A stretch of DNA of 64,000 nucleotides, taken from contig NZ_CP024808.1 of NCBI RefSeq assembly GCF_002787055.1, positions 124,001-188,000 on the forward strand, read 5' to 3'. The notes beneath the pieces were generated by a model. The model searched no databases. It was not told the DNA's origin and saw only the letters and a list, made by a program, of their open reading frames with translations. A program made the position numbers and the translations under genes. Source of the DNA: Candidatus Nitrosotenuis aquarius (lineage in GTDB: Archaea > Thermoproteota > Nitrososphaeria > Nitrososphaerales > Nitrosopumilaceae). This document shows, one piece after another, positions 1 to 64,000 of the stretch. The first letter of the stretch is position 1, and every line of letters starts with the position of its first letter.

Positions 1-99
1 ACCATGGCTGTGTTTCTATATCATGGCTAGTTAATTCTTCCTACTTTGAATTGTTTGGCAATATGCCATAATTCATTTACTAGATGCATGATCGGCTTT

Positions 100-921
100 G
101 TGTTGAAGAAAATAGGGCTTTTGGGGTGTGGTGCTATTGGCACGCAAATAGCACTCGCAATAGACACTGGCAAAATCCCTGCAGAACTGACTCATATTTA
201 TGATTTTGATAATGCCAAAGCAGAGGCACTTGCTGCCAAGCTTGCAAAAAGACCCATCATCGTGGCAAATCCGCATTTGTTGTCATCAAATAATGTGGAT
301 ATTGTAGTGGAAGCAGCATCGCAAGATGCAGTAAAAAATCACGCACTCAGCATCTTGCAAAACAGGAAGGACTTGATGATGATGAGCGTAGGCGCACTGC
401 TTGACGAGTCTGTACTTGATATTTTATTTGATGCGTGCAGGGAATTTAAGAAAAAAATCTATCTACCATCTGGTGCAATTGCCGGCCTTGACGCAATAAA
501 GTCAGTCAAAGATGAGCTAGAATCCCTCACACTAGTTACAACAAAAAACCCAAAGGCACTGGCCGGAGCAAAATTCTTTGAGGCAAAAAAAATGGACATA
601 CATTCTATAACGCAAAAGACTGCAATCTTTGAAGGCCCAGCAAAAGAGGCAGTAACATTGTTTCCAGCAAACATCAACGTTGCGGCTTTGCTTAGCCTGG
701 CAGGCCTAGGAAGCACAAAGACCTCAGTCAAAATAATAGCAGATCCTGAGACTGACAAGAACATACACCAAATAGAGGCGCGTGGCAAATTTGGCAAAAT
801 TACAATCCAGGTCGAAAATGTCCCAGATCCGACAAACCCCAAGACCAGCAGGCTTGCAATTTTGTCTGCCATTGAATGCCTGCGTACAGCATGCACTGAT
901 GATATCAAAATAGGAACATAA
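100..921 (+). CDS. nadX: L-aspartate dehydrogenase
   Basis: Predicted NAD(P)-dependent L-aspartate dehydrogenase, which makes iminoaspartate for quinolinate synthase in de novo NAD synthesis. The N-terminus has a Rossmann dinucleotide motif (GLLGCGAIG, about residues 6-14). The C-terminal half has the NadX signatures PSGAIAGLDAIKS and FPANINVAA. I chose the GTG at 100 (273 aa) because a TATA-like CATAATTC at 67-74 lies about 30 bases upstream and the protein then starts next to the nucleotide fold. An ATG at 88 or a TTG at 46 would only add residues the family lacks. It is followed by nadA and convergent nadC, which fixes the pathway role. Confidence 0.9.
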   Translation: MLKKIGLLGCGAIGTQIALAIDTGKIPAELTHIYDFDNAKAEALAAKLAKRPIIVANPHLLSSNNVDIVVEAASQDAVKNHALSILQNRKDLMMMSVGALLDESVLDILFDACREFKKKIYLPSGAIAGLDAIKSVKDELESLTLVTTKNPKALAGAKFFEAKKMDIHSITQKTAIFEGPAKEAVTLFPANINVAALLSLAGLGSTKTSVKIIADPETDKNIHQIEARGKFGKITIQVENVPDPTNPKTSRLAILSAIECLRTACTDDIKIGT

Positions 922-981
922 TTCTGGCAAAAATTACCGTAATCTGGGCCAAATCTGTAAAATCGCACTATTATCCCAGTC

Positions 982-989
982 TTTAAATC
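982..989 (+). promoter_or_regulatory. TATA box of nadA
   Basis: TTTAAATC is centred about 30 bases upstream of the nadA ATG at 1016. The spacing implies a leaderless or nearly leaderless transcript. Confidence 0.55.
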
Positions 990-1015
990 AATAATTCCAA
1001 TATTGGTATGATCGG

Positions 1016-1951
1016 ATGCTACAAGACAAAATAGCGCAACTCAAAAAAGAAAAAGACGTAGTCATACTTGCTCACAATTATCAGCTACCCGAAGTCCAAG
1101 ATGTGGCAGACTTTGTAGGTGATTCACTGGGATTGTCAAGACAGGCGGCAAAGACTCCGCACAAGACAATTCTGTTCTGCGGAGTTCATTTTATGGCGGA
1201 AACTGCCGCAATCATCTGTCCTGACAAAAAGGTGCTCATTCCAGATTTGGCTGCGGGCTGCTCTCTGGCAGATTCTATAACCGTAGACCAGCTGAGGGAC
1301 TGGAAAAAGCAACACCCGGATGCAATTGCAGTGGGCTATGTCAATACGTCTGCCGAAGTAAAATCTGAGCTGGACTATTGTTGCACATCCTCAAACGCAG
1401 TAAATGTAGTCAAGGCAATTCCTGAAAACCGGGACGTCTTGTTTTTGCCAGACATGTTCTTGGGCTCATACGTTGCAAAGATGACTGGAAGAAAAAACAT
1501 GTACATCTGGGCAGGCGAATGCCACGTTCATGCAGGAATACGCTCAGACGACATACACAAGCTTCTAGACTCACACGCAAACTCTGAATTATTGGTTCAT
1601 CCAGAATGCAGTTGCACATCACAAATAATGTATGATGTTGCAGTAGGTGACTACAGGGGCCGCCAAGTCCAGATAATGTCGACTGAGGGCATGATGAACT
1701 ATGCAAAACAGTCTGCCGGACAGAACTTTGTAGTTGCAACAGAAACCGGAATCTTGTATAGAATGCAGCAACAAAACCCGGGCAAGAATTTCATTCCAGC
1801 ATCAAGGGGTGCCGTATGCCAGTACATGAAAATGATCACACTGGACAAGGTATATTCCGCACTGCTTGAGGAAAAATACGAAGTACGCGTGCCAAAACAA
1901 ACTGCAGACAAGGCACGGTTAGCTATTGAGCGGATGCTTGCTATCAGCTAG
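1016..1951 (+). CDS. nadA: Quinolinate synthase A
   Basis: Condenses iminoaspartate with dihydroxyacetone phosphate to quinolinate, using a [4Fe-4S] cluster. The 311-residue length is normal for NadA. The three expected cluster cysteines are visible at about C82 (AAGCSLAD), C169 (WAGECH) and C268 (AVCQYMKMITL). HPECSC at about 195-200 and the MSTEGM segment at about 221 also match the family. It starts at ATG behind a TATA box, and its last 4 bases overlap the convergent nadC end. It acts in the cytosol between NadX and NadC. Confidence 0.96.
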   Translation: MLQDKIAQLKKEKDVVILAHNYQLPEVQDVADFVGDSLGLSRQAAKTPHKTILFCGVHFMAETAAIICPDKKVLIPDLAAGCSLADSITVDQLRDWKKQHPDAIAVGYVNTSAEVKSELDYCCTSSNAVNVVKAIPENRDVLFLPDMFLGSYVAKMTGRKNMYIWAGECHVHAGIRSDDIHKLLDSHANSELLVHPECSCTSQIMYDVAVGDYRGRQVQIMSTEGMMNYAKQSAGQNFVVATETGILYRMQQQNPGKNFIPASRGAVCQYMKMITLDKVYSALLEEKYEVRVPKQTADKARLAIERMLAIS

Positions 1952-2763
1952 ACTTCTAGACTAAAATCTACTGCTTTTACGGAATTTGTAATGCTGCCAA
2001 CTGAAATCATATCGACGCCAGTTTTTGCAAATTCCCTGATGTTTTGTATGTTGATTCCGCCTGACGCCTCAAGACGAATGTTCTTTCGTAGGTGCATTCT
2101 TTCTAGCTGCTTTATCGTCTTTTTTATTAAATCTGGGGAGAAATTGTCTAGCATTATTATTGGAACGCCAAGTGTTGCAGCAAGTATTGCATCGGAAAAT
2201 GTGTCTACCTCGACTTCAAAGACCTTGGCTCTTTTCTTTGCTCGCCTGATTAGCTCCACAATAGAGCCTTCTGCGGCAATATGGTTGTCTTTGATCATTA
2301 TCATGTCTGATAGGGTTACTCGGTGCTTTCTTCCACCTCCGATTTCTACTGCTTCTTTGTCAAAAAAACGCAAGCCAGGCGCAGTCTTTCTTGTGGAATA
2401 GATGTCTGTTTTTTTGCTGATCTTTTTTACTTGCCTTACAAGCTGGTTTGTGGCAGTTGCAATCCCACTCATTCTGGATAATAGATTCAGTGCGGTTCGC
2501 TCGCAGCTAAGAATTGATCTTGCGGGACCAGTAATTTGGAGCACAACTTGATTTGCCTTGATTGTCTGACCGTCATCTCGCATTATATGTACTCTGCATT
2601 TTTTCATTGCAAAGATTTCTTTGGTGTGCTTTGCGCCAGCGATTATTCCACCCTGTCGCGCAATTATTGTGGCAGTGATTTTTTTGTTTGATAAAATTGC
2701 ACTGGTAACATCGCCTCTGTTGATGTCTTCTGCCAAAAATCTGGCAAGCTCTCTGGTGTTCAA
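1948..2763 (-). CDS. nadC: Nicotinate-nucleotide pyrophosphorylase (quinolinate phosphoribosyltransferase)
   Basis: Converts quinolinate and PRPP to nicotinate mononucleotide, CO2 and PPi, completing the NadX-NadA-NadC route. The 271 residues are typical. Phosphate-binding signatures TRKT (about 124-127) and GGGRKHR (about 142-148) are present, followed by DMIMIKDNH and the C-terminal barrel motif LEASGGIN. It starts at TTG (2763). It converges on nadA with a 4-base overlap of the two stop codons, so the two genes are not cotranscribed although they share a pathway. Confidence 0.96.
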   Translation of the reverse strand: MNTRELARFLAEDINRGDVTSAILSNKKITATIIARQGGIIAGAKHTKEIFAMKKCRVHIMRDDGQTIKANQVVLQITGPARSILSCERTALNLLSRMSGIATATNQLVRQVKKISKKTDIYSTRKTAPGLRFFDKEAVEIGGGRKHRVTLSDMIMIKDNHIAAEGSIVELIRRAKKRAKVFEVEVDTFSDAILAATLGVPIIMLDNFSPDLIKKTIKQLERMHLRKNIRLEASGGINIQNIREFAKTGVDMISVGSITNSVKAVDFSLEV

Positions 2764-2800
2764 TTACATCGTGTGGTTTTGTGCCTAAATAGAACTTTTT

Positions 2801-3811
2801 CTATGTTGATTCGGTTTGAATTGCTTCTTCGTGCTTGCTCAGGCTCTCCCACTCGGATTTTTTTGGAATCTTGATGGTAAATGTGGTTCCCTTGCCCACA
2901 ACACTGGATGCTGTGATCGTTCCTCCGTGCTGCTCTATGATGTTTTTGCAGCTAGACAAGCCAAGGCCAGTGCCGACCTGTTTTGTAGTGAATAACGGCT
3001 CGAAGATCTTTGGCAGAATCTCATCCGATATGCCGCATCCTGTATCGGATACTTTGACTAGTACGTTGTTGCTGTCTTGCGGATCATCAAAAATTCCTAC
3101 ACTGACTATTCCTTTCTTACCTTCTGATGCTTGTATGGCATTCATTATCAAATTTACAAAAACAATTTCCAATTTCTCAGGATCGCAAAATATCTCCCTG
3201 TCGTTTTCCGGCAGGTGAATCTCTATGTTCTCTGGTGCAACTATTCGCTCTACTACGTCCTGCAATATCACGCATAATGAATAATCCTTCTTTTTGAGTG
3301 GAGATATTCTGACATAATCCATGACATCCTCTAGCTGATGCGACATTCGGTATATTGCCCTATCAAGCCTAGTCCACTGCTCCCTTGCTTTATCATCCAG
3401 ATTCGACTCTAACCTCATTCTCAAAATCTGTGATGTGTTTTGTATAACGCTTAATGGGTTTCTCAAATCATGTGCCACTCTTGCAGAAAGATTTCCTATT
3501 GCAGAAAGTCGCTCTGACTTTAATAGTTCCTGCGTCTTGTTCATAATTTCGATTTGCAGCTTGTCTCGTTGATTGGCGAGCTCGCGCTTTGCATTTTCGA
3601 GCTCTATCATCTTGATTTGCAGCTTGTCTCTCTGGCTTGACAATTCATCTTGTGTTTCTTCTAGTCTTGCCATGTTATCTTGGAGCTTTGTGTTCAGCTC
3701 CTCTGCCTTTTCTTTGGATGCTCGAAGCTCTCGAACTTTGTTTACTAGAACCTTGGTTAGCTCCTCACTGGAGAATTCTTTTATGAAAAAGTAGGGACTA
3801 TTATCCGACAA
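2801..3811 (-). CDS. Soluble coiled-coil sensor histidine kinase
   Basis: A 336-residue histidine kinase with no transmembrane segment. Residues about 14-100 form a coiled coil that contains a near-duplicate (RDKLQIKMIELENAKREL, then RDKLQIEIM). This is followed by a HisKA domain with phospho-acceptor H114 (RVAHDLRNPLS) and a HATPase domain with N-box N224, G1 DTGCGIS (about 256-262) and G2 GTGLGLSS (about 280-287). The catalytic core closely resembles the membrane kinase at 47256-48752. It starts at TTG. No sensor domain or partner response regulator is adjacent, so the input is unknown; the coiled coil may bind another sensor protein. Confidence 0.92.
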   Translation of the reverse strand: MSDNSPYFFIKEFSSEELTKVLVNKVRELRASKEKAEELNTKLQDNMARLEETQDELSSQRDKLQIKMIELENAKRELANQRDKLQIEIMNKTQELLKSERLSAIGNLSARVAHDLRNPLSVIQNTSQILRMRLESNLDDKAREQWTRLDRAIYRMSHQLEDVMDYVRISPLKKKDYSLCVILQDVVERIVAPENIEIHLPENDREIFCDPEKLEIVFVNLIMNAIQASEGKKGIVSVGIFDDPQDSNNVLVKVSDTGCGISDEILPKIFEPLFTTKQVGTGLGLSSCKNIIEQHGGTITASSVVGKGTTFTIKIPKKSEWESLSKHEEAIQTEST

Positions 3812-3877
3812 TGCTATTTGGTATTTTTCCTGTTTTCACTAAGAGCTTGTGTGTGTTTTAATCAAACAAAATATTTC

Positions 3878-4066
3878 TTAGGCGATTTTTAATGCGTACT
3901 TGCCTTTCTGGGTAATTCCCAGGGTTTTGGCAATGTGCGAGTTTTCTGGGTCGCCAATTAGGACTACTCCTGTCCAGTCTGGTGTAAGATCAGACGATTT
4001 GCAAACTGGGCAAACTTTTCCAACAAAAACACACTTGCATTTTCTGCAAGCCATCTCTTTGACCAT
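3878..4066 (-). CDS. spt4: Transcription elongation factor Spt4 (RpoE'')
   Basis: A 62-residue zinc protein matching archaeal Spt4, the partner of Spt5 that clamps RNA polymerase for processive elongation. Zinc ligands C7, C10, C19 and C22 are visible (ACRKC and CPVC), followed by the typical LTPDWTGVVLIGDPENSHIAKTLGI segment. It abuts rpo7 with no gap, in the order rpo7-spt4 that is widely conserved in archaea, so the two genes are almost certainly one transcript. Confidence 0.95.
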   Translation of the reverse strand: MVKEMACRKCKCVFVGKVCPVCKSSDLTPDWTGVVLIGDPENSHIAKTLGITQKGKYALKIA

Positions 4067-4672
4067 TTACTTTTTCACTTCGACTGGCTTCTTTTCTTTC
4101 TTTTCTGTTTCTCCGCCCTCTTTGCCGGATTTCTTTATCTCCTCTGCAATCCAATCCTCTGCTCCCAAGAACGGCTGTCTACACGTAATTCCAATTTTAC
4201 CCATCGTTGCCGCTTTGCCTAATGATACTGCGGTGATTCTTGCGCGAAGTGTAGAGCCGACCTTTAGTGTGCGGTTGCTTTGCTTTGCAATAATCATGCC
4301 TGACTTTACATCTGATTGTAAATAATCATCCATCACTTGTGATAGGTGTAAGAGTGCATCTGTTGGGCCAATTCTGACAAATGCACCAAAGTCTGTAATG
4401 TCTACAATTTCTCCTAGGACAATTTCCTGTAGTTTTGGAGTAAATGTCAATGCCTCAAATTCGACTCGATGATATGTTCCGCCGTCGCCTGCAATCATTT
4501 TTCCCATTTCGTCTACTTTGGCATCTAAAATCATGATGATGTAGCCGAGCTCTGCGTTTATCATGGACTCGTATTTTTCCTTGAGAATAGCTACTGCTGC
4601 CTTTTTTAGTGATGCGCCAAACATGCTTGGCGGGATCCTAACAACATCCTCTAGGGTCGATATAGAAAACAA
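4067..4672 (-). CDS. rpo7: DNA-directed RNA polymerase subunit Rpo7 (RpoE')
   Basis: Stalk subunit of archaeal RNA polymerase (Rpb7 homolog). It has an N-terminal tip domain starting FSISTLEDVVRIPPSMFG, then an S1/OB RNA-binding domain (GEIVDITDFGAFVRIGPTDALLHLSQV) and a charged Lys/Glu tail. The reading frame is open up to an ATG at 4798, but that would add about 42 residues absent from the family. The TTG at 4672 makes the protein start where Rpo7 normally starts, and a TATA-like CATAAATT about 25 bases upstream supports it. It is upstream of spt4 in the same operon. Confidence 0.9.
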   Translation of the reverse strand: MFSISTLEDVVRIPPSMFGASLKKAAVAILKEKYESMINAELGYIIMILDAKVDEMGKMIAGDGGTYHRVEFEALTFTPKLQEIVLGEIVDITDFGAFVRIGPTDALLHLSQVMDDYLQSDVKSGMIIAKQSNRTLKVGSTLRARITAVSLGKAATMGKIGITCRQPFLGAEDWIAEEIKKSGKEGGETEKKEKKPVEVKK

Positions 4673-4875
4673 CTGTGCGAAACTCCATGCGTAGAATTTA
4701 TGAATCTTTGGGTAACTTTGCAATAATTTTTGTGAATCTTGGTGTGCCTGTGCCAAATATTGCATGAATTTTGTATTGATTGGTTTTTGATTTGGCAAAA
4801 AATAATTTCTAATTAGGAATACCTAAGCTGTAATTATCTGCAAAATAATTTCGCTGTTTTGAAAATCGACCTATC

Positions 4876-4883
4876 TTTAAATA
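4876..4883 (+). promoter_or_regulatory. TATA box of mrp
   Basis: TTTAAATA is centred 26 bases upstream of the ATG at 4906, which indicates a leaderless transcript. This spacing excludes the in-frame TTG at 4900 as the likely start. Confidence 0.6.
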
Positions 4884-4905
4884 ATGTAATTCAAATTTTT
4901 TGTGC

Positions 4906-5985
4906 ATGGTTGGCATTGACCAAGTTCTCACAAAACTTGCTACTGTAATTGATCCTGACCTCAAAAAAGACATTGTATCAATGGGAATGATAAAGGACTT
5001 GGAGCTAAACGAAGGAAATCTCAAATTTACACTAGAACTAACAACGCCGGCATGCCCGTTCAATGACCAAATAGAGCAGGATGTTCGCCGCGCAGTAGGA
5101 GAACTGGACGGAATCAAAAACTCCGACATCAAGGTAACTGCCAAAGTCATGGAAGGACGCACATTAGATGCAGACGAAGCAATGGCTTCTGTCAAAAACA
5201 TTATCGGTGTCGCGAGCGGCAAGGGTGGTGTCGGAAAATCTACAGTATCGTTGAACTTGGCGTTGGCACTTGCACAGTCTGGCGCCAAAGTCGGATTGCT
5301 TGATGCAGATATCTACGGTCCTAGCATTCCTCTGATGCTTGGAATGCAAAAGGCGTTCATGGAAGTGGACAACAACAAGCTCCAGCCGGCAGAGATGAAC
5401 GGAATCAAGGTTGTATCATTTGGATTCTTTGCAGAGCAAGAACACCAGGCCGCAATTTATCGTGGCCCGATTATATCTGGAATACTAAAGCAATTTCTCG
5501 TTGACACAAACTGGTCAAATCTTGATTATTTGATTGTGGATTTGCCTCCTGGCACTGGCGACATACCTCTGACACTTGCGCAAACAATTCCTATTACTGG
5601 CATACTGGTGGTTACCACACCACAAGACGTTGCATCAAATGTTGCAACCAAAGCAATTGGCATGTTCAACAAGTTAAACGTTCCAATTATCGGTGTAATT
5701 GAAAACATGAGTTATTTTATTTGTCCCAAATGCAGCGACAAACATTACATTTTTGGTGAAGGTGGAGCAAGACGAATCAGCGAAAAATTCAATGTTCCAT
5801 TCATTGGAGAAATTCCGCTCAACTCTGGTATCATGGAAGGCTCGGATAAGGGCAAGCCAGTGATTCTATCGCATCCTATGTCGCCTTCCGCTGAAGCAAT
5901 TCGTGCATCTGCAAAAAACGTCGCAGCCCAGTGTAGCATTTTGGCAGCCAAGCTAAAAGAAGAAATGCAAGGCGCAACCGCATAA
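4906..5985 (+). CDS. mrp: Mrp/Nbp35-type Fe-S cluster carrier ATPase
   Basis: A 359-residue ApbC/Mrp P-loop protein that binds and transfers [4Fe-4S] clusters. Residues about 1-90 are a MIP18/DUF59 domain (TPACPFNDQIE). The deviant Walker A GKGGVGKST is at about 105-113, the Walker B-like LIVDLPPGTGD follows, and a C-terminal CPKC pair near residue 270 is the expected bridging-cluster site. The downstream dephospho-CoA kinase starts 5 bases after its stop, suggesting one transcript. Confidence 0.94.
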   Translation: MVGIDQVLTKLATVIDPDLKKDIVSMGMIKDLELNEGNLKFTLELTTPACPFNDQIEQDVRRAVGELDGIKNSDIKVTAKVMEGRTLDADEAMASVKNIIGVASGKGGVGKSTVSLNLALALAQSGAKVGLLDADIYGPSIPLMLGMQKAFMEVDNNKLQPAEMNGIKVVSFGFFAEQEHQAAIYRGPIISGILKQFLVDTNWSNLDYLIVDLPPGTGDIPLTLAQTIPITGILVVTTPQDVASNVATKAIGMFNKLNVPIIGVIENMSYFICPKCSDKHYIFGEGGARRISEKFNVPFIGEIPLNSGIMEGSDKGKPVILSHPMSPSAEAIRASAKNVAAQCSILAAKLKEEMQGATA

Positions 5986-5990
5986 TATTA

Positions 5991-6476
5991 TTGAGATTAC
6001 CTGACTCTCTTCGTGACGAACTAAAGGCACCACTTGGAATTTTGCTCAAGGACACCACTAAAGAAAACATTGCAAATCACATCCCAAAAAATTCCTACAT
6101 CATAACTGTGGGCGATGCCACAACTGAAAAAATGCTGATACTTGGATTTGTACCATCATTACAGATAGTGGATGGATACGAAAAAAGGGGAAAGAGAACT
6201 CCTCCGCAAAGCAACGCCACAAAACTATACTGTGACAATCCGGCAGCTCAGATAACGCAGCAAAGTATTGATCTTATCAGGCAAGCATTTTCCTCAAGGC
6301 CCCCAATCCAAATTCTGGTAAATGGCGAGGAAGACCTACTTGTAATTCCAGTTTGCATCTATGCACCGCAAAACTCGGTTGTATTGTACGGCCAGCCAAA
6401 TGAAGGCCTAGTAATAGTGCAAATAACACAAGAAATTAGAAATAAAACAAAAAATCTACTGGATCGTATGATCTAG
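5991..6476 (+). CDS. GTP-dependent dephospho-CoA kinase (DUF359)
   Basis: A 161-residue member of the archaeal DUF359 family, which phosphorylates dephospho-CoA with GTP in the last step of coenzyme A synthesis. Typical segments are LPDSLRDELKAPLG at the N-terminus, IITVGDATTEKML, IVDGYEKR and LVNGEEDLLVIP. It starts at TTG (5991), 5 bases after the mrp stop, so it is probably cotranscribed with mrp. Its stop codon immediately precedes the candidate C/D box sRNA. Confidence 0.88.
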   Translation: MRLPDSLRDELKAPLGILLKDTTKENIANHIPKNSYIITVGDATTEKMLILGFVPSLQIVDGYEKRGKRTPPQSNATKLYCDNPAAQITQQSIDLIRQAFSSRPPIQILVNGEEDLLVIPVCIYAPQNSVVLYGQPNEGLVIVQITQEIRNKTKNLLDRMI

Positions 6477-6534
6477 GGGTATGATGAGACGGTGGCTGTA
6501 TGATCAATGATTACACACTACAAACTCTGACCCT
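6475..6534 (+). ncRNA. Candidate C/D box sRNA
   Basis: The 3' gap after the dephospho-CoA kinase gene has the archaeal box C/D layout. Box C is ATGATGA (6481-6487), followed by a 12-base guide, a degenerate D' ATGA (6500-6503), a 3-base spacer, C' ATGATTA (6507-6513), a 13-base guide and D CTGA (6527-6530). AGGG (6475-6478) can pair with CCCT (6531-6534) as the terminal stem. The inference rests on motif order and spacing only, and I have not matched a target. Confidence 0.5.
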
Positions 6535-6546
6535 TTAATCTCAAAG

Positions 6547-6554
6547 TATAGATT
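6547..6554 (+). promoter_or_regulatory. TATA box of ppa
   Basis: TATAGATT is centred about 28 bases upstream of the ppa ATG, placing the transcription start at or just before the start codon. Confidence 0.45.
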
Positions 6555-6577
6555 ATTCCTGTTCTGGTGATGATACA

Positions 6578-7117
6578 ATGACAAAGAATTTCTGGCACGA
6601 CATTGAGACCGGAATCGACATCCCAGAGATAATCAATGTGGTAGTGGAAATCCCAAAGGGCTCGCAAAACAAGTACGAATACGACAAAAAACACAACATG
6701 ATAAAGCTGGACCGAGTCTTGTTCTCCCCGTTTCACTATCCGGGTGATTATGGTATAATCCCACAGACACTATCTGATGACGGCGACCCGCTAGACGCAT
6801 TGGTGCTTGTGACAAACCCCACATTTCCTGGCATACTGATCGAGTGCAGGCCGATTGGGCTGCTCAAGCTAAAGGACCAAGGCCAATCCGATGACAAGAT
6901 AATCTGCGTATCCACTACAGATCCTAGATACCTGAACACAAAGGATGTCACCGATATAGAAGAGCATCATCTAAAAGAAATGGCTCACTTTTTCCAAGTG
7001 TACAAGGACTTGGAAGGAAAAAAAGTCGAGGTCCTAGGCTGGGATTCTGCAGACACTGCCAAGACAGTAATAATTGAGGCGGTAAAAAACTACAAAAAAA
7101 TCCTATCCAAGTATTAA
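6578..7117 (+). CDS. ppa: Soluble inorganic pyrophosphatase (family I)
   Basis: A 179-residue cytosolic family I pyrophosphatase that hydrolyses PPi to phosphate and drives biosynthetic reactions. The substrate-binding YPGDYG (about 54-59) and the metal-binding signature DDGDPLDALV (about 67-76) are intact. It is followed 70 bases later by a small metallopeptidase-like gene and then by the membrane pyrophosphatase hppA. The cell therefore encodes both a heat-releasing and an energy-conserving PPase within 3 kb. Confidence 0.96.
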   Translation: MTKNFWHDIETGIDIPEIINVVVEIPKGSQNKYEYDKKHNMIKLDRVLFSPFHYPGDYGIIPQTLSDDGDPLDALVLVTNPTFPGILIECRPIGLLKLKDQGQSDDKIICVSTTDPRYLNTKDVTDIEEHHLKEMAHFFQVYKDLEGKKVEVLGWDSADTAKTVIIEAVKNYKKILSKY

Positions 7118-7186
7118 GATCTTGAACCAATTTTTGCACAAGAATTGACACTGTATGATTTAGTTTGATTCTAAAACTCATACTGG

Positions 7187-7552
7187 ATGCATCTAGACGA
7201 CGATCTACGGCTTGGTATTTTGGAAAAGACTGGGATTTTTTCTAACAGACTATCAATTCAGGAACCCAAAGTGCTAATGACGTCTAAAGAAGTCCTAGAA
7301 ATGCCAAAGGAAATGACAAGGGGGAGGCGAACTACTGCATACAAGTATTATGGCGTATCCTACATGCAGCACAATCTCATTTTCATCAACGTCAAAAAGA
7401 TCCCAGACGAAAAGGCACTAGATGACACCATAGCGCACGAGCTCGTACACCAGAGATTTCCATATTTGGCACATGGAAAAAGATTCAACAAGCTTGTCCG
7501 CCAAGTTCTCAAGGGCAAAACCTTTCCGCCATACAAAAAGAGAAAGTCCTAG
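7187..7552 (+). CDS. Small SprT/M48-like zinc metallopeptidase domain protein
   Basis: A 121-residue protein with a zinc-protease-like motif H84-E-L-V-H88 and a likely third ligand H96 in the following AHGKRF. The spacing resembles SprT/YgjP-type minimal metallopeptidases. There is no signal peptide or membrane segment, so it should be cytosolic. The substrate is unknown. It sits between the two pyrophosphatase genes with its own ATG start at 7187, and no functional link to them is evident. Confidence 0.6.
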   Translation: MHLDDDLRLGILEKTGIFSNRLSIQEPKVLMTSKEVLEMPKEMTRGRRTTAYKYYGVSYMQHNLIFINVKKIPDEKALDDTIAHELVHQRFPYLAHGKRFNKLVRQVLKGKTFPPYKKRKS

Positions 7553-7560
7553 TTTTATGG

Positions 7561-7568
7561 TTTATATG
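7561..7568 (+). promoter_or_regulatory. TATA box of hppA
   Basis: TTTATATG is centred about 31 bases upstream of the hppA start codon. Confidence 0.45.
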
Positions 7569-7595
7569 CCGTATTTTTAGGCAGGCAGTTATATC

Positions 7596-9635
7596 ATGGA
7601 ACTGTCGCTAGAATTTTTAATTCCTATTATTGCGTCAATTGCCTCTTTTGCAGTAGCTGCCGGATTTGCTGTCTGGGTAACTAGACAAAACCCTGGCACA
7701 AAACAAATGACTGACATATCTGATGCAGTCAAAGTCGGTGCAGCTGCCTTTCTGAGACGAGAGCTCAAAATTATCTTGCCAATAGCAATTGGTCTTTCTA
7801 TTGTAATTGGCTATTTCATTGGATATTCAAACGGAATTGCATTTGCAGTAGGTGCGGCACTTTCTGCAGTTGCCGGAATCATTTCACTTAAAATCACAGT
7901 CAAGGCAGCAGTCAGGGCGGCAAACGCCACAGGAAGTGGACTGGGTAAAACATTTGCCTTGGCGTTCAGGGGTGGTGCAACAGTAGGTCTTGCAGTTCCT
8001 GCAATGGCATTATTGGCACTGGCAATTCTCTTTATGGTATTTCCAGACCCAATCACAATTGCCGGTGTTGGTATTGGTGCTAGTCTTATTGCGTTGTTTA
8101 TCAGAATCGGAGGAGGAATCTTTACCAAGGCAGCCGACATGGGTGCCGACCTGGTAGGAAAAGTAGAGGCAAACATCCCAGAAGACGACCCAAGAAACCC
8201 GGCAACAATTGCAGACAACGTAGGCGATAACGTAGGCGATGCTGCCGGAATGGGCTCTGACGTTTACGAATCATACATTGTAACAATTTTGGCATCAATA
8301 CTAATTGGCGCACTAATCGGCCTGCCAAAAATTATGACATATCCAATCATGGTTGGGGCTGCAGGAATGATTGCATCCATAATAGGCACTGCAACAATTG
8401 GCTCAAAAACAAAAACAGACGTGATGAAGCCGCTAAACGTCTCATTTTATGTATCGGCCGCAATTGCAATAGGCCTAAACTTTGTCTTTACTACGATGTT
8501 CCTAGGGAATGACAAGCTCGCATACGCACTCTTTGGATGCACAGTGGTGGGCGTAATTCTGGTTCCAGTAATACAGAGAATCACTGACCATTACACCAAT
8601 TACAAGTACAAGCCAGTCAGAGACATTACCGATGCTGCCAAGTGGGGCTATGCATCGTTAACACTGATGGGCATAATCAAAGGAATGCAGTCGACAGGAC
8701 CATTCATGATTGCTCTCGTAGTAGCTATAGTAATTTCATTCTCAGTTTCAGCAGCTGCCGCACCAGATCCATCGCAAGCAATGCTGTATGGAATCTTTGG
8801 CACGTCGCTTACTGCAATGGCAATGCTAAGTCTTGCAGGCATTGTGTTGTCAATTGATGCATTTGGCCCAATTGCAGACAATGCTGGCGGCATTGTGGAG
8901 ATGACTGGCATGGGTGAAGAAAACCGCAAGGTAACAGATCAAATCGATGCAGTGGGAAACACAACAAAGGCAGTGACCAAAGGATTTGCAATTGCCAGCG
9001 CAGGCCTTGCAGCACTTGCAATGATCCAAGCATTCCAATATGAAGCAGAAAAGGTTTTCGAGCATGCATTTGATTATGGTCTATCAAATCCAGGAGTCGT
9101 AATCGGCTTGCTGGTAGGGGGACTGATTCCATTTATCATAACCGGTCAGCTGATTGGCGGAGTGTCTCGCGCAGCATCCAAAATGGTCGACGAGGTTAGG
9201 CGCCAGTTCAAGGCAGACCCAGAAATTCTCACAGGCAAATCCAAGCCCGACTATGCAAAATGTGTGGACATTGCCACTGTTGCCTCACTGCGAGAACTGT
9301 GGAAGTCAGCATCAATTGCAATTGCGGCACCGATTGTTCTTGGAATTATCCTGGGTCCACCGGCAGTCGCAGGACTGTTGATGGGCGCAGTAGTGACTGG
9401 AATCTTTTTGGCGTATCACCTAGCAAACACTGGCGGAGCATGGGACAATGCCAAAAAGCTTGTCGAAATGCAGGGAAGAAAAGGAAGTGAAGAGCACAAA
9501 GTTGCAGTGGTTGGCGATATCATCGGTGACCCATACAAAGACACGGCAGGACCTGCACTGAACACAGTGATAAAATTGCTAAACACAGTCGCAATCGTCT
9601 TTGTTGGCGCATTTGTGGCAATCTTGGTTCTCTAG
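7596..9635 (+). CDS. hppA: Membrane-bound proton-translocating pyrophosphatase (K+-independent type)
   Basis: A 679-residue membrane pyrophosphatase with about 16 hydrophobic helices that couples PPi hydrolysis to ion transport. Catalytic segments include GADLVGKVEANIPEDDPRNPATIADNVGDNVGD and the C-terminal DIIGDPYKDTAGPALN. In the diagnostic stretch GNTTKAVTKGFA a lysine (K458) and a threonine (T461) replace the two alanines of K+-dependent enzymes. By established family rules this predicts a K+-independent H+ pump. The coding region is intact. A convergent HxlR gene ends 3 bases away. Confidence 0.95.
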   Translation: MELSLEFLIPIIASIASFAVAAGFAVWVTRQNPGTKQMTDISDAVKVGAAAFLRRELKIILPIAIGLSIVIGYFIGYSNGIAFAVGAALSAVAGIISLKITVKAAVRAANATGSGLGKTFALAFRGGATVGLAVPAMALLALAILFMVFPDPITIAGVGIGASLIALFIRIGGGIFTKAADMGADLVGKVEANIPEDDPRNPATIADNVGDNVGDAAGMGSDVYESYIVTILASILIGALIGLPKIMTYPIMVGAAGMIASIIGTATIGSKTKTDVMKPLNVSFYVSAAIAIGLNFVFTTMFLGNDKLAYALFGCTVVGVILVPVIQRITDHYTNYKYKPVRDITDAAKWGYASLTLMGIIKGMQSTGPFMIALVVAIVISFSVSAAAAPDPSQAMLYGIFGTSLTAMAMLSLAGIVLSIDAFGPIADNAGGIVEMTGMGEENRKVTDQIDAVGNTTKAVTKGFAIASAGLAALAMIQAFQYEAEKVFEHAFDYGLSNPGVVIGLLVGGLIPFIITGQLIGGVSRAASKMVDEVRRQFKADPEILTGKSKPDYAKCVDIATVASLRELWKSASIAIAAPIVLGIILGPPAVAGLLMGAVVTGIFLAYHLANTGGAWDNAKKLVEMQGRKGSEEHKVAVVGDIIGDPYKDTAGPALNTVIKLLNTVAIVFVGAFVAILVL

Positions 9636-9637
9636 AA

Positions 9638-9964
9638 TTATTTTCTGTTTTTCATTGCCCACTTTACCAAGGCAGAACTTGCAACGATTAGATCTATTCC
9701 GCTTTTTGTAATGCTGTATTCTACAGTATATGGTGGAATCTTGCCGTGCTTTGCGCGCTTTACTAGACCTTCCCCTTGGAGTGATCTTAGTACCTCAGAC
9801 AGTGTGGACGGAGAGATTCCTTTTTGCGACTCTAGTATCTGGGAGTAGCGCATTTTTTTGTGGTTTCTTAGCTCCCATAAAACCTGAAAATTCCATTTCT
9901 TTGCGCAAAACCTAGAGATTCTGGCAAGAAACGGACTGACATAGTTGACACTGGACTGATTCAC
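9638..9964 (-). CDS. HxlR-family winged-helix transcriptional regulator
   Basis: A 108-residue DNA-binding protein of the HxlR/MarR-like class. The winged-helix core is KKWNFQVLWELRNHKKMRYSQI, then SPSTLSEVLRSLQGEGLVKR, then a wing with YTVEYSITKSG. The family usually works as a dimer. It lacks the conserved N-terminal redox cysteine context but has one Cys near residue 20. It starts at GTG with a TATA-like TTTAAAC about 25 bases upstream (9982-9993). An inverted repeat lies just beyond that TATA box and may be its own operator. Confidence 0.82.
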   Translation of the reverse strand: MNQSSVNYVSPFLARISRFCAKKWNFQVLWELRNHKKMRYSQILESQKGISPSTLSEVLRSLQGEGLVKRAKHGKIPPYTVEYSITKSGIDLIVASSALVKWAMKNRK

Positions 9965-10012
9965 AAGTTTTTTACCTGCTACAGTGCTTTAAACAAACTG
10001 GTGGAATTCCAA

Positions 10013-10028
10013 AACTGGAAGACCAGTT
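10013..10028. repeat. 6-bp inverted repeat upstream of the HxlR gene
   Basis: AACTGG-4 nt-CCAGTT, with a further AAACTGG half-site at 9995-10001 and the palindrome GGAATTCC at 10003-10010. On the minus strand the repeat is followed by TTTT, so it could end the transcript of the gene that stops at 10058. Alternatively it could be an operator beyond the HxlR TATA box. Confidence 0.45.
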
Positions 10029-10057
10029 AAAATAATTCTTACTGTATGCAGATTATT

Positions 10058-10396
10058 TCAATTTTCTAACGACTTTAGGAATTCTGCGATTTCTTTTTGT
10101 GCTGCCATCTCATCAAGCTCTATTTTGAACTCGTCGATGATCTTTTGATAGTCGTTTGGATATACTTCTTTTATGACTGCGCCAAGATACTCTGGATGCT
10201 CAAAGCAATCAAAAATCCTGCAGTCATAGTAATTTTCAAGCTTGGCAAGTACTTGGTGGTATTGCGGCCCGCCTCTTCTCATCAACACTATTTCAATTGA
10301 TAACACTAGTGCAGCCCTTGAATCGTTATTGCTCACAGCTCGATAAACCCTGAGTTGTATTAGATTTATTGTTTGTCTATTGTGAAAATTAGTCAT
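10058..10396 (-). CDS. Conserved hypothetical protein, 112 aa
   Basis: A small soluble acidic protein that I do not recognise. It is mostly helical by composition (LIQLRVYRAVSNNDSRAALVLSIEIVLMRRGGPQYHQVLAKLENYY) and ends in a charged helix (DEMAAQKEIAEFLKSLEN). There are two Cys/Tyr-rich positions (YYDCRIFDCFEHPEY) but no recognisable catalytic or metal motif. It starts at ATG behind an AT-rich promoter containing the short inverted repeat ATACT-5 nt-AGTAT. The divergent neighbour is a ribbon-helix-helix gene, so it could belong to that regulator's control region. Confidence 0.65.
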   Translation of the reverse strand: MTNFHNRQTINLIQLRVYRAVSNNDSRAALVLSIEIVLMRRGGPQYHQVLAKLENYYDCRIFDCFEHPEYLGAVIKEVYPNDYQKIIDEFKIELDEMAAQKEIAEFLKSLEN

Positions 10397-10460
10397 AATA
10401 CTATATGAGTATCATATTAATTTGGAAGGTATTTGCAAGATTTATCAAACAAACGTTGGG

Positions 10461-10495
10461 GGTATGATGTTCATACCACTTCGATTCCTCGAAGT
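10461..10495. promoter_or_regulatory. Two adjacent inverted repeats upstream of the RHH gene (candidate operator)
   Basis: GGTATG-5 nt-CATACC (10461-10477) is directly followed by ACTTCGA-4 nt-TCGAAGT (10478-10495). Both are perfect and end about 8 bases before the TATA box of the ribbon-helix-helix gene. Such placement is typical of an autoregulatory operator. Confidence 0.5.
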
Positions 10496-10539
10496 TGACA
10501 TCTTAAATAACTTTTCATAAAACATACATTGAACAGGTC

Positions 10540-10716
10540 TTGGTAAAGAAAAGAATCACATTCACACTAGATGAGGATCTTGACAAAAAGATCCGCACAC
10601 TTCAGGTTGACCTAATATCTAGGACAAACCATGGTTGGAGCTATTCTTCTGTCTTGTCCGTAATAATCGAAGAAGGACTAAAGGTACTGTCTGCAAAAAA
10701 GATAGTAAAAAAGTAA
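10540..10716 (+). CDS. Small ribbon-helix-helix DNA-binding protein
   Basis: A 58-residue protein starting at TTG. The strand KRITFTLDEDLDKKI, then two helices (IRTLQVDLISRT and YSSVLSVIIEEGLKVL), is the pattern of CopG/Arc-type ribbon-helix-helix repressors, which bind DNA as dimers with the strand in the major groove. The TATA-like TTAAATAA at 10503-10510 sits about 30 bases upstream. Two adjacent inverted repeats precede it, consistent with autoregulation. No toxin gene is adjacent: the convergent neighbour is a small zinc-like protein whose end is 2 bases away. Confidence 0.75.
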   Translation: MVKKRITFTLDEDLDKKIRTLQVDLISRTNHGWSYSSVLSVIIEEGLKVLSAKKIVKK

Positions 10717-10717
10717 A

Positions 10718-10900
10718 TTATTCTACCACTCGGGTCATGTCAAGCTCGTCAATTTGAGCCTCGATTGCCTTGCTTAGCGTATTTTTGTGCTCAGGGCAGA
10801 ACCAAAAATAACCATCAACCGTCTCAAAACAGCCGCAAATCCACTGGGTTTTCTTGTCGCCTTCGACTGTCAATTTGTGGTATTTTGCTTCTTCAGACAT
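10718..10900 (-). CDS. Small conserved protein with Cys/His cluster, 60 aa
   Basis: A 60-residue protein of unknown function. It contains CGCFETVDGYFWFCPEHK, where three Cys and one His could coordinate a metal ion. The rest is acidic (SEEAKYHKL at the start, IDELDMTRVVE at the end). It has no membrane segment. It starts at ATG (10900), downstream of the DUF2024 gene on the same strand with a 54-base gap, so cotranscription is possible. Confidence 0.6.
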   Translation of the reverse strand: MSEEAKYHKLTVEGDKKTQWICGCFETVDGYFWFCPEHKNTLSKAIEAQIDELDMTRVVE

Positions 10901-10954
10901 GGTATTGGGCCGCGAATTTGGAATTAAAATGTAATTAAAAATTAAAAAAAGGGC

Positions 10955-11215
10955 TTATGGACAGCCTTCCATCTTTTGGATGAAGAATCCATTTGCTTTG
11001 ATTGCGTCTTCTACTGGCTTTGGTGCACCTTGTGAGTGGCAAAACTGACATTCTTCTGTTGTCACTTTGGCCTCTTCTTCACCGATGGTTTTGAGCCATT
11101 GTTTTGCGTATTGGATTGCCTTGCCATGGTCTTTTTCTGATGTGATGACATCAAAATGCATGGTGTGACCGTCCTTTGCTTCTACGTATGTGTCGTAGAC
11201 GTGTATTTCCATCAT
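10955..11215 (-). CDS. DUF2024 family protein
   Basis: An 86-residue protein matching the DUF2024 family through its N-terminal signature HVYDTYVEAKDGHTMHFDV, a segment KAIQYAKQWL, and a conserved CQFCHSQGAP motif that could bind metal or act in redox chemistry. The biochemical function of the family is not established. Two consecutive ATGs begin the frame, and either could be used. It faces the divergent cyclophilin-like gene across 51 bases. Confidence 0.78.
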   Translation of the reverse strand: MMEIHVYDTYVEAKDGHTMHFDVITSEKDHGKAIQYAKQWLKTIGEEEAKVTTEECQFCHSQGAPKPVEDAIKANGFFIQKMEGCP

Positions 11216-11266
11216 GTTTTGTTTATGGAAAAAAGGGATATTTAATTCAAAGATGATAAAGTATCA

Positions 11267-11647
11267 TTGAAGCATATGGTAATAGTTGAGATTCCAGACT
11301 CTGAGAATATTATACTAGAACTGGATGATGCCATGGCTCCAAAAACTGTAGCCGCATTTCTGAAAAGCCTCCCACTTACCATAAAGGCAAATGTCTGGGG
11401 CAAAGAGATCTATACGGATCCTGCGCCGTTTTCTATTGGGCCAGAAAATGCCCAAGATGTAGTGGAATTGTATGATGTGGCTTTTTGGCCTCCGGGAAAT
11501 GCAATTTGTCTTTTCTATGGTAACACACCGCTTAGTGATTCTGTGATCAAGCCATACTCCACAGTCAACGTGATTGGCAAAATACTCCATCCAAATACGT
11601 CTGTGATCAAAAAGACATCTGGCAAAAAGCTAGTCTTTTATGCTTGA
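11267..11647 (+). CDS. Cyclophilin-like fold protein
   Basis: A 126-residue protein resembling the archaeal cyclophilin-like (DUF369-type) family. It has beta-rich segments VIVEIPDSENIILELDDAMAPKTVAAFLKSLPLTIKANVWGKEIY and a later GNAICLFYGNTPLSDSVIKPYSTVNVIGKI. Classical peptidyl-prolyl isomerase active-site residues are not obvious, so enzyme activity is uncertain. It starts at TTG (11267), with a TATA-like ATATTTAA about 25 bases upstream; an ATG lies 9 bases further in. Its 3' end overlaps the convergent JAMM gene by 10 bases. Confidence 0.72.
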   Translation: MKHMVIVEIPDSENIILELDDAMAPKTVAAFLKSLPLTIKANVWGKEIYTDPAPFSIGPENAQDVVELYDVAFWPPGNAICLFYGNTPLSDSVIKPYSTVNVIGKILHPNTSVIKKTSGKKLVFYA

Positions 11648-12048
11648 ATTTTTATCAAAACTGGGCTTATTTCCGATTCTAGCACAAACGCATTTAGCTG
11701 GTCATGCGCATTTGAGAATATTACCCACACGACTGGGTTTATCATCATGAATTTTTTGTCAGTAGAGGACGGACTTGCTTCCGAGTGTGGGTGTGAGTGA
11801 AAGATTCCTATGACATCCAGTCCTTTTCTTTCCGCTTCCTGATACCCATGTAGCAATTCCTCATTTGATATGGTAAAGTTCACAGGCGAGTTTTCCGTAT
11901 TTTTCGTCAAAAATATCTCCTTTACTGTGGATGTGTTGGATTCTTCTTTGCCAAAAAGCAGCGCACACGATTCAACAGGTGCATATTTTTTTGCGTGATC
12001 TATTAGAATTTGTTTTTGGGATTGGCTTAGGATTATTGTTTTTTGCAA
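11638..12048 (-). CDS. JAMM/MPN-domain metalloprotease (Mov34/PAD-1 family)
   Basis: A 136-residue single-domain JAMM protein. The zinc site is complete: E26, H84-S-H86 and D97, with S94 in HSHPHSEASPSSTD. Such proteins remove ubiquitin-like or SAMP-like modifiers from lysines in archaea, or act in sulfur-carrier processing. No ubiquitin-like gene is adjacent, so the substrate is not known. It lies directly downstream of the triple-cupredoxin gene on the same strand, with a 1-base gap, which suggests cotranscription. Confidence 0.86.
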   Translation of the reverse strand: MQKTIILSQSQKQILIDHAKKYAPVESCALLFGKEESNTSTVKEIFLTKNTENSPVNFTISNEELLHGYQEAERKGLDVIGIFHSHPHSEASPSSTDKKFMMINPVVWVIFSNAHDQLNAFVLESEISPVLIKIQA

Positions 12049-12049
12049 G

Positions 12050-13645
12050 CTAACCTACGATTACTTTGCCCTTCATCCATGGGTGGACTATGCAATAATA
12101 GTCAAATGTGCCTGCCTCTTCAAATGTATGGGAATATTCTGCGCCTGACATAACTATGCTAGAATCAAACTTGGCCTCAACCTCTGTTGCAGTGTGTGCT
12201 GCAGTGTCGGAGTTTTTCCAAGTTACTGTTCCTCCAACTGTAACATATGCTGTGTTTGGAATAAAGCATTTGTCACCACATTCAGTGTTTGATGCAGTGC
12301 CTGCTGCCATGTCTACTAGTACAAGCTCAGCTGGTACGATTGCCGTTTCTGCAGGTGTTTCCTCGACAGGTGCCTCTTCTACTGGCGCCTCTGGTTCAAC
12401 TGGGGCTTCTACTGGTGCTTCAGTCGTGGGTTCTGCGGGAATTTCGAGTGGAGTATCAACTGGGGCCTCGACAGGTGCCTCTTCTACTGGAATCTCTTCT
12501 GGTGGCACAGAGTTTGGATCAGTTGCGGTTGAGCCTTCTGCTAGTCGCTCCCCTGACGAGTCTACTAGGTCAAATGACGCTGTCATCCAAGGATGAACTA
12601 TGCAGAGATAGTCGTATTTGCCAATCTCAAGTGTTGATGTGTCTATCTTGAATGTCTCACCTGCATTAATTATTGATGAATCAAATTTTGGGGCATCTCC
12701 AGCATGTGTGACTGTGTGCATTGTAGAGTCGTTGTTTGTCCAAACTATTGCGTCTCCCTTGGTTACTTGGACTGTATCTGGATCATAGTCCGGGTTTCCT
12801 TGTATGGCCGAGTCCTTGAGAATTGAGATTTCTACTGTTGGTACTGCCGGTGCCTCTCCTCCGTACACAAACGATGCTGTCATCCACGGGTGTACAATAC
12901 ACATGTACTCGTATGTTCCTGGCTGCAGCTTGGATGTTTCAAGTAGGTATTTTGCTCCGCCATTCATAATTCCAGAGTCAAACGTAGCACCAGCATCTGC
13001 TGAGCTAGTGACTGTGTGTGTCACATCATCGTCGTTTGTCCACTCGATATTGTTTCCAGCAGGCACTGTGGCCATGTCTGGATCATAGTCTGGCGCTCCC
13101 TGGACTGCAGAGCCCTTGAGTATTGAAATTGAAGTTATTGGTGCGGTGGGTGCGGCCGCTTTTTCCTCTTCTACTTCCTCCGGTGGCGGGACCAAATACT
13201 GCGACGGTCCGTACAATCCAAATCCAACATAGGCTGAAATTGCAGCTCCTGTGGCAATTACGAATATGATTCCTATTGGCTTTGCATATTGCGGCATCTT
13301 CATTGACACATATGCCATCACTATTGCCGGAACTGTGACAATTAGCATGACACCGATGAATGTTGGGATGCTTGTTATGGAGTTGAAAATTAGTGCGGCA
13401 GCACCAAACGAAAGCGAAATTGCCAAAACAACCAAAGTCGTTGCCTTGGCTCTGTTACTAGTTGAAACACCGCCGTCCAAAATTCCGGCAGCCAAAAATA
13501 TCAATCCTATAAACATGGTAAGGCCAGTCAGGGCGTGCATTCCATCAATGAATGTGTGTGCTATTCCTGCATAAGAAATGGTAACTCCGGCTAGGCCTAT
13601 GGCAGTCAGACCCATTCCTGGCATCATGAGGTCCCAATTACTCAT
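12050..13645 (-). CDS. Membrane protein with three plastocyanin-like (cupredoxin) domains
   Basis: A 531-residue blue-copper protein. Residues 1-145 hold about five hydrophobic helices. Three type-1 copper domains follow at about 170-262, 270-362 and 441-531, each with a His and a C-x2-H-x2-M set: H210/C249/H252/M255, H310/C348/H351/M354 and H484/C518/H521/M524. A Pro/Glu/Val-rich linker (about 380-440) precedes the third domain. The copper domains should face outside and could carry electrons in the thaumarchaeal respiratory chain, which uses copper proteins in place of cytochrome c. ctaB is divergent across 86 bases. Confidence 0.92.
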   Translation of the reverse strand: MSNWDLMMPGMGLTAIGLAGVTISYAGIAHTFIDGMHALTGLTMFIGLIFLAAGILDGGVSTSNRAKATTLVVLAISLSFGAAALIFNSITSIPTFIGVMLIVTVPAIVMAYVSMKMPQYAKPIGIIFVIATGAAISAYVGFGLYGPSQYLVPPPEEVEEEKAAAPTAPITSISILKGSAVQGAPDYDPDMATVPAGNNIEWTNDDDVTHTVTSSADAGATFDSGIMNGGAKYLLETSKLQPGTYEYMCIVHPWMTASFVYGGEAPAVPTVEISILKDSAIQGNPDYDPDTVQVTKGDAIVWTNNDSTMHTVTHAGDAPKFDSSIINAGETFKIDTSTLEIGKYDYLCIVHPWMTASFDLVDSSGERLAEGSTATDPNSVPPEEIPVEEAPVEAPVDTPLEIPAEPTTEAPVEAPVEPEAPVEEAPVEETPAETAIVPAELVLVDMAAGTASNTECGDKCFIPNTAYVTVGGTVTWKNSDTAAHTATEVEAKFDSSIVMSGAEYSHTFEEAGTFDYYCIVHPWMKGKVIVG

Positions 13646-13703
13646 TTGAGCTTGATGCCTAAAGTGAGGTACTTATTCCTTTTGTAGTGGAACTCGTCGA
13701 AGA

Positions 13704-13711
13704 AATTAAAT
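13704..13711 (+). promoter_or_regulatory. TATA box of ctaB
   Basis: AATTAAAT is centred 24 bases upstream of the ctaB GTG start. Confidence 0.5.
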
Positions 13712-13731
13712 GCCTAGCTGGGCGTTTTTGA

Positions 13732-14625
13732 GTGAGTTTGGCAGCAAAAGAACTACTCGAAGTATCAAAGCCAAGAATTGTGGTCTTACTGGTTATCACG
13801 GCGGTAACGTCAATGTATGCCGCATCAAAGCTAATCGGCCCAGATCTTGATCCGATGGGATTACTCCACATCATAATTGCAGGCGGTCTGGCATCTGCAG
13901 GATCTAGCGCCCTGAATCATTATTACGATCGTGACATCGATCCACTAATGAAGCGAACCATCTCCAGGCCAATCCCATCTGGAAAAATAAAGGCGCCAAC
14001 TGTTTTGGCATATGGCCTAGCAGTGAGTGTGGCATCTGTTGTTTATGCATATTTTACACTAAACTGGGTCTCGACATTTTTCATAGGTCTTGGCATATTT
14101 TTTTATGTAATAATCTACACTGCTTGGCTTAAGAGAAAAAACTCGTCTAATATCGTAATTGGCGGCTTTGCAGGAAGTGCAGCCTCCATGGCTGGCTGGA
14201 CTGCAGCAACCGGATTTGTCCCGCCTATGGGAATTGACCTGCTGGGATTCTTGGTTGGCTTTTTGGTCTTTGTGTGGACTCCGTCTCACTTTTGGTGCCT
14301 TGCCATGAAAATACGAGATGATTACGCAGAGGCGCGGGTGCCAATGTTACCGGTGCTAATTGGGATGCAAAAAACATCCAAGTATATTCTGGCAAACACT
14401 GCAATACTACTTCCATATTCACTGGCACTGTATGCGTTTGGCCTAGGCCTAGTCTATGTGGCAATTGCCGCAGCAAGTGGCGGTCTGATGCTGGTATATC
14501 ACTACAAGCTCACAAAAAACCCAACATCGGACTTTGCATGGAAGGCGTACAAAGTCACTGCACCATATCTGACAATAATATTTGTAGCAGTGGCTCTAGA
14601 TGCGGCGTTTCACTTTAGGATCTAG
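13732..14625 (+). CDS. ctaB: Protoheme IX farnesyltransferase (heme O synthase)
   Basis: A 297-residue UbiA-family prenyltransferase that adds a farnesyl group to heme B, making heme O for heme-copper oxidases. The prenyl-diphosphate Mg-binding motif N62-x3-D66-x3-D70 (NHYYDRDIDPLMKRTISRPIPSG) is intact. About eight or nine transmembrane helices follow, with a second conserved loop WTPSHFWCLAMKIRDDYAEARVPMLP. It starts at GTG. Its last bases overlap the convergent gene at 14622. Next to the multi-cupredoxin gene, it points to terminal oxidase function. Confidence 0.95.
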   Translation: MSLAAKELLEVSKPRIVVLLVITAVTSMYAASKLIGPDLDPMGLLHIIIAGGLASAGSSALNHYYDRDIDPLMKRTISRPIPSGKIKAPTVLAYGLAVSVASVVYAYFTLNWVSTFFIGLGIFFYVIIYTAWLKRKNSSNIVIGGFAGSAASMAGWTAATGFVPPMGIDLLGFLVGFLVFVWTPSHFWCLAMKIRDDYAEARVPMLPVLIGMQKTSKYILANTAILLPYSLALYAFGLGLVYVAIAAASGGLMLVYHYKLTKNPTSDFAWKAYKVTAPYLTIIFVAVALDAAFHFRI

Positions 14626-14924
14626 GAATCGTCAACGCCTGGAAAAGAAGCCTCATAGTCCTTTTCCATAATTTCCTTGTTTTGCTCGTCGTATTCGTCC
14701 TCTTCGGATTCTTGTGCTGCAACTTCGACTCGCCTTGTGTCCTTTGTGAGCCATGACACGCGGATTAGGCCCATTATCTCCAAGTCTAGTAAAATTTTGT
14801 TAAACTTGTCTTCAGCCAGTGGATGGCCTGCCTTGGTTAGTGCTTTTACTAGGTCTGTATCAGTAATTGATGTGACGTCCTTGATCTTTTCAAATACGAT
14901 GTTTTTTATTGGAAAGTCTGCCAT
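14622..14924 (-). CDS. Winged-helix-like small protein, 100 aa
   Basis: A 100-residue protein of unknown role. The N-terminal about 70 residues look like a compact winged helix (VTSITDTDLVKALTKAGHPLAEDKFNKILLDLEIMGLIRVSWLTKDTRRVEV), and the C-terminus is strongly acidic (ESEEDEYDEQNKEIMEKDYEA). It starts 3 bases after the Cdc48 stop and is the last gene of the zinc finger-EF1beta-Cdc48 operon. It could be a Cdc48 adaptor or a transcription-related factor, which is inference from position alone. Confidence 0.7.
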   Translation of the reverse strand: MADFPIKNIVFEKIKDVTSITDTDLVKALTKAGHPLAEDKFNKILLDLEIMGLIRVSWLTKDTRRVEVAAQESEEDEYDEQNKEIMEKDYEASFPGVDDS

Positions 14925-14927
14925 GGT

Positions 14928-17099
14928 TTATCCGTAAAATGCTCTGTCTATTGACTTTGGTACAACATTAGAAATAGTTTCCCTTATTGCCAAATACCAC
15001 TGGTCAACTTCCTTTGTGATTGATGGTCGAATCTTCTTAAGGGCTGCAGCAAAGTCTGCACTGTCTATTTTGGCGGAATTGTTTTGCATTGCGTGAACTC
15101 CGGCCTCTCTGCACAAAGCCGACAAATCAGCACCAGTATAGTTTTGGGTAGAAACTGAGATCTCTTCTAGGTTTACGTTCTCAGATAGTGGCATCTTTTC
15201 TGTTAGAATTTTGATTATCTCGAGCCTTCCCTTTTCGTCTGGCTGCTGCACATATAGTACTGGCTCTAGTCTTCCCGGTCTGAGCAGTGAGCTGTCTAGT
15301 AAATCAGGCCTGTTTGTGATTCCAATTACTATTACGCGTGATGGTCCGCTTTCCTCCATTTCTGTGAGGAGCTGACTCAGTATTGTCTGGCCTATTCCTG
15401 CCTCTTCGCCTGACTTTATTCTTGCAAGCGAGTCCATTTCGTCAAATATTATAATACATGGGGCAGACGTCTTTGCCTTTCTGAAAATCTCTCTTATTGC
15501 TTTTTCAGATTCGCCAACCCACTTTGATAGAATTTCTGGCCCTCTAACTAGGATCATGTTGCTTCCGCTCTCCGTTGCAACTGCGCGCGCAAGAAGTGTC
15601 TTGCCACATCCGGGTGGGCCGTACAGTAAAATTCCACGTGGAGGCTTGATTCCCATGCTGTAGAATTTTTGCGGCTCTTTTAGTGCAACTATGATGTTTT
15701 CCTGGAGAGACTTTTTGACTTCGTCTAGGCCTCCGACATTTTTCCAAAAGACCTTTGGTCGCTCCACATAGAACTCCCTCATTGCTGTGGGCACAACTTC
15801 GTGTATTGCGTCGTAAAAGTCGGCTAGTGTTATTTCCATTGACTGTAGTATTTCTGCAGATACTTTTTCCGTCTCTAGGTCGATTTCTGGCAAAAATCTC
15901 CTAATTGCCTTGAGTGCTGCCTCTCTACACAATGACTTGATGTCTGCTCCAGTGTATCCGTGCAGTTCAGCTGCAAGTCTTCTCAGCTCGACGTCTTCGG
16001 CAATCGGCATGCCTCTTGTATGGATTTGCAAAATCTCCAGTCTTCCATCCACGTTTGGAACAGAGACCTCTATTTCCCTGTCAAATCTTCCAGGCCTTCG
16101 CAGTGCCGGGTCCACGCTGTCTGGCCTGTTTGTTGCACCAAGAACAATGACGTTTCCCCTATCTGTGAGGCCGTCCATTAGTGCAAGAAGTTGCGCTACG
16201 ACTCTTTTTTCGACATCTCCGTATGCTTCCTCTCTTTTTGGGGCAATAGCATCGATTTCATCAATGAATATTATGCTTGGAGAGTTGTCCTTTGCTTCCT
16301 TGAAAATGTCTCTAAGCTTTGCCTCTGTTTCTCCGTAATACTTGTTCATTATCTCTGGACCATTAATTGAAAACATGTTTGCCTCTGACTCTGATGCCAA
16401 GACTTTGGCAATGAGTGTCTTACCACATCCTGGCGGGCCGTACAAGAGTATGCCGCTGTGGGGCTCTATTCCAAGCCTGTCAAATATTTCTGGGTGCCGT
16501 AGTGGCAGCTCTGCAATCTCTCGCATTATTTTGATTTCATTTTTGAGTCCGCCGACCTCATCGTATGTGACTCGAACCTTTTTGTCAATTGCCTTATCTG
16601 CAGATATCACAAAGTCGGTGCTCTTGTCTATTGTTACAATTCCCCTTGGGGAAATCTTGCTTATCTTGAAGTCCATCGGGTTACCCAAAATCATAACAGA
16701 GATCTCGTCTCCCTGGCAGAACGGCAGTCCCTTGAGCCTGTTCTTTACAAAATCGGTAAATTCCTTGTCCACTGTTACAACATCGGACACCGGTGTTAGA
16801 ACAATTGACTTTGCTATTTTTGCTGATGCCTTTTTGATTTTTACTATATCGTTTAGTGCGCTGCCAATGTTCTTTCTTGTCTGGCCGTCGACGCGAACAA
16901 CATCTGGGAACTTGTCGTCTTCATCTGTTGGCCATGCAACTGCACAGCTTGCCTTTTTGCCGGTAATCTCTATGATGTCTCCTGGATTTACTTTGAGAAA
17001 GTCCATCGCATCTGGACCAATTCGGGCTCTTTTCTTGCCGACATCTCTCTGCTTTGCCTCTCCTACTCGCATTTGCAGAGGTTCGTCTTTTTTGGCCAC
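14928..17099 (-). CDS. cdc48: Cdc48/VCP-type AAA+ ATPase
   Basis: A 723-residue archaeal Cdc48 (VAT). The N domain at about 1-175 has a double-psi barrel start (LQMRVGEAKQRDVGKKRARIGPDAM). It is followed by AAA domain D1 with Walker A GPPGCGKT at 221-228 and Walker B IIFIDEIDAIAPKR. D2 has a second GPPGCGKT near 496 and IIIFDEMDSLA. It forms hexamers that unfold proteins and may feed the proteasome. It sits between EF1-beta (gap 4 bases) and the small acidic protein. Both ATP sites appear intact. Confidence 0.97.
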   Translation of the reverse strand: MAKKDEPLQMRVGEAKQRDVGKKRARIGPDAMDFLKVNPGDIIEITGKKASCAVAWPTDEDDKFPDVVRVDGQTRKNIGSALNDIVKIKKASAKIAKSIVLTPVSDVVTVDKEFTDFVKNRLKGLPFCQGDEISVMILGNPMDFKISKISPRGIVTIDKSTDFVISADKAIDKKVRVTYDEVGGLKNEIKIMREIAELPLRHPEIFDRLGIEPHSGILLYGPPGCGKTLIAKVLASESEANMFSINGPEIMNKYYGETEAKLRDIFKEAKDNSPSIIFIDEIDAIAPKREEAYGDVEKRVVAQLLALMDGLTDRGNVIVLGATNRPDSVDPALRRPGRFDREIEVSVPNVDGRLEILQIHTRGMPIAEDVELRRLAAELHGYTGADIKSLCREAALKAIRRFLPEIDLETEKVSAEILQSMEITLADFYDAIHEVVPTAMREFYVERPKVFWKNVGGLDEVKKSLQENIIVALKEPQKFYSMGIKPPRGILLYGPPGCGKTLLARAVATESGSNMILVRGPEILSKWVGESEKAIREIFRKAKTSAPCIIIFDEMDSLARIKSGEEAGIGQTILSQLLTEMEESGPSRVIVIGITNRPDLLDSSLLRPGRLEPVLYVQQPDEKGRLEIIKILTEKMPLSENVNLEEISVSTQNYTGADLSALCREAGVHAMQNNSAKIDSADFAAALKKIRPSITKEVDQWYLAIRETISNVVPKSIDRAFYG

Positions 17100-17103
17100 T
17101 GAA

Positions 17104-17385
17104 TCACTTCACATCTACTGATTTGCGGCTCATGTTGAGGACCTCAAATTCGCTTACTCCTGCGACTGATCTGATGGTGTTCTCTAGCATGTCCATCTGT
17201 CCTTCCTTGTCATCTAAATCAAACTCTGCTTTTAGAAAGAATAGGCCAAAAGCAAGAGGCTCTTTAGTGTATTTTCCCATAGTAATGCCGCCCTCGAGTT
17301 TTGCCGAGATGTTTTTTGCCAGATCGTCCAGATTGACTTCAGTGCCTTCTGGGAGGATCTTGGTTATCAAAAGTAGTCGTGCCAT
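17104..17385 (-). CDS. ef1b: Elongation factor 1-beta (aEF1B guanine exchange factor)
   Basis: A 93-residue archaeal EF1-beta that exchanges GDP for GTP on aEF1A. The pattern [25 protein letters not shown], then [42 protein letters not shown], is characteristic. It lies 3 bases after the zinc finger gene and 4 bases before cdc48 on the same strand. The zinc finger-EF1beta pairing recurs in archaea and supports the assignment. Confidence 0.95.
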
Positions 17386-17388
17386 TTC

Positions 17389-17568
17389 TTATGGTCCTGA
17401 AAACTTGCAAGTAGGGCATGTGTATGTTCTTGCTGCCTCTCTGCAACTTTGACATCTCCATACCAAGACTGCGCCACATTCTGGGCACATGAATTTTACA
17501 CACTTGTCGTTTGGCATGATGTGTTTGTTGCAACAGCTGCAGACTGGAAGAGTCAGTGATGTTGACAT
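17389..17568 (-). CDS. Small zinc-finger protein (HVO_2753-like)
   Basis: A 59-residue protein too short for routine gene calls, with eleven cysteines arranged as four CxxC-like knuckles: CSCC, CPEC, CQSC and CPTC. This is the form of the archaeal HVO_2753-type double zinc finger usually found directly upstream of EF1-beta. It starts at ATG (17568) and ends 3 bases before ef1b, so it is the first gene of the operon. The family is known for small-protein roles in stress and biofilm phenotypes in haloarchaea; its molecular activity is not defined. Confidence 0.88.
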   Translation of the reverse strand: MSTSLTLPVCSCCNKHIMPNDKCVKFMCPECGAVLVWRCQSCREAARTYTCPTCKFSGP

Positions 17569-17617
17569 GTGCTGTCTTTTTTAATATTCCATTTATAGCT
17601 TCCCAAGCGTTTTTTGT

Positions 17618-18754
17618 CTAGTTGAGCAGCTTGCGTATTTCGCCGCCAAAAATGGTCTGAGCAATTTTGAGCGATCCTCGAAGTCCTAGCATCTTGATGA
17701 TTGCCGACGTATGAAAATCAAAATCGTCATTGTTGGAGATATCTGATATCATTTCTGGAGTTATTGTGGAAAATATCTTGTCTATGGTGGAATTGTCCAG
17801 TCGCTCTAGCATTTTTCTTGCAAAGAGCTGTTTTTCAAATTCCTTTCCAAATTTTTCAGTCCAGAGTTTTTGGTATGACTTTAGATCGTCTTTGTTGTGT
17901 GATGTTAGATAATTTGAGATGGCGCGGCCTGCCAAGATTCCGCCCACTCCGCAAGAATAAATTCCACCCGCAGTAGTCGGCTTTGCCTGACCTGCAGCAT
18001 CTCCGACAATTACTGTGTTTGCCTCTACAAAATCACCAAGTGGACCGTTAATCCAGATTGGCGCAAAGACCTTGCGAATAGTAGAGTGTTTTCCCTTTTG
18101 CTCTAGGAACTTTTCTATTGCAGAAATGGCGTTGATGCCTTTTCCTGCAACTCCCACCTTTCCCATTCCGTCTGCTGCAGGTATTACCCAAGAAAAGAAT
18201 CCGGGATATTTTTGAGAGTCAAAATTCACTTCGACTAGGCCTTTTTGAATCCAGTCTGCGTATATTTCGTATTGCGCAGATTGCAGGGTGCCTGTGCGGT
18301 CTCGCTGAATTATGGATGCAATTCCTCTTGCATCCACCAGAATTTTGCAATCAAATGTTCCAGCACTCGTTACTGCCTGGCCTTGCCTGAATTCCTTGAG
18401 TGATGTCTTTACTCTGATCTCTGCTCCGTTTTTTTGCGCTTGGCGAGCAATCTGCTTGTCCAGCTCACGCCTGTTGATCACAATGACGTTCTGCTTTTTT
18501 GCGTCAATGTCTAGTGTTATTCCTCCCGGCGATGTCAAGCGCGCCTTTTGGATTGGAGAGTCCAGCGTTTTGGTGGATGGTATTATTCCTAGGTCTTGCA
18601 AGCCAGATGCTGACACAAGTCCACCACAATGCTCAGGCGTGCCAACTTCAAAGTCTTCTTCTAGTACTAGGACAGAATGGCCAGCCTTTGCTATCTCTCG
18701 TGCACAAAAAAGACCTGCAACGCTTGCCCCTGCAATCACAACCTCATATGACAA
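17618..18754 (-). CDS. Geranylgeranyl reductase family FAD-dependent oxidoreductase
   Basis: A 378-residue flavoprotein. The N-terminal FAD-binding fold GASVAGLFCAREIAKAGHSVLVLEED is followed by CGGLVSASGL, a conserved GDAAGQAKPTTAGGI motif and a helical C-terminus. It resembles the archaeal reductases that saturate geranylgeranyl chains of membrane lipids. Thaumarchaea carry several paralogs, so the exact substrate (lipid or quinone side chain) is not assured. It starts at TTG with a TATA-like element near 18782-18788. It diverges from pth2. Confidence 0.85.
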   Translation of the reverse strand: MSYEVVIAGASVAGLFCAREIAKAGHSVLVLEEDFEVGTPEHCGGLVSASGLQDLGIIPSTKTLDSPIQKARLTSPGGITLDIDAKKQNVIVINRRELDKQIARQAQKNGAEIRVKTSLKEFRQGQAVTSAGTFDCKILVDARGIASIIQRDRTGTLQSAQYEIYADWIQKGLVEVNFDSQKYPGFFSWVIPAADGMGKVGVAGKGINAISAIEKFLEQKGKHSTIRKVFAPIWINGPLGDFVEANTVIVGDAAGQAKPTTAGGIYSCGVGGILAGRAISNYLTSHNKDDLKSYQKLWTEKFGKEFEKQLFARKMLERLDNSTIDKIFSTITPEMISDISNNDDFDFHTSAIIKMLGLRGSLKIAQTIFGGEIRKLLN

Positions 18755-18835
18755 TTTGCTGTCTTTTGGAATGATTTCCTTTAATTCATTTCGGAAATAT
18801 TTGCAAAGTTTTTCAATGTGATGTATGGCAAGTAG

Positions 18836-19189
18836 TTGTTGGGCCTAAAACAAGTCATAATAGTACGGGCAGACCTTGGAATGGGAAAAGGCAAGATTGC
18901 AGCTCAGGTGGGGCACGCATGTGTACTTGGAGCAGAAAATGTTCGCAAGTCTCGCCCAGATTGGTTTTCCAAGTGGTGGCAAGGCCAAGCAAAAATAGTG
19001 CTCAAGGTAAATTCCGAGTCCGAGCTTGAATCAATAAAGCGGGACGCAATAGAGATGGGCCTTCCATGGGCCGAGGTGACTGATGCAGGCCACACACAGA
19101 TAGCGCCTGGCACATTTACATGCCTTTCAATAGGTCCTGCCCCAGAAGAGCAAATAGACAAGATAACAAGTGAGCTCAAGCTGCTATGA
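18836..19189 (+). CDS. pth2: Peptidyl-tRNA hydrolase type 2
   Basis: A 117-residue archaeal/eukaryotic-type Pth2 that releases tRNA from stalled peptidyl-tRNA. The signatures KQVIIVRADLGMGKGKIAAQVGHACV and LPWAEVTDAGHTQIAPGTFTCLSIGPAP are complete. It starts at TTG (18836, or the adjacent TTG at 18839). A TATA-like AATATTTG lies about 35 bases upstream in the short gap shared with the divergent reductase gene. Confidence 0.95.
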   Translation: MLGLKQVIIVRADLGMGKGKIAAQVGHACVLGAENVRKSRPDWFSKWWQGQAKIVLKVNSESELESIKRDAIEMGLPWAEVTDAGHTQIAPGTFTCLSIGPAPEEQIDKITSELKLL

Positions 19190-19230
19190 TGCCCAGAATA
19201 GATATAATGTGGTAAACAAAAACGTGACTT

Positions 19231-20787
19231 GTGAAGAAAAAGGGAATAGCAGTAGCAATATTTTTTGGAGTAATTCTAATAACATCAACACTGGCACTTG
19301 CACTAAACTCTAGCCCAAGCCAGCAAAACCCGCTGACAAAGACCACCATTACCGGAACACCGGCAGACAACTTTCCGGATTTGGATAGGCCAAAGTTCTG
19401 TGGCGCCAGTAATGCAAAATCAAATCAATATGTAACTGAATACAAAATCCCGACTGACTGCACACAACCACTAGCAATCACAACTGATGACTCTGGAACT
19501 GTGTACTTTGTTCAGACAAACACCGGCAAAATAGCAAAATTTGATCCAGACACAGAATACTTTGTGGAATATCCAAACCCTGACTGGCCACAGGGCGGGC
19601 GCTCTATGATGTGGGGAATTGATTATTCATTTGGCGATGTTTGGTATACCGATGATTCGTTTGACTCTATCTGGAAATTTTCAACAACTGAAGAAAAATA
19701 CTCTCGTGTAGGCTTTCCAACACAGGAAGACTCGCTTCCGCAACACCTCAAGGTGCTTGGCAACCAAATTATAGTAAACGACTTTTATGAAGGCAAAATA
19801 AGCCTCTATGATCGCACACAAACCTCAAAAGACAAAACATACACAAACATCCCGACTCCTATTCCGGGCTCTTTTGTTGGCGGATTTGATGTGGATTCTG
19901 ATGGAAACATCTGGTACACAAACTGGATGCTCAGACAAGGCGGCGCACTGATAAAATTCGACTATAACTCGTTTGCAGACTATGTCGCATCAGGCACTGG
20001 CAAAAATGTAACCGTACTGGACTTTTCAGAGACCTTCAACCTGCCTCAATCAATTGCCGCGCCAAACGGACTGGCAGTGGACAAGAACGGAAATGTCTGG
20101 CTTGCAGACACTGCCAGCAGCAACTTTTACAAGTTTACAGAATCGACTGAATCCTATACTAGATACACTACTCCAATTGCACCGCTTGCAACATATGGCA
20201 ACGCAACCGGCATGATCAAGACTCCTGTCAGCCAGCCTTATTGGGCGCAAATTGAAGGCGACAAATTATACTTTAATGAGCAGGCATCAAACGCACTGGC
20301 GGTATTTGACATTGAGCAAGAATATCTGGTGGAATATCACGTGCCGTCAAGAAACCCAAACTGGGCCGACTGTGGTGACAAATCCGACTGTGGAATTGCG
20401 CAGGTCTTTGGATTTGACGTGGCAGGAGACAAAATCTGGTTTACCCAGTGGGTTGAAAACAAAATTGGCAAAGTAGACCTTGCAAAACCACTATCGACTA
20501 CCGTTTCTACCTCAAGCAAGCAACTAACAATTCCAAAGGGGCAGACTGCGTCAGTTGACGTAATGATATCCACAAACCAAAACACGGAAATCCTGTCAAA
20601 GGCAACATCCGAGTTCTCTGATATTATAGTAAAAACTCCAGTTTCAACTATCTCTGAATCCCAGTCAGTTCCAGTATCGATTGTGACTAACCCGTCTGCA
20701 CTTCCTGGCACCTACAAGGTCCTAGTCTCTGCAAGGACTGCGGATGTTACCGTGTCTGAATTTATCACAGTAACAATAACGCAGTGA
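19231..20787 (+). CDS. Secreted Vgb/streptogramin-lyase-like beta-propeller protein
   Basis: A 518-residue exported protein. Residues about 1-24 form a signal peptide or membrane anchor. The main part (about 55-400) has repeated blades with GxxWYTD, GNIWYTN, GNVWLAD and DKIWFTQW motifs typical of Vgb-type propellers. The last about 100 residues look like a beta-sandwich domain. Its true substrate is unknown; most archaeal members are not antibiotic lyases. It starts at GTG. The stop overlaps the GTG start of truD by 4 bases (GTGA), which indicates cotranscription. Confidence 0.8.
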   Translation: MKKKGIAVAIFFGVILITSTLALALNSSPSQQNPLTKTTITGTPADNFPDLDRPKFCGASNAKSNQYVTEYKIPTDCTQPLAITTDDSGTVYFVQTNTGKIAKFDPDTEYFVEYPNPDWPQGGRSMMWGIDYSFGDVWYTDDSFDSIWKFSTTEEKYSRVGFPTQEDSLPQHLKVLGNQIIVNDFYEGKISLYDRTQTSKDKTYTNIPTPIPGSFVGGFDVDSDGNIWYTNWMLRQGGALIKFDYNSFADYVASGTGKNVTVLDFSETFNLPQSIAAPNGLAVDKNGNVWLADTASSNFYKFTESTESYTRYTTPIAPLATYGNATGMIKTPVSQPYWAQIEGDKLYFNEQASNALAVFDIEQEYLVEYHVPSRNPNWADCGDKSDCGIAQVFGFDVAGDKIWFTQWVENKIGKVDLAKPLSTTVSTSSKQLTIPKGQTASVDVMISTNQNTEILSKATSEFSDIIVKTPVSTISESQSVPVSIVTNPSALPGTYKVLVSARTADVTVSEFITVTITQ

Positions 20788-21977
20788 TTCCAAAAATAGA
20801 CTCTGATATTGGAATAGGGGTGTACACCACAAAATTTGCAGGCTGCGGTGGAAAGATTCGCACCAGGCCTGAAGATTTTTTAGTATCGGAGGTTCTAGGC
20901 AAAAAGACACGTGCATCTCTTTGCGGTGACGGCTATGCAGTGTATAGACTAAAAAAATCTGGAATCGACACGAATCACGCACTTGATCTAGTTTTCAAAA
21001 AAACCGGCGCAAGGCTCAAGGCGCTGGGGCTCAAGGACGCACATGCCGTAACTATACAATATGTATGCTCTATGGCACAGGGAAAGACAATTCCAAATTA
21101 TTCCGATGGCAAGATCACACTGGAGAGAATTGGATTTGCAAAAAAACCACTCTCTGCCAAAGACATGACTGGGAATAACTTTGTCATACGTATAGATGGT
21201 GCAGACTCGACACTATCCAGCTTTGCAGAATCTGACAAAATTCTGAATTTCTACGGATACCAGAGATTTGGCTCCAAGCGGCCAGTAACACACCTAATTG
21301 GCAAGGCGATAATCCAAAAAAGATTTTCAGATGCAGTAAGCCTGTTATTGTCGTTTACTTCGCAATATGATTCGCAGGAAAACACCAAACTAAGGCAGGA
21401 AATGGAAGATCCGGCAAACTATTCCAAAGTGCTGGATGTAATTCCGCCACAAATGGACCTAGAAAAAATCGTTCTACGACAAATGATAGAGCACGGGGAC
21501 CCAAAAAAGGCACTCCACGAGCTACCAATTGGGATTCGCAGGCTGTATGTTGAGGCATACCAGTCATACTTGTTCAATCTCACACTGACTAGTGCGTACC
21601 AGTATGGCGAGGATCTCTTTGCGCCGCAACAAGGCGATGTCTGCTTTGACAAAAACGCCAAGCTTGGCAAATACCAAATGGATGACTCACAAAAGCTAGC
21701 AATTCCAATGGTCGGCTTTTCCTATTTCAAAAAGACCAGATTTGACTATCATGTCTCAAAGATATTAGAGCAAGAACAAGTCACGCCGTCTGATTTCTAT
21801 CTAAAGGAAATGCAGGAATCATCCAACGAAGGTGGATTTAGAAGCGCTGCCATACATTGTGATGACTTTACAATAAAGTCTGATACGGTAAGCTTTACGC
21901 TTCAGCGCGGATCGTTTGCCACAATGATAATGCGCGAAATAATCAAGCCGCAGAGCCCACTTGAGGCTGGTTTTTAA
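20784..21977 (+). CDS. truD: tRNA pseudouridine synthase D
   Basis: A 397-residue TruD-family enzyme that makes pseudouridine 13 in tRNA. The catalytic motif LGLKDAHAVT places the nucleophile at D85. NFYGYQRFGSKRPVTHLIGKAI and a C-terminal LQRGSFATMIMREI are typical TruD segments. It starts at GTG inside the stop of the propeller gene (4-base overlap), so its translation is probably coupled to that gene, although the functions look unrelated. Confidence 0.94.
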   Translation: MIPKIDSDIGIGVYTTKFAGCGGKIRTRPEDFLVSEVLGKKTRASLCGDGYAVYRLKKSGIDTNHALDLVFKKTGARLKALGLKDAHAVTIQYVCSMAQGKTIPNYSDGKITLERIGFAKKPLSAKDMTGNNFVIRIDGADSTLSSFAESDKILNFYGYQRFGSKRPVTHLIGKAIIQKRFSDAVSLLLSFTSQYDSQENTKLRQEMEDPANYSKVLDVIPPQMDLEKIVLRQMIEHGDPKKALHELPIGIRRLYVEAYQSYLFNLTLTSAYQYGEDLFAPQQGDVCFDKNAKLGKYQMDDSQKLAIPMVGFSYFKKTRFDYHVSKILEQEQVTPSDFYLKEMQESSNEGGFRSAAIHCDDFTIKSDTVSFTLQRGSFATMIMREIIKPQSPLEAGF

Positions 21978-22047
21978 AGAATTTAGCTCGTACGTTAACT
22001 GATTTTAATAATCATTTAATACTCTAAATCTTGGGCAAGAATCAATC

Positions 22048-23214
22048 ATGAAATACAGCGAGATCCCAAGTGGTACTCAGGTCTCTATTATCATTCCAAC
22101 ATATAATGAGTCACAAAACATACTCAAAATTCTAAAATCAATTCAGGACAATTTGCCAAAGAACACCAGGGCACAAACCATAGTAGTTGACGACAATTCA
22201 CCGGACGGCACAGGCAAGCTAGTCGAAGAATACATGCAAAGCGTCAAAAAGTTTGCAAATAATACCATCGAGGTAATACACAGAAAGACAAAGGACGGCC
22301 TGGCATCTGCAATACTCAAGGGAGTGCAGCTTGCCACTGGCAATACTATTGTTGTCATGGACAGTGATTTATCACACCCTGCAAGCCTTTTACCAAAAAT
22401 GATTGATGCACTAAAGCATCCAAAATACGACATTGTCGTCGCATCGCGATACGTAAACGGCGGCGCTATTGTCGGATGGACTAGAAAAAGAAAATTCCTC
22501 TCAAAACTTGCTACATTTATCGCAAAGCGTGGCCTTGGTGTGCGCACCAAAGACCCAATGTCTGGCTTTTTTGCATTCAAAAAACCGGTGATTCAGGGCT
22601 TGAGCTTTGACGCCATAGGCTACAAGATGCTGCTTGAAATACTAGTCAAGGCAAAGAGCGCAAACGTCTTGGAAATACCCTACACATTTACAAACCGGGA
22701 ATTTGGCAAAAGCAAGCTAGACTCTAAAACAATATTTGATTATCTCAAGGCAGTCTGGAAGCTATATCGATACGGCAAGGAAGCAAACAAGGAAGAAAGA
22801 CGCAAATCTGTCAGCTTTTTCTCAAAGGCAGGCAGATTCTACTCTATTGGCGCAATCGGTCTTGCCATAAACTATGTAGTCTCGTCGCTCTTTACGGACG
22901 TGGTGTCTGATCTGTGGTATCTGCACGCCACCATAATTGGCATTGCAGTGTCCATGTCTAGTAACTTTGTTCTCAACAAAATATGGACCTTTGAGGATCG
23001 CAACTTTGAGCCAAAACACGCATCAATTCAATATGCCAAATTCATGGGACTAAGCTCGCTTGGTGCGCTAGCGCAGCTTGCAATGGTGTATTTGCTAGTT
23101 GATCACAACAAAATGGACTATCCTCTGGCACTTGTTCTGGCTGTTGCAACAAGCGCACTGTCGAATTTTGTACTGAACAAAAAACTGACATTCAAAGAAA
23201 AAGTATGGTCTTAA
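22048..23214 (+). CDS. Dolichol-phosphate-mannose-type glycosyltransferase (GT2) fused to GtrA membrane domain
   Basis: A 388-residue fusion. Residues about 10-235 are a GT2 domain: VSIIIPTYNES, VDDNSPDGT, and the DSD metal site at 105-107 in IVVMDSDLSHP. Residues about 250-385 hold four hydrophobic helices of the GtrA type, ending FVLNKKLTFKEKVWS. It likely transfers a sugar to a polyprenyl-phosphate carrier on the cytosolic face, with the GtrA part helping to anchor or flip the product for S-layer or lipid glycosylation. It starts at ATG behind a TATA-rich promoter. Confidence 0.9.
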   Translation: MKYSEIPSGTQVSIIIPTYNESQNILKILKSIQDNLPKNTRAQTIVVDDNSPDGTGKLVEEYMQSVKKFANNTIEVIHRKTKDGLASAILKGVQLATGNTIVVMDSDLSHPASLLPKMIDALKHPKYDIVVASRYVNGGAIVGWTRKRKFLSKLATFIAKRGLGVRTKDPMSGFFAFKKPVIQGLSFDAIGYKMLLEILVKAKSANVLEIPYTFTNREFGKSKLDSKTIFDYLKAVWKLYRYGKEANKEERRKSVSFFSKAGRFYSIGAIGLAINYVVSSLFTDVVSDLWYLHATIIGIAVSMSSNFVLNKIWTFEDRNFEPKHASIQYAKFMGLSSLGALAQLAMVYLLVDHNKMDYPLALVLAVATSALSNFVLNKKLTFKEKVWS

Positions 23215-23256
23215 TTTCAGAAAGCTAAAATACCTATCCCAGTTAACGCCAAATCG

Positions 23257-23523
23257 ATGATGGATCCAATCTTCATCGTAGCTATAGTATTTTTGGTACT
23301 TGGAGGAGCCTTTGGAGGCTATGTCGTGTATCACAAAGAGACCGTCATCAGGCCACTGGAAATAGAAGAACACAATGCAGTGGAAAAAATGTCATGCGAT
23401 GAACTAAGACTAAAGCACGAAGGAGGACAATACTGGTCCTTTAACAACTGGAAGCTTGGCAACACCAAGATTTGCGGATGCCCCAACCCACCACCACAAT
23501 GCACCGGTGGCGGCGGACACTAG
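23257..23523 (+). CDS. Small membrane-anchored protein, 88 aa
   Basis: An 88-residue protein with one N-terminal transmembrane helix (IFIVAIVFLVLGGAFGGYVVY, about 5-25). It has a soluble part (EKMSCDELRLKHEGGQYWSFNNWKLGNTKI) and a C-terminal Cys/Pro/Gly-rich tail (CGCPNPPPQCTGGGGH). Three cysteines and the terminal His might hold metal. No family is recognised. It precedes the thioredoxin-NHL gene by 35 bases on the same strand. Confidence 0.65.
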   Translation: MMDPIFIVAIVFLVLGGAFGGYVVYHKETVIRPLEIEEHNAVEKMSCDELRLKHEGGQYWSFNNWKLGNTKICGCPNPPPQCTGGGGH

Positions 23524-23558
23524 ATGATTTTTATTTTTGATTTGTATCTTTACAAATA

Positions 23559-25037
23559 ATGTTTGACTTTTCCGTATCAAAGGCACCAGAATTTCCGGAA
23601 TTTGACTGGCTAAACACAAACTCGGACATTTCATTATCAAAACTAAGGGGGCATGTCGTGGTGCTGGACTTTTGGACGTATTGCTGTATAAACTGCATGC
23701 ATACATTACCAACACTTGCCAAGCTAGAGCATGTATATAGCGACAAGCCGGTTGTGTTCATAGGGGTTCACTCGGGCAAGTTTTCTAGCGAACAAGAGAC
23801 AAAAAACGTCCAATCTGCCATTCTGCGATACGAAATAGAGCACCCTGTCATAGTGGACAGGCAAATGAAGATCTGGCAGAGCTTTGGCGTGCGGGCGTGG
23901 CCTACAATAGTGATACTGGATCCTGCGGGAAATGTGGTGTATCACCAGTCCGGCGAAGGGCAATACGACGTCATCTCTGACACAATTGATGTGTTGTTGC
24001 AAAAATATGAGCAAAAGGGCACTCTGGCAAGAGTGCCACTAGACATCAAGCCATCTAGGCCTGCAAAAAACAACACACCGTCGTTTCCAGGCAAACTATC
24101 CATTTCACAATCAGGCAAAATCGCAATAAGTGATTCTAATCATAATAGAATCATAATAGTTGATGTTTCTGGCAATATCTTGAATGTTATCGGAAGTGGA
24201 AAAGTCGGACTCAAAGACGGCGGTTTTGCAGTTGCAGAGTTTTTCAGGCCGCAAGGCGTTGCGTGGAATGGTGATGTATTGTTTGTTGCAGACACTGAAA
24301 ATCATTCATTGCGTAAAATTGACTTTGCGCAAAACAAAGTACTAACAGTTGCAGGAACTGGCAAGCAGGGACCGTGGCGCTCGCAAGGAGGAAGAGGAAT
24401 CGCGACTGCAATCAGCTCGCCATGGGATGTTGCATGCAAGGACAACCTAGTCTATGTTGCAATGGCAGGAAATCACCAAATTTGGACATATGATATTACA
24501 ACTGAGATGATACTGCCGTTTGCTGGTACCGGCCAGGAAGACATCATAGACGGCCCGGCAAAATCCGCGCAACTGGCACAGCCAAGTGGTCTGTCCATTT
24601 CCGGAAATGTACTGTATTTTGCAGACAGTGAAACATCTGCAATAAGAAAAATCGACCTTGCAACAAACACTGTACAGTCTTTGGTCGGCCATGGATTATT
24701 CGAATTTGGCCACGAAGATGGTCATACTGACTCTGCATTATTTCAACACCCTCTGGGATTGTGTGCAACACCTGAGGCGATATTTGTTGCAGACACGTAC
24801 AATTCCGCAATTCGAGTAATTGATCTAAAAACAAGCCAGGTTTACACGCTTATTGGCAAGACAGAAAAAGAGACAGTCTGCCTTCCAGAGAATCCGTCTT
24901 GCGATATTTTGGCACTATACGAGCCTAGCGACGTAGAACTATACGAAGGAAGACTCTATATTTCTGACACAAACAACCATCTGATCCGCGTCTTTGATCT
25001 AAAGACAAACACGCTATCCACGCTGGAGATAAAATGA
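23559..25037 (+). CDS. Thioredoxin-fold/NHL-repeat protein (NHLRC2-like)
   Basis: A 492-residue two-domain protein. The N-terminal about 155 residues form a thioredoxin/TlpA fold with the redox pair C43-I-N-C46 (DFWTYCCINCMHTLPTLAKLE). Residues about 165-490 form an NHL beta-propeller with repeated FxxPxG...VADxxNxxIRxID motifs. The architecture matches the NHLRC2 family found across domains. No signal peptide is evident, so it is probably cytosolic. Its stop overlaps the ATG of the downstream RAM-domain gene by 4 bases. Confidence 0.9.
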   Translation: MFDFSVSKAPEFPEFDWLNTNSDISLSKLRGHVVVLDFWTYCCINCMHTLPTLAKLEHVYSDKPVVFIGVHSGKFSSEQETKNVQSAILRYEIEHPVIVDRQMKIWQSFGVRAWPTIVILDPAGNVVYHQSGEGQYDVISDTIDVLLQKYEQKGTLARVPLDIKPSRPAKNNTPSFPGKLSISQSGKIAISDSNHNRIIIVDVSGNILNVIGSGKVGLKDGGFAVAEFFRPQGVAWNGDVLFVADTENHSLRKIDFAQNKVLTVAGTGKQGPWRSQGGRGIATAISSPWDVACKDNLVYVAMAGNHQIWTYDITTEMILPFAGTGQEDIIDGPAKSAQLAQPSGLSISGNVLYFADSETSAIRKIDLATNTVQSLVGHGLFEFGHEDGHTDSALFQHPLGLCATPEAIFVADTYNSAIRVIDLKTSQVYTLIGKTEKETVCLPENPSCDILALYEPSDVELYEGRLYISDTNNHLIRVFDLKTNTLSTLEIK

Positions 25038-25264
25038 CCCAGACTGCATATGTGCTGGTTAGCTGCATGATGGGCCAAGAACATTCCATCCTGGAGCAAA
25101 TACGGACAATCCCTCAGGTAAAAACAGCAATAATAACATACGGCGAATACGACATTGTCGCAAAAATAGAGACCAGCACCGCTCAAGAGATGGCAGAAAT
25201 AATTTCTTCACAAATAAGGCAAATCCAAAAAATTCGAAGCACTATAACCTTGCACGTAATCTAG
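25034..25264 (+). CDS. Stand-alone Lrp/AsnC ligand-binding (RAM) domain protein
   Basis: A 76-residue protein consisting only of an AsnC/Lrp effector-binding fold (AYVLVSCMMGQEHSILEQIRTIPQVKTAIITYGEYDIVAKIE, then IRQIQKIRSTITLHVI). No DNA-binding helix-turn-helix is present. Such RAM-only proteins sense small ligands such as amino acids as oligomers. It is translationally coupled to the thioredoxin-NHL gene (ATGA overlap). A paralog lies at 35618-35860. Confidence 0.88.
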   Translation: MTQTAYVLVSCMMGQEHSILEQIRTIPQVKTAIITYGEYDIVAKIETSTAQEMAEIISSQIRQIQKIRSTITLHVI

Positions 25265-25460
25265 CTCGCACATACAAAAATACGCCCGCCCCACAGACTG
25301 CAACTCCGGATAGTATGATTGCGATTCCGTAGTAGATCCAGTCCTTGTTATAGTACATAAACGAGGATTCCGGTCCTACGACACCTCTGCCTTGGTATTG
25401 GAACAATACACCAAAGCAAATCATTATTGCACCGATTATCATGATGATCTTTTTCATCAT
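25242..25460 (-). CDS. Small two-helix membrane protein, 72 aa
   Basis: A 72-residue protein of unknown function with two predicted transmembrane helices (IIMIIGAIMICFGVLFQY and YGIAIILSGVAVCGAGVFLY), an outer loop (GRGVVGPESSFMYYNKDW) and a basic C-terminal RARLRARL tail facing the cytosol. Its last 23 bases overlap the convergent RAM-domain gene. The ATG at 25460 is followed directly by a second ATG. Confidence 0.65.
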   Translation of the reverse strand: MMKKIIMIIGAIMICFGVLFQYQGRGVVGPESSFMYYNKDWIYYGIAIILSGVAVCGAGVFLYVRARLRARL

Positions 25461-25484
25461 GTCTTGGCAGATGTTGTATCTGTT

Positions 25485-25531
25485 AAATGCTTGTAGGCCT
25501 GATAATCATTAAATTAGTTTTAATAGCATTT
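25485..25531. repeat. Inverted repeat flanking a divergent TATA region
   Basis: AAATGCT (25485-25491) and AGCATTT (25525-25531) are perfect complements that enclose an AT-rich stretch with TTTTAATA about 27 bases before the ATG at 25549. It could be an operator shared by the divergent genes. Confidence 0.35.
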
Positions 25532-25548
25532 GGTGTTTCACAAAAAGT

Positions 25549-26010
25549 ATGAAGTACGCAGTAATTATTGCGGTTGTATTTGCAGTAGGCTTGCTCTTTG
25601 TTGGGGCAAACCTTTCCGCAGATGCAGCAAAATCCAGTGGAACAAAAAACCAGCAGTTTGGAAAAGGCTCACAAATCCAAGTATGTGGTACACATTTCTG
25701 CGCATCCGATCCTTCGCTGAAAAAGCATGTCGACCATGAGAAAAACAAGCCGACCCAAGACGACCTACGAGCGCTATTTAACAGAATGGACAAAATCCAC
25801 AAACAGCACCAAGATCAGCTCTTGGACAAGTGGAGACTGATGACAAACGCAGAGCGCGTCCAATTCATAAAACAAATGAACGAGATGATGACAAAGATGG
25901 AGTCAATTGATATGGCTACTCACATGGAGCAGATGCTTGTGGACCAGCACGATGCATCCCACACAAAGATGAAGGACCAAGTCCACAAAAAGACAAAAAC
26001 AGGCAAATAA
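25549..26010 (+). CDS. Secreted small His/Met-rich helical protein
   Basis: A 153-residue exported protein. A signal peptide (MKYAVIIAVVFAVGLLFVGANLSADA, about 1-26) is followed by a short Cys pair (VCGTHFCAS, about 45-53) and then a long helical region rich in His, Met, Lys and Gln (KIHKQHQDQLLDKWRLM, QMNEMMTKMESIDMATHMEQMLVDQHDASHTKM). The composition suggests metal binding outside the cell, for example copper, but I recognise no family. It has its own ATG behind a TATA-like TTTTAATA. Confidence 0.65.
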   Translation: MKYAVIIAVVFAVGLLFVGANLSADAAKSSGTKNQQFGKGSQIQVCGTHFCASDPSLKKHVDHEKNKPTQDDLRALFNRMDKIHKQHQDQLLDKWRLMTNAERVQFIKQMNEMMTKMESIDMATHMEQMLVDQHDASHTKMKDQVHKKTKTGK

Positions 26011-26103
26011 GCCTAGCCTTCTTTTTTTAATACACTAAAGTTGATAACAAGACCAAATGATTTTCCGTCATTTTCTTTAATCTGGTTTTGTCGAGGCTCA
26101 AAA

Positions 26104-26793
26104 ATGTACAATTGGAGCGCAGACGCATACGGCGAGCGACGCTTTTCATTTGTTAATCTCATTGTCTTTGCCTCGGCTGCATCAATTGCAATTTTATTGT
26201 TCTTGGTGTTTGCGCCGCAGATTCGCGAGCTGACACAAAGTATTCCATATCTAATAGAACTAGCATATTTTCCGACAATCTTTGTCGGGTTTTTGTTTGG
26301 ACTAAAGCTGACCGAGCGCGCAATCAGTCCTGCAGAAACGCGCAGCCCAATCAAGCGAGGAATAATCAAGATTTTGCTGTTCTTCTTTATTATAGGAGGG
26401 CTATTCAGCTCCGTAAGTTTTGCACTAAACGGCGGAATTCACCTGCCAGAAAAATCGGTACTAGAGATGGGCCTAGCAGACTGGGTTACGCAGTTTAGCT
26501 CTCATAATGGCGGCCTGACATTTCTTATTGTTACTAGCATTTCACTCATGGCAGTTGCCACAAAAAGAATCATAGGACTGCAGGGAATAGCAAACAGCAT
26601 TTCGACGTTTTTTGGCACATTCATATTTTTTTCCATGGTTGCGTTGAGCCTATCGCATACAGAGCCTTCGGCGTCCCAGGTATACCTGTACACGTTTTAC
26701 CATGCGGGAATAATTGGGGGGGCTCTATACAAAATGAACAAGCTCACATCAAACATGAACATGTGGGAAGACTTTGCTAATGGGTATAGGTAA
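26104..26793 (+). CDS. Polytopic membrane protein, 229 aa
   Basis: An uncharacterised membrane protein with about six transmembrane helices, for example FVNLIVFASAASIAILLFLVF, LIELAYFPTIFVGFLFGLKL, IIKILLFFFIIGGLFSSVSF and FFGTFIFFSMVALSLSHT. The frame is open up to a TTG at 26041. I place the start at the ATG at 26104 because the added residues are unlike a membrane protein N-terminus and a TATA-like CTTTAATC lies 25-30 bases upstream. It converges on the small membrane gene at 26794 with no gap. Confidence 0.65.
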   Translation: MYNWSADAYGERRFSFVNLIVFASAASIAILLFLVFAPQIRELTQSIPYLIELAYFPTIFVGFLFGLKLTERAISPAETRSPIKRGIIKILLFFFIIGGLFSSVSFALNGGIHLPEKSVLEMGLADWVTQFSSHNGGLTFLIVTSISLMAVATKRIIGLQGIANSISTFFGTFIFFSMVALSLSHTEPSASQVYLYTFYHAGIIGGALYKMNKLTSNMNMWEDFANGYR

Positions 26794-27063
26794 CTAGGGA
26801 TTAGTTGATACGTCCATTGACTCGTCAAGATTGAGCGAGAGATTACGCCCCTCTGCGACTTTTTGCTCTTCTTGCTTTAGCTTCATCTCCTCTAGGAATT
26901 GCTTGTATTCGTGCTGTTTTTCCTTGCTTACTCTGTCAGAGTATAACACGTCGTCTCCTATTGCTAGGTACAGCAAGGCAATCACCACTAGTGAGGCAGC
27001 AACCAAAATCATGGAATAGCCTACTGTTCGATAATTATGTGGGTTTTTTTCCTTGCTTTCCAT
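26794..27063 (-). CDS. Single-pass membrane protein with coiled-coil tail, 89 aa
   Basis: An 89-residue protein with one transmembrane helix (TVGYSMILVAASLVVIALLYLAI, about 13-35), followed by a charged coiled coil (SKEKQHEYKQFLEEMKLKQEEQKVAEG) and a short acidic tail. No family is recognised. It starts at ATG (27063) and diverges from the gene at 27294 across a 230-base region that contains the structured-RNA candidate. Confidence 0.6.
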   Translation of the reverse strand: MESKEKNPHNYRTVGYSMILVAASLVVIALLYLAIGDDVLYSDRVSKEKQHEYKQFLEEMKLKQEEQKVAEGRNLSLNLDESMDVSTNP

Positions 27064-27125
27064 TGTACTGCCTTGATTTTGGGGATGATTTATCCCTTTT
27101 TAGTTTTTTTGCGCATTTTTGATCC

Positions 27126-27139
27126 CACCTGATCAGGTG
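27126..27139. repeat. 14-bp perfect palindrome
   Basis: CACCTGATCAGGTG is a perfect palindrome in the divergent gap between 27063 and 27294, about 60 bases upstream of the start at 27063. It could be an operator for a dimeric regulator. Confidence 0.4.
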
Positions 27140-27194
27140 CGCATCGAATTGAACACACAGATCCTTATGGGCTGGTATTGTTCTACTATAATTC

Positions 27195-27254
27195 CTGAAG
27201 GTCTTGCGGCGCCTCTCCGGAGGTTCTTGTCCCGCATCATCCTTCAGCTTTTTT
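27195..27254 (+). ncRNA. Candidate structured RNA with UNCG-type tetraloop and U-tract
   Basis: Three nested helices can form: CTGAAGG/CCTTCAG (27195-27201 with 27241-27247), TGCGG/CCGCA (27205-27209 with 27232-27236), and CCTC/GAGG closed by the tetraloop TCCG (27212-27223). Six T residues follow at 27249-27254. The stretch is much richer in G and C than its surroundings. It lies between divergent genes, so it cannot be a simple terminator of an upstream plus-strand gene. It could be an independent sRNA or a leader of the gene at 27294. Confidence 0.45.
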
Positions 27255-27293
27255 CGCAAAAGGCACAAAACCGGCCTAGTACAATCCAAAACA

Positions 27294-27632
27294 ATGGCAA
27301 TTCAGATCCTAAACTATGAGTTTTTGGGGCCGATTCGGCTATCAGAGTGGGGGCCGCCAATGGAAGAGGTCCTGTACCTGATTTTGTCAAAAAGCAAAGA
27401 AGCATTTCAGATTATCTATGTGGGCGAGTCTGGCAAAACAGACGATGCGGGATTTTTTACCAAACATGACAAGTTCAAGTGCTGGCTCTCGCATGCATCA
27501 GAGCAAAACCTGCATCTGTGCATTTACCCAATGTGGGGCTCTGAGCAAGAGCAGCGGCAAAGGATTGTGCGCAAAATCGCAGAAAAATACACCCCACCAT
27601 GCAACTCAGATAACACAAATATCGAACAATAA
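27294..27632 (+). CDS. Hypothetical protein with GIY-YIG-like pattern, 112 aa
   Basis: A 112-residue soluble protein. The spacing of EVLYLILSKS...QIIYVGESGKT (about 19-43) loosely resembles the GIY-YIG nuclease core, with a later helix EQRQRIVRKIAEKY. Key catalytic Arg/Glu positions cannot be confirmed by eye, so the resemblance is weak. I start it at the ATG at 27294; the frame is open further upstream but through the structured-RNA segment. It is followed by a zinc-ribbon microprotein 12 bases downstream. Confidence 0.55.
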   Translation: MAIQILNYEFLGPIRLSEWGPPMEEVLYLILSKSKEAFQIIYVGESGKTDDAGFFTKHDKFKCWLSHASEQNLHLCIYPMWGSEQEQRQRIVRKIAEKYTPPCNSDNTNIEQ

Positions 27633-27644
27633 TATCATTATACC

Positions 27645-27752
27645 ATGAACTGTCCTTGCTGTGGTGGTATGATGGAAAAAACTCAAGACCTAGGGTCTAG
27701 TGTCTTGATGAAATGTAAGGAATGCGGCTTGTCTGATACTGTGTTAAAGTGA
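27645..27752 (+). CDS. Zinc-ribbon microprotein, 35 aa
   Basis: A 35-residue frame, ATG to TGA, with two knuckles: NCPCCGGMM at the start and KCKECGLSD near the end, which together can form a complete four-Cys zinc ribbon. The length and cysteine spacing make a chance ORF unlikely. It follows the gene at 27294 by 12 bases and overlaps the convergent gene at 27744 by 9 bases. Its function is unknown; a nucleic-acid or protein-binding role would be usual for such ribbons. Confidence 0.6.
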   Translation: MNCPCCGGMMEKTQDLGSSVLMKCKECGLSDTVLK

Positions 27753-27980
27753 GTCTGTCTTGTTTTTGACTTCGAATATCTGCAATGTGAGCAGGTCTAG
27801 TGCTTTTTTTAGGTGATCAAACTCGTTAATTGAATGAATCTGGCCTTCGACTAGTCTGCGCAAAACCTTGATTGTTCCCTTTTGGAACTCGTCATGAGCA
27901 ATGATCTCAAGCGCATTTAGCTTTGATAGCATGGCATCGAGCTCTTTTTTGATGTCATCTGGAGACTGGTGGTTTCCCAT
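27744..27980 (-). CDS. Small helical hypothetical protein, 78 aa
   Basis: A charged, helix-rich protein (SPDDIKKELDAMLSKLNALEIIAHDEFQKGTIKVLRRLVEGQIHSINEFDHLKKALDLLTLQIFEVK) with likely coiled-coil pairing and no known motif. I start it at the ATG encoding MGNHQSPDD (27980); a longer version from 28013 adds a hydrophobic stretch that overlaps the upstream gene's stop. It is probably cotranscribed with the Cys-rich microprotein at 28010-28159. Confidence 0.6.
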   Translation of the reverse strand: MGNHQSPDDIKKELDAMLSKLNALEIIAHDEFQKGTIKVLRRLVEGQIHSINEFDHLKKALDLLTLQIFEVKNKTDSL

Positions 27981-28009
27981 GATGCATTTTATGATAATTC
28001 CAATATGAA

Positions 28010-28159
28010 TCACATGAGCTCTTCATCTAGCTTTTCGATGGACTCTACAAATTGCCTGCAAGAACATCCGGGTATGGCGCACTTGCCTAGCTTTAGGAAT
28101 GAATCGTTTTTTGATTCTTCGTGGATTTGCCTTACATGATGGCAGCGCTTGCAGTTCAC
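28010..28159 (-). CDS. Cys-rich microprotein, 49 aa
   Basis: A 49-residue frame that starts at GTG (28159) about 25 bases downstream of the TATA-like TTAAATAA (near 28183-28190, minus strand). Its sequence starts VNCKRCHH, contains CAIPGCSC about 30 residues in, and ends in the helix FVESIEKLDEELM. The five cysteines and two histidines could bind zinc. The promoter position and Cys pairs support a real gene. Its function is unknown. Confidence 0.55.
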   Translation of the reverse strand: MNCKRCHHVRQIHEESKNDSFLKLGKCAIPGCSCRQFVESIEKLDEELM

Positions 28160-28184
28160 AAAAACGATTTTGGTTTTGGTTTAT

Positions 28185-29207
28185 TTAAGGCGTAAGAACT
28201 GCACGTGCCTCTATTCTGGAATATTTGAGATCCTCTAGGACGGAATTTGCCTGTTCCAGCGGAAATGACTTGAAGATTATTTTCATGTCGTTTTGTTTTG
28301 CCAATCTTACTACATCTACCATGTCTGATCTAGAGCCAATCAGAGTCCCGCGCAAAGTTTTTTCCGTAAATACGTCAAAGTTTGGAATGCTTGCCAGTAC
28401 TCCAAGTACTATGGTTCCGCCCTTTTTGACTGAATTGATTGCCAAGTCCACTATTTTTTCTGATGGCGCAAAGACAATTGCTGAATCAAGCAGCCCTTCT
28501 TCTTTTTTTAGTGTGGAGAGAAACTCGTTTTGCTCTGTAAACTGGATTACATTGTCTGCTCCAACTTTTTTTGCCACATCAAGGTGAGCCTTGTTTCGCG
28601 CAACGCCTACTACGCGCATTCCTTCCAGTTTTGCAAACTCCACTGTTAGGTGGCCCACTCCGCCGACGCCAAAAATGCCGACTGTTTTTTGTCTTGTAGG
28701 CTCGGATGCTTTGACTGCCTTGTATGCGGTAATTCCGGCACAAAAAAGAGGTGCGGCATATTCGGATTTCATGGAATCTGGAATCGGCGTTGCAAAGTCT
28801 TCTGATACTGTGATGTATTCTGCATACCCACCAAGCATCGTCTCGCCTGTGATCTCTGCCTGGTCACAGAGGTGTTCTTTTCCGGTTTTGCAGTAATCGC
28901 AATGCATGCAAGAGCCGTGTAGTGGGGATATTCCTATTCGCTGGCCAACTTTGAGGTTTTTTACACTGGGTCCTATCTGAGTTATGGTTCCAACAATTTC
29001 ATGCCCTGGAATGGTTGGCAACGCTGGAGGAATTCCGTACTTTTGCCAGTCTCCCTCTATTCCGTGGAGCTGTGATCTGCAAACCCCGCAAGCCTCTATT
29101 CTGACTAGTACATCGTTGTTCTTTTTTATTTTATGAGTTTCAATCTCTCGCAGTTGTAATGGCTTGCCCTCAATCGGCCCAAGTCTTTCTAGCACCATTG
29201 CGCGCAT
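28185..29207 (-). CDS. Zinc-dependent alcohol dehydrogenase (MDR family)
   Basis: A 340-residue medium-chain dehydrogenase. The catalytic zinc site CGVCRSQLHG...GHE and the structural zinc lobe CMHCDYCKTGKEHLC are complete, and the NAD(P) motif GIFGVGGVGH follows. The longer frame from 29339 adds 44 residues that run through the divergent gene's promoter and do not belong to the family, so I start at the ATG of MRAMVLERLG (29207). The substrate is unknown; the layout resembles class-III-like propanol-preferring dehydrogenases. Confidence 0.9.
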   Translation of the reverse strand: MRAMVLERLGPIEGKPLQLREIETHKIKKNNDVLVRIEACGVCRSQLHGIEGDWQKYGIPPALPTIPGHEIVGTITQIGPSVKNLKVGQRIGISPLHGSCMHCDYCKTGKEHLCDQAEITGETMLGGYAEYITVSEDFATPIPDSMKSEYAAPLFCAGITAYKAVKASEPTRQKTVGIFGVGGVGHLTVEFAKLEGMRVVGVARNKAHLDVAKKVGADNVIQFTEQNEFLSTLKKEEGLLDSAIVFAPSEKIVDLAINSVKKGGTIVLGVLASIPNFDVFTEKTLRGTLIGSRSDMVDVVRLAKQNDMKIIFKSFPLEQANSVLEDLKYSRIEARAVLTP

Positions 29208-29281
29208 TATTCTGTAAGATAATGCCAAGCTATTTCTTGGTTTAGATAAAAAATTAAACTCTGGGCGTTGCATTGTGGTAT

Positions 29282-29506
29282 ATGGCTGACATTGCGCCAG
29301 ACGACAAAAGGCGAATAGAACTATTGGAAGTCGTTTCAAAGAAGGGACTCAAGACGCTGTCTTTGGAGGACCTAAAGGAGCTGATCATCTTGGTGGAGAA
29401 AAAGGACTATTCTCACAACAAAAAGGCTCAAAAATCCAAAATGAAGCTGCTGGCGCAAATCAATGCGCGTGTATATGACATTGAAGAAAAGACTTGGTTT
29501 AGATAA
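29282..29506 (+). CDS. Conserved small helical protein, 74 aa
   Basis: A 74-residue basic, helical protein ([67 protein letters not shown]). No membrane segment or catalytic motif is present. The ATG at 29282 is preferred over the upstream in-frame TTG because the AT-rich element ATTAAACT lies about 28 bases upstream. It is followed 32 bases later by the YyaL-like gene on the same strand. Confidence 0.62.
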
Positions 29507-29538
29507 AAAATACAAATACTAAAACGAATCACGCAAGT

Positions 29539-31572
29539 TTGTTGGCAGAAAATAAACTCGTACATGAGACCAGTCCGTACCTTTTACAACATGCACACAA
29601 TCCGGTAAACTGGTATCCGTGGGGAAAAGAGGCGCTAGAAAAAGCAGTAAATGAAAACAAGCCGATTTTCCTCTCAGTTGGGTACAGCTCGTGCCACTGG
29701 TGTCATGTGATGGAGCACGAGTCATTTGAAAACGAAGAGATTGCCAAAATAATGAATGAGAATTTTGTCTCAATCAAGGTAGACCGAGAGGAGCGACCTG
29801 ACTTGGACGACATTTACCAGAAGGTGTGCCAGATGGCAACAGGACAAGGAGGCTGGCCGCTAAGCGTGTTTTTGACGCCGGACCAAAAGCCGTTCTATGT
29901 GGGTACGTATTTTCCAATTCTGGATAATTATGGCAGGCCTGGCTTTGGGAGCATACTGCTTCAGCTGGCACAAGCCTGGAAGGAAAAGCCAAATGACGTA
30001 AAAAAAGCATCCGAGAATTTTATGCAAAACCTTCGCGGCGCAGAAATGGTAACAACTCCTGCAACACTAGACAAAGCAATCCTGGATGAAGCCGCAATGA
30101 ATCTGTTTCAAATTGCCGACAACACATATGGTGGATTTGGCCAGGCACCAAAATTTCCAAACGCCGCAAATCTTTCCTTTTTGCTGCGATACGGAAAAAT
30201 CTCCAAGATATCAAAGTTCTCGGAATTTGTATTCAAGACACTAAACAAGATGGGAAAAGGAGGAATCTTTGATCAGATTGGTGGTGGATTTCACCGCTAT
30301 TCAACGGATGCACGCTGGCTTGTCCCTCACTTTGAAAAGATGCTATATGATAATGCATTATTACCAATAGTGTATGCCGAGGCGTACCAGCTGAGCAGGG
30401 ACTCGTTCTATCTAGATGTAATTAACAAAACTCTGGGGTTTGTCTTGCGCGAGATGACCTCACCAGAAGGAGGGTTCTATTCCGCACTGGATGCCGACTC
30501 TGAGGGCGAAGAAGGCAAATTCTATGTCTGGAGCAAAAAAGAAGTGAGCCAAATCTTGGGAAAAGACGCCGATGTGTTTTGTCTGTACTATGACGTCACC
30601 GATGGCGGCAACTTTGAGGGCCACACCATACTGAATAATTCAATTGCCACATCTGCAGTTGCATTCCATACTGGAATCACCGAGGATGCAGTAAGGTCAA
30701 TAATAGCAGAATCATCAAAAAAACTCCTAGACGTACGCTCAAAGCGCATCAGGCCAGGCCTTGATGACAAAATAATCACTTCATGGAATGCATTGATGGT
30801 CTCTGCATTTGCCAAGGGGTACAGGGTAACTGACAATCTAGCATACCTGCAGGCGGCAGAAAACTGCGTGACATTCATTGAGAAAAACCTCCTAGCTGGA
30901 GATTCTCTTCTGAGAACGTACAAAAACGGCAAGGCAAAGTTATCTGCATACCTTGAAGACTATGCGTATCTTGTCAATGCACTAGTTGATCTCTTTGAGG
31001 TAAACCCAGATGCAAAATATTTGGCGCTGGCAGAAAAACTTGCGAAGTATATGGTTGAGCATTTCTGGGATGAGAAAAATTCTAACTTTTACTTTACTGC
31101 GGACAATCATGAATCACTCATCATACGCCCAAAGAACAACTATGATCTGTCGATGCCGTCTGGCAACTCTGTTACCGCAAACGCATTGCTAAAACTATAC
31201 CATTTGACGCAGAACAAAAAATTCCATGAAATATCTGTCAAAACAATGGAAGCATTTGCAATAATGGCCGCAGAAAATCCGTTTGGGTTTGGGTATTTGC
31301 TAAATACGATTTATCTACATCTGCAAAACCCAACTGAAATAACACTGCTAAACCCACAAAACAAAACCATCTATGACGATCTAACAAAACGATTCCTACC
31401 AGAATCCATTCTAGTCACGATACAAAGCCAAGCCCAGATACAAGCACTGGAAAAATACCAGTACTTTGCTGGCAAGGAATTTGAAGATGAAACAACGGTG
31501 TTTGTGTGCAAAAACTTTAGCTGCTCTCTGCCACTAAAGACCATATCTGAAATAGTAAAGTTACTTTCTTAG
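29539..31572 (+). CDS. Thioredoxin-domain (DUF255/YyaL, spermatogenesis-associated 20-like) protein
   Basis: A 677-residue protein. The N-terminal domain (about 1-165) is the DUF255 thioredoxin-like fold with the redox motif C52-H-W-C55 ([14 protein letters not shown]). The rest is an (alpha/alpha)6 barrel resembling N-acylglucosamine epimerase ([25 protein letters not shown] and similar). The family is very widespread but its reaction is unknown. It starts at one of two adjacent TTG codons. Its 3' end overlaps the convergent gene by 12 bases. Confidence 0.92.
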
Positions 31573-31878
31573 AGTTATTTCTAGGACATCGCCTACTTGG
31601 GGCCGTCCGAGTCTTTCATAGCGGACCTTTGGCATCGTAATGGATATGGTGGTCTGATCATACGTCTTTATCTTGACTGTGGGCTGTGCCCCCAAAATGG
31701 CCTCTAGCAGTGGCTGCACTTGCTCTTTTAGTTCCGGGTCTAGCTTTTTTGCAACGGAATCTAGAATCATCTGCTTTTGCGAGATTGGCTCAGTTTGCAC
31801 GTCTTCTGCAAGAGAAATCTGCACTATTGTCCCATTGTCGACTATTTGGTGGATGCGGTATTTTGTAATGTCTGCCAA
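31561..31878 (-). CDS. Hypothetical protein, 105 aa
   Basis: A soluble 105-residue protein of unknown function. It has two beta-like segments ([20 protein letters not shown] and [39 protein letters not shown]) around a helical middle ([27 protein letters not shown]). The GDVLEI ending is reminiscent of small beta-barrel proteins but no family is certain. It starts at ATG and overlaps the YyaL gene end on the opposite strand. Confidence 0.6.
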
Positions 31879-31918
31879 TGCTGGTTATTTTTTGTAATGG
31901 GATTTAATCCATTCTGGA

Positions 31919-32245
31919 TTATCCCAGTATTGCCTTTTTGATGAGTGCTGCCTTGTCTTTGATTATCTTGTTGAATTCCTGCATGTCGTCTAGCTCGACT
32001 GTTCTTTTTTCATTTTCATATGCTCTCAAAAACGCAGAATACACGCATCCGGCTATTATCCCAAACGTGGCGTCCTCTATGGATATTACCTCTGGGGAAT
32101 AGTTTTGCACAATTTGCCTAAACGATTGGGCTTCGCTTATGTAATAGTCAATCTGATTCTCAAGAAAATCGCGGGTGTATTTTGTTAGCGCCACTCTGTA
32201 ATTTCCGGTTTGATGATTTATTAACATTGAGAGCAAACCCAGCAT
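31919..32245 (-). CDS. Hypothetical helical protein, 108 aa
   Basis: A 108-residue predicted helical protein (TRDFLENQIDYYISEAQSFRQIVQNY, then TFGIIAGCVYSAFLRAYENEKRTVELDDMQEFNKIIKDKAALIKKAIL) with no recognised motif. A second ATG 18 bases inside (32227) would give more room from the divergent start at 32249, so the N-terminus is uncertain. It faces the gene at 32249 with only 3 bases between the start codons. Confidence 0.58.
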   Translation of the reverse strand: MLGLLSMLINHQTGNYRVALTKYTRDFLENQIDYYISEAQSFRQIVQNYSPEVISIEDATFGIIAGCVYSAFLRAYENEKRTVELDDMQEFNKIIKDKAALIKKAILG

Positions 32246-32248
32246 GAC

Positions 32249-32701
32249 ATGTGGAAGTTAGATCTGGATTCGGATTTTTTTAGAATCTTGGACAAGGATC
32301 GAAAAATTGCTGGCTACTTTTGGCCAGACTATGGGCAGATTCTACCTGAAAACAAGTACGACGAAATTGTAGAAAAGATGCACAAAAACCATGATCCTAT
32401 TCCCGGTGGATTTGTTACTGTGCCGATGGTAAAGTTTGGAATTTTTGATAACAATCAGGAGATGGATGTCTTGCAGTTATCTAGTAAAATCGATGACGTC
32501 CATGCGAGAATGGATGTGTGGAAGGAATTTCTACTCGAAAAACAAATGCAGCACTCTATCCAGATGTCCCACACTGACAATGACATGCTCAGCCTGAGCT
32601 TTCCGGTAAAGTTTTCTCAGGGCGTGCCTCTTGAGAAGGAAAAACTGCTTGATGCATTATCTTCAACGCTGGACTTACTGTCGCAAAAAGGCTTGCTCTA
32701 G
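32249..32701 (+). CDS. Hypothetical protein, 150 aa
   Basis: A 150-residue acidic soluble protein that I do not recognise (starts MWKLDLDSDFFRILDKDRKIAGYFWPDYGQ; ends in the helical DALSSTLDLLSQKG). It has no signal peptide, membrane helix or metal motif. A TATA-like GATTTATT (about 32213-32220) lies about 30 bases upstream of the ATG, so it is probably leaderless. Its 3' end overlaps the convergent gene at 32698 by 4 bases. Confidence 0.58.
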   Translation: MWKLDLDSDFFRILDKDRKIAGYFWPDYGQILPENKYDEIVEKMHKNHDPIPGGFVTVPMVKFGIFDNNQEMDVLQLSSKIDDVHARMDVWKEFLLEKQMQHSIQMSHTDNDMLSLSFPVKFSQGVPLEKEKLLDALSSTLDLLSQKGLL

Positions 32702-33189
32702 TTTTGGCCCGCGTTATTTTTTGCCTCATTAAACAAAACAAGGCCTGCCATCTCATTTTCAAATGATTCCTGAAGCAATAGATCTGAGCGTATCTTGTGT
32801 GCAGTGTCGTTGGTCGCAATCCATTCTATGAGATATTGATCACTTTCAAGCTGTTTTTCCGTTGATGTTTTGAAGAGTTTTACTGATTTTGCAAACGATT
32901 CAGGCGGGGAAAGCAACTCGTAGGATTTGAGTATCTCTTGCATTTTCTTTGTATGGGTTTCTCCAAATTCTAAAAATTCTTCCTTTTCTATGGCTCCTTC
33001 GTCAAGCATTGTCTTCATTGAATAAAATTCTGTCTGGGTTTTTTTTAATTCGTCTTGGATTGTCTGAAGGCTATCTCCAAATGCTTTGCCGCGATTTTTT
33101 GCCTGATCTGCTGAATATACGAACAATATTGCCAGCGCGATAATTATTGCTCCTGCAATTCCAGCAATGTGAATGGCCTTTATCTTCAA
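32698..33189 (-). CDS. Membrane-anchored coiled-coil protein, 163 aa
   Basis: One N-terminal transmembrane helix (IHIAGIAGAIIIALAILFVY, about 6-25) is followed by an extracytoplasmic helical, coiled-coil-like region (FGDSLQTIQDELKKTQTEFYSMKTMLDEGAIEKEEFLEFGETHTKKMQEIL) with no cysteine or metal motif. It resembles the four-helix sensory modules of some receptors but carries no signalling domain. Its function is unknown. Confidence 0.62.
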   Translation of the reverse strand: MKIKAIHIAGIAGAIIIALAILFVYSADQAKNRGKAFGDSLQTIQDELKKTQTEFYSMKTMLDEGAIEKEEFLEFGETHTKKMQEILKSYELLSPPESFAKSVKLFKTSTEKQLESDQYLIEWIATNDTAHKIRSDLLLQESFENEMAGLVLFNEAKNNAGQN

Positions 33190-33281
33190 ATTATTTGATA
33201 TGGATTTTGAGGCGCGATATTAATTGTTGGTCAAACAAATCCTACCCAAGTATTATTAATCATAAAAAAGAAAATAATGCA

Positions 33282-34079
33282 ATGCAATTACTGCTTTTAG
33301 CTGCATTAATTGGTGGATTAGTTGCAATTGTACCAACTGTGTCGTACGCAGATTCTAATTTTGTGCTGATTGGAAATGGCTTTGGCACAATAAATGGTAA
33401 CATAGATGCGGCTTCACTACAAATGTCATTAAAATTTCTGGATTCTGGCAAAACTGAATTCCAAAGCGGAAAAATTCTGCTTGGTGATGATATACAAGTC
33501 ATCGATGAGGCAAGCCTGTCATTGTTTTACAATAAAAAATTCCTAAGGCTGAACGCAGAATCTGGCGATCTTCGGCTGTCTGCCTCAGGCAAACTCGTAC
33601 TAAATGTTGACGATGATTCTATCTATCATCTGACTGGCAGAACATCAACCAATGATGCGTTCTCTGTTTTTGCCAGACTCAAGCAGGACCAAGCACCGCC
33701 AAGCCCAATAGACGAGCCTGTGCAGAAAAAAGATCTCTTGCTTTTAGTAAAACAAACCGAACGAGTACAATGGAAGTCACCATACAAGTTTACTGTAAGG
33801 GCGTTTGATCTAAAATCAAACCCGCTGTCTGACTTTTACAATACTTTTGGATATTTGGAAGGGCTGCAAGTCTCTGCCACGGTAACAAATCCTGTGGGCA
33901 CTGTCATAAAGACATCCAGTGGAACTACACAAAAATTTGGTTATTATGATGATTCCATAATAATTCCAGACAATTCCAGAACTGGTACATACAAGCTAAG
34001 TGTTACTGCATCTGGCAAGGATTATCAAAGTATCACGCAAGAATTTACATTTGTAGTAATTCCGCTTGGTACAAGTTAA
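33282..34079 (+). CDS. Secreted beta-rich protein, 265 aa
   Basis: An exported protein with a clear signal peptide (MQLLLLAALIGGLVAIVPTV, cleavage probably after SYA). The mature part is beta-rich, with a second immunoglobulin-like half (YKFTVRAFDLKSNPLSDFYNT...TYKLSVTASGKDYQSITQEFTFVVIP). It contains no cysteine or metal motif. The frame is open further upstream, but the signal peptide fixes the start at the ATG at 33282. It could be a cell-surface or S-layer-associated protein. Confidence 0.68.
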   Translation: MQLLLLAALIGGLVAIVPTVSYADSNFVLIGNGFGTINGNIDAASLQMSLKFLDSGKTEFQSGKILLGDDIQVIDEASLSLFYNKKFLRLNAESGDLRLSASGKLVLNVDDDSIYHLTGRTSTNDAFSVFARLKQDQAPPSPIDEPVQKKDLLLLVKQTERVQWKSPYKFTVRAFDLKSNPLSDFYNTFGYLEGLQVSATVTNPVGTVIKTSSGTTQKFGYYDDSIIIPDNSRTGTYKLSVTASGKDYQSITQEFTFVVIPLGTS

Positions 34080-34147
34080 GCAGAATTAGGTGTTGGAGAA
34101 ATTCTGAACAATCTTAATATATCAAAAGTCGAGCTCGGTGATCAATA

Positions 34148-34735
34148 ATGAATACCAAATTACTTGCAAGTTTTGCAGTATTTGTGTTACTGGCAGCAGT
34201 TGTTAGTGTATCGATGACTAACTCTGCATTTGCAGCAGAAGACAAAAAGGCCGAAATGAAGGCAAAGAAAGACGACAAAAAGACAGCAATCAAAGAAAAG
34301 AAAGACACCAAGAAAGCCGAAATGAAGGCAAAGAAAGACGACAAAAAGACAGCAATCAAAGAAAAGAAAGACACCAAGAAAGCCGAAATGAAGGCAAAGA
34401 AAGACACCGCGACAGGCCAAACTAGCGCAAAGGCAGCACCATCTGGTGAGGCATTAAAAGAAGTTACAGTAGACATGGCAAAAGGAACCGCGTCGGACAC
34501 CAACTGTGGTGATAAATGCTATCTCCCAAGCACCGTAGCTGTCACTGTAGGCGGTAAAGTCACATGGAAAAACGTAGACTCCGCGGCTCATACTGCAACA
34601 GCATCTGATGGCTCTTTTGACACTAGTCTTGTCAACGCAGGCGCATCTGCTTCTAACACATTCAACACTGCGGGTTCATACCCATACATGTGCATTCTCC
34701 ACCCCTGGATGAAAGGCACAGTCACCGTCCAATAA
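34148..34735 (+). CDS. Secreted plastocyanin-like protein with Lys-rich repeat stalk
   Basis: A 195-residue exported cupredoxin. A signal peptide (about 1-27) is followed by a strongly charged stalk built from a 22-residue unit (AEMKAKKDDKKTAIKEKKDT) repeated twice and begun a third time. A single cupredoxin domain (about 98-195) follows, with a TAAHTA histidine and the C-x2-H-x2-M set in MCILHPWM. It is likely to carry electrons outside the membrane. A TATA-like element (TTAATATA) lies about 30 bases upstream. It is paralogous to the next gene. Confidence 0.9.
   Translation: MNTKLLASFAVFVLLAAVVSVSMTNSAFAAEDKKAEMKAKKDDKKTAIKEKKDTKKAEMKAKKDDKKTAIKEKKDTKKAEMKAKKDTATGQTSAKAAPSGEALKEVTVDMAKGTASDTNCGDKCYLPSTVAVTVGGKVTWKNVDSAAHTATASDGSFDTSLVNAGASASNTFNTAGSYPYMCILHPWMKGTVTVQ
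34250..34381 (+). repeat. Tandem 66-bp repeat in cupredoxin stalk
   Basis: Two perfect 66-base copies (34250-34315 and 34316-34381) are followed by a partial third copy from 34382. The unit is 22 codons, so copy number can change without a frameshift. Confidence 0.9.
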
Positions 34736-34823
34736 TCAGAAGAGATTCTGATTTTTCTTATTTTATTATCTCCGATGAAATCCTGAACAAAATTAATTAA
34801 GTTATGATATTGTTCCCAAAATC

Positions 34824-35300
34824 ATGAACAAGACAATTCTTGCAGGTGTGGCGATCTTTGCATTACTTGGCGCTGTCCTGGCTGTACCAATGATGCAACA
34901 TGCAGACGCCGCAGAAAGCAAGGAAAAAAAGACTGTCAAAAAAGAGACAAAAAAGAAAGAAACAACCAAAAAACCGACTAAATCAACCGGTAAGGCCTCT
35001 TCTACCGTGACAGTAGAAATGGTAAAGGGCTCTGCAAATGAAGGATGTCAGAAAGGCAACAAATGCTATTCTCCATTTGAGGCCAAAGTTGCAAAGGGCG
35101 GAACTGTAACTTGGAAAAATGTAGACTCTGCAGCCCACACTGCGACTAGTGGCAACCTCAAGACAGGCCCTGACGGCAAATTCGACACCGGACTTGTGGC
35201 AGCTGGAGGAACATTCTCACAAAAGTTTGACAAAGCTGGAAAATACGATTACTTTTGCATCGTCCACCCGTGGATGACAGGTAAAGTAACTGTCAGCTAA
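34824..35300 (+). CDS. Secreted plastocyanin-like protein with Lys/Thr-rich stalk
   Basis: A 158-residue exported cupredoxin: signal peptide (about 1-28), a Lys/Glu/Thr stalk (KKTVKKETKKKETTKKPTKSTGK), then a single type-1 copper domain (about 65-158) with the AAHTA histidine and the C-x2-H-x2-M ligands in YFCIVHPWM. An extra insertion (SGNLKTGPDGKF) and a CQKGNKC segment are present. It resembles the preceding gene and the third domain of the protein at 12050. It has its own start behind a short AT-rich gap. Confidence 0.9.
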   Translation: MNKTILAGVAIFALLGAVLAVPMMQHADAAESKEKKTVKKETKKKETTKKPTKSTGKASSTVTVEMVKGSANEGCQKGNKCYSPFEAKVAKGGTVTWKNVDSAAHTATSGNLKTGPDGKFDTGLVAAGGTFSQKFDKAGKYDYFCIVHPWMTGKVTVS

Positions 35301-35314
35301 ATTCTTTTTTATTT

Positions 35315-35602
35315 TTAATCTATGTAATTTCCTTGCTCGTCCGTTCTTAGCTCAATTTGCATGACGGATCCTGAAATGAATGACTCGTTTCGAATTGTTC
35401 GCACGCGTGCAACGTCGATGTGGTATGGCCACATTTCAACTACTATTTCGCCAACTTGGACGTTTTCTGGGGCATCTGTAAGTCTGATGTCTTCTTTTTT
35501 AATGCCATATTCCTGGAGTTTTTTTAGGCAATGGGTGACTAGGGGCTCTGGGTTGTTGTGGTTTATTGCCCACACTGTTCCAGAATATTGAATTTTTTCC
35601 AA
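35315..35602 (-). CDS. Hypothetical protein, 95 aa
   Basis: A 95-residue protein without a recognised family. It has alternating strands and helices (VWAINHNNPEPLVTHCLKKLQEYGIKKEDIRL, then VGEIVVEMWPYHIDVARVRTIRN). It starts at ATG 15 bases downstream of the RAM-only regulator and is probably cotranscribed with it. It contains no metal or catalytic motif. Confidence 0.6.
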   Translation of the reverse strand: MEKIQYSGTVWAINHNNPEPLVTHCLKKLQEYGIKKEDIRLTDAPENVQVGEIVVEMWPYHIDVARVRTIRNESFISGSVMQIELRTDEQGNYID

Positions 35603-35617
35603 TTTGTATTACCTGAA

Positions 35618-35860
35618 TTATTTGGTCTTGCTTGCAAGAACCTTTAATGTCATTGTGCTCATGACTCGTGACAGTCTTCGGATTTTGTTAGATACTGTCT
35701 TGTCAAAGTCTTCTGGTGATTTTGCATGAATCTCAATTATGATGTCATATGCACCAAATGTCAGGTATGCTTGCTTTACTTCTGGAATCTGCTTTATTTC
35801 GTCTAGCAGGTATTCTTCTGCGCCAAGGTCACAATTGAGTAAAACAAAACCTACTTCCAT
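35618..35860 (-). CDS. Stand-alone Lrp/AsnC ligand-binding (RAM) domain protein
   Basis: An 80-residue protein with only the AsnC/Lrp effector fold (GFVLLNCDLGAEEYLLDEIKQIPEVKQAYLTFGAYDIIIEIHAK, then IRRLSRVMSTMTLKVLA) and no helix-turn-helix. It is a paralog of the gene at 25034-25264. RAM-only proteins form ring-like oligomers that bind small ligands. The neighbour at 35315 follows on the same strand and may be a partner. Confidence 0.88.
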   Translation of the reverse strand: MEVGFVLLNCDLGAEEYLLDEIKQIPEVKQAYLTFGAYDIIIEIHAKSPEDFDKTVSNKIRRLSRVMSTMTLKVLASKTK

Positions 35861-35892
35861 TGCATATCACTATAACTCGAGTTTAAAAAAGA

Positions 35893-37419
35893 TTACCAGC
35901 GTCTTCTGTGTGCTGGTCGCTTTGAAGAGTGTTGCCCTCTAAAGCCGTCCTCTATTCTGGATTCACGTTTTTCCTCTCTTCTATAACCTGAATCTCTTCG
36001 CTCTTCTCTGCCAGAATCACGTCTATCATAATCGCGTCTTCCCTTGCTGAATCCGCCCCTAAATCCAGAATCCCGTCTATCATCGTTTCTCCTAAATCCT
36101 GAATCTCTTCGCTCTTCTCTGCCAGAATCACGTCTATCATAATCGCGTCTTCCGCCAAATCCTCCACTCCTACCAAACCCTCCTCTGGAGCCTCCGCCCC
36201 TGCCAAAGCTTCTTCCTCCACTCCTACCAAAACCGCCTCCACCCCCGCGTCCAAATGTTCTGCGCGGGCCGACCTGTCTTTTTAGTGGGTCTGGAATGTC
36301 TACAATGATTCCCATCTTTTCGTTAAGATCAGTCATTGGAGCTTTGACTTGTTGCTTTATGAGATTAAAGTCGCCGACAGAAGAATATGATACTAGCGTG
36401 ATTGCTCTGCCTTTTGCGCCTGCTCTTGCGGTTCTTCCAATTCGGTGGAAGTAGACCATTTCCTGGTTTGGTACATCATAGTTTACAACCAGTGCTACCT
36501 CTGGAACATCGATTCCTCTTGCAGCTACGTCGGTTGCAACCAAAATGTCCGCCTGGCCTCGCCTGAACTGCGACATGGATATTTCACGTCTGTGTTGCGA
36601 CATGTCTCCTTCAATTGCCACAGCATTGTATCCTGCTTGGCGCAATGCGCGAGCAACATCTCTAGTTCTGTTTTTAGTTGAGCAAAACACTACTGATTGG
36701 CCACGCTTGTTTTCTTTGATAAATTGCACTAGATAATCCATTTTCTCTCTGTCCTTGATAATCAGAAATGATTGATCTATTCCCTCTCCTGATAGGTCAT
36801 CTGCTGATAGGAGGAACTGTTTTGGGTTGTTCAGGTATTCGTCTGCCAGTCTTAGAATCTCTGGAGGCATTGTAGCAGAGAATAATGACATTACTTTGTT
36901 GACTGGGGTCATTTCCAAGATGAATCTGATATCGTCGATAAATCCCATGTCTAGCATAGTGTCTGCTTCGTCTAGTACAACATACTTGAGGTCGTTGAGC
37001 TCAATAGATCCCTGCTTTAGGTGGTCAATTAGTCTGCCTGGCGTGGCAACGATTACCTCGACTCCATGTTTGAGCGCTTGGAGTTGTACTCCCATTCCCT
37101 GTCCGCCGTATATTGAAACTACGCGAATACCTGTGTGTTTTGCAAATTTTTTGATCTCCTCTGTTATTTGCAGTGCTAATTCTCTGGTTGGTGCTAGTAC
37201 CAAGCCTTGGATGGTCTTGTTTGCATCAATTCCACTCAGCATTGATATTCCAAATGCTGCCGTCTTGCCAGTTCCGGTATGTGCCTGACCTATGACATCT
37301 CTGCCAGATAGCAACACAGGTATAGTTGCCTCTTGGATTGGAAACGCCTCGTCAAATCCTATGTCCTTTAGCCCATCTAAGATGGATTGTTTTATCCCTA
37401 ATTCTTCAAATTTTGTCAA
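35893..37419 (-). CDS. DEAD-box RNA helicase with RDSG/RGG-rich tail
   Basis: A 508-residue DEAD-box helicase. Motifs in order are Q motif (GFDEAFPIQEATIPVLLSGRD), I (AHTGTGKT), Ia (PTRELALQI), II (VLDEADTMLDMG), III (SAT), IV-V (VATDVAARGIDVP) and VI (HRIGRTARAG). Residues about 390-508 form a low-complexity tail of FGRGGG and RRDYDRRDSGREERRDSG units that should bind RNA and oppose RNA structure in stress or cold adaptation. The start is TTG at 37419. A 10-bp inverted repeat stands immediately upstream. Confidence 0.95.
   Translation of the reverse strand: MTKFEELGIKQSILDGLKDIGFDEAFPIQEATIPVLLSGRDVIGQAHTGTGKTAAFGISMLSGIDANKTIQGLVLAPTRELALQITEEIKKFAKHTGIRVVSIYGGQGMGVQLQALKHGVEVIVATPGRLIDHLKQGSIELNDLKYVVLDEADTMLDMGFIDDIRFILEMTPVNKVMSLFSATMPPEILRLADEYLNNPKQFLLSADDLSGEGIDQSFLIIKDREKMDYLVQFIKENKRGQSVVFCSTKNRTRDVARALRQAGYNAVAIEGDMSQHRREISMSQFRRGQADILVATDVAARGIDVPEVALVVNYDVPNQEMVYFHRIGRTARAGAKGRAITLVSYSSVGDFNLIKQQVKAPMTDLNEKMGIIVDIPDPLKRQVGPRRTFGRGGGGGFGRSGGRSFGRGGGSRGGFGRSGGFGGRRDYDRRDSGREERRDSGFRRNDDRRDSGFRGGFSKGRRDYDRRDSGREERRDSGYRREEKRESRIEDGFRGQHSSKRPAHRRRW
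35987..36153 (-). repeat. 56-bp direct repeat in helicase tail
   Basis: The 56-base sequence at 35987-36042 recurs identically at 36098-36153, an offset of 111 bases or 37 codons. It encodes the RRDYDRRDSGREERRDSG units of the helicase tail. Confidence 0.85.
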
Positions 37420-37429
37420 TTTATTTTCC

Positions 37430-37462
37430 TAAGCAATGACAGACAAAGAAGCTCATTGCTTA
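37430..37462 (-). promoter_or_regulatory. 10-bp inverted repeat in the leader/promoter of the DEAD-box helicase gene
   Basis: TAAGCAATGA (37430-37439) and TCATTGCTTA (37453-37462) are perfect complements with a 13-base spacer. They end 10 bases before the TTG start. A second repeat, TCATTA-5 nt-TAATGA, lies at 37470-37486. If transcription starts upstream, from the TATA-like GATTTATTAG near 37508-37517, both would form hairpins in the mRNA leader. Confidence 0.5.
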
Positions 37463-37538
37463 TTTTCCGTCATTATAGCCTAATGATTGCCAGAATCTCT
37501 GGTCCTCTAATAAATCCTTGGAACATGAAGTTGAAAAA

Positions 37539-37612
37539 AGCCAATAAAGGGATTTGGACCCTTGACCCACGGTTTACAAAACCGTTGCTCTGCCAGGCTG
37601 AGCTATATTGGC
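37539..37612 (-). tRNA. tRNA-Thr(TGT)
   Basis: A complete 74-base cloverleaf on the minus strand: acceptor arms GCCAATA/TATTGGC, D-arm GCTCAGCCTGGCAGAGC, anticodon stem ACGGT/ACCGT around the loop TTTGTAA (anticodon TGT), and T-arm AAGGG-TCCAAAT-CCCTT. No intron is present. The final CCA is not encoded. Confidence 0.95.
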
Positions 37613-37696
37613 AACGATTTTCTAACAAAAACTAGCGTTTTAAAATGTTAGTGCAGCCCGTCACTCTTTAATAGAGTCACATTACAAACTCAACAA

Positions 37697-37915
37697 ATGA
37701 AGTGGATTCCACCAAAGAAGCTCAAGGTTCTGACAATTTTGTTTCTGGGAACTGGAACTTGGGGAATCATTGCGGGAATGCTTCTCATAAAACCAATCCC
37801 GATGATGTTGGTGTTATTTGGTGTTATCAATCTCTGCATCGGCGGATTCATCGGATATCGATATTTCATGCAGGGACCAAAGCCGGAAAGGTCATCGGAT
37901 AAGCGTAAGAAATAA
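37697..37915 (+). CDS. Small two-helix membrane protein, 72 aa
   Basis: A 72-residue protein with a basic N-terminus (MKWIPPKKLK), two predicted transmembrane helices (VLTILFLGTGTWGIIAGMLLI and MMLVLFGVINLCIGGFIGYRYF) and a basic tail (ERSSDKRKK). It has no known family. It is expressed from its own ATG near the tRNA-Thr gene. Its last 24 bases overlap the convergent CPBP-like gene. Confidence 0.65.
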   Translation: MKWIPPKKLKVLTILFLGTGTWGIIAGMLLIKPIPMMLVLFGVINLCIGGFIGYRYFMQGPKPERSSDKRKK

Positions 37916-38542
37916 TGCCACTACAACTAGGATGTTTGTAGTAAAGTGCATCGCATAAGAGTGGTTGAGGCCTTTTTTGTCATAGACGTACTTGAACAAA
38001 AACCCAATCGGGATTAGCAGTATTGCCATGTGCAGCTTGATTCCCATTGCAACATGCGCTACCGCCCAAACCAGAACCATCTTTTTTGATTTTCTAAAGT
38101 ATAGTTCCTCTACGTGGTTTATGTGGATGAACATGTACAGGAGTAGCGGAATAAACGGTACAATTCCCCAGAACCCTTGGTCTGCAAAAGGACCAAACGC
38201 AATGTTGTAGCCCAGCCAGCTCCAGTTAAGAATTGGAATATTTTCTACAATTGGGTATAGTGTAAGCAGGTATCCGATCAGTATGCCAAATGCTATTGGG
38301 GCATATATGATGGAGCGAATTCCATCCTTTAGGTCCAGCAGCCGCTTTTTTGTCTCCTTGATTAGTATCAGAGATGTTGCAACCGTAAAGACATAGTACC
38401 CGATTACAAATCCGTCTGATTGCAGGGCGGAATCCAAAAAGCTGAAGATATCCACGATCCAGTATGGGCTCAACTGAATAATAACATGTGCGTATCTGTA
38501 TTTAGCAAAAGGCGCACATTTTGTGCAAACTCTTTTAGACAA
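37892..38542 (-). CDS. CPBP-like polytopic membrane protein
   Basis: A 216-residue protein with about six transmembrane helices. The segment HVEELYFRKSKKMVLVWAVAHVAMGI contains EExxxR and a following His, and HSYAMHFTTNILV comes near the end. This pattern is seen in CPBP (CAAX/bacteriocin-processing) intramembrane metalloproteases, although the exact spacing is not verified. The start is uncertain: the TTG at 38542 gives the coordinates here, and internal TTG/GTG codons near LSPYWIVDIF are possible. The substrate is unknown. Confidence 0.62.
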   Translation of the reverse strand: MSKRVCTKCAPFAKYRYAHVIIQLSPYWIVDIFSFLDSALQSDGFVIGYYVFTVATSLILIKETKKRLLDLKDGIRSIIYAPIAFGILIGYLLTLYPIVENIPILNWSWLGYNIAFGPFADQGFWGIVPFIPLLLYMFIHINHVEELYFRKSKKMVLVWAVAHVAMGIKLHMAILLIPIGFLFKYVYDKKGLNHSYAMHFTTNILVVVALFLTLIR

Positions 38543-38603
38543 AAATCATGGCTTCACCAGCTGAAATAAGTATAATAATTCCATGTATTGTTACAAAAAC
38601 AAA

Positions 38604-39155
38604 ATGCTTGATCTTGTTGCAAAAAAATTATTCCTCACAAAAGGCAAAGGCGTTCATGAGGACCGGCTGACAAGCTTCGAATTTGCCTTGCGAGACGCAG
38701 GAATCGCAGGCACAAACATCGTTCTGATTTCCAGCATTTTCCCACCTCGCGCAAAGATGGTCTCGCGCGCAGAAGGCCTCAAGCTTATCAACCCAGGCCA
38801 AGTTCTCTTTTGCATTTATTCAAGAAACCAAACAAACGAGCCACACCGACTAATCTCGGCATCCGTTGGCGTCGCTCAGCCAAAAGACCCAAACAGGTAC
38901 GGCTATCTTTCAGAATATGAGGCGTTTGGACAAAATGAAAAGCAGGCAGGCGACTATGCAGAAGACATTGCGGCTCAAATGCTTGCATCGTCTCTTGGAA
39001 TCAAGTTTGATCTTGACAAATCGTGGGACGAAAAAAGAAAACAATGGAAGATTTCCGGAGAAATTTACAAATCAATGAACATAACGCAGACTGCGGTAGG
39101 TGACAGCAAAGGGCGCTGGACCACGGTGTTTTCTGCAGCTGTTCTGGTTATTTAG
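38604..39155 (+). CDS. pdaD: Pyruvoyl-dependent arginine decarboxylase
   Basis: A 183-residue proenzyme that makes agmatine from arginine for polyamine synthesis. It self-cleaves between the two serines in VLISSIFPP (S43-S44), and the new N-terminal Ser becomes the pyruvoyl cofactor. Other family segments are GKGVHEDRLTSFEFALRDAGI, FPPRAKMVSRAEGLKLI and GYLSEYEAFG. I start at the ATG at 38604 because the TATA-like AAATAAGTATAAT is about 30 bases upstream; an ATG at 38583 lies too close to it. Confidence 0.93.
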   Translation: MLDLVAKKLFLTKGKGVHEDRLTSFEFALRDAGIAGTNIVLISSIFPPRAKMVSRAEGLKLINPGQVLFCIYSRNQTNEPHRLISASVGVAQPKDPNRYGYLSEYEAFGQNEKQAGDYAEDIAAQMLASSLGIKFDLDKSWDEKRKQWKISGEIYKSMNITQTAVGDSKGRWTTVFSAAVLVI

Positions 39156-40347
39156 ATCTGATTCCTTTTAGATAATACACAACTGCTCCTGCAGCTGCTG
39201 CTCCAATTCCAACTAGGATTACAATTTCCTGCAGTCCGACACTTACTGGGATTGACAATGATTCTTTGCCGAACGTGATCTTCAAATCAGAACTATCTGC
39301 AGAAAACTCCTTGCCAAAAAGATACATTGCCTCTATTTTCTTGCCTGAATTGGAATTGAAGAACCATCCGCTTGTCTCTAGATCTGCTGGAACTGTCTGA
39401 TTGTTCTTGACTGTGGCACCAATCATACTTCCTGCAGCTGCCTGCGCAGATTCATCTTGCGGAAGTATTACGACCTGCACTATGGAATTTAGTGGAAAGA
39501 ATCCCACTTTGTAATAGTCTGATTTTTTGATTTCGTTTACCTTGAGGTATTTTAATGGTTCAACAGCTGTGATGCTTTGCGCTAGTCCTGGATAGTTCTC
39601 TGAGACTTTGAGCTGCATAACCGAGATTGGTCCCCTTGGCAGTATGGTAAATGTCATCCTCGAAGAGTCGTCTTTGGATAGTGTTTGTGCTATTTCATAA
39701 AATCCACCCATGCTTCTTATCTGGCTTGGAATCAGTGCGCTGGAGACTCGATTGAACATAAAGTCTGTGTTCTGAAATGACGCCGTATAGACTGCCGAGA
39801 CTACCCCCCTTCCAGAAACTTGGCCTTGCGTCTCTAGCGCTCGGTTTGCTTTATCGTCATAATGGATGAATGTAGAGTGGAATTCAGTATCTAGGCCGAA
39901 AAATTCGTTAATGTCGTCTATTATGGCATCGCCTGTCTGTCTTGCTTTTTGCTGCGCTGCTTGGATGCCTCCTTCACCCTCTTGGCGCTTGACGTTTACC
40001 AGTACGCAAATGTCGTCCTGCACTCCGAGGACACACTGGTTTTCATTTGTGATTACCACTGCGACAATGTCTGTGTTGTTTCGTATTTTTTGGTCTAATG
40101 CGGGCGGGATCTGAAATTCATGCAGGGATGTGGTTTGTAATGACACTGAGGCCGTAACATTGTTTGACATTCTCTGATCGACTAGGATGGTTGCCGTCTC
40201 GTGAAACGTGGCAAGCCTTGGCTCTTCTGCAAACACACTCACAGTAAATCCTAGGACAAAAACCAGGCCAAGTATTGCAAAAACACGGTACACAAAGTTG
40301 GCAGAACTAATTTTTACTATTAACTTTGCGTAAGAATCAGCCATCAC
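39148..40347 (-). CDS. Surface-exposed membrane protein anchored at both ends, 399 aa
   Basis: An uncharacterised protein with an N-terminal hydrophobic segment (VYRVFAILGLVFVLGFTVSVFA, about 19-40, signal or anchor), a large beta-rich outside region (about 42-365), and a C-terminal helix (EIVILVGIGAAAAGAVVYYL) with a short basic tail (KGIRSK). There is one cysteine pair in the outer region (NQCVLGVQDDICVLV). The function is unknown, possibly cell-envelope related. The start may be GTG at 40347 or ATG at 40344. Confidence 0.65.
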   Translation of the reverse strand: MMADSYAKLIVKISSANFVYRVFAILGLVFVLGFTVSVFAEEPRLATFHETATILVDQRMSNNVTASVSLQTTSLHEFQIPPALDQKIRNNTDIVAVVITNENQCVLGVQDDICVLVNVKRQEGEGGIQAAQQKARQTGDAIIDDINEFFGLDTEFHSTFIHYDDKANRALETQGQVSGRGVVSAVYTASFQNTDFMFNRVSSALIPSQIRSMGGFYEIAQTLSKDDSSRMTFTILPRGPISVMQLKVSENYPGLAQSITAVEPLKYLKVNEIKKSDYYKVGFFPLNSIVQVVILPQDESAQAAAGSMIGATVKNNQTVPADLETSGWFFNSNSGKKIEAMYLFGKEFSADSSDLKITFGKESLSIPVSVGLQEIVILVGIGAAAAGAVVYYLKGIRSK

Positions 40348-40408
40348 TGAATCAAAGGTTTAAATCCAAATGGCTCAGAACACATCTTGACATCGATTCA
40401 AACCGTTC

Positions 40409-40462
40409 GGGGAACAAAAAATTCCGTGGACTGGCAGCCAGTGCGTAAAGGCTGTCAGCCCC
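40409..40462. other. Stable GC-rich hairpin (terminator of the M3 peptidase gene or sRNA)
   Basis: CTGGCAGCC (40431-40439) and GGCTGTCAG (40450-40458) form a 9-bp stem with one G-U pair. It is enclosed by GGGG (40409-40412) and CCCC (40459-40462). On the minus strand the stem is followed by TTTTTT (complement of 40415-40420), as in an intrinsic terminator of the peptidase gene. On the plus strand TTTAAA near 40360 lies about 25 bases before the segment. Confidence 0.5.
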
Positions 40463-40470
40463 ATTTTCAC

Positions 40471-42249
40471 TTACAATAAAACCAGTTCTTTTACCTGAGA
40501 TTTGATGTAATCAAAGCCATCCTGCCAGAACTTGGCAGATGAAATGTTGATTCCATATTCATCTAGCAGGGTCTCTGGCTTTTTAGAGCCGCCGGCAGCT
40601 AGGATCTCTAGGTATGTCTTCTCAAACGATCTTCCTTCCCTCTGATACATTTGGAACAGCGACAGCGACAGCAGATTTCCAAATGAATATGCGTAGCAGT
40701 AAAACGGCGTGTGGAAAAAATGAGGAATGCAGGACCACTCAAGCGCAAAATCCTCTGATATCTCTATGGAATTGGCAAACTGGGTCTTCAGGTTCCCAAG
40801 ATATGTCTTGGATAACTCTTCTATTGTCGTGCCACTGGCAATTTGCTTGTGTGCGTCGATCTCAAATATTGTAAAGAAAGCTTGGCGCATCACGGTAGCA
40901 TAAATGTCGTCTATTTTTTCTGACAGAATAGCGGCTTTTTCGGTGTCCGTCATCTGGTCTGAAATGTTATCGTATAGAAGCAATTCAGAAAATGTCGATG
41001 CTGTTTCTGCCAATGGGAGTGGGGCCTCTGAGACTAGGATGGATTGCTTTGATGCTGCCTGGCTATGCACTGCATGGCCAAGCTCGTGTGCCAAGGTGAA
41101 TACGTCCTTTGATTTTCCTGCATAGTTTACCAAAACATATGGGGTCAACTTTGGCGATACTGTGCTGCAAAATGCACCGTCCCGCTTGCCTGGCCTTATC
41201 TGAGAATCAATATGGCTTTGCGCAAATACTTTATTTGCATACTCTGACAGCGTGGGACTGAACTTGTTCAGAGACTCTAGGACCAGTTTTATTGCCTTGT
41301 CGTAGGTGTAGTCCTTTTCTTTGAATTTTTTTGCGCTTGGCGCATACAGGTCGTATCTTCTGAGCTTTTTGAGGCCCAGAGACCTTGCCTTGAACTCAAA
41401 AAACTCGTAAAACACACTAGAGTTCTTCTTGCAGACATCAAGCAACACCTGGACGGTTTTGTCATCGACATCATTTCCGATATTTCTAATCGAAATCGGG
41501 GAGGTGTATTTTCTGATTTCAATTCCTTCGTCTTTCCAGTTTAGGACCAGATTCTGGTAGATTTCGCCTAGCACTCCCTTGTTTGCATTGAACTTGCCTA
41601 GGAGCGTCTGATATGCTGTCTTTCTCAAGCTTGGATTGGTACTGCGTACAAGAACACTCAGCTGCTCTCGAGTAAGTTTTTTCTTTTTGCCGTTAATTGT
41701 TATGATGTACTCAAACGCATTTGTTATCTTGTCGTATAATTTTACAAGTGCTGTCGAGCCGGTAACATCAAGGGTGTTGATTATTTTTTCTTCCTGCTCT
41801 GAGAGGGAATATTTTGCCAAGAGTCGCTTGTGTCTTAGGAATTGTGATAGGTTTCCTGCGTCCTTGATTAGTCTGTTTGCATTTTTCTCGTCGATTTTGC
41901 GCTTCCACCACAAGTCAAAAAATAATGTCTTGTTTTCGATTTCAGAGCCAAGCTTGGACATTTTTGTCAGCAGTGTGGTGGCCTCATCTGACTGGGTGTC
42001 TGATGAATACAATAACGATGCATAGCCGCCTAGTCTACTTGCATCCTCTGTCAGATCTTCTATGTTGTGTATGATTCCAAAGAACTCTTTTGATGAAATG
42101 GAAGGCCTAAGCTTTGACTTTATTTTCTCAAAATTCTTGACTTTGGCTTCTAGCCTTGTTACCTGTTTTGCAAATTCTGGGCTTTTGTGGTCTGGTGCTA
42201 ATTCGGATAATTTCCACGTGCTTTGTTTATGCATCAGACTGGTCTGCAT
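40471..42249 (-). CDS. pepF: M3 family oligoendopeptidase F
   Basis: A 592-residue cytosolic zinc oligopeptidase. The active site H388-E389-L-G-H392 (TLAHELGHAVHSQ) and the downstream third-ligand segment LPLAETASTFSELL are intact. The protein is otherwise helical, as for M3 enzymes, which degrade short peptides inside a deep channel. It ends next to the strong hairpin at 40409-40462. Its divergent neighbour is tRNA-Val. Confidence 0.94.
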   Translation of the reverse strand: MQTSLMHKQSTWKLSELAPDHKSPEFAKQVTRLEAKVKNFEKIKSKLRPSISSKEFFGIIHNIEDLTEDASRLGGYASLLYSSDTQSDEATTLLTKMSKLGSEIENKTLFFDLWWKRKIDEKNANRLIKDAGNLSQFLRHKRLLAKYSLSEQEEKIINTLDVTGSTALVKLYDKITNAFEYIITINGKKKKLTREQLSVLVRSTNPSLRKTAYQTLLGKFNANKGVLGEIYQNLVLNWKDEGIEIRKYTSPISIRNIGNDVDDKTVQVLLDVCKKNSSVFYEFFEFKARSLGLKKLRRYDLYAPSAKKFKEKDYTYDKAIKLVLESLNKFSPTLSEYANKVFAQSHIDSQIRPGKRDGAFCSTVSPKLTPYVLVNYAGKSKDVFTLAHELGHAVHSQAASKQSILVSEAPLPLAETASTFSELLLYDNISDQMTDTEKAAILSEKIDDIYATVMRQAFFTIFEIDAHKQIASGTTIEELSKTYLGNLKTQFANSIEISEDFALEWSCIPHFFHTPFYCYAYSFGNLLSLSLFQMYQREGRSFEKTYLEILAAGGSKKPETLLDEYGINISSAKFWQDGFDYIKSQVKELVLL

Positions 42250-42306
42250 TTTTTCCTCTATATGACTATTCTAACGACTAAATAGCGCAGAAATTTGTCC
42301 ATAGTT

Positions 42307-42402
42307 GGACCGGTTGTCTAGTTGGTTAGGATGACGCACTCACACTGCGTAAGGATTGTTGCAATCCCGCAAAGGTCGTGGGTTCGAATCCCACCCGGTC
42401 CA
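42307..42402 (+). tRNA. tRNA-Val(CAC) with a noncanonical intron of about 21 nt
   Basis: Acceptor arms GGACCGG/CCGGTCC, D-stem GTCT/GGAT, anticodon stem ACGCA/TGCGT around CTCACAC (anticodon CAC), and T-arm GTGGG-TTCGAAT-CCCAC. The unspliced gene is 96 bases. About 21 surplus bases lie between the anticodon stem and the variable loop (about 42354-42374) and contain the hairpin GGATTG-TTG-CAATCC, with TGCG and CGCA pairing outside. This fits a relaxed bulge-helix-bulge site at about position 43/44, away from the usual 37/38. Confidence 0.9.
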
Positions 42403-42449
42403 CTCTTATTGTATTATTATATGATAGTAAAGTAGTACCTTCGCTAATT

Positions 42450-42472
42450 TGTTTGTATTATGTGTACAAACA
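42450..42472. promoter_or_regulatory. 8-bp inverted repeat at the response regulator promoter
   Basis: TGTTTGTA-7 nt-TACAAACA is perfect and ends 4 bases before the TATA-like GTTTAATC (42477-42484). That placement suits an operator at the TFB-recognition element. Confidence 0.5.
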
Positions 42473-42476
42473 GGCA

Positions 42477-42484
42477 GTTTAATC
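42477..42484 (+). promoter_or_regulatory. TATA box of the response regulator at 42504
   Basis: GTTTAATC is centred 24 bases upstream of the GTG start, giving a leaderless transcript. Confidence 0.5.
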
Positions 42485-42503
42485 TCACAATGTCACACAC
42501 TTT

Positions 42504-42869
42504 GTGTTGATTCGAGCAATCATAATAGATGATGAAACCGATAGTGCGGAAGTTTTTGCCGAATTCCTCAAACTCAAAGACATCGATGTTGCGGGTCTTG
42601 GCAAAAACGGCAAGGAAGGCGTAGAATTGTACAAAAAACACAAGCCAGACGTGGTGTTTTTGGACCTTGTAATGCCACAATATGACGGGTTTTACGCACT
42701 AGAGGAAATCAAAAAGATAAACGCAGATGCACGAGTCATAATAATTACCGCATTTCTGACTGACCTGATGAGAAAAAGACTGGATAATTTTGGCGTCGAA
42801 GATGTTTTTGAAAAACCATATTCGGTCAAGGAAATCGCAAACACACTAAAAGAAAAAATTACTACCTAG
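42504..42869 (+). CDS. Stand-alone receiver-domain response regulator
   Basis: A 121-residue CheY-like protein with no output domain. Acidic pocket D9/D10, phospho-acceptor D54 (VVFLDLVMP), T82 and K104 (VFEKPY) are all present, so it should be phosphorylated by a histidine kinase. It starts at GTG (or the next TTG). It lies about 4.7 kb upstream of the membrane kinase at 47256. The soluble kinase at 2801 is another possible partner. Its target is unknown. Confidence 0.92.
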   Translation: MLIRAIIIDDETDSAEVFAEFLKLKDIDVAGLGKNGKEGVELYKKHKPDVVFLDLVMPQYDGFYALEEIKKINADARVIIITAFLTDLMRKRLDNFGVEDVFEKPYSVKEIANTLKEKITT

Positions 42870-42926
42870 GAACTGTCGGCAGATCATGCCAATACATAAA
42901 AAACACAACAAGACAACAAAATCTAG

Positions 42927-43994
42927 TTGAGAGCGCTAGTCTATGACAATTATTGTGTAAATGATGACTATGCATCTGTTTTGCAAATCAAAGACATTCC
43001 AGAACCCGCCCCAAAACCAAACGAAGTTGTATTTCGAGTGCGAGCAGCTGCTCTGAACTATGATGATATCTGGGGAATGAGGGGGGTGCCACTCAAAGTC
43101 CCACTACCGCACATCTCTGGCTCTGATGCGGCAGGCGACGTCATTGCAATAGGTGATGACGTGACTGGCATCAAGATTGGCGACAGAATTGTTTCGCATG
43201 GAAACATGTCGTGCCGACTGTGCAAGAACTGCACCTCTGGGCGAGAGTTTGACTGTAAAAAACGCAAGGTCTGGGGATTTGAGACAGGCCCACTCTGGGG
43301 TGGCTACTGCGAGGTCACGCACTTGCCAGAAGTAAATGCGGTGAAAATACCTGACGGTGTATCGTATGAGGAGGCGGCTGCCTGCTCCATGACACTTATG
43401 ACTGCGTGGCACATGCTTGTGGGCCGTGCACAAATCAAGCCCGGACAGCTGGTCTTGGTAATGGGTGGTGGCTCTGGCATGGGAATATTTGGAATTCAGA
43501 TAGCAAAGATGTATGGTTGCACTGTGATTGCAACTGCGTCTGGCGACAAGCTGGAAAAATGCTTGCAATTGGGGGCAGACTATGCGGTGGACCACAGAAA
43601 AGAAGACTGGCACAAGCAGGTATTTGCAATATCCAAGGAATTTGCAAAAACAAAGGACGGGATTCCGGGAATTGATGTGATCTTTGAGCACATTGGAGGC
43701 TTGCACTGGAACAAGGAGCTAACCCTGCTAAAGTATGGTGCAACACTTGTTACAACAGGTGCCACTACTGGCTATGACGTGATAACTGATCTGAGACACA
43801 TTTTCTTCAAGGGCACAAACATTTTGGGCTCTACTTTGGCCACCAAGTCCGAGCTGGAAGATGCGCTATATTGGGTATCAAAGGGAAAAATAAGGCCGGT
43901 AATTGACTCTGTGTACACAATAGATAATGCGGCAGAGGCCCACACAAAAATGCTAAGGGGAAATCTCTTTGGCAAAATCATAATGAAACCATGA
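42927..43994 (+). CDS. MDR-family zinc-type dehydrogenase/reductase
   Basis: A 355-residue medium-chain dehydrogenase. It has a GroES-like fold (about 1-150) with a structural-zinc-type lobe (CRLCKNCTSGREFDC) and a Rossmann domain with GGGSGMGIFGIQIA. The usual catalytic-zinc Cys and GHE are absent: the segments read LNYDDIWG and SGSDAAGD. It therefore looks more like the quinone/enoyl reductase or crotonyl-CoA-reductase branch. Translational coupling (ATGA) to the aldo/keto reductase suggests a shared pathway. The substrate is not known. Confidence 0.85.
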   Translation: MRALVYDNYCVNDDYASVLQIKDIPEPAPKPNEVVFRVRAAALNYDDIWGMRGVPLKVPLPHISGSDAAGDVIAIGDDVTGIKIGDRIVSHGNMSCRLCKNCTSGREFDCKKRKVWGFETGPLWGGYCEVTHLPEVNAVKIPDGVSYEEAAACSMTLMTAWHMLVGRAQIKPGQLVLVMGGGSGMGIFGIQIAKMYGCTVIATASGDKLEKCLQLGADYAVDHRKEDWHKQVFAISKEFAKTKDGIPGIDVIFEHIGGLHWNKELTLLKYGATLVTTGATTGYDVITDLRHIFFKGTNILGSTLATKSELEDALYWVSKGKIRPVIDSVYTIDNAAEAHTKMLRGNLFGKIIMKP

Positions 43995-44989
43995 TAGAAA
44001 CCGCAACACTTGGCTCGGACCTGAAAATCTGCAGAATAATAAACGGAATGTGGCAGGTATCTGGCGGCCACGGACACATCACACCACAAAAGGCCATATC
44101 TGAAATGGATCTGTATCACAAAGCCGGCCTGACAAGCTGGGACATGGCAGATATCTACGGCCCCGCAGAAGGGTTTTTTGGAAAATTTAGGCAAAACTTG
44201 GAAAAATCCGGGCATGATTTGAGTGGCTTGGTTGGGCTGACCAAGTTTGTTCCAAATCCTGTACCAATGAACAGAACCATCGTGGAGCGCGCAATTAAAA
44301 ACTCGATTCTGCACATGAATGTTTCATCGTTGGATCTAGTCCAGTTTCACTGGTGGGATTATGACGATCCAAGGTATTTTGATGCGTTATACCACTTGAC
44401 GGCACTCCGCGATGAGGGAAAAATAAAACACATCGGCCTGACAAACTTTGACACCATCCGAATGCAGATGATGCTGGACAAGGGGTTTGTCATAGTATCA
44501 AACCAGGTGCAATATTCCATAATTGACCAGAGGCCCCAAATGGAAATGGAAGAATTCTGCAAAAAACACAACATCCATCTTTTGGCGTATGGGACGCTGG
44601 GAGGTGGATTGCTATCTGAGCGATTCCTTGGTTCTGATGATCCGACAAGAATTGATCTGAACACATACTCGCTACAAAAATACCACAACATGATTGATGC
44701 ATGGGGAGGCTGGACACTATTCCAAAAGCTACTGCACACACTGGACAAAATAGCAAAAAAACATCACACCTCAATACCGAATGTAGCAACAAGGTTCATT
44801 CTGGACAAGCCACAAGTCGCAGGAGTGATTATTGGCGCAAGACTAGGAATAGCGCAACACATTGAGCAAAACAAGCAAACGTTTTCACTCAATCTTGACT
44901 CTGATGATTATTCTGCAATACAAGAAATAACATCTCAGGCAAATGACCTGTTTGATGTAATTGGGGATTGCGGCTCTGAGTATCGCTAG
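43991..44989 (+). CDS. Aldo/keto reductase
   Basis: A 332-residue TIM-barrel oxidoreductase of the AKR family. The Asp of WDMADIYG (Tyr at Y-G) and the His in VQFHWWDYDD correspond to catalytic positions. GVIIGARLG and the C-terminal DVIGDCGSEYR follow the NADP-binding layout. It begins 4 bases before the end of the MDR gene (ATGA overlap), so the two are cotranscribed. The substrate is unknown, and it converges on the MCP gene with no gap. Confidence 0.9.
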   Translation: MIETATLGSDLKICRIINGMWQVSGGHGHITPQKAISEMDLYHKAGLTSWDMADIYGPAEGFFGKFRQNLEKSGHDLSGLVGLTKFVPNPVPMNRTIVERAIKNSILHMNVSSLDLVQFHWWDYDDPRYFDALYHLTALRDEGKIKHIGLTNFDTIRMQMMLDKGFVIVSNQVQYSIIDQRPQMEMEEFCKKHNIHLLAYGTLGGGLLSERFLGSDDPTRIDLNTYSLQKYHNMIDAWGGWTLFQKLLHTLDKIAKKHHTSIPNVATRFILDKPQVAGVIIGARLGIAQHIEQNKQTFSLNLDSDDYSAIQEITSQANDLFDVIGDCGSEYR

Positions 44990-47047
44990 TTATTTTTTGA
45001 GGCTTATTTTGGCAAGAATAGATTTCTTCTCTGGCTCGGCATTTTGGGTTGATTCTAGCGAGAATTTGGCCAGCGTTGCCTGGAGCTGTGATGCCAGCTC
45101 GGCCAGCTGTGTTGAGGCCGTGGCTATTTCATGTGTCTGAGCAGTCTGTTCTTCTACTGCAGCCGATGCTTCCTCAGTAGATGCTGCATTTTCCTCGGAT
45201 ACAGCTGCAATGTCTACTGCATCCGCTGAAATGCTAGCTACTTTGTTTGCTTGTTCATGGGCAAAATCAGCTAATTGTTTGACATTTTCAGAGACATTTT
45301 TGATGTTTGTCGCAATTTCATGCAGCGTTTTTAGTGACGAATCAATTACCATTTTGCCTTGGTTTACTTCATTTGAGCTCGTCTCGATCTCTTCTACTAC
45401 CTCTTGCGCATATTCGTGAATTTGTTTTAACTTGGTGTCTATTTCATCAGACGATTGTGCAGAGCTTTCTGCCAAATGTCGAACTTCATCGGCGACTACT
45501 GCAAATCCACGGCCTGCCTCTCCGGCACGAGCTGCCTCTATTGCGGCATTTAGAGCCAAAAGATTTGTCTGATCGGCTATTTCTCGAATCACTTGCAGTG
45601 CAGCAGTGATTTCGTTTGTCTTTTCTGCTAACTTGTGGACCTTTTTTGCAGAATCGTTTGTTACTTCGATAATCTTGTTCATGCGCTCATTTGCTTCGCC
45701 TGCAGCTTCTGCTCCACGCTCTGATAGTGTGCCTACCTGAATTGATATCTCTGCAGATTCTTTGGCACTAGATGACAACTCGTTCATTGATTTTGTGAGT
45801 TCTTCCACAGTTTGCTTTGATTTTTCAATTCGCTGCGCCTGGGTTTGTGATCCTCGTGAAATTTGGTCTACTGTGGTTGCTATTTGCTGCACTGAGGAGT
45901 TTAGCTGGGTTCCAGATGCGGAGAGTTGTTGCGCATTTGCATATACTGACTGGGATGCATTTTGCATTTCTGATAGGACCCCTCTGAGCTTGTCAACCAT
46001 TTGTTTTTCTGAGTTTAGCAGCGTGCCTATTTCGTCCTTGGATTTTGAGGCTGGAACTACTACTCCGAGATTGCCCTCGCTTATTTTCCTTGCAACCTGT
46101 GCGGCATTGTGGATTGGATGAGATATTGATCTTGATATGAAAAATGCAAATACGCCTACGGCGCCAACTACGATTCCGCCTGTAATTATGTACATGTTTT
46201 GCAATGAAATTATGGGTATCATGATCTCTGCCACATCAAACTCTGCAATCAAAACATAGCCTAATTCTGGTTCACACTTTGATGCACCAAAAATTGGCAC
46301 ATTTCTATAATCCGGATAAATGGATGCTGAAATGTCTTTGCTATTATTGATGCATTCTTGGACTGGTAGAGTGTCCACAATTTGCTTGAATTCTAATCCT
46401 TCTGTAAATCTTGAAGGCGTGATCATCGTTTTATCAAAATTTACCATATATGTCTCGCCAGTATTGCCAAGGCCGTCCCTGTCTAGAACAACTTTGTCCA
46501 AAATTGGAATTCCCGTCTGAGCAATTATTACACCGATTTTTTGATTATTCGAATCAATGATTGGCACTGCAGTGATTGCAATTCTCTTTCCGTCTTCTTG
46601 TGTATATTCGCGATGTGGATTTTCTAATCCTTTTTGGAATAACCTGTTTGCAGAATAATCCGAATTAATCAATGATGAATCTTGTGCATAAATTACCTGG
46701 CCACTTGCAGACATTATCTTGAAGTTTTGATATCCATCCTGTCCGCCAGTGATTTGCTTCGTGTTTTCAAAAATCTCTTGCAGAGATTCTGTATTGCCGG
46801 ATTCTATAGAGTCAATTACTTGTGGCATCTTTGCTACTTGGGTTAATTGTTGAATTCTAAACGAGTTCAACTGCTCTAGTGTTTTTGCCCTGTCATTGGC
46901 AAGTGTTTTTAGCTGATCAAATGAGCGTTGCTCTAGGGATTCCTGAGAAATTGAAAAACTAACAAGTGATATTGTTACCAGCGGAATGGTTGCAACCAAA
47001 ACAAAAAGACACACAAGCTTTGCATTCAGTGAGCCTAGTAATTTCAT
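44990..47047 (-). CDS. Methyl-accepting chemotaxis protein with extracellular Cache domain
   Basis: A 685-residue chemoreceptor. TM1 (about 8-30) and TM2 (about 290-312) flank a Cache-like sensor. HAMP follows, then a long coiled-coil signalling domain with the hairpin tip [34 protein letters not shown] near residue 490. I start at the ATG at 47047 ([10 protein letters not shown]): the TATA-like CTATAATTA is about 25 bases upstream, and the open frame to 47137 adds a non-family tail. No cheA, cheW or flagellar gene is in view. Confidence 0.93.
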
Positions 47048-47176
47048 GAATTCATGTAGGTATGTGTAATTATAGGCTGATGTGTGTCTGTCTAGAACAA
47101 TTTTGCCAAACAAAGTATGACGATAATACTTCATCACTTCTTATCCTCATACACAATTTTACCGCCTCGTTCCTAG

Positions 47177-47195
47177 CAATGTAAATACTACATTG
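47177..47195. promoter_or_regulatory. 7-bp inverted repeat between divergent MCP and histidine kinase genes
   Basis: CAATGTA-5 nt-TACATTG is a perfect dyad in the 208-base gap between the divergent MCP and histidine kinase genes. It could coordinate both. Confidence 0.4.
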
Positions 47196-47255
47196 ACAAA
47201 TTGCTTACTTTTGTTTATCATGCATTTTAAAATCAAAACCAAATAGACTCAATCT

Positions 47256-48752
47256 GTGCGGGTACAGAGGAAAATTTTACTAGGGTTTCTCATTATTATT
47301 GCAATTACCGTGCCAAACGGCATAGTTGGATTTCTCAAAGTAGAGCAGAATCTTCTGACCATAGAATCCGATACCAAATCCAGCATTAATGATCTAAAAG
47401 TGGCAGCACATCTTGATGGGCTGGCAGTTTCCATGAGGTATTATGATGAGGTATTGACACAGGCTGCGCGAAACTATGCATTTACGTCTGATGAAAAATG
47501 GACATCGGCCTATTTTGAAGCCGAGCCGAAACTGGACCGTGCAATACAAGATGCTCTTGCATCTGGTACTGAAAAAGAAAAGTCGATTTTCTCTAGAATC
47601 CATGAGGCGAATCTGTTGCTTGTGAGACTGGAGCATCAGGCAATTGATCTGGCCAGAGATGGTAAGGCGGCAGATGCAATTCAAATTCTAGACTCTGAAG
47701 AATACTGGAATTCAAAACAAGTCTATCGTCAGGCACTGGCTCAATATTCAAAAGATAAGGGCATAGAGCTTGATCAACTAATAGAAAAATCAACCGCCAA
47801 AATAGACAGCAATGCCGCCCAGATTAATGGCGTCCTGCTGGAAACGCAAATCCTTCTCTATGTTGGAATCCCAATACTAGTAATAGTTGCTGCAAGTCTT
47901 AGCTATTTCATATCTCGCTCCATCTCAAAGCCTATACGGCAATTACACACTGCAGCAGAACAAGTCTCAAATGGAAACTACGATATACAATTCCAAGCAC
48001 AAAACAATGACGAAATTGGCGAGCTTGGCCAAAAGTTCCAATCAATGATAAACGCATTCAAAAATTCGCTAGAAACAGAAAGAAAACTAGTCATCACCCA
48101 AGAACGACTAAAGACGGAAAAGCTAACTGCAATAGGTGAACTTGCTGCAAGAATTGCCCATGACTTGCGAAATCCATTATCTGTAATCAAAAATGTGTCA
48201 GAGCTAATCAGATTACAATACCCAAGAGAAGATCCAAGACTCCAAGAGCACTTTAACAAGCTAGAAAACTCAATTCAACGCATGTCTCACCAAATAGATG
48301 ACGTACTAAACTTTGTCCGCACTACACCGCTTGAGAAGAAGATCACATCACTGCGGGAAATAATCCAAAAGTCCGTCGATGATTTGGATGTGCCTGATGG
48401 TATTAGCGTGGTTGTGCCAAGCAATGACGAAAAAATAGACTGTGACGATCAAAAGATGAGAACTGCATTTTCAAATATTCTGTTAAACGCAATTCAGGCA
48501 ATATCTGATAAGGGAACAATATCTATCAAGATAACCGGATACACAAAGCACATCACAATAGAGATCTCTGATTCAGGCCCTGGCATTCCAGAAAATGTAC
48601 TGCCGCACATTTTTGAGCCCTTATTTACCACAAAGCAGCGCGGAACAGGCCTAGGACTGTCCAGCTGCAAAAACATCATAGCGCAACACGGTGGAACCAT
48701 ATTGGCGAAAAACAATCCCACTACCTTTGTGATAACACTACCTCGGATCTAA
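47256..48752 (+). CDS. Membrane sensor histidine kinase with HAMP domain
   Basis: A 498-residue kinase. TM1 is at about 7-26, then an extracellular helical sensor (about 30-195), TM2 at about 199-219, HAMP (about 220-272), HisKA with H302 (RIAHDLRNPLS) and a HATPase domain with N-box (LNAIQAI), DSGPGI and GTGLGLSS. It starts at GTG with TTTTAAAA (47225-47232) about 28 bases upstream. The catalytic core is close to the soluble kinase at 2801, so the two arose by duplication or domain exchange. Likely partners are the response regulators at 42504 and 50685. Confidence 0.94.
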   Translation: MRVQRKILLGFLIIIAITVPNGIVGFLKVEQNLLTIESDTKSSINDLKVAAHLDGLAVSMRYYDEVLTQAARNYAFTSDEKWTSAYFEAEPKLDRAIQDALASGTEKEKSIFSRIHEANLLLVRLEHQAIDLARDGKAADAIQILDSEEYWNSKQVYRQALAQYSKDKGIELDQLIEKSTAKIDSNAAQINGVLLETQILLYVGIPILVIVAASLSYFISRSISKPIRQLHTAAEQVSNGNYDIQFQAQNNDEIGELGQKFQSMINAFKNSLETERKLVITQERLKTEKLTAIGELAARIAHDLRNPLSVIKNVSELIRLQYPREDPRLQEHFNKLENSIQRMSHQIDDVLNFVRTTPLEKKITSLREIIQKSVDDLDVPDGISVVVPSNDEKIDCDDQKMRTAFSNILLNAIQAISDKGTISIKITGYTKHITIEISDSGPGIPENVLPHIFEPLFTTKQRGTGLGLSSCKNIIAQHGGTILAKNNPTTFVITLPRI

Positions 48753-48783
48753 AATTCTTATACTGACTGGGTGTAGTGATATT

Positions 48784-48915
48784 ATGTGCGTGCGAGACAG
48801 TGATGATTCGTTTAGACGCGGACGAAAGCAGATGGTAATGGACAAAAAAGAAGACGAGCTGGAATCTCACTTTAAAACATCGATGCTTTTCCAAAAATCA
48901 ATGAAGGCGCTTTAA
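48784..48915 (+). CDS. Microprotein, 43 aa
   Basis: A 43-residue frame, ATG to TAA, charged throughout (starts MCVRDSDDSFRRGRKQM and ends FQKSMKAL). The TATA-like CTTATACT (about 48757-48764) lies about 25 bases upstream, the spacing of real leaderless genes here. It follows the histidine kinase and shares its strand. The function is unknown; a small modulator of the signalling proteins is possible but unproven. Confidence 0.45.
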   Translation: MCVRDSDDSFRRGRKQMVMDKKEDELESHFKTSMLFQKSMKAL

Positions 48916-48969
48916 ATACAAAACCGTAAACTCGTCCGTATGAATCTCACACACAGTACCTAATAGGGC

Positions 48970-49377
48970 TTGCAAAATCATTATCATCGTTTGAGCTCCC
49001 TGAAAACAAGAGAAAAAACCGAATTTGAGTTGTTGCTAACTGGCGAGGATTTTTCTGGGTTTAATTCTGATACGTATGATTTATCAAAAATTCTGGATCA
49101 AAAACTGGCTAGTGCTATTAATGGCGAGATTAATTCCATAATGGGCAAAAATTCTAACCTGCAAGCAATACCCGTATTGCAGAATCTTTGCTCCAAGATC
49201 CCCTCTACCATATTTACAAAATACGAGCGTGCAGGCAAAAACTATGTCACAATAGAGCACAAGTTGGGCGATTCCGGCAACGTGTTCTTTAGCGAATTAT
49301 TCACAAGATCTATTCGTGCATCTGATCATCATACGGTATCCGGGCAAAATAAAATCTGCTTTATTTTCAGACAGTAA
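48970..49377 (+). CDS. Hypothetical protein, 135 aa
   Basis: A 135-residue soluble protein with no recognised family (…LSKILDQKLASAINGEINSIMGKNSNLQAIPVLQNLC, then SNVFFSEL-like regions). A TATA-like CTTTAAAT at 48909-48916 would start transcription near 48940, so a short leader is likely. The start could be the TTG at 48970 or the TTG at 48991. An intrinsic-terminator-like hairpin follows at 49390-49406. It lies within the sensory island between the kinase and the soluble MCP-like gene. Confidence 0.6.
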   Translation: MQNHYHRLSSLKTREKTEFELLLTGEDFSGFNSDTYDLSKILDQKLASAINGEINSIMGKNSNLQAIPVLQNLCSKIPSTIFTKYERAGKNYVTIEHKLGDSGNVFFSELFTRSIRASDHHTVSGQNKICFIFRQ

Positions 49378-49389
49378 ATAACAAAAACA

Positions 49390-49430
49390 ACCTGCCCGTG
49401 GCAGGTGTTGCAATACTGTTTTTGTTACTT
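49390..49430 (+). terminator. Hairpin plus T-tract after the gene at 48970
   Basis: ACCTGCC-CGT-GGCAGGT forms a 7-bp stem (49390-49406), with TTTTTG downstream near 49420. It is 13 bases past the stop codon. Confidence 0.55.
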
Positions 49431-49498
49431 TGATGTAATTGTGCCAAATTTGCTATAAAATGACATGTCTGTTTGAAAAGTAAACACAGCTGTTCTAG

Positions 49499-50617
49499 TT
49501 GGGTAGCGTAAAATCCAAAGATATGTCCACCACGCAAATCCAGCAGGGAAAAAAATTCACACTAGAGGAAGTAGTCGAGTTTATTGATCTGATTGCAGAA
49601 AAGCTAAATTCTGCAATAGACAAAGTAGATGATGTCAATCATAAGACACATGTTTTGTCAGTTAATGCGTCAATAGAGGCCGCCCGTGCAGGAACATACG
49701 GCAGGCCGTTTGGGATAGTTGCAACAAACATGAGTGAGCTATCTGAAGAGACATCCAAAATCACCGACAATATGAGAAAAGACACCAAGGAAATCATCAA
49801 TGTGGGCAACATGATAAAGACACAGTCAAAGGAATTCCGTGGAAACAGACTCACTGATTTGGCGCTAGTAAACATTGACCTAATAGACAGGAATCTCTAC
49901 GAGAGAACCGCAGATGTTCGATGGTGGGCAACGGACTCAAATGTAATAGATGCATTGACAAAAAAGAACCAGGATGCATGCGATGTCGCATCAAAAAGGC
50001 TTGGAGTCATCTTGCAGGCATATACTGTTTATTATGATCTGGTAATTGCCGATGTTTCAGGAAATATAGTATCTAATGGAAATCCAGAAAAGTTTCCGTC
50101 ACGCGGTCTTAATGTTTCTGATTCTAGATGGTTTGTCTCTGCAATGAATACAAAAAATTCTGGACAGTTTGGCTTTGAGTCGGTCCACCGCTCAAGCCTT
50201 GTATCAAATAATTTATGCTTGATTTATTCTGCGGCAGTCCGGGAAAATGGCGACCCGAAGGGCCAAATAATTGGAGTCTTGGGGGTTATCTTCAAGTGGG
50301 AGTCGCTTGCCCAAACGGTGATTGTACACACTCCTATTTCTGAGGACGAAAAGAAAAACACCCGAATCTGTATTGTGGATGACTCTGGATTGATTCTGGC
50401 AGACTCTGATGGCAAAATGCTCCGAGACAGCCTTGACTTTGATCAAAAAACCAGCCTGCTATCGGAGAAGAAAAACCACATCTTCATCGAATATTGCGGC
50501 CTGAATTGTTGCATTGCGCATGCACTGTCGCCAGGATTTGAAGGGTATTCTACCGGCTGGCATTCTATAATAATTCAGAAGCTTGGCACTGCCAAAAAGG
50601 CAAAGCTAGTCAAATAG
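49499..50617 (+). CDS. Soluble chemoreceptor-like protein: N-terminal MCP hairpin tip plus C-terminal Cache-like domain
   Basis: A 372-residue protein with no transmembrane helix. Residues about 20-110 contain the MCP tip-like sequence VNHKTHVLSVNASIEAARAGTYGRPFGIVATNMSELSEETSKI. Residues about 120-355 form a Cache/PAS-like sensor (DIDLIDRNLYERTADVRWWATDS, IADVSGNIVSNG, RWFVSAMNTKNSG). The signalling part precedes the sensor, the reverse of a normal MCP, and the coiled coil is short. The start may be TTG 49499 or ATG 49523. Part of the sequence (CCIAHALSPG) holds unusual cysteines. Confidence 0.8.
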   Translation: MGSVKSKDMSTTQIQQGKKFTLEEVVEFIDLIAEKLNSAIDKVDDVNHKTHVLSVNASIEAARAGTYGRPFGIVATNMSELSEETSKITDNMRKDTKEIINVGNMIKTQSKEFRGNRLTDLALVNIDLIDRNLYERTADVRWWATDSNVIDALTKKNQDACDVASKRLGVILQAYTVYYDLVIADVSGNIVSNGNPEKFPSRGLNVSDSRWFVSAMNTKNSGQFGFESVHRSSLVSNNLCLIYSAAVRENGDPKGQIIGVLGVIFKWESLAQTVIVHTPISEDEKKNTRICIVDDSGLILADSDGKMLRDSLDFDQKTSLLSEKKNHIFIEYCGLNCCIAHALSPGFEGYSTGWHSIIIQKLGTAKKAKLVK

Positions 50618-50636
50618 CATCTTTCTTGGTTGTGTG

Positions 50637-50654
50637 TGATGTGAACAAACATCA
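50637..50654. promoter_or_regulatory. 6-bp inverted repeat at the second response regulator promoter
   Basis: TGATGT-6 nt-ACATCA ends 3 bases before the TATA-like CTATATTG (50658-50665). The placement matches the repeat at the first response regulator. Confidence 0.4.
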
Positions 50655-50684
50655 AACTATATTGTATCGTTTTGGGATGATGTT

Positions 50685-51050
50685 ATGAAGATATTACACA
50701 TAGAAGACAATGCGGAAATCGTCGAGCCTGCAAAGCTTATCTTTGAATCGGCAGGGCACACATACCATTACACATTGGATGGCAAGGTCGGCCTGCAGGC
50801 GATCCGAGATGACAAGTACGATGTAGTGTTTTTGGATCTAATGATGCCAGAATTTTCCGGCTTTGATGTAATTGACACTCTGGAAAAAGAAAATCTGATG
50901 AAAAAGCAGACGACTTTTGTCTTTTCTGCCATGACGCTGCCAAAAGAGCAGGAAGACAAGCTGCTCCGCCAAGGCGTGCACAGCGTTTTGCGCAAGCCGA
51001 TCTTTTTGGCAGATCTAATCAAGAAAATCGACCTGATCCAAGTCCACTAA
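50685..51050 (+). CDS. Stand-alone receiver-domain response regulator
   Basis: A 121-residue CheY-like regulator with E7/D8, phospho-acceptor D51 (VVFLDLMMP), S81 and K104 (VLRKPI). It has no output domain. Its ATG lies 24 bases after a TATA box, so it is leaderless. It follows the soluble MCP-like gene and could receive phosphate from the kinase at 47256 or 2801. It differs from the first response regulator in the acid pair (ED versus DD). Confidence 0.92.
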   Translation: MKILHIEDNAEIVEPAKLIFESAGHTYHYTLDGKVGLQAIRDDKYDVVFLDLMMPEFSGFDVIDTLEKENLMKKQTTFVFSAMTLPKEQEDKLLRQGVHSVLRKPIFLADLIKKIDLIQVH

Positions 51051-51087
51051 TGTATATTATGAGTGTCTAATGTGTCAGAATTGACGC

Positions 51088-52029
51088 ATGAACGACGTTT
51101 ACATACTGTGGACAGTATTTACCATCTTCGTTGGCATATCGCTTGCAATTGACCTAGGAGTATTTTCCAAGCTCCGCAAAAAAGATGCACACAAGGAAGT
51201 TCCTCCATTCAAAACGGCACTGCGCTGGACCATAGTCTGGATTTCGCTTGCAGGAATATTTTCTGGCATAATCTACTTTGATATGGGCGAGCAAAAGTTT
51301 GCCGAGTTCATCACCGGCTATGCCCTAGAAAAATCACTTTCAGTTGACAACATGTTTGTGTTCTTGCTGATATTTACATCGCTTAACATTCCCCACAAGT
51401 TCCAGCACAGAGTTCTCTCCATGGGCATACTTGGCGCAATAGCGATGAGGGTTCCACTCATTTTGGTAGGCGCGCACCTATTGGAGGAATTCCACTGGAT
51501 GATTTACCTCTTTGGCGGATTTTTGATATTTACTGCACTCAGAATGCTTGTCCAAAGAAAGGAAAAGAAGATAGAAGTTGAAAAGAACATCGCGGTGCGG
51601 GCTCTGCGCAAAATAATGCCAGTTGAGCTAAACATGCAAGAGCCCAAATTCTTTGTTATCAAAGAAGGAATAAAGTACGCAACACCGCTCCTAGTCGCAC
51701 TAGTAATAATAGAATTCACCGACTTGCTTTTTGCACTGGACTCGATCCCAGCAATACTTGCAATCACAACTGATCCATTCATTGTAATCACATCAAACAT
51801 CTTTGCAATATTGGGCCTGCGTAGCCTGTACTTTTTGCTGGCTGGCGTGATGGAGAAATTCTACTATCTCAAGCCAGGCCTTATTGCAATTTTGATGTTC
51901 ATTGGAATAAAGATGCTGGTATCAGAATTTGTAAAGATTCCAACACTTGTGTCCCTCAGCATAGTCATGGGAATACTGGGCCTAGCATTATTGTTCTCGT
52001 TTATTCGCGCAAAAAAGCATCCGGAATAA
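51088..52029 (+). CDS. TerC-family integral membrane protein
   Basis: A 313-residue TerC protein with about nine transmembrane helices. Conserved acidic membrane motifs SVDNMFVFLLIF and FTDLLFALDSIPA are present and could bind or transport metal ions such as Mn2+, as known for bacterial Alx/MntP relatives. The loop with RKEKKIEVEKN is cytosolic. It starts at ATG. It converges on the rpl40e region. Confidence 0.93.
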   Translation: MNDVYILWTVFTIFVGISLAIDLGVFSKLRKKDAHKEVPPFKTALRWTIVWISLAGIFSGIIYFDMGEQKFAEFITGYALEKSLSVDNMFVFLLIFTSLNIPHKFQHRVLSMGILGAIAMRVPLILVGAHLLEEFHWMIYLFGGFLIFTALRMLVQRKEKKIEVEKNIAVRALRKIMPVELNMQEPKFFVIKEGIKYATPLLVALVIIEFTDLLFALDSIPAILAITTDPFIVITSNIFAILGLRSLYFLLAGVMEKFYYLKPGLIAILMFIGIKMLVSEFVKIPTLVSLSIVMGILGLALLFSFIRAKKHPE

Positions 52030-52140
52030 TTTTTTAGCTTTTCGCGACTTATATCTGATATTTTTCTGGTAATACTGGAATAATACTATCAGACGAACCA
52101 AAAAACTCCTTACAAAACACTGCGAGCAGTAAAGTACTGA

Positions 52141-52308
52141 CTATTTCTTTGCGCCCAGAGTTCTATTCTTTAGTCTTAGGAATTGGCCACGGCATTTTCT
52201 GCACCTGGACGCTGCCATGGAATTTCTGACGCCACAGTTCAGGCATATTTTCATGTGTAACCTTGCCGCCTGGGCGATTCTTTTTTTCTCTGGGTCTGTG
52301 ATTGGCAT
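52141..52308 (-). CDS. rpl40e: 50S ribosomal protein L40e
   Basis: A 55-residue ribosomal protein, too short for routine gene calls. The zinc knuckle is complete (KICLNCGVRNSMAASRCRKCRG), preceded by the typical DPEKKRIAQAARLHM segment and followed by a basic tail (LRLKNRTLGAKK). It starts at ATG (52308), 28 bases downstream of sucD on the same strand, so it is probably cotranscribed with or read through from sucCD. Confidence 0.93.
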   Translation of the reverse strand: MPITDPEKKRIAQAARLHMKICLNCGVRNSMAASRCRKCRGQFLRLKNRTLGAKK

Positions 52309-52335
52309 TTGATAAAAGTCTCCGGCGTGTCCTTT

Positions 52336-53256
52336 TTAGTCTTTGGATCCTAACTTGCCTGACAACAACATGGCAACCTCGTTTGGCCTTTTCCCTACAG
52401 GAATGTTTGCCTTGTTAAACATTGAAACCTTGGATTCTGCAGAGCCGTATGTTCCCATGACTATGGCACCTGCATGGCCCATTCTTTTTTCTTTTGGGGC
52501 GTTTCGTCCTGCAATATATGCGACAATTGGCTTTTTGAAGTTAGTATCAATTATGTGCTGGGCCAAGATTTCTTCGGAATCCCCGCCTATTTCCCCTACT
52601 ACTACGATTCCCTTTAGGTCTGGGTCGTCCTTTACCATCTCAAATGCGTCAATTAGCCTTGTTCCGTTTACTGGGTCTCCGCCAATTCCTATTGTGATGG
52701 ACTGGCCATAGCCTGCGCGGGACAGCGCATTTGAAATTTCGTATAACAATGTGCCGCTTTTTGATAATACTGCAATGTTTCCTGGTTTGAATGGACTTGC
52801 AGGCATTATGCCGATTTTGATCAAGCCTGGGATCATGATCCCTGGCGTGTTTGGCCCAATCACTATGGCATCTTTTTGCTTTGCAATCTCTAGGACCTGC
52901 ATTGTATCTCTAATTGGTACGTGTTCTGGTATTGCCACTAGCAACTTGATTCCTGCATCTAGTGCCTCTTTTGCAGCACCGAGGAAGAATTTTGCTGGGA
53001 CGAACAAGATTGATATTTTTGCCCCCGTTGCATCTACTGCCTCTTTGACTGAATTGTATATTGGTACCTTGCCTTCGAATTTTTGTCCACCTTTGCCAGG
53101 TGTTACGCCAGCTGCAATGTTTGTGCCGTATTCCATCATCATTTTTGCGTGCAGCGAGCCAAACGTTCCTGTAATTCCTTGTACAATTACTGGCATTCTC
53201 TGATAATTCCCAGAAGAATCCTTGGCTCCGCGCAAAATCTCGTAAATGTTAGCCAT
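52336..53256 (-). CDS. sucD: Succinyl-CoA synthetase alpha subunit (ADP-forming)
   Basis: A 306-residue subunit carrying the CoA-binding Rossmann fold and the phospho-His segment (RMGHAGAIVMGTYGSAESK). Other family motifs are VIVQGITGTFGSLHAKMM, GIGGDPVNGTRLIDAF and VVVGEIGGDSEE. It overlaps sucC by 8 bases, so the two are cotranscribed and probably translated together. The enzyme interconverts succinyl-CoA and succinate with ADP and phosphate. In ammonia oxidizers this links the TCA branch to succinyl-CoA used in carbon fixation. Confidence 0.96.
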   Translation of the reverse strand: MANIYEILRGAKDSSGNYQRMPVIVQGITGTFGSLHAKMMMEYGTNIAAGVTPGKGGQKFEGKVPIYNSVKEAVDATGAKISILFVPAKFFLGAAKEALDAGIKLLVAIPEHVPIRDTMQVLEIAKQKDAIVIGPNTPGIMIPGLIKIGIMPASPFKPGNIAVLSKSGTLLYEISNALSRAGYGQSITIGIGGDPVNGTRLIDAFEMVKDDPDLKGIVVVGEIGGDSEEILAQHIIDTNFKKPIVAYIAGRNAPKEKRMGHAGAIVMGTYGSAESKVSMFNKANIPVGKRPNEVAMLLSGKLGSKD

Positions 53257-54361
53257 GTTTTGAGACTCCTAACACTACGCCAGATATTGCCTCTTCTACT
53301 GAATCAAACATTTTTGTTTTTGTGTTTTTGAGCATTTCTCTAGATTTTTCAGATTCTGCGCCCATCAGCCTTGCATACACTGGCAGATCAATTAGCTTAT
53401 CATCATATGCCTTGATAAATGCGGATGCGACAGTTGTTGTCTTTACAATTCCTCCATACAGGTTTACCAAGATTGCTTTGACCTTTTTCATCTTTGAAAT
53501 CAATGTCAGAGCTTCGTATACGGATTCTGTTGTCGCACCCCCGCCTACATCCAAAAAGCAAGCGGCCTTTCCACCATTATCAATTAACATGTCAAGTGTT
53601 GACATGACAAGGCCTGCGCCGTTTCCAACCACTGCAATGTTTCCCTCTAGCTCCACCAGAGTAAATCCTGACTTTTCGGCCCGCTCCTCTAGTTCGGTTT
53701 TTTCCTGATACTTGTCCATTTCCGGATGGCGGAAATTAGAGTTATCATCAGTGATCACCTTGCCGTCTAGTGCCAGTAATGATCCGTCTTTGAGCAATGC
53801 TACTGGATTTATCTCTGCAAGCTCTGCTTCTTTTTCTATTGTTAATTTTGATAATCTTTGCAGCATGTCAACAAAGTCTGCAACGGAATTGCCTGAAAGC
53901 CCGATTGACTTTGCTACCTCTTCTGCTACTTGCGGTGTGACGTCGCCTAGGCCGACCTCCCGAATCGTCTGGTTTTTGACTGATTCAATTTCAACTCCTC
54001 CTTCGCCTGACGCAATGATGGTGTAGCACTGCTTTGAGCGATTCAAAAACAGCGATAGGTATATCTCCTTTTGATATTCTGCCATTTTTTCTAATAAGAT
54101 GGCGCGCGCCTTTTCCCCCTTGATCGTCATGCCTGCAACTTGCGGGTACTTTAGCTCAAACTCGTCTTGGTTTTTGACTACTTGGATTCCACCTGCCTTT
54201 CCACGACCGCCTACTGGGGCTTGGAACTTTATGACAAATGGATAACCCAGCTCAGCAGCATGCGACCTTGCCTCGTCAATGTTCTTAGAATACCTTCCCT
54301 TTGGGGTCTTGATTCCATACTGGCCGAAAAGCTCCTTTGCCTGGAATTCTAAGAGTCGCAT
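53249..54361 (-). CDS. sucC: Succinyl-CoA synthetase beta subunit
   Basis: A 370-residue subunit with the ATP-grasp N-terminal half (LLEFQAKELFGQYGIKTPKGRYSKN, KFQAPVGGRGKAGGIQ, LAEINPVALLKDGSLLALDGKVITDDNSNFR) and the C-terminal ligase domain (GNIAVVGNGAGLVMSTLDMLIDNGGKAACFLDVGGGAT, VNLYGGIVK). It binds the nucleotide and grasps the phospho-His of SucD. It overlaps sucD by 8 bases. Upstream is a small gene at 54395. Confidence 0.96.
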   Translation of the reverse strand: MRLLEFQAKELFGQYGIKTPKGRYSKNIDEARSHAAELGYPFVIKFQAPVGGRGKAGGIQVVKNQDEFELKYPQVAGMTIKGEKARAILLEKMAEYQKEIYLSLFLNRSKQCYTIIASGEGGVEIESVKNQTIREVGLGDVTPQVAEEVAKSIGLSGNSVADFVDMLQRLSKLTIEKEAELAEINPVALLKDGSLLALDGKVITDDNSNFRHPEMDKYQEKTELEERAEKSGFTLVELEGNIAVVGNGAGLVMSTLDMLIDNGGKAACFLDVGGGATTESVYEALTLISKMKKVKAILVNLYGGIVKTTTVASAFIKAYDDKLIDLPVYARLMGAESEKSREMLKNTKTKMFDSVEEAISGVVLGVSKHG

Positions 54362-54394
54362 GGAGGGATTTTTTTTAGGGCTCTTTATATTCGG

Positions 54395-54724
54395 TTAGTT
54401 CATCTGTTCTTCCAAGAGTTCTATTGTTTGCAAAAACAGGTCCTTGCTTTTTCTGATCAGTCTTTGCGGAAACTCGTCCAGATCGTAAATCATCTGTTGC
54501 CGAAATGTCGGTGGAATTCCACCGCCGGAAATTACTACTTGTTCCACTACGTGCTTGTCTGTTAGCGAACAAACAATTTCTTCATAAGAGTCCTCTTCTT
54601 CTTCCAGCGTCTGCCTGTACAAAATAATCGGAGTGCCTGTCTTGGTTACGATGCTTGCACCCTTTTTTAGCAGAGCCTCTAGGTGTTGTGTCTGCCACGC
54701 ATCAAGGCTGATCTGCTTTACCAT
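54395..54724 (-). CDS. Hypothetical protein, 109 aa
   Basis: A 109-residue acidic soluble protein of unknown function (LDAWQTQHLEALLKKGASIVTKTGTPIILYRQTLEEEEDSYEEIVCSLTDKHVVEQVVISGGGIPPTFRQQMIYDL, ending in the helix IRKSKDLFLQTIELLEEQM). No catalytic motif is clear. It lies between ileS and sucC on the same strand, with gaps of 57 and 33 bases, and may be cotranscribed. Confidence 0.62.
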   Translation of the reverse strand: MVKQISLDAWQTQHLEALLKKGASIVTKTGTPIILYRQTLEEEEDSYEEIVCSLTDKHVVEQVVISGGGIPPTFRQQMIYDLDEFPQRLIRKSKDLFLQTIELLEEQMN

Positions 54725-54781
54725 TATACTATGATGGTGATTTTGCTATTTAACCCCAGACATTTACCAAAAGCTAGCTTA

Positions 54782-57700
54782 CTACTCTATCCAGATTCGG
54801 ATTTTTTGACCATCAATGTCGTCGTCTTTTGTTTGCGGGGCTGACTCAAAATCAACTGATTTTACCCGAACCAAAAAAGCCAAGTCCTTGGATTTTTCTT
54901 TAGCCATTTCTAGAGACTCTGAATCCAGGTCCAAAATGTGGGCGCAGCTCAAAACATCTGTTGGATTGTAGCCTTGCTCTTTGCGCAATGTCTGCAGTCT
55001 TCTTGCCAAATCCTTTACTAGTCCGCGAGCCATCATTTCGCGGTTTCTGGCAGTAGCTATGAACACAATTAGCGAGTCGCGCTGAGAATACGCATATCCG
55101 TCCTGGGCATCAAATGATATCACAAAGTCTTCTATGTCCAGCGTAATTTTGTCAGAGCCGACATCAAATGTATGGGACCTTGATTTGAGCAGGCTTGATA
55201 CGATTTCCTCTGGCTTTGTGCCTGCAAATGCAGACAATAATGCACCCATGTGTTGCTTTGCCTTGGGACCAATCTTCTTTCTGTCCATTTCCACTAGGGG
55301 TTTTACTGGAAGCTTCAAGTCTTGCATTTCAGCAATCAATTCTAGGCCTGTCCTGTTTTGCAGCTCTACTGTCCGAAATGACTCTACATTCATCTGTGAC
55401 AATAACAACTCCGATAGTGATTCCAGCTTTTGCTTTTGTCCAGGTGCGACACAAACGACTGCGTCTGTTAATGGCCATCGTCGCTTGAGCCTTGCCTTCA
55501 TTCTGGCAGCTGACGATACTGACACGGACTCTTTCATCAAATCAAATGATTCTTCAATGGTGTCGTTGATCAGATCTGTTTCCTGTGCAGGCCAGCTCTG
55601 CAGCAAAATGCTGTCTTTGCCAAACACTGCAAGATACAGGTATTCACTGGTGTAGGGGCAAAGTGGGTGGATCAGAACATCAAGTGTTTTGAGAATCTTG
55701 TGCAAAATTGCATAAATTGCAAATCGCCTGTCTGTCTTGGAATTATCCTCATCCCACAGCTCTGCCTTTGTGATTGGGATGTACACCTGGCTTAGCGAAT
55801 TTATGATAAAGTCTTCCAGTGTGCGAGCGGACTCGTGAAATTTGCAGGAATCATTGTTTTGTTGTACTGACTTGATGAGTCTTTGCAGCTTGGATAAAAT
55901 CCAAATGTCTGGCGAGCCCAGCAGGTTCTTTTGCTTTGCCTGCGATATTGTGTTGGTGTTATAGTCGAACTTGTCGTATTCACTGTTTTGCTTGTAATAC
56001 AGGTGAATGTGGTATAGCGTGTTTAGGATTTGGTATGGCCGCGACATGAGCTCATCCGTGCTGAAATTGATTGGCTCAATGGGACTTGACTTCCAGATGA
56101 AATAGAATCTAATCAAGTCCACTGGATATTTTGATAATAATTCTTTGCCGTCCATTACATTTCCGAGGCTTTTACTCATCTTGTTTCCATTTTTGTCTAG
56201 GACATGTCCCTGGAACAAGAAGGCAGAATATGGCGGTGTCGGCTTGTTGTTGAGAATCACGTTTTCAATTAACAATGTGTATGCCCAACCTCTTGTCTGG
56301 TCAATTCCCTCTGTTAGAAACGGCGCTGGAATTCCCTTGGAATATTCAGGATCTGATAATGATGAATATGGGGCAGAGCCACTATTGTGCCAGGTGTCTA
56401 GGACAAATTTTTCTCGCTCCATCTGGGCTCCACACTTTTTGCACTTTATTCCTATTCTATCGATCCATGGTCTGTGCAGCTCAAAGTTCGGTCCGTCTGG
56501 AAGGTCGGTTGCGACATCTAGGATCTCTTTTCTTGAGAACAGTCGCTCTACATGTCCGCACTTGCAGTTCCATATTGGCAGGGGGCAACCCCAGAATCTC
56601 TCACGGGAAATACACCATGGGTGTTTTTCTTTTATTATGCCTAGGAATCGGTTCTTTGGCTGATCAAAAAAGTATTCTACCTTTTCTGCTGCATCTATTG
56701 CCTTGTCATCTAGCTTGTCCAACATGTAGAAAAACTCGCGCCTTGCAAGCCACACAATTGGGTGGTGGGATCGCCAGCAAAGCGGATACTTGTGCTTTAT
56801 TCTACCTATTCTAACTAGGGCGCCTTTTGCCTTGATGTCTTCCACTATCGTCCTATCCGCATCGCGCACAAACATTGATGCGTATTTTCCGGCATCTGAC
56901 GTGAACTTGACCTCATCGTCAATTGGCGAGAAAACCGGAACTTTTCTTTTTTGCGCAATGTTGTAGTCTTCCTCTCCGTTTGCGGGAGCCAGGTGCACAA
57001 GACCGCTTCCAGTGCTTGGATCCACAAATTCTTCGGACACTGCAATGTGATAGTTGGGGTTTTTTGCAAGCTCGTCCAGCTTTGGAATCTCTGATAATAA
57101 CGGGTGGATGTACTTTTTGCCCTCAAAGCTTGCACCCTTTACTGTTTTGATTATTTGGTAATTTTCAATTTTGACTTCTTTTGCAAATTCTTCTAGTCTT
57201 TTTTCCCCTACGACCCAAGTTTCATTTTCTACTTTGACATAGTGATAGTTCTCTTCTGGGTTGAGGCCGACCATTGCATCAGTGACCAGAGTGAACGGCA
57301 TTGTGGTCCAGACAATCAAAAATACGTCCTCTGATTCCAGCTTGACTTTGTAATATAATGAAGGGTCTTGGACCATTTCATATCCCTGGTTTACCTCCTG
57401 GCTAGACAGTGCTGTCTGGCAGCTAGGACAGTATGCCACGATTCTGTATCCTTCTGTTAGTACGCCGATTTCATGCGCCTTTTTTAGAATCTGCCATTCC
57501 CGCTCGATGAACTCGTCCTTGTATGTCCAGTATGCGTTTTCTTGGTTAAACGACATGCCAAGGAGCTTGTCTACTTCGATCCATTTTTCGTTGTACTTGT
57601 GGACCAGCTTTTTGCATTCTGCTACCAGTTTTTCAATTCCAAATGACTTGAGGATCTCGGTTTTTCCACCTGTGATTCCAAGTTCTTTTTCTGCCTGCAG

Positions 57701-57973
57701 CTCCACTGGCAGTCCCTGAGTATCCCAGCCTGCATTGAATGTAATTTTGTGGCCTTGCAGTGTGTTGTAGCGATACCATAAATCCTTGATTATTCTGCCT
57801 CGAAGGTGTCCCGCATGGGGAATTCCGTTCATAGTTGGAGGACCTTCTATGAATACTAGGCTTTGGCCTTTTTTGGTTTGGTCTAGCATTTTTTGCAAAT
57901 CAAGACCAGACAAGTGTTCTCGGATCTGCTCTTCGATTTTTTTGGAATTGAATTCCTTGTCTAGTTGCAACAT
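54782..57973 (-). CDS. ileS: Isoleucyl-tRNA synthetase
   Basis: A 1063-residue class I synthetase charging tRNA-Ile. The HIGH motif is PHAGH (residues 52-56, GPPTMNGIPHAGHLRGR), and KMSKS is present near residue 600 (DKNGNKMSKSLGN). An editing (CP1) domain fills about 190-390, and the zinc-binding pairs CKCGH and CKKCG are inserted near 500-545. The length is normal. It starts at ATG (57973). Confidence 0.98.
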   Translation of the reverse strand: MLQLDKEFNSKKIEEQIREHLSGLDLQKMLDQTKKGQSLVFIEGPPTMNGIPHAGHLRGRIIKDLWYRYNTLQGHKITFNAGWDTQGLPVELQAEKELGITGGKTEILKSFGIEKLVAECKKLVHKYNEKWIEVDKLLGMSFNQENAYWTYKDEFIEREWQILKKAHEIGVLTEGYRIVAYCPSCQTALSSQEVNQGYEMVQDPSLYYKVKLESEDVFLIVWTTMPFTLVTDAMVGLNPEENYHYVKVENETWVVGEKRLEEFAKEVKIENYQIIKTVKGASFEGKKYIHPLLSEIPKLDELAKNPNYHIAVSEEFVDPSTGSGLVHLAPANGEEDYNIAQKRKVPVFSPIDDEVKFTSDAGKYASMFVRDADRTIVEDIKAKGALVRIGRIKHKYPLCWRSHHPIVWLARREFFYMLDKLDDKAIDAAEKVEYFFDQPKNRFLGIIKEKHPWCISRERFWGCPLPIWNCKCGHVERLFSRKEILDVATDLPDGPNFELHRPWIDRIGIKCKKCGAQMEREKFVLDTWHNSGSAPYSSLSDPEYSKGIPAPFLTEGIDQTRGWAYTLLIENVILNNKPTPPYSAFLFQGHVLDKNGNKMSKSLGNVMDGKELLSKYPVDLIRFYFIWKSSPIEPINFSTDELMSRPYQILNTLYHIHLYYKQNSEYDKFDYNTNTISQAKQKNLLGSPDIWILSKLQRLIKSVQQNNDSCKFHESARTLEDFIINSLSQVYIPITKAELWDEDNSKTDRRFAIYAILHKILKTLDVLIHPLCPYTSEYLYLAVFGKDSILLQSWPAQETDLINDTIEESFDLMKESVSVSSAARMKARLKRRWPLTDAVVCVAPGQKQKLESLSELLLSQMNVESFRTVELQNRTGLELIAEMQDLKLPVKPLVEMDRKKIGPKAKQHMGALLSAFAGTKPEEIVSSLLKSRSHTFDVGSDKITLDIEDFVISFDAQDGYAYSQRDSLIVFIATARNREMMARGLVKDLARRLQTLRKEQGYNPTDVLSCAHILDLDSESLEMAKEKSKDLAFLVRVKSVDFESAPQTKDDDIDGQKIRIWIE

Positions 57974-58029
57974 CGTACAAACTGTGATCTGATTTTATAA
58001 AGCAAGCTGGGTTTGATTGGAAACTGCGA

Positions 58030-58037
58030 TTATATAC
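58030..58037 (+). promoter_or_regulatory. TATA box of purD
   Basis: TTATATAC is centred 23-26 bases upstream of the paired TTG codons at 58056 and 58059. It lies inside the longer open frame from 58017, so that frame's first residues are not translated in a leaderless message. Confidence 0.55.
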
Positions 58038-58058
58038 GAGAATACAAGCTCGAGTTTG

Positions 58059-59324
58059 TTGGTTAATGTTTTGGTTGTCGGCTCTGGTGGCAGAGAACAC
58101 GCACTGGGATGGAAGCTGGCGCAATCAAAACAAGTCGACACGGTTTTCTTTGCACCTGGAAACGGAGGAACACAAAACAACATCCCAATCAATCCAGAAG
58201 AAATTGACAAGCTGATCGAGTTTGCAACAAACAATGACTGCTTTACTGTGGTAGGCCCTGAGGCGCCACTATCCAAGGGAATTGTGGATAAATTCACAGA
58301 AAACAACCTTGGAATATTTGGCCCAACAAAAGAGGCGGCACAGCTAGAATCCAGCAAAATCTGGGCAAAGCAATTCATGCAAAGAAATGGCATACCTACT
58401 GCACCATTTGGAATATTTGATGACGCAAAAGAAGCAAGACAATACGTAGAGTCCCTGAACTATCCTGTAGTCATAAAGGCGGACGGCCTTGCGGCAGGAA
58501 AAGGTGTAATTGTCTGTGATGGAAAGCAAGACGCGCTGACTGCAATAGACGAGATGCTAGTCAAAAACACCTTTGGCTCTGCTGGCGCAAGTATTGTAAT
58601 AGAAAAGAGAATTGACGGAATCGAAGCGTCATACATTGCATTGTGTGACGGCGTAACTGCAATACCTATGGCTACAAGCCAGGACCACAAGAGGATTTTT
58701 GATGATGACAAGGGCCCAAACACGGGAGGAATGGGTGCGTACTCGCCTACAGGCGTCATCACAGAAGAGTTGGCACAAAAAATCCAAAAAAACGTAATAG
58801 AAAAAACCATACGTGCCATGAAAAAGGAAGGAATTCCATTCAAGGGATTTTTGTATGCTGGAATAATGGTCAAAGACGGCGAGCTGTATGTTCTGGAGTA
58901 TAATGCAAGAATGGGCGACCCGGAATGCCAGCCGATAATGATGAGAATGGGCTCTGATTTGTACGAATACCTGCTTGCGTCATACCATGGTACACTTGGA
59001 CTGCTTCCGCAAATTACCTGGAAAAACCAGACAGCAGTATGTGTTGTACTGGCATCAAAGGGCTATCCTGATTCTTATCCAAAAAATGAAACGATTTTGG
59101 GCCTTGACTCTGTTAATGACAATAACACCATGGTGTTCCATGCCGGAACACGGCGCGAGGATGGCCAAGTACTGACAAATGGCGGGCGTGTCCTTGGGGT
59201 AACAGCACTTGGCACAACGCTAGAGTCGGCAATTGCAAATGCCTATCTGGCTGCACAGAAGATCCAGTGGCAAAGCAAGTACTGCAGAATGGATATTGGC
59301 AAAAAAGGCCTAGCCTTTCTCTGA
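58059..59324 (+). CDS. purD: Phosphoribosylamine-glycine ligase
   Basis: A 421-residue ATP-grasp enzyme that joins glycine to phosphoribosylamine in purine synthesis. The start motif VLVVGSGGREHALGWKLAQS, the ATP-grasp segment VIKADGLAAGKGVIVCDGK, the central SQDHKRIFDDDKGPNTGGMGAYSPT and LEYNARMGDPECQ are complete. I start at TTG 58059 (58056 possible) because a TATA box is 26 bases upstream and the family begins here; an open frame to 58017 adds nothing recognisable. Its end overlaps the convergent cycloligase gene by 15 bases. Confidence 0.96.
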   Translation: MVNVLVVGSGGREHALGWKLAQSKQVDTVFFAPGNGGTQNNIPINPEEIDKLIEFATNNDCFTVVGPEAPLSKGIVDKFTENNLGIFGPTKEAAQLESSKIWAKQFMQRNGIPTAPFGIFDDAKEARQYVESLNYPVVIKADGLAAGKGVIVCDGKQDALTAIDEMLVKNTFGSAGASIVIEKRIDGIEASYIALCDGVTAIPMATSQDHKRIFDDDKGPNTGGMGAYSPTGVITEELAQKIQKNVIEKTIRAMKKEGIPFKGFLYAGIMVKDGELYVLEYNARMGDPECQPIMMRMGSDLYEYLLASYHGTLGLLPQITWKNQTAVCVVLASKGYPDSYPKNETILGLDSVNDNNTMVFHAGTRREDGQVLTNGGRVLGVTALGTTLESAIANAYLAAQKIQWQSKYCRMDIGKKGLAFL

Positions 59325-59870
59325 GTGAATAATTTCATCCTCTGTTAGTATGATGTCTATTTTGACATCCGAATTTTCGTGTGGGATGTTTTTTGCAATG
59401 GACTTGGAGTATGCCAGTGCTATTGTTGGTGTTTTTTTGCCGGCAAGGAATCTATCGTAGAACCCCATTCCATATCCTAGCCTTTGGCCTGTCCTTGTCA
59501 TTGCGACTGCAGGAACTATGATCAGATCAAATCTGTCCACTGTTTTGCAATACTGCTTTGGCTCCATTATGCCAAATTCGCCTTTTTCCAAATCCTCGAA
59601 TTTTTCTACCTTGCAGAAAACCAGACTTTCCCCCTCTACGCGAGGAAGCGCAAGTGTCTTGCCGTGACTGAGAATCTCTTGCATTATTTCGTGCGTTTTG
59701 ACCTCACTTCCAGTAGAATGATAGCACGCAATGGTCTGCGCCTTTCTGTATTGCTCTATTTTGCCCAAGTTTTTTCTTATTTGCTTGCTTGCGATTTCTA
59801 TCCAGTCCGCTGAGAGCCAATCCCTTTTTTCTAGGAACTGCTTGCGGAGGTTTTCCTTAGTTTCTACCAT
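59310..59870 (-). CDS. 5-formyltetrahydrofolate cyclo-ligase
   Basis: A 186-residue enzyme that converts 5-formyl-THF to 5,10-methenyl-THF with ATP. The family motifs GEFGIMEPK and GQRLGYGMGFYDRFL (phosphate and folate loops) are intact. It overlaps the folD start by 14 bases, so the folate genes form one transcript. Its 3' end overlaps purD on the opposite strand. Confidence 0.92.
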   Translation of the reverse strand: MVETKENLRKQFLEKRDWLSADWIEIASKQIRKNLGKIEQYRKAQTIACYHSTGSEVKTHEIMQEILSHGKTLALPRVEGESLVFCKVEKFEDLEKGEFGIMEPKQYCKTVDRFDLIIVPAVAMTRTGQRLGYGMGFYDRFLAGKKTPTIALAYSKSIAKNIPHENSDVKIDIILTEDEIIHSEKG

Positions 59871-60714
59871 GACCTGCCGCAGTTATCGTGTTTTTTAATA
59901 GCATCGCAATAGTCATCGGACCAACTCCACCTGGAACCGGTGATGCAAAGGATGCCTTTTGGATTATTTTTTCAAAATCGCAATCGCCGACTAGCTTGCC
60001 ATCCAACCTACTGGTAGCAACATCAATTACTATTGCGCCGTCTTTTATCATCTCTGGCGTCAGCGTGAACTTTGTCCTATCACCAACACCTGTTATGACG
60101 ATGTCTGCATTTTTGCAAACATCTGCCAGGTTTTTTGTCTTTGAATGTGCTATTGTGACTGTGGCGTTTTTTTCTAGCAGCAAGTGAATTAGGGGCTTGC
60201 CGACCAAATTACTTCGATTAATGATCACGATGTTTTTTCCTTCTAACGGTATTGAATAATACCGAAATAACTCCATTATGCCAGACGGCGTACATGCCTT
60301 TAGTGCAGCCTTTTTCATTGTAAGAAGCCCTACATTTTGTGGTGTTAGGCCGTCCACATCCTTTGCAGGTAAAATCCTAGATGTTGTCTCAAATTCGTTG
60401 CACTGTGGAGGCAATGGCAATTGAACCAGTATGCCGTGGACCTCTGGGTCTTTGTTTAGGGTATCGACTAGCGAGTTTAGCTCCGCCTGTGTAATGGTGG
60501 ATGGCAGCTTGTGGTCCTTGGTCCTAATTCCCACTTCGGCGCATGCCTTTTGCTTGTTTTTCACATATGTGGCAGATGCTGGATTGTCGCCAACGAGAAC
60601 TGTTGCAAGACACGGCTCTATCCCATTGGATTTTAGGTCTTTTGCGTCCTTTTTGACCTGTTCCCGTACCGATGCAGAGACTACTAGTCCGTCTATTTTT
60701 GTGCCAGCCAACAA
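59857..60714 (-). CDS. folD: Bifunctional methylenetetrahydrofolate dehydrogenase/methenyltetrahydrofolate cyclohydrolase
   Basis: A 285-residue FolD. The catalytic Lys lies in SATYVKNKQKACAEVGI (VKxKxK), the segment HGILVQLPLPP marks the folate site, and the NADP fold NRSNLVGKPLIHLLLEKNATVT is present. PVPGGVGPMTIAML is the C-terminal signature. It supplies methenyl/10-formyl-THF for the purine genes nearby. It is the first gene of the operon with the cycloligase. Confidence 0.96.
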   Translation of the reverse strand: MLAGTKIDGLVVSASVREQVKKDAKDLKSNGIEPCLATVLVGDNPASATYVKNKQKACAEVGIRTKDHKLPSTITQAELNSLVDTLNKDPEVHGILVQLPLPPQCNEFETTSRILPAKDVDGLTPQNVGLLTMKKAALKACTPSGIMELFRYYSIPLEGKNIVIINRSNLVGKPLIHLLLEKNATVTIAHSKTKNLADVCKNADIVITGVGDRTKFTLTPEMIKDGAIVIDVATSRLDGKLVGDCDFEKIIQKASFASPVPGGVGPMTIAMLLKNTITAAGHGRN

Positions 60715-60752
60715 GGCATATCCGAAATAATTCTAATTTAACTTATCAAAAT

Positions 60753-60812
60753 TGACGAGAACGACAAATGGTGAAGCAACAGGGTTATCGTTAGGTAATA
60801 TCGTCCTCGTCA
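60753..60812. repeat. 12-bp imperfect inverted repeat upstream of htrA
   Basis: TGACGAGAACGA (60753-60764) and TCGTCCTCGTCA (60801-60812) pair with one mismatch around a 36-base loop. It lies before a TATA-like ATATTTAT (60832-60839) in the 253-base gap between folD and htrA. Confidence 0.5.
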
Positions 60813-60831
60813 CACAAAGTTTGCATCCGAA

Positions 60832-60839
60832 ATATTTAT
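60832..60839 (+). promoter_or_regulatory. TATA-like element with long leader before htrA
   Basis: ATATTTAT would start transcription near 60862, leaving about 105 bases before the htrA ATG. The segment can form GCTGG-AAAC-CCAGC (60877-60890), and AGAATT pairs with AATTCT further on. A long leader is unusual for this genome. Confidence 0.4.
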
Positions 60840-60967
60840 GCGCAGATTAACTTTGTTAACTCAGAATTATTAGCTGGAAACCCAGCCTCTGGCTCAATGG
60901 TTGAAATTAACAAATTCTACGTAATGATTATAGGCAATATGATAACTAGGAAACATCAAACGCAAAA

Positions 60968-62173
60968 ATGAATTCCCGTGAAAAAGTTCTAGTCTGCATA
61001 GTAGGAATACTTGTAGTGGCATTGTCTGTTGGGTTTGTCACAAACTTTGGAGAATCAAAGACAGTTCTGGTGCAAAGCCCCAAGCCAACCGCCCCTGTAC
61101 TTGACCAGCAAGAGCCAATCAGTGCGCCAAAACTAGAATATGCCGCAGTCTCTGACGCTCAAAACCAAAAAAGCCCGCTGACCGTATTGTTCAAAAAAGT
61201 AGAAAATTCAGTGGTACAAATAAATGCCAAGGTATCTACTGTTAACACTAATATCATAATTAACGGCTCGCCGCTTGAAAGCCAATCCTCAAGGCTTGGC
61301 TCTGGATTTGTCTATGACACACAAGGCCACATCATTACTAATAATCACGTAGTTTCCGGCGCACAAGAGGTGGATGTCAGATTCGTTGACGGAAACATCT
61401 ATTCTGCCAAGGTTATTGGAACGGATCCGTTCAACGATGTTGCAGTGTTGCAAATAACTGACGATTTCTCTGAAGAAACCCTAAACCCACTGCCTCTTGC
61501 AAACTCGGCAGAACTTGAAGTAGGTCAGCAAATAATCGCAATTGGTAATCCATTTGGCCTATCCAACACCATGACTACTGGTATAGTAAGCCAGGTCGGA
61601 AGGCTATTGCCAAACCGTGATGCTGGTTATTCAATTCCAAGTGTAATCCAAACCGATGCCGCAATCAATCCTGGCAATTCTGGCGGACCGATGCTGAATC
61701 TGGATGGCCAAGTAATCGGTATAAACACGGCAATCCAGTCTACTACTGGCGAGTTTTCAGGAATTGGCTTTGCAGTACCTTCTAATACTATCAAGCGTCT
61801 AGTTCCGGTCCTGATAGAAAAAGGAACCTACATTCATCCCTGGCTTGGTGTTTCTGGAACAAGCCTTACGCCAGACATTGCAAAGCTGATTGGACTGCCA
61901 AAGAACTATCACGGTGTATTTGTGACTACAGTGGTGCCAGACGGTCCGGCAGACGAGGCCGGAATCCAAGAGGCCACATACAATGCAAACCGCGAGCTAA
62001 AGGGCGGTGACGTAATTGTGGCACTGGATGGAAAAGTCGTGCGGGACATTGACGACCTTATCATATATCTAGCGGAAAACAAATCCGTGGGCGATACGGT
62101 GTCAGTTAAGATTAATCGTGCAGGGGAGTTGCTGGAAATCACGGCGACCCTTGCCGCAAGACCTGCAAATTAA
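60968..62173 (+). CDS. htrA: HtrA/DegP-family serine protease
   Basis: A 401-residue membrane-anchored protease and chaperone for envelope proteins. One N-terminal transmembrane helix (about 7-25) is followed by a trypsin-like domain with catalytic H127 (NNHVV), D157 (DPFNDVAVLQ) and S238 (NPGNSGGPM), and one PDZ domain (about 285-395) for substrate binding. All catalytic residues are intact. The protease domain should face the outside of the cell. A structured leader region precedes it. Confidence 0.95.
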   Translation: MNSREKVLVCIVGILVVALSVGFVTNFGESKTVLVQSPKPTAPVLDQQEPISAPKLEYAAVSDAQNQKSPLTVLFKKVENSVVQINAKVSTVNTNIIINGSPLESQSSRLGSGFVYDTQGHIITNNHVVSGAQEVDVRFVDGNIYSAKVIGTDPFNDVAVLQITDDFSEETLNPLPLANSAELEVGQQIIAIGNPFGLSNTMTTGIVSQVGRLLPNRDAGYSIPSVIQTDAAINPGNSGGPMLNLDGQVIGINTAIQSTTGEFSGIGFAVPSNTIKRLVPVLIEKGTYIHPWLGVSGTSLTPDIAKLIGLPKNYHGVFVTTVVPDGPADEAGIQEATYNANRELKGGDVIVALDGKVVRDIDDLIIYLAENKSVGDTVSVKINRAGELLEITATLAARPAN

Positions 62174-62180
62174 TTTAAAT
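62173..62180 (+). promoter_or_regulatory. TATA box of the 48-aa microprotein gene
   Basis: ATTTAAAT is centred 30 bases upstream of the ATG at 62206. Confidence 0.5.
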
Positions 62181-62205
62181 TCGAGATTTCTCTGATTTCA
62201 TTATT

Positions 62206-62352
62206 ATGAAAAAGGATGTCAATTCTATCGATAAGGCCGGATTCTCAAACAAGTTCTTCGAAGAGCTTGGAAAAGAGCATGACAAAGTTAACGAATTTGC
62301 AAATAAACAAAAACAACTAAGACAAAAACACAACCAGGCCAACCTAAAATAG
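62206..62352 (+). CDS. Charged microprotein, 48 aa
   Basis: A 48-residue basic helical protein, ATG to TAG (MKKDVNSIDKAGFSNKFFEE then KQKQLRQKHNQANLK). It has a well-placed TATA box and lies between htrA and the membrane protein at 62355, whose start follows 2 bases after its stop. It has no known motif. The promoter and tight spacing support a real gene that may share a transcript with the next one. Confidence 0.58.
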   Translation: MKKDVNSIDKAGFSNKFFEELGKEHDKVNEFANKQKQLRQKHNQANLK

Positions 62353-62354
62353 TC

Positions 62355-63293
62355 TTGATTGCGCATTTTCTTGCCATAATTGGAATTCTTGTGCTGGCAG
62401 GAACTATAGTTTCTGTCGACGCGGCAACCATAAAGCAAACAATGGATGGGGCAATGGATGTTACACTGGAATATCCTGACTCTGTCATTGCTGGGCGCGA
62501 CTTTGCAGTCTCTATATTTGTTCAAAACAACGGCTGGGAGGACAAACAAAACGTCCAGTTTACAGTAGAGTCACAAAGCCAGTCTATTTTGGCAAAAAAC
62601 CAGACCATTTCCATTGAGCGCCTCTCAAAGAGCGGCTCTTTTGGAGGAACACTAGAGTTTAGCACCACATTGGAGTCTGAGCTTGGCACGCATTATCTGA
62701 ATGGCTTGTATTCGCATGTGCTGCTCTCCAATAACGAAACACCGCAACCGGAATTCCAAAAAAACATCGCAATCCCAATTTTGATCAAGGCGGCACCGGA
62801 AATCCAGCTAAACACCGTAACCCCAACAAGCATATTTCCAAACGCTGAATTTCCATTTGACATAGAAATAACATCACAGGATGTACTTATTCGAGATGTT
62901 GCAGTCCAGATAATTGCGCCTTCCGATGTGAGCATTCGAGGGCAGACATCATACACATATTCCGTTATACAAAAAGACACTCCTATATTCATTCGAACCC
63001 AGGTGATTACAGACCCAAAAGATGTAACATCAGAGCACAAGATCCCGTTTGAGGTAGTAGTGTCATACACTGACGACTCTGGCGAGGACAAAACCACATC
63101 AAAAACAGTCTCGCTTTTGCTTAGGCCTAGAACCTTTATGGAATTTACGACCGACGGGGGACTCTGGCTTGGCGGATTCTTTTTGGCGCCATATGTGAGC
63201 ATTGGTACCATAGTTGGCATTCCAGCAGGTGCACTGTTCTCATTGTTTATTCACAGATTGCAAAAAAGAAAAAAATCCAGGAAAAAAAAGTAA
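62355..63293 (+). CDS. Exported beta-sandwich protein anchored in the membrane, 312 aa
   Basis: A 312-residue envelope protein. An N-terminal signal (FLAIIGILVLAGTIVSVDAA) is followed by two immunoglobulin/CARDB-like beta domains (about 30-130 and 145-255) with conserved-looking FxVxV and NxG patterns. A C-terminal helix (FFLAPYVSIGTIVGIPAGALFSLFI) and a very basic tail (HRLQKRKKSRKKK) come last. It could be a surface or S-layer-linked protein. It starts at TTG 2 bases after the microprotein gene. Confidence 0.7.
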   Translation: MIAHFLAIIGILVLAGTIVSVDAATIKQTMDGAMDVTLEYPDSVIAGRDFAVSIFVQNNGWEDKQNVQFTVESQSQSILAKNQTISIERLSKSGSFGGTLEFSTTLESELGTHYLNGLYSHVLLSNNETPQPEFQKNIAIPILIKAAPEIQLNTVTPTSIFPNAEFPFDIEITSQDVLIRDVAVQIIAPSDVSIRGQTSYTYSVIQKDTPIFIRTQVITDPKDVTSEHKIPFEVVVSYTDDSGEDKTTSKTVSLLLRPRTFMEFTTDGGLWLGGFFLAPYVSIGTIVGIPAGALFSLFIHRLQKRKKSRKKK

Positions 63294-63297
63294 TATC

Positions 63298-63618
63298 ATG
63301 AAAATAGAGTTTGACGTAAAAAAATACATTGAGGAGATAAAAAACTCGGACGAATACTTCCACACATTTATCAACAGAGAAAACATTGCGGCGGGCGTCT
63401 TGGTACTCGAACCAGGAGAGGAAGACACGCAGACCCCACACGAGGCAGACGAGCTGTACTATATTATCAAGGGTGATGGGTTTTTACAAATAAACAAAAA
63501 AGACTATGCTGTCTCAGACGGCCTTGCATATTATGTGCAAAAAAACATACCACACAAGTTCCATGGCAACAAAAAACAACTGATTGCCTTGTATTTTTTT
63601 AGCGGCCCTGATTCCTAG
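63298..63618 (+). CDS. Cupin-domain protein, 106 aa
   Basis: A 106-residue single cupin. The motifs PHEADELYYIIKGDGFLQ (H48 and E52 as metal-ligand candidates) and VQKNIPHKFHG (H86) suggest a metal-binding barrel. The open frame extends to 63214, but the ATG at 63298 is preferred because it starts after the membrane gene. The activity is unknown. Its end overlaps the convergent purN by 20 bases. Confidence 0.82.
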   Translation: MKIEFDVKKYIEEIKNSDEYFHTFINRENIAAGVLVLEPGEEDTQTPHEADELYYIIKGDGFLQINKKDYAVSDGLAYYVQKNIPHKFHGNKKQLIALYFFSGPDS

Positions 63619-64000
63619 TCTTTCTGCCACTTATCTTGACTTTGCCTTCTGCAACAAGCCTTACTGCCTTGACATAGGCCACGTGCTCTTTTGCCAATAT
63701 TCTCCTTGAGAGCGTTTCTTCGGTGTCATCATCCTTGATTGGTACAATTTCCTGCAGTATGATGGGACCAGTGTCAACACCAGAGTCTACAAAGTGGACT
63801 GTGCACCCTGAATATTTTACTCCATAGTCTAGTGCCTGCTTTTGCGCATGCAGTCCTGGAAATGACGGCAATAATGCGGGATGGATGTTGAGGATTCTGT
63901 TTTTGTATTTTGCAATAAACTCGGGACTAATTATTCTCATAAAGCCCGCCAGGCAAACTAGGCCTGATTTTGGTGTAACCTTGTACTTTTCTAGGGTTTT
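63599..64000 (-). CDS. purN: Phosphoribosylglycinamide formyltransferase, partial
   Basis: The C-terminal part of PurN, which adds a formyl group from 10-formyl-THF to GAR in purine synthesis. The catalytic NIHPALLPSFPG (Asn and His) and the folate-loop HFVDSGVDTGPII (Asp) are present. The frame stays open through the window edge (LVCLAGFMRIIS lies upstream of the ATG at 63940), so the first about 80 residues are outside the window and that ATG is internal. The gene fits the folate/purine grouping with purD and folD. Confidence 0.93.
   Translation of the reverse strand, partial: KTLEKYKVTPKSGLVCLAGFMRIISPEFIAKYKNRILNIHPALLPSFPGLHAQKQALDYGVKYSGCTVHFVDSGVDTGPIILQEIVPIKDDDTEETLSRRILAKEHVAYVKAVRLVAEGKVKISGRKTRNQGR

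Follow-up and report, generated by a model that had tools for sequence, protein, structure and literature searches.

The window analysed here, a stretch of 64,000 nucleotides from the archaeal, single-contig genome (1.70 Mb) of Candidatus Nitrosotenuis aquarius, encodes a soluble protein in which the signalling tip of a methyl-accepting chemotaxis protein (MCP) precedes a double Cache (dCache) sensor. As far as searched, this tip-dCache protein represents an overlooked family and not a one-off. It is probably a receptor of the cytosol that does not adapt and that informs the shared CheA of an internal state by way of the first helix of the Cache domain (alpha-1) and the tip. What is new here is the near-universality of the family among the sampled chemotactic archaea of this taxonomic order, along with the occurrence of fused forms.

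Gene, domain content and neighbourhood

The gene was recognized from the list of open reading frames and from Pfam (Table 1). The listed frame opens at a TTG codon (49499) that adds 8 residues, but the ATG at 49523 is most likely the true start, since a valine codon (a GTG-type start, read as V) occupies this position in all four relatives compared and the sequence upstream of it bears no likeness to any of the four. The gene is under strong purifying selection, with a dN/dS of 0.028 in comparison with a relative of 95% identity and of 0.045 with one of 87% identity, and of 0.017 and 0.058, in the same sequence, over the hairpin alone. Both relatives are open throughout which, together with the low dN/dS, rules out a frameshift or gene-fusion artefact, a concern raised in the preliminary description of this DNA.

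Table 1. The tip-dCache locus and its neighbours in window coordinates, with residues counted from the ATG start
Feature	Position	Strand	Basis
Transmembrane chemoreceptor, dCache_1-HAMP-MCPsignal, 715 aa	44990..47137	-	Pfam
Histidine kinase, HAMP-HisKA-HATPase, 498 aa	47256..48752	+	Pfam
tip-dCache receptor gene, 364 aa	49523..50617	+	Open reading frame, Pfam; start common to four relatives, dN/dS 0.028-0.045
Predicted MCP tip hairpin, residues 12-104 (about Tsr 345-437)	49556..49834	+	Pfam MCPsignal; superposition of the residue 1-112 model
Tip core, residues 48-63	49664..49711	+	Conservation counts over 91 homolog rows
Junction and dCache helix alpha-1, residues 105-136	49835..49930	+	Conservation of 95% or more at 11 of 32 positions
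Double Cache domain, residues 101-356	49823..50590	+	Pfam dCache_1; model compared with 3by9_B
Stand-alone receiver protein, 121 aa	50685..51050	+	Pfam Response_reg

Both domains exceed their Pfam cut-offs. The MCPsignal family (PF00015) matches residues 15-100 in the numbering from the TTG with 48.1 bits where 34.6 are required (E 1.6e-12), albeit over just 88 of the 172 profile positions, and the dCache_1 family (PF02743) reaches 47.2 bits over residues 129-326 in the same numbering, its cut-off being 45 (E 2.7e-12). The tip motif SVNASIEAARAG thus stands N-terminal to the Cache domain, in the reversed order that had been proposed from the sequence, and the N-terminal part is recognized as an MCP by the profile search itself. 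HAMP and CheW (PF01584) domains are both absent among the four Pfam families found up to E 10, and no membrane helix is apparent, the highest 19-residue Kyte-Doolittle mean being 1.51 compared to 2.75 in the adjoining transmembrane MCP. With neither a membrane anchor nor a HAMP domain, the double Cache would be cytosolic, and this part of the preliminary description has stood up well. The methylation motif [ASTG]xx[EQ][EQ]xx[ASTG] does not occur anywhere in the protein, while loose motifs of this type number five and seven in the two other MCPs of the genome (five in that of the window). Both the methylation region and the flexible bundle of a conventional receptor are missing from the sequence.

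This absence, together with an archaeal tip that departs from the consensus at several positions, could be taken to describe a common soluble MCP in decay after truncation, a reading so improbable as to be hardly credible. It is refuted by the selection test (dN/dS of 0.028-0.045), and the same order and similar lengths are conserved across two domains of life.

The transmembrane MCP of the window is a likely array partner of the tip-dCache protein. The neighbouring histidine kinase also adjoins the tip-dCache gene of another genome (G009; L055). Just upstream of the receptor gene lies a frame of 135 residues (48970-49377) without a Pfam family. A matching frame occurs in G009, and one of weak similarity in G168. 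The three CheW matches of the window's genome are all located at 1.364-1.370 Mb. Its che cluster comprises archaellum genes, CheW, CheB, CheA, CheC/X, CheD, CheR, a second CheW, CheY and CheC (L040), and the tip-dCache gene stands away from it, beside the MCP, histidine kinase and receiver protein of Table 1.

The signalling tip and the double Cache domain

Structural models were obtained with AlphaFold2 as monomers from 8-row alignments, and Tsr numbering is reached by adding 333 to the residue numbers of the protein. Residues 1-112 modelled alone (pLDDT 86.4) superpose on residues 103-199 of 3g67_B over 97 residues at 1.2 Å (Z 12.3, where values under about 13 are not unusual for helical bundles, such that the hairpin assignment leans on the sequence match too) and on residues 345-440 of Tsr (1qu7_B) over 96 residues at 1.6 Å. 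The best 14 rows of a Foldseek search with this model are all MCP chains, and the VIA-align lists re-examine what Foldseek had matched and cover those families only. The profile match of the hairpin to MCP tips reaches E 3.6e-18. Because DSSP assigns the model a single unbroken helix, the hairpin is deduced from the superposition and the profile match. As predicted from sequence and model, it is the protein-interaction (kinase-control) tip of an MCP alone, comprised of about 93 residues or some 6-7 heptads per arm.

The core of this tip is formed by N48, E52, R55, G57, G60 and F63, equivalent to Tsr N381, E385, R388, G390, G393 and F396. Residues were counted over 91 rows (32 archaeal single copies, 10 first and 10 second halves of fused proteins, and 39 bacterial members), in which the equivalents of E385 (E52), R388 (R55) and F396 (F63) are kept in 89, 82 and all 91 rows, respectively. 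These three residues are trimer contacts of Tsr (PMC8144572), and Cassidy et al. modelled the trimer of dimers with Tsr 340-441 (PMC6954272). The earlier suggestion that the MCP segment is too short for a trimer of dimers consequently finds no support, given that the hairpin matches the Tsr 345-440 stretch and keeps the trimer contacts in 82-91 of the 91 rows.

The residues that face CheW have fared differently. Receptor contacts with CheW involve the pairs R40-E402, D107-R404 and E18-R394, and E402 and R404 are critical for the kinase-on state (Cassidy et al., PMC6954272). The window protein presents N69 and S71 at the positions of E402 and R404; in the archaeal single copies the former is Glu in 5/32 and the latter Arg or Lys in 0/32, compared to 13/13 for each among the distinct tips of full-length MCPs fetched from the same archaeal order. 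Archaeal tip-dCache proteins have thus lost the CheW-contact pair and kept the trimer-contact residues, and direct binding of CheW or activation of the kinase is doubtful for this reason.

This loss makes a serious rival of the view that the archaeal protein enters trimers with full-length receptors without touching CheW itself, its Cache state shifting the kinase output of its neighbours. It would then be a silent modulator of the array and not a stand-alone receptor controlling a kinase, which we regard as possible but a good deal less probable than the receptor model given at the outset. The R40 equivalent is indeed retained in CheW1 of ammonia-oxidizing archaea, as seen by alignment. The bacterial relatives, however, largely keep E402 (32/39) and Arg or Lys at 404 (25/39), and loss of the pair is therefore no property of the family. 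In addition, D107 of CheW is conserved neither in CheW1 of these archaea nor in Thermotoga maritima by the same alignment, such that contacts established for E. coli may not apply here, and receptors so unequal in length may not mix.

The sensor half is modelled as a double Cache domain in the full-length prediction (pLDDT 84.1, pTM 0.72, 8 sequences), and its closest structure is the sensor of Vibrio cholerae DctB (3by9_B; Z 22.6, 2.3 Å over 226 residues). In the model, the return arm of the hairpin continues directly into alpha-1 of the Cache domain. This junction together with helix alpha-1 (residues 105-136) carries the signature DRNLYERxxDVRWWA, and nowhere else in the protein is conservation as dense across the archaeal and bacterial rows. 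In three bacterial members scanned, the dCache_1 match falls under the cut-off, at 28-43 bits.

The dCache motif of amino-acid sensors includes an Arg two residues before a conserved Trp, equivalent to R126 of PctA. The window protein has S201 at this position, which speaks against amino-acid sensing through the known motif. The Arg is present in 3/32 archaeal single copies and absent from most rows, and the Trp (Trp203) is found in 91/91.

Distribution, bacterial relatives and fused doubles

The same architecture was sought in 300 genomes of the archaeal order, taking E below 1e-50 as a strong full-length match. The order includes Candidatus Nitrosocaldus, and by this kinship the host of the window is an ammonia-oxidizing archaeon. 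Any match is found in 49 genomes and a strong one in 43, with CheW present in 48. Strong carriers make up 43/48 of the CheW genomes versus 0/252 of those without CheW, counts that are not independent as the genomes are kin to one another. By genus, the gene occurs in 9 and CheW in 10 of 64. Five CheW genomes have no strong match (G171, G202, G267, G271 and G292), and one genome without a CheW match (G150) retains a decayed remnant, only the end of a second half with a stop codon, as would be expected for joint loss.

By match coordinates, the gene lies 3 kb or less from a CheW-family match in 25/43 strong carriers. In the genus of the window, it is not within 3 kb of CheW in 8/10 strong carriers, the window's genome included. 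It stands in or beside che or archaellum clusters in eight genomes (G051, G001, G047, G086, G083, G056, G162 and G022), and likewise in Nitrosocaldus sp. SKYG19. In G162 (L054, 11577-16018), three frames of 230 residues with near-identical N-termini and a fourth similar one, presumably archaellins, lie upstream of the archaellum genes. In G071, roughly 1.1 kb separates the tip-dCache gene from a weak CheW-like gene (E 8.7e-10; G071:C24:35335-35691; L059 7273-7743), which lies off the contig that bears the CheA-sized CheW match.

Full-length homologs in Pseudomonadota and Planctomycetota rule out an invention specific to archaea. The gene occurs in nine Pseudomonadota plasmid records, where 80-96% of the query aligns at 33-35% identity, and matches at E 1e-25 are present in 30/398 sampled genomes of the phylum of the Azospirillum locus and in 7/199 of the phylum of the Kuenenia locus (Planctomycetota). 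A scan of genome contigs yields at least seven full-length relatives (L066-L072) among 80 loci listed, in a list dominated by ordinary MCP tips. CheW is present in 37/37 bacterial carriers, but is common in such genomes anyway. The gene lies within 4 kb of CheW-family matches in G472, one of them in a CheA-sized frame, and the annotated or gene-called bacterial neighbourhoods are mostly not linked to che genes.

The homolog in a Kuenenia hertensis MAG (L066; SOET01000026.1, 60-17475) has a PAS/GAF hybrid kinase on one side and a receiver protein on the other. It is part of a run that also comprises four ammonium transporters and several PII-type proteins, two of the latter assigned by Pfam and a third PII-like frame by its N-terminal sequence. 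Archaeal contamination is ruled out by the contig content, ammonium transporters and PII, and by a branch that sits beside the archaeal group and not within it. This context, taken with the ammonia-oxidizing hosts of the archaeal proteins, suggests a ligand related to nitrogen status, as a lead only.

Two of the seven planctomycetotal genomes (G796 and G815; L180-L182) bear the Cache signature in long open frames, of 834-1011 residues by the genome search and 814-819 within the fetched stretches. Pfam finds no significant MCP domain in these three proteins. Each contains two copies of RNLxERxxDxRWW, and between them lies LISLNGIVFASKLGKRGVALGPIF, which looks like a worn-down MCP tip and is left unscored by Pfam.

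Such proteins, carrying the Cache signature without a significant MCP domain, would fit a hairpin that is a mere dimerising helical module and passes its signal to another partner, such as a neighbouring kinase or receiver, and not to CheA. The position of both the window gene and the Kuenenia gene between a kinase and a receiver protein would fit as well. The reading is nonetheless unlikely: the trimer-contact residues of the tip are kept in archaea and bacteria alike, presence of the gene tracks CheW in the archaeal order, and the neighbouring kinase and receiver are not common to most archaeal neighbourhoods.

Tandem fusions of the form MCP-dCache-MCP-dCache (715-745 residues) occur at ten loci in nine genomes, in relatives of one genus-level group. 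In a tree of 81 rows built by a quick method, with nine of the ten fused loci included, all 50 archaeal rows fall together (SH-aLRT 95), the Kuenenia protein branches next to them, and the other bacterial rows lie outside. The first halves of the fused proteins form one group and the second halves another (support 100 each). Two adjacent, separate tip-dCache genes lie between ArlJ and an MCP in G051 (L042, 8182-10464), where the upstream copy groups with the first halves (99) and the downstream copy with the second halves (95), indicating that a tandem pair fused in the same order and that the G051 pair is, as judged by this grouping, the unfused ancestor state. The N381 position is Thr in 10/10 first halves and Asn in 10/10 second halves, and the fused doubles are, by their sequences, putative natural single-chain pseudo-heterodimers. 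A more tentative proposal still, slightly less probable than the array modulator itself, is that the protein of ammonia-oxidizing archaea is a non-methylated silent partner feeding an intracellular metabolic signal into the arrays of other receptors without adaptation, and that in the fused forms the two hairpins are no longer equivalent, such that one would be committed to the trimer axis and the other to the baseplate.

Proposed function and comparison with known systems

In the favoured model of a cytosolic receptor acting on CheA, two chains would form a dimer by way of the dCache helix and the hairpin, and binding of a small internal metabolite to the Cache domain would alter the first dCache helix. 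This change would be relayed straight up into the tip, with output through the N-terminal helix and not a C-terminal strand, a natural inference for a protein with a free C-terminus whose sensor is joined covalently to the tip by alpha-1 alone. The tip would then join trimers of dimers with full-length receptors sharing CheA and CheW, and these mixed trimers would bias the kinase that controls the archaellum. Lacking methylation sites, the receptor would signal the absolute level of an internal state without adapting to it, in a genome that also has CheR, CheB and CheD. In the genus-level group, the two chains would have been turned into one fused chain with two different halves.

In the literature examined, chemotaxis of ammonia-oxidizing archaea is known only from gene lists, such as the che genes and putative MCPs catalogued in reports on their genomes (PMC3835317). 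As 43 of the 48 chemotaxis-bearing genomes among the 300 carry the family, its ligand would be a direct handle on what these archaea steer by. The protein is also a receptor reduced by nature to its minimum, with a kinase-control tip attached to a sensor and nothing in between, which isolates how the tip is switched, and the fused forms are ready-made asymmetric dimers for asking whether two hairpins do different jobs.

No published account of the family was found in the open-licence literature by titles and abstract openings, a text search with the signature motif returned unrelated papers only, and NCBIfam holds no model spanning the whole protein. MtpA of Methylobacterium, a cytosolic MCP involved in formaldehyde taxis (PMC10613068; PMC12202990), was set aside as a characterised member on its description, only an MCP domain being found by Pfam at E 0.001; two bacterial tip-dCache members give dCache_1 matches at E 4.6e-07 and 1.8e-06.

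Proteobacterial proteins of about 345 residues annotated as methyl-accepting chemotaxis proteins (WP_060148510.1, WP_318784668.1) belong to the same family, with a full-length match and the same order and signature, but keep the CheW-contact pair more often and are mostly not beside che genes. CheV and CheW adaptors are soluble partners of the receptor tip. The tip-dCache protein differs from them in having no CheW domain, and this, along with the same architecture in Pseudomonadota and Planctomycetota, weakens the initial proposal of a new type of signalling adaptor.

Closer parallels are the soluble MCPs of topology IV or class V (PF00015), which likewise have a tip hairpin with trimer contacts, no membrane helix, and CheA and CheW present, whereas the tip-dCache protein has a hairpin of only about 93 residues, no methylation region or flexible bundle, and its sensor placed after the signalling part. 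A survey of archaeal receptors describes cytoplasmic forms, some with a C-terminal ligand-binding domain, and as far as examined it names neither a Cache domain C-terminal to the tip nor a tip-dCache family (PMC9680633). Cache families are principally extracellular apart from two small ones, and those anchored in the membrane have an alpha-1 that prolongs the first membrane helix, with output by the C-terminal membrane helix (Upadhyay et al., PMC4822843). The dCache_1 sensors DctB (3by9), PctA and Tlp3 share with the tip-dCache protein the double Cache fold and long first helix, but the latter is predicted to be cytosolic, its alpha-1 is continuous with an MCP hairpin and not with a membrane helix, and its chain ends after the second module.
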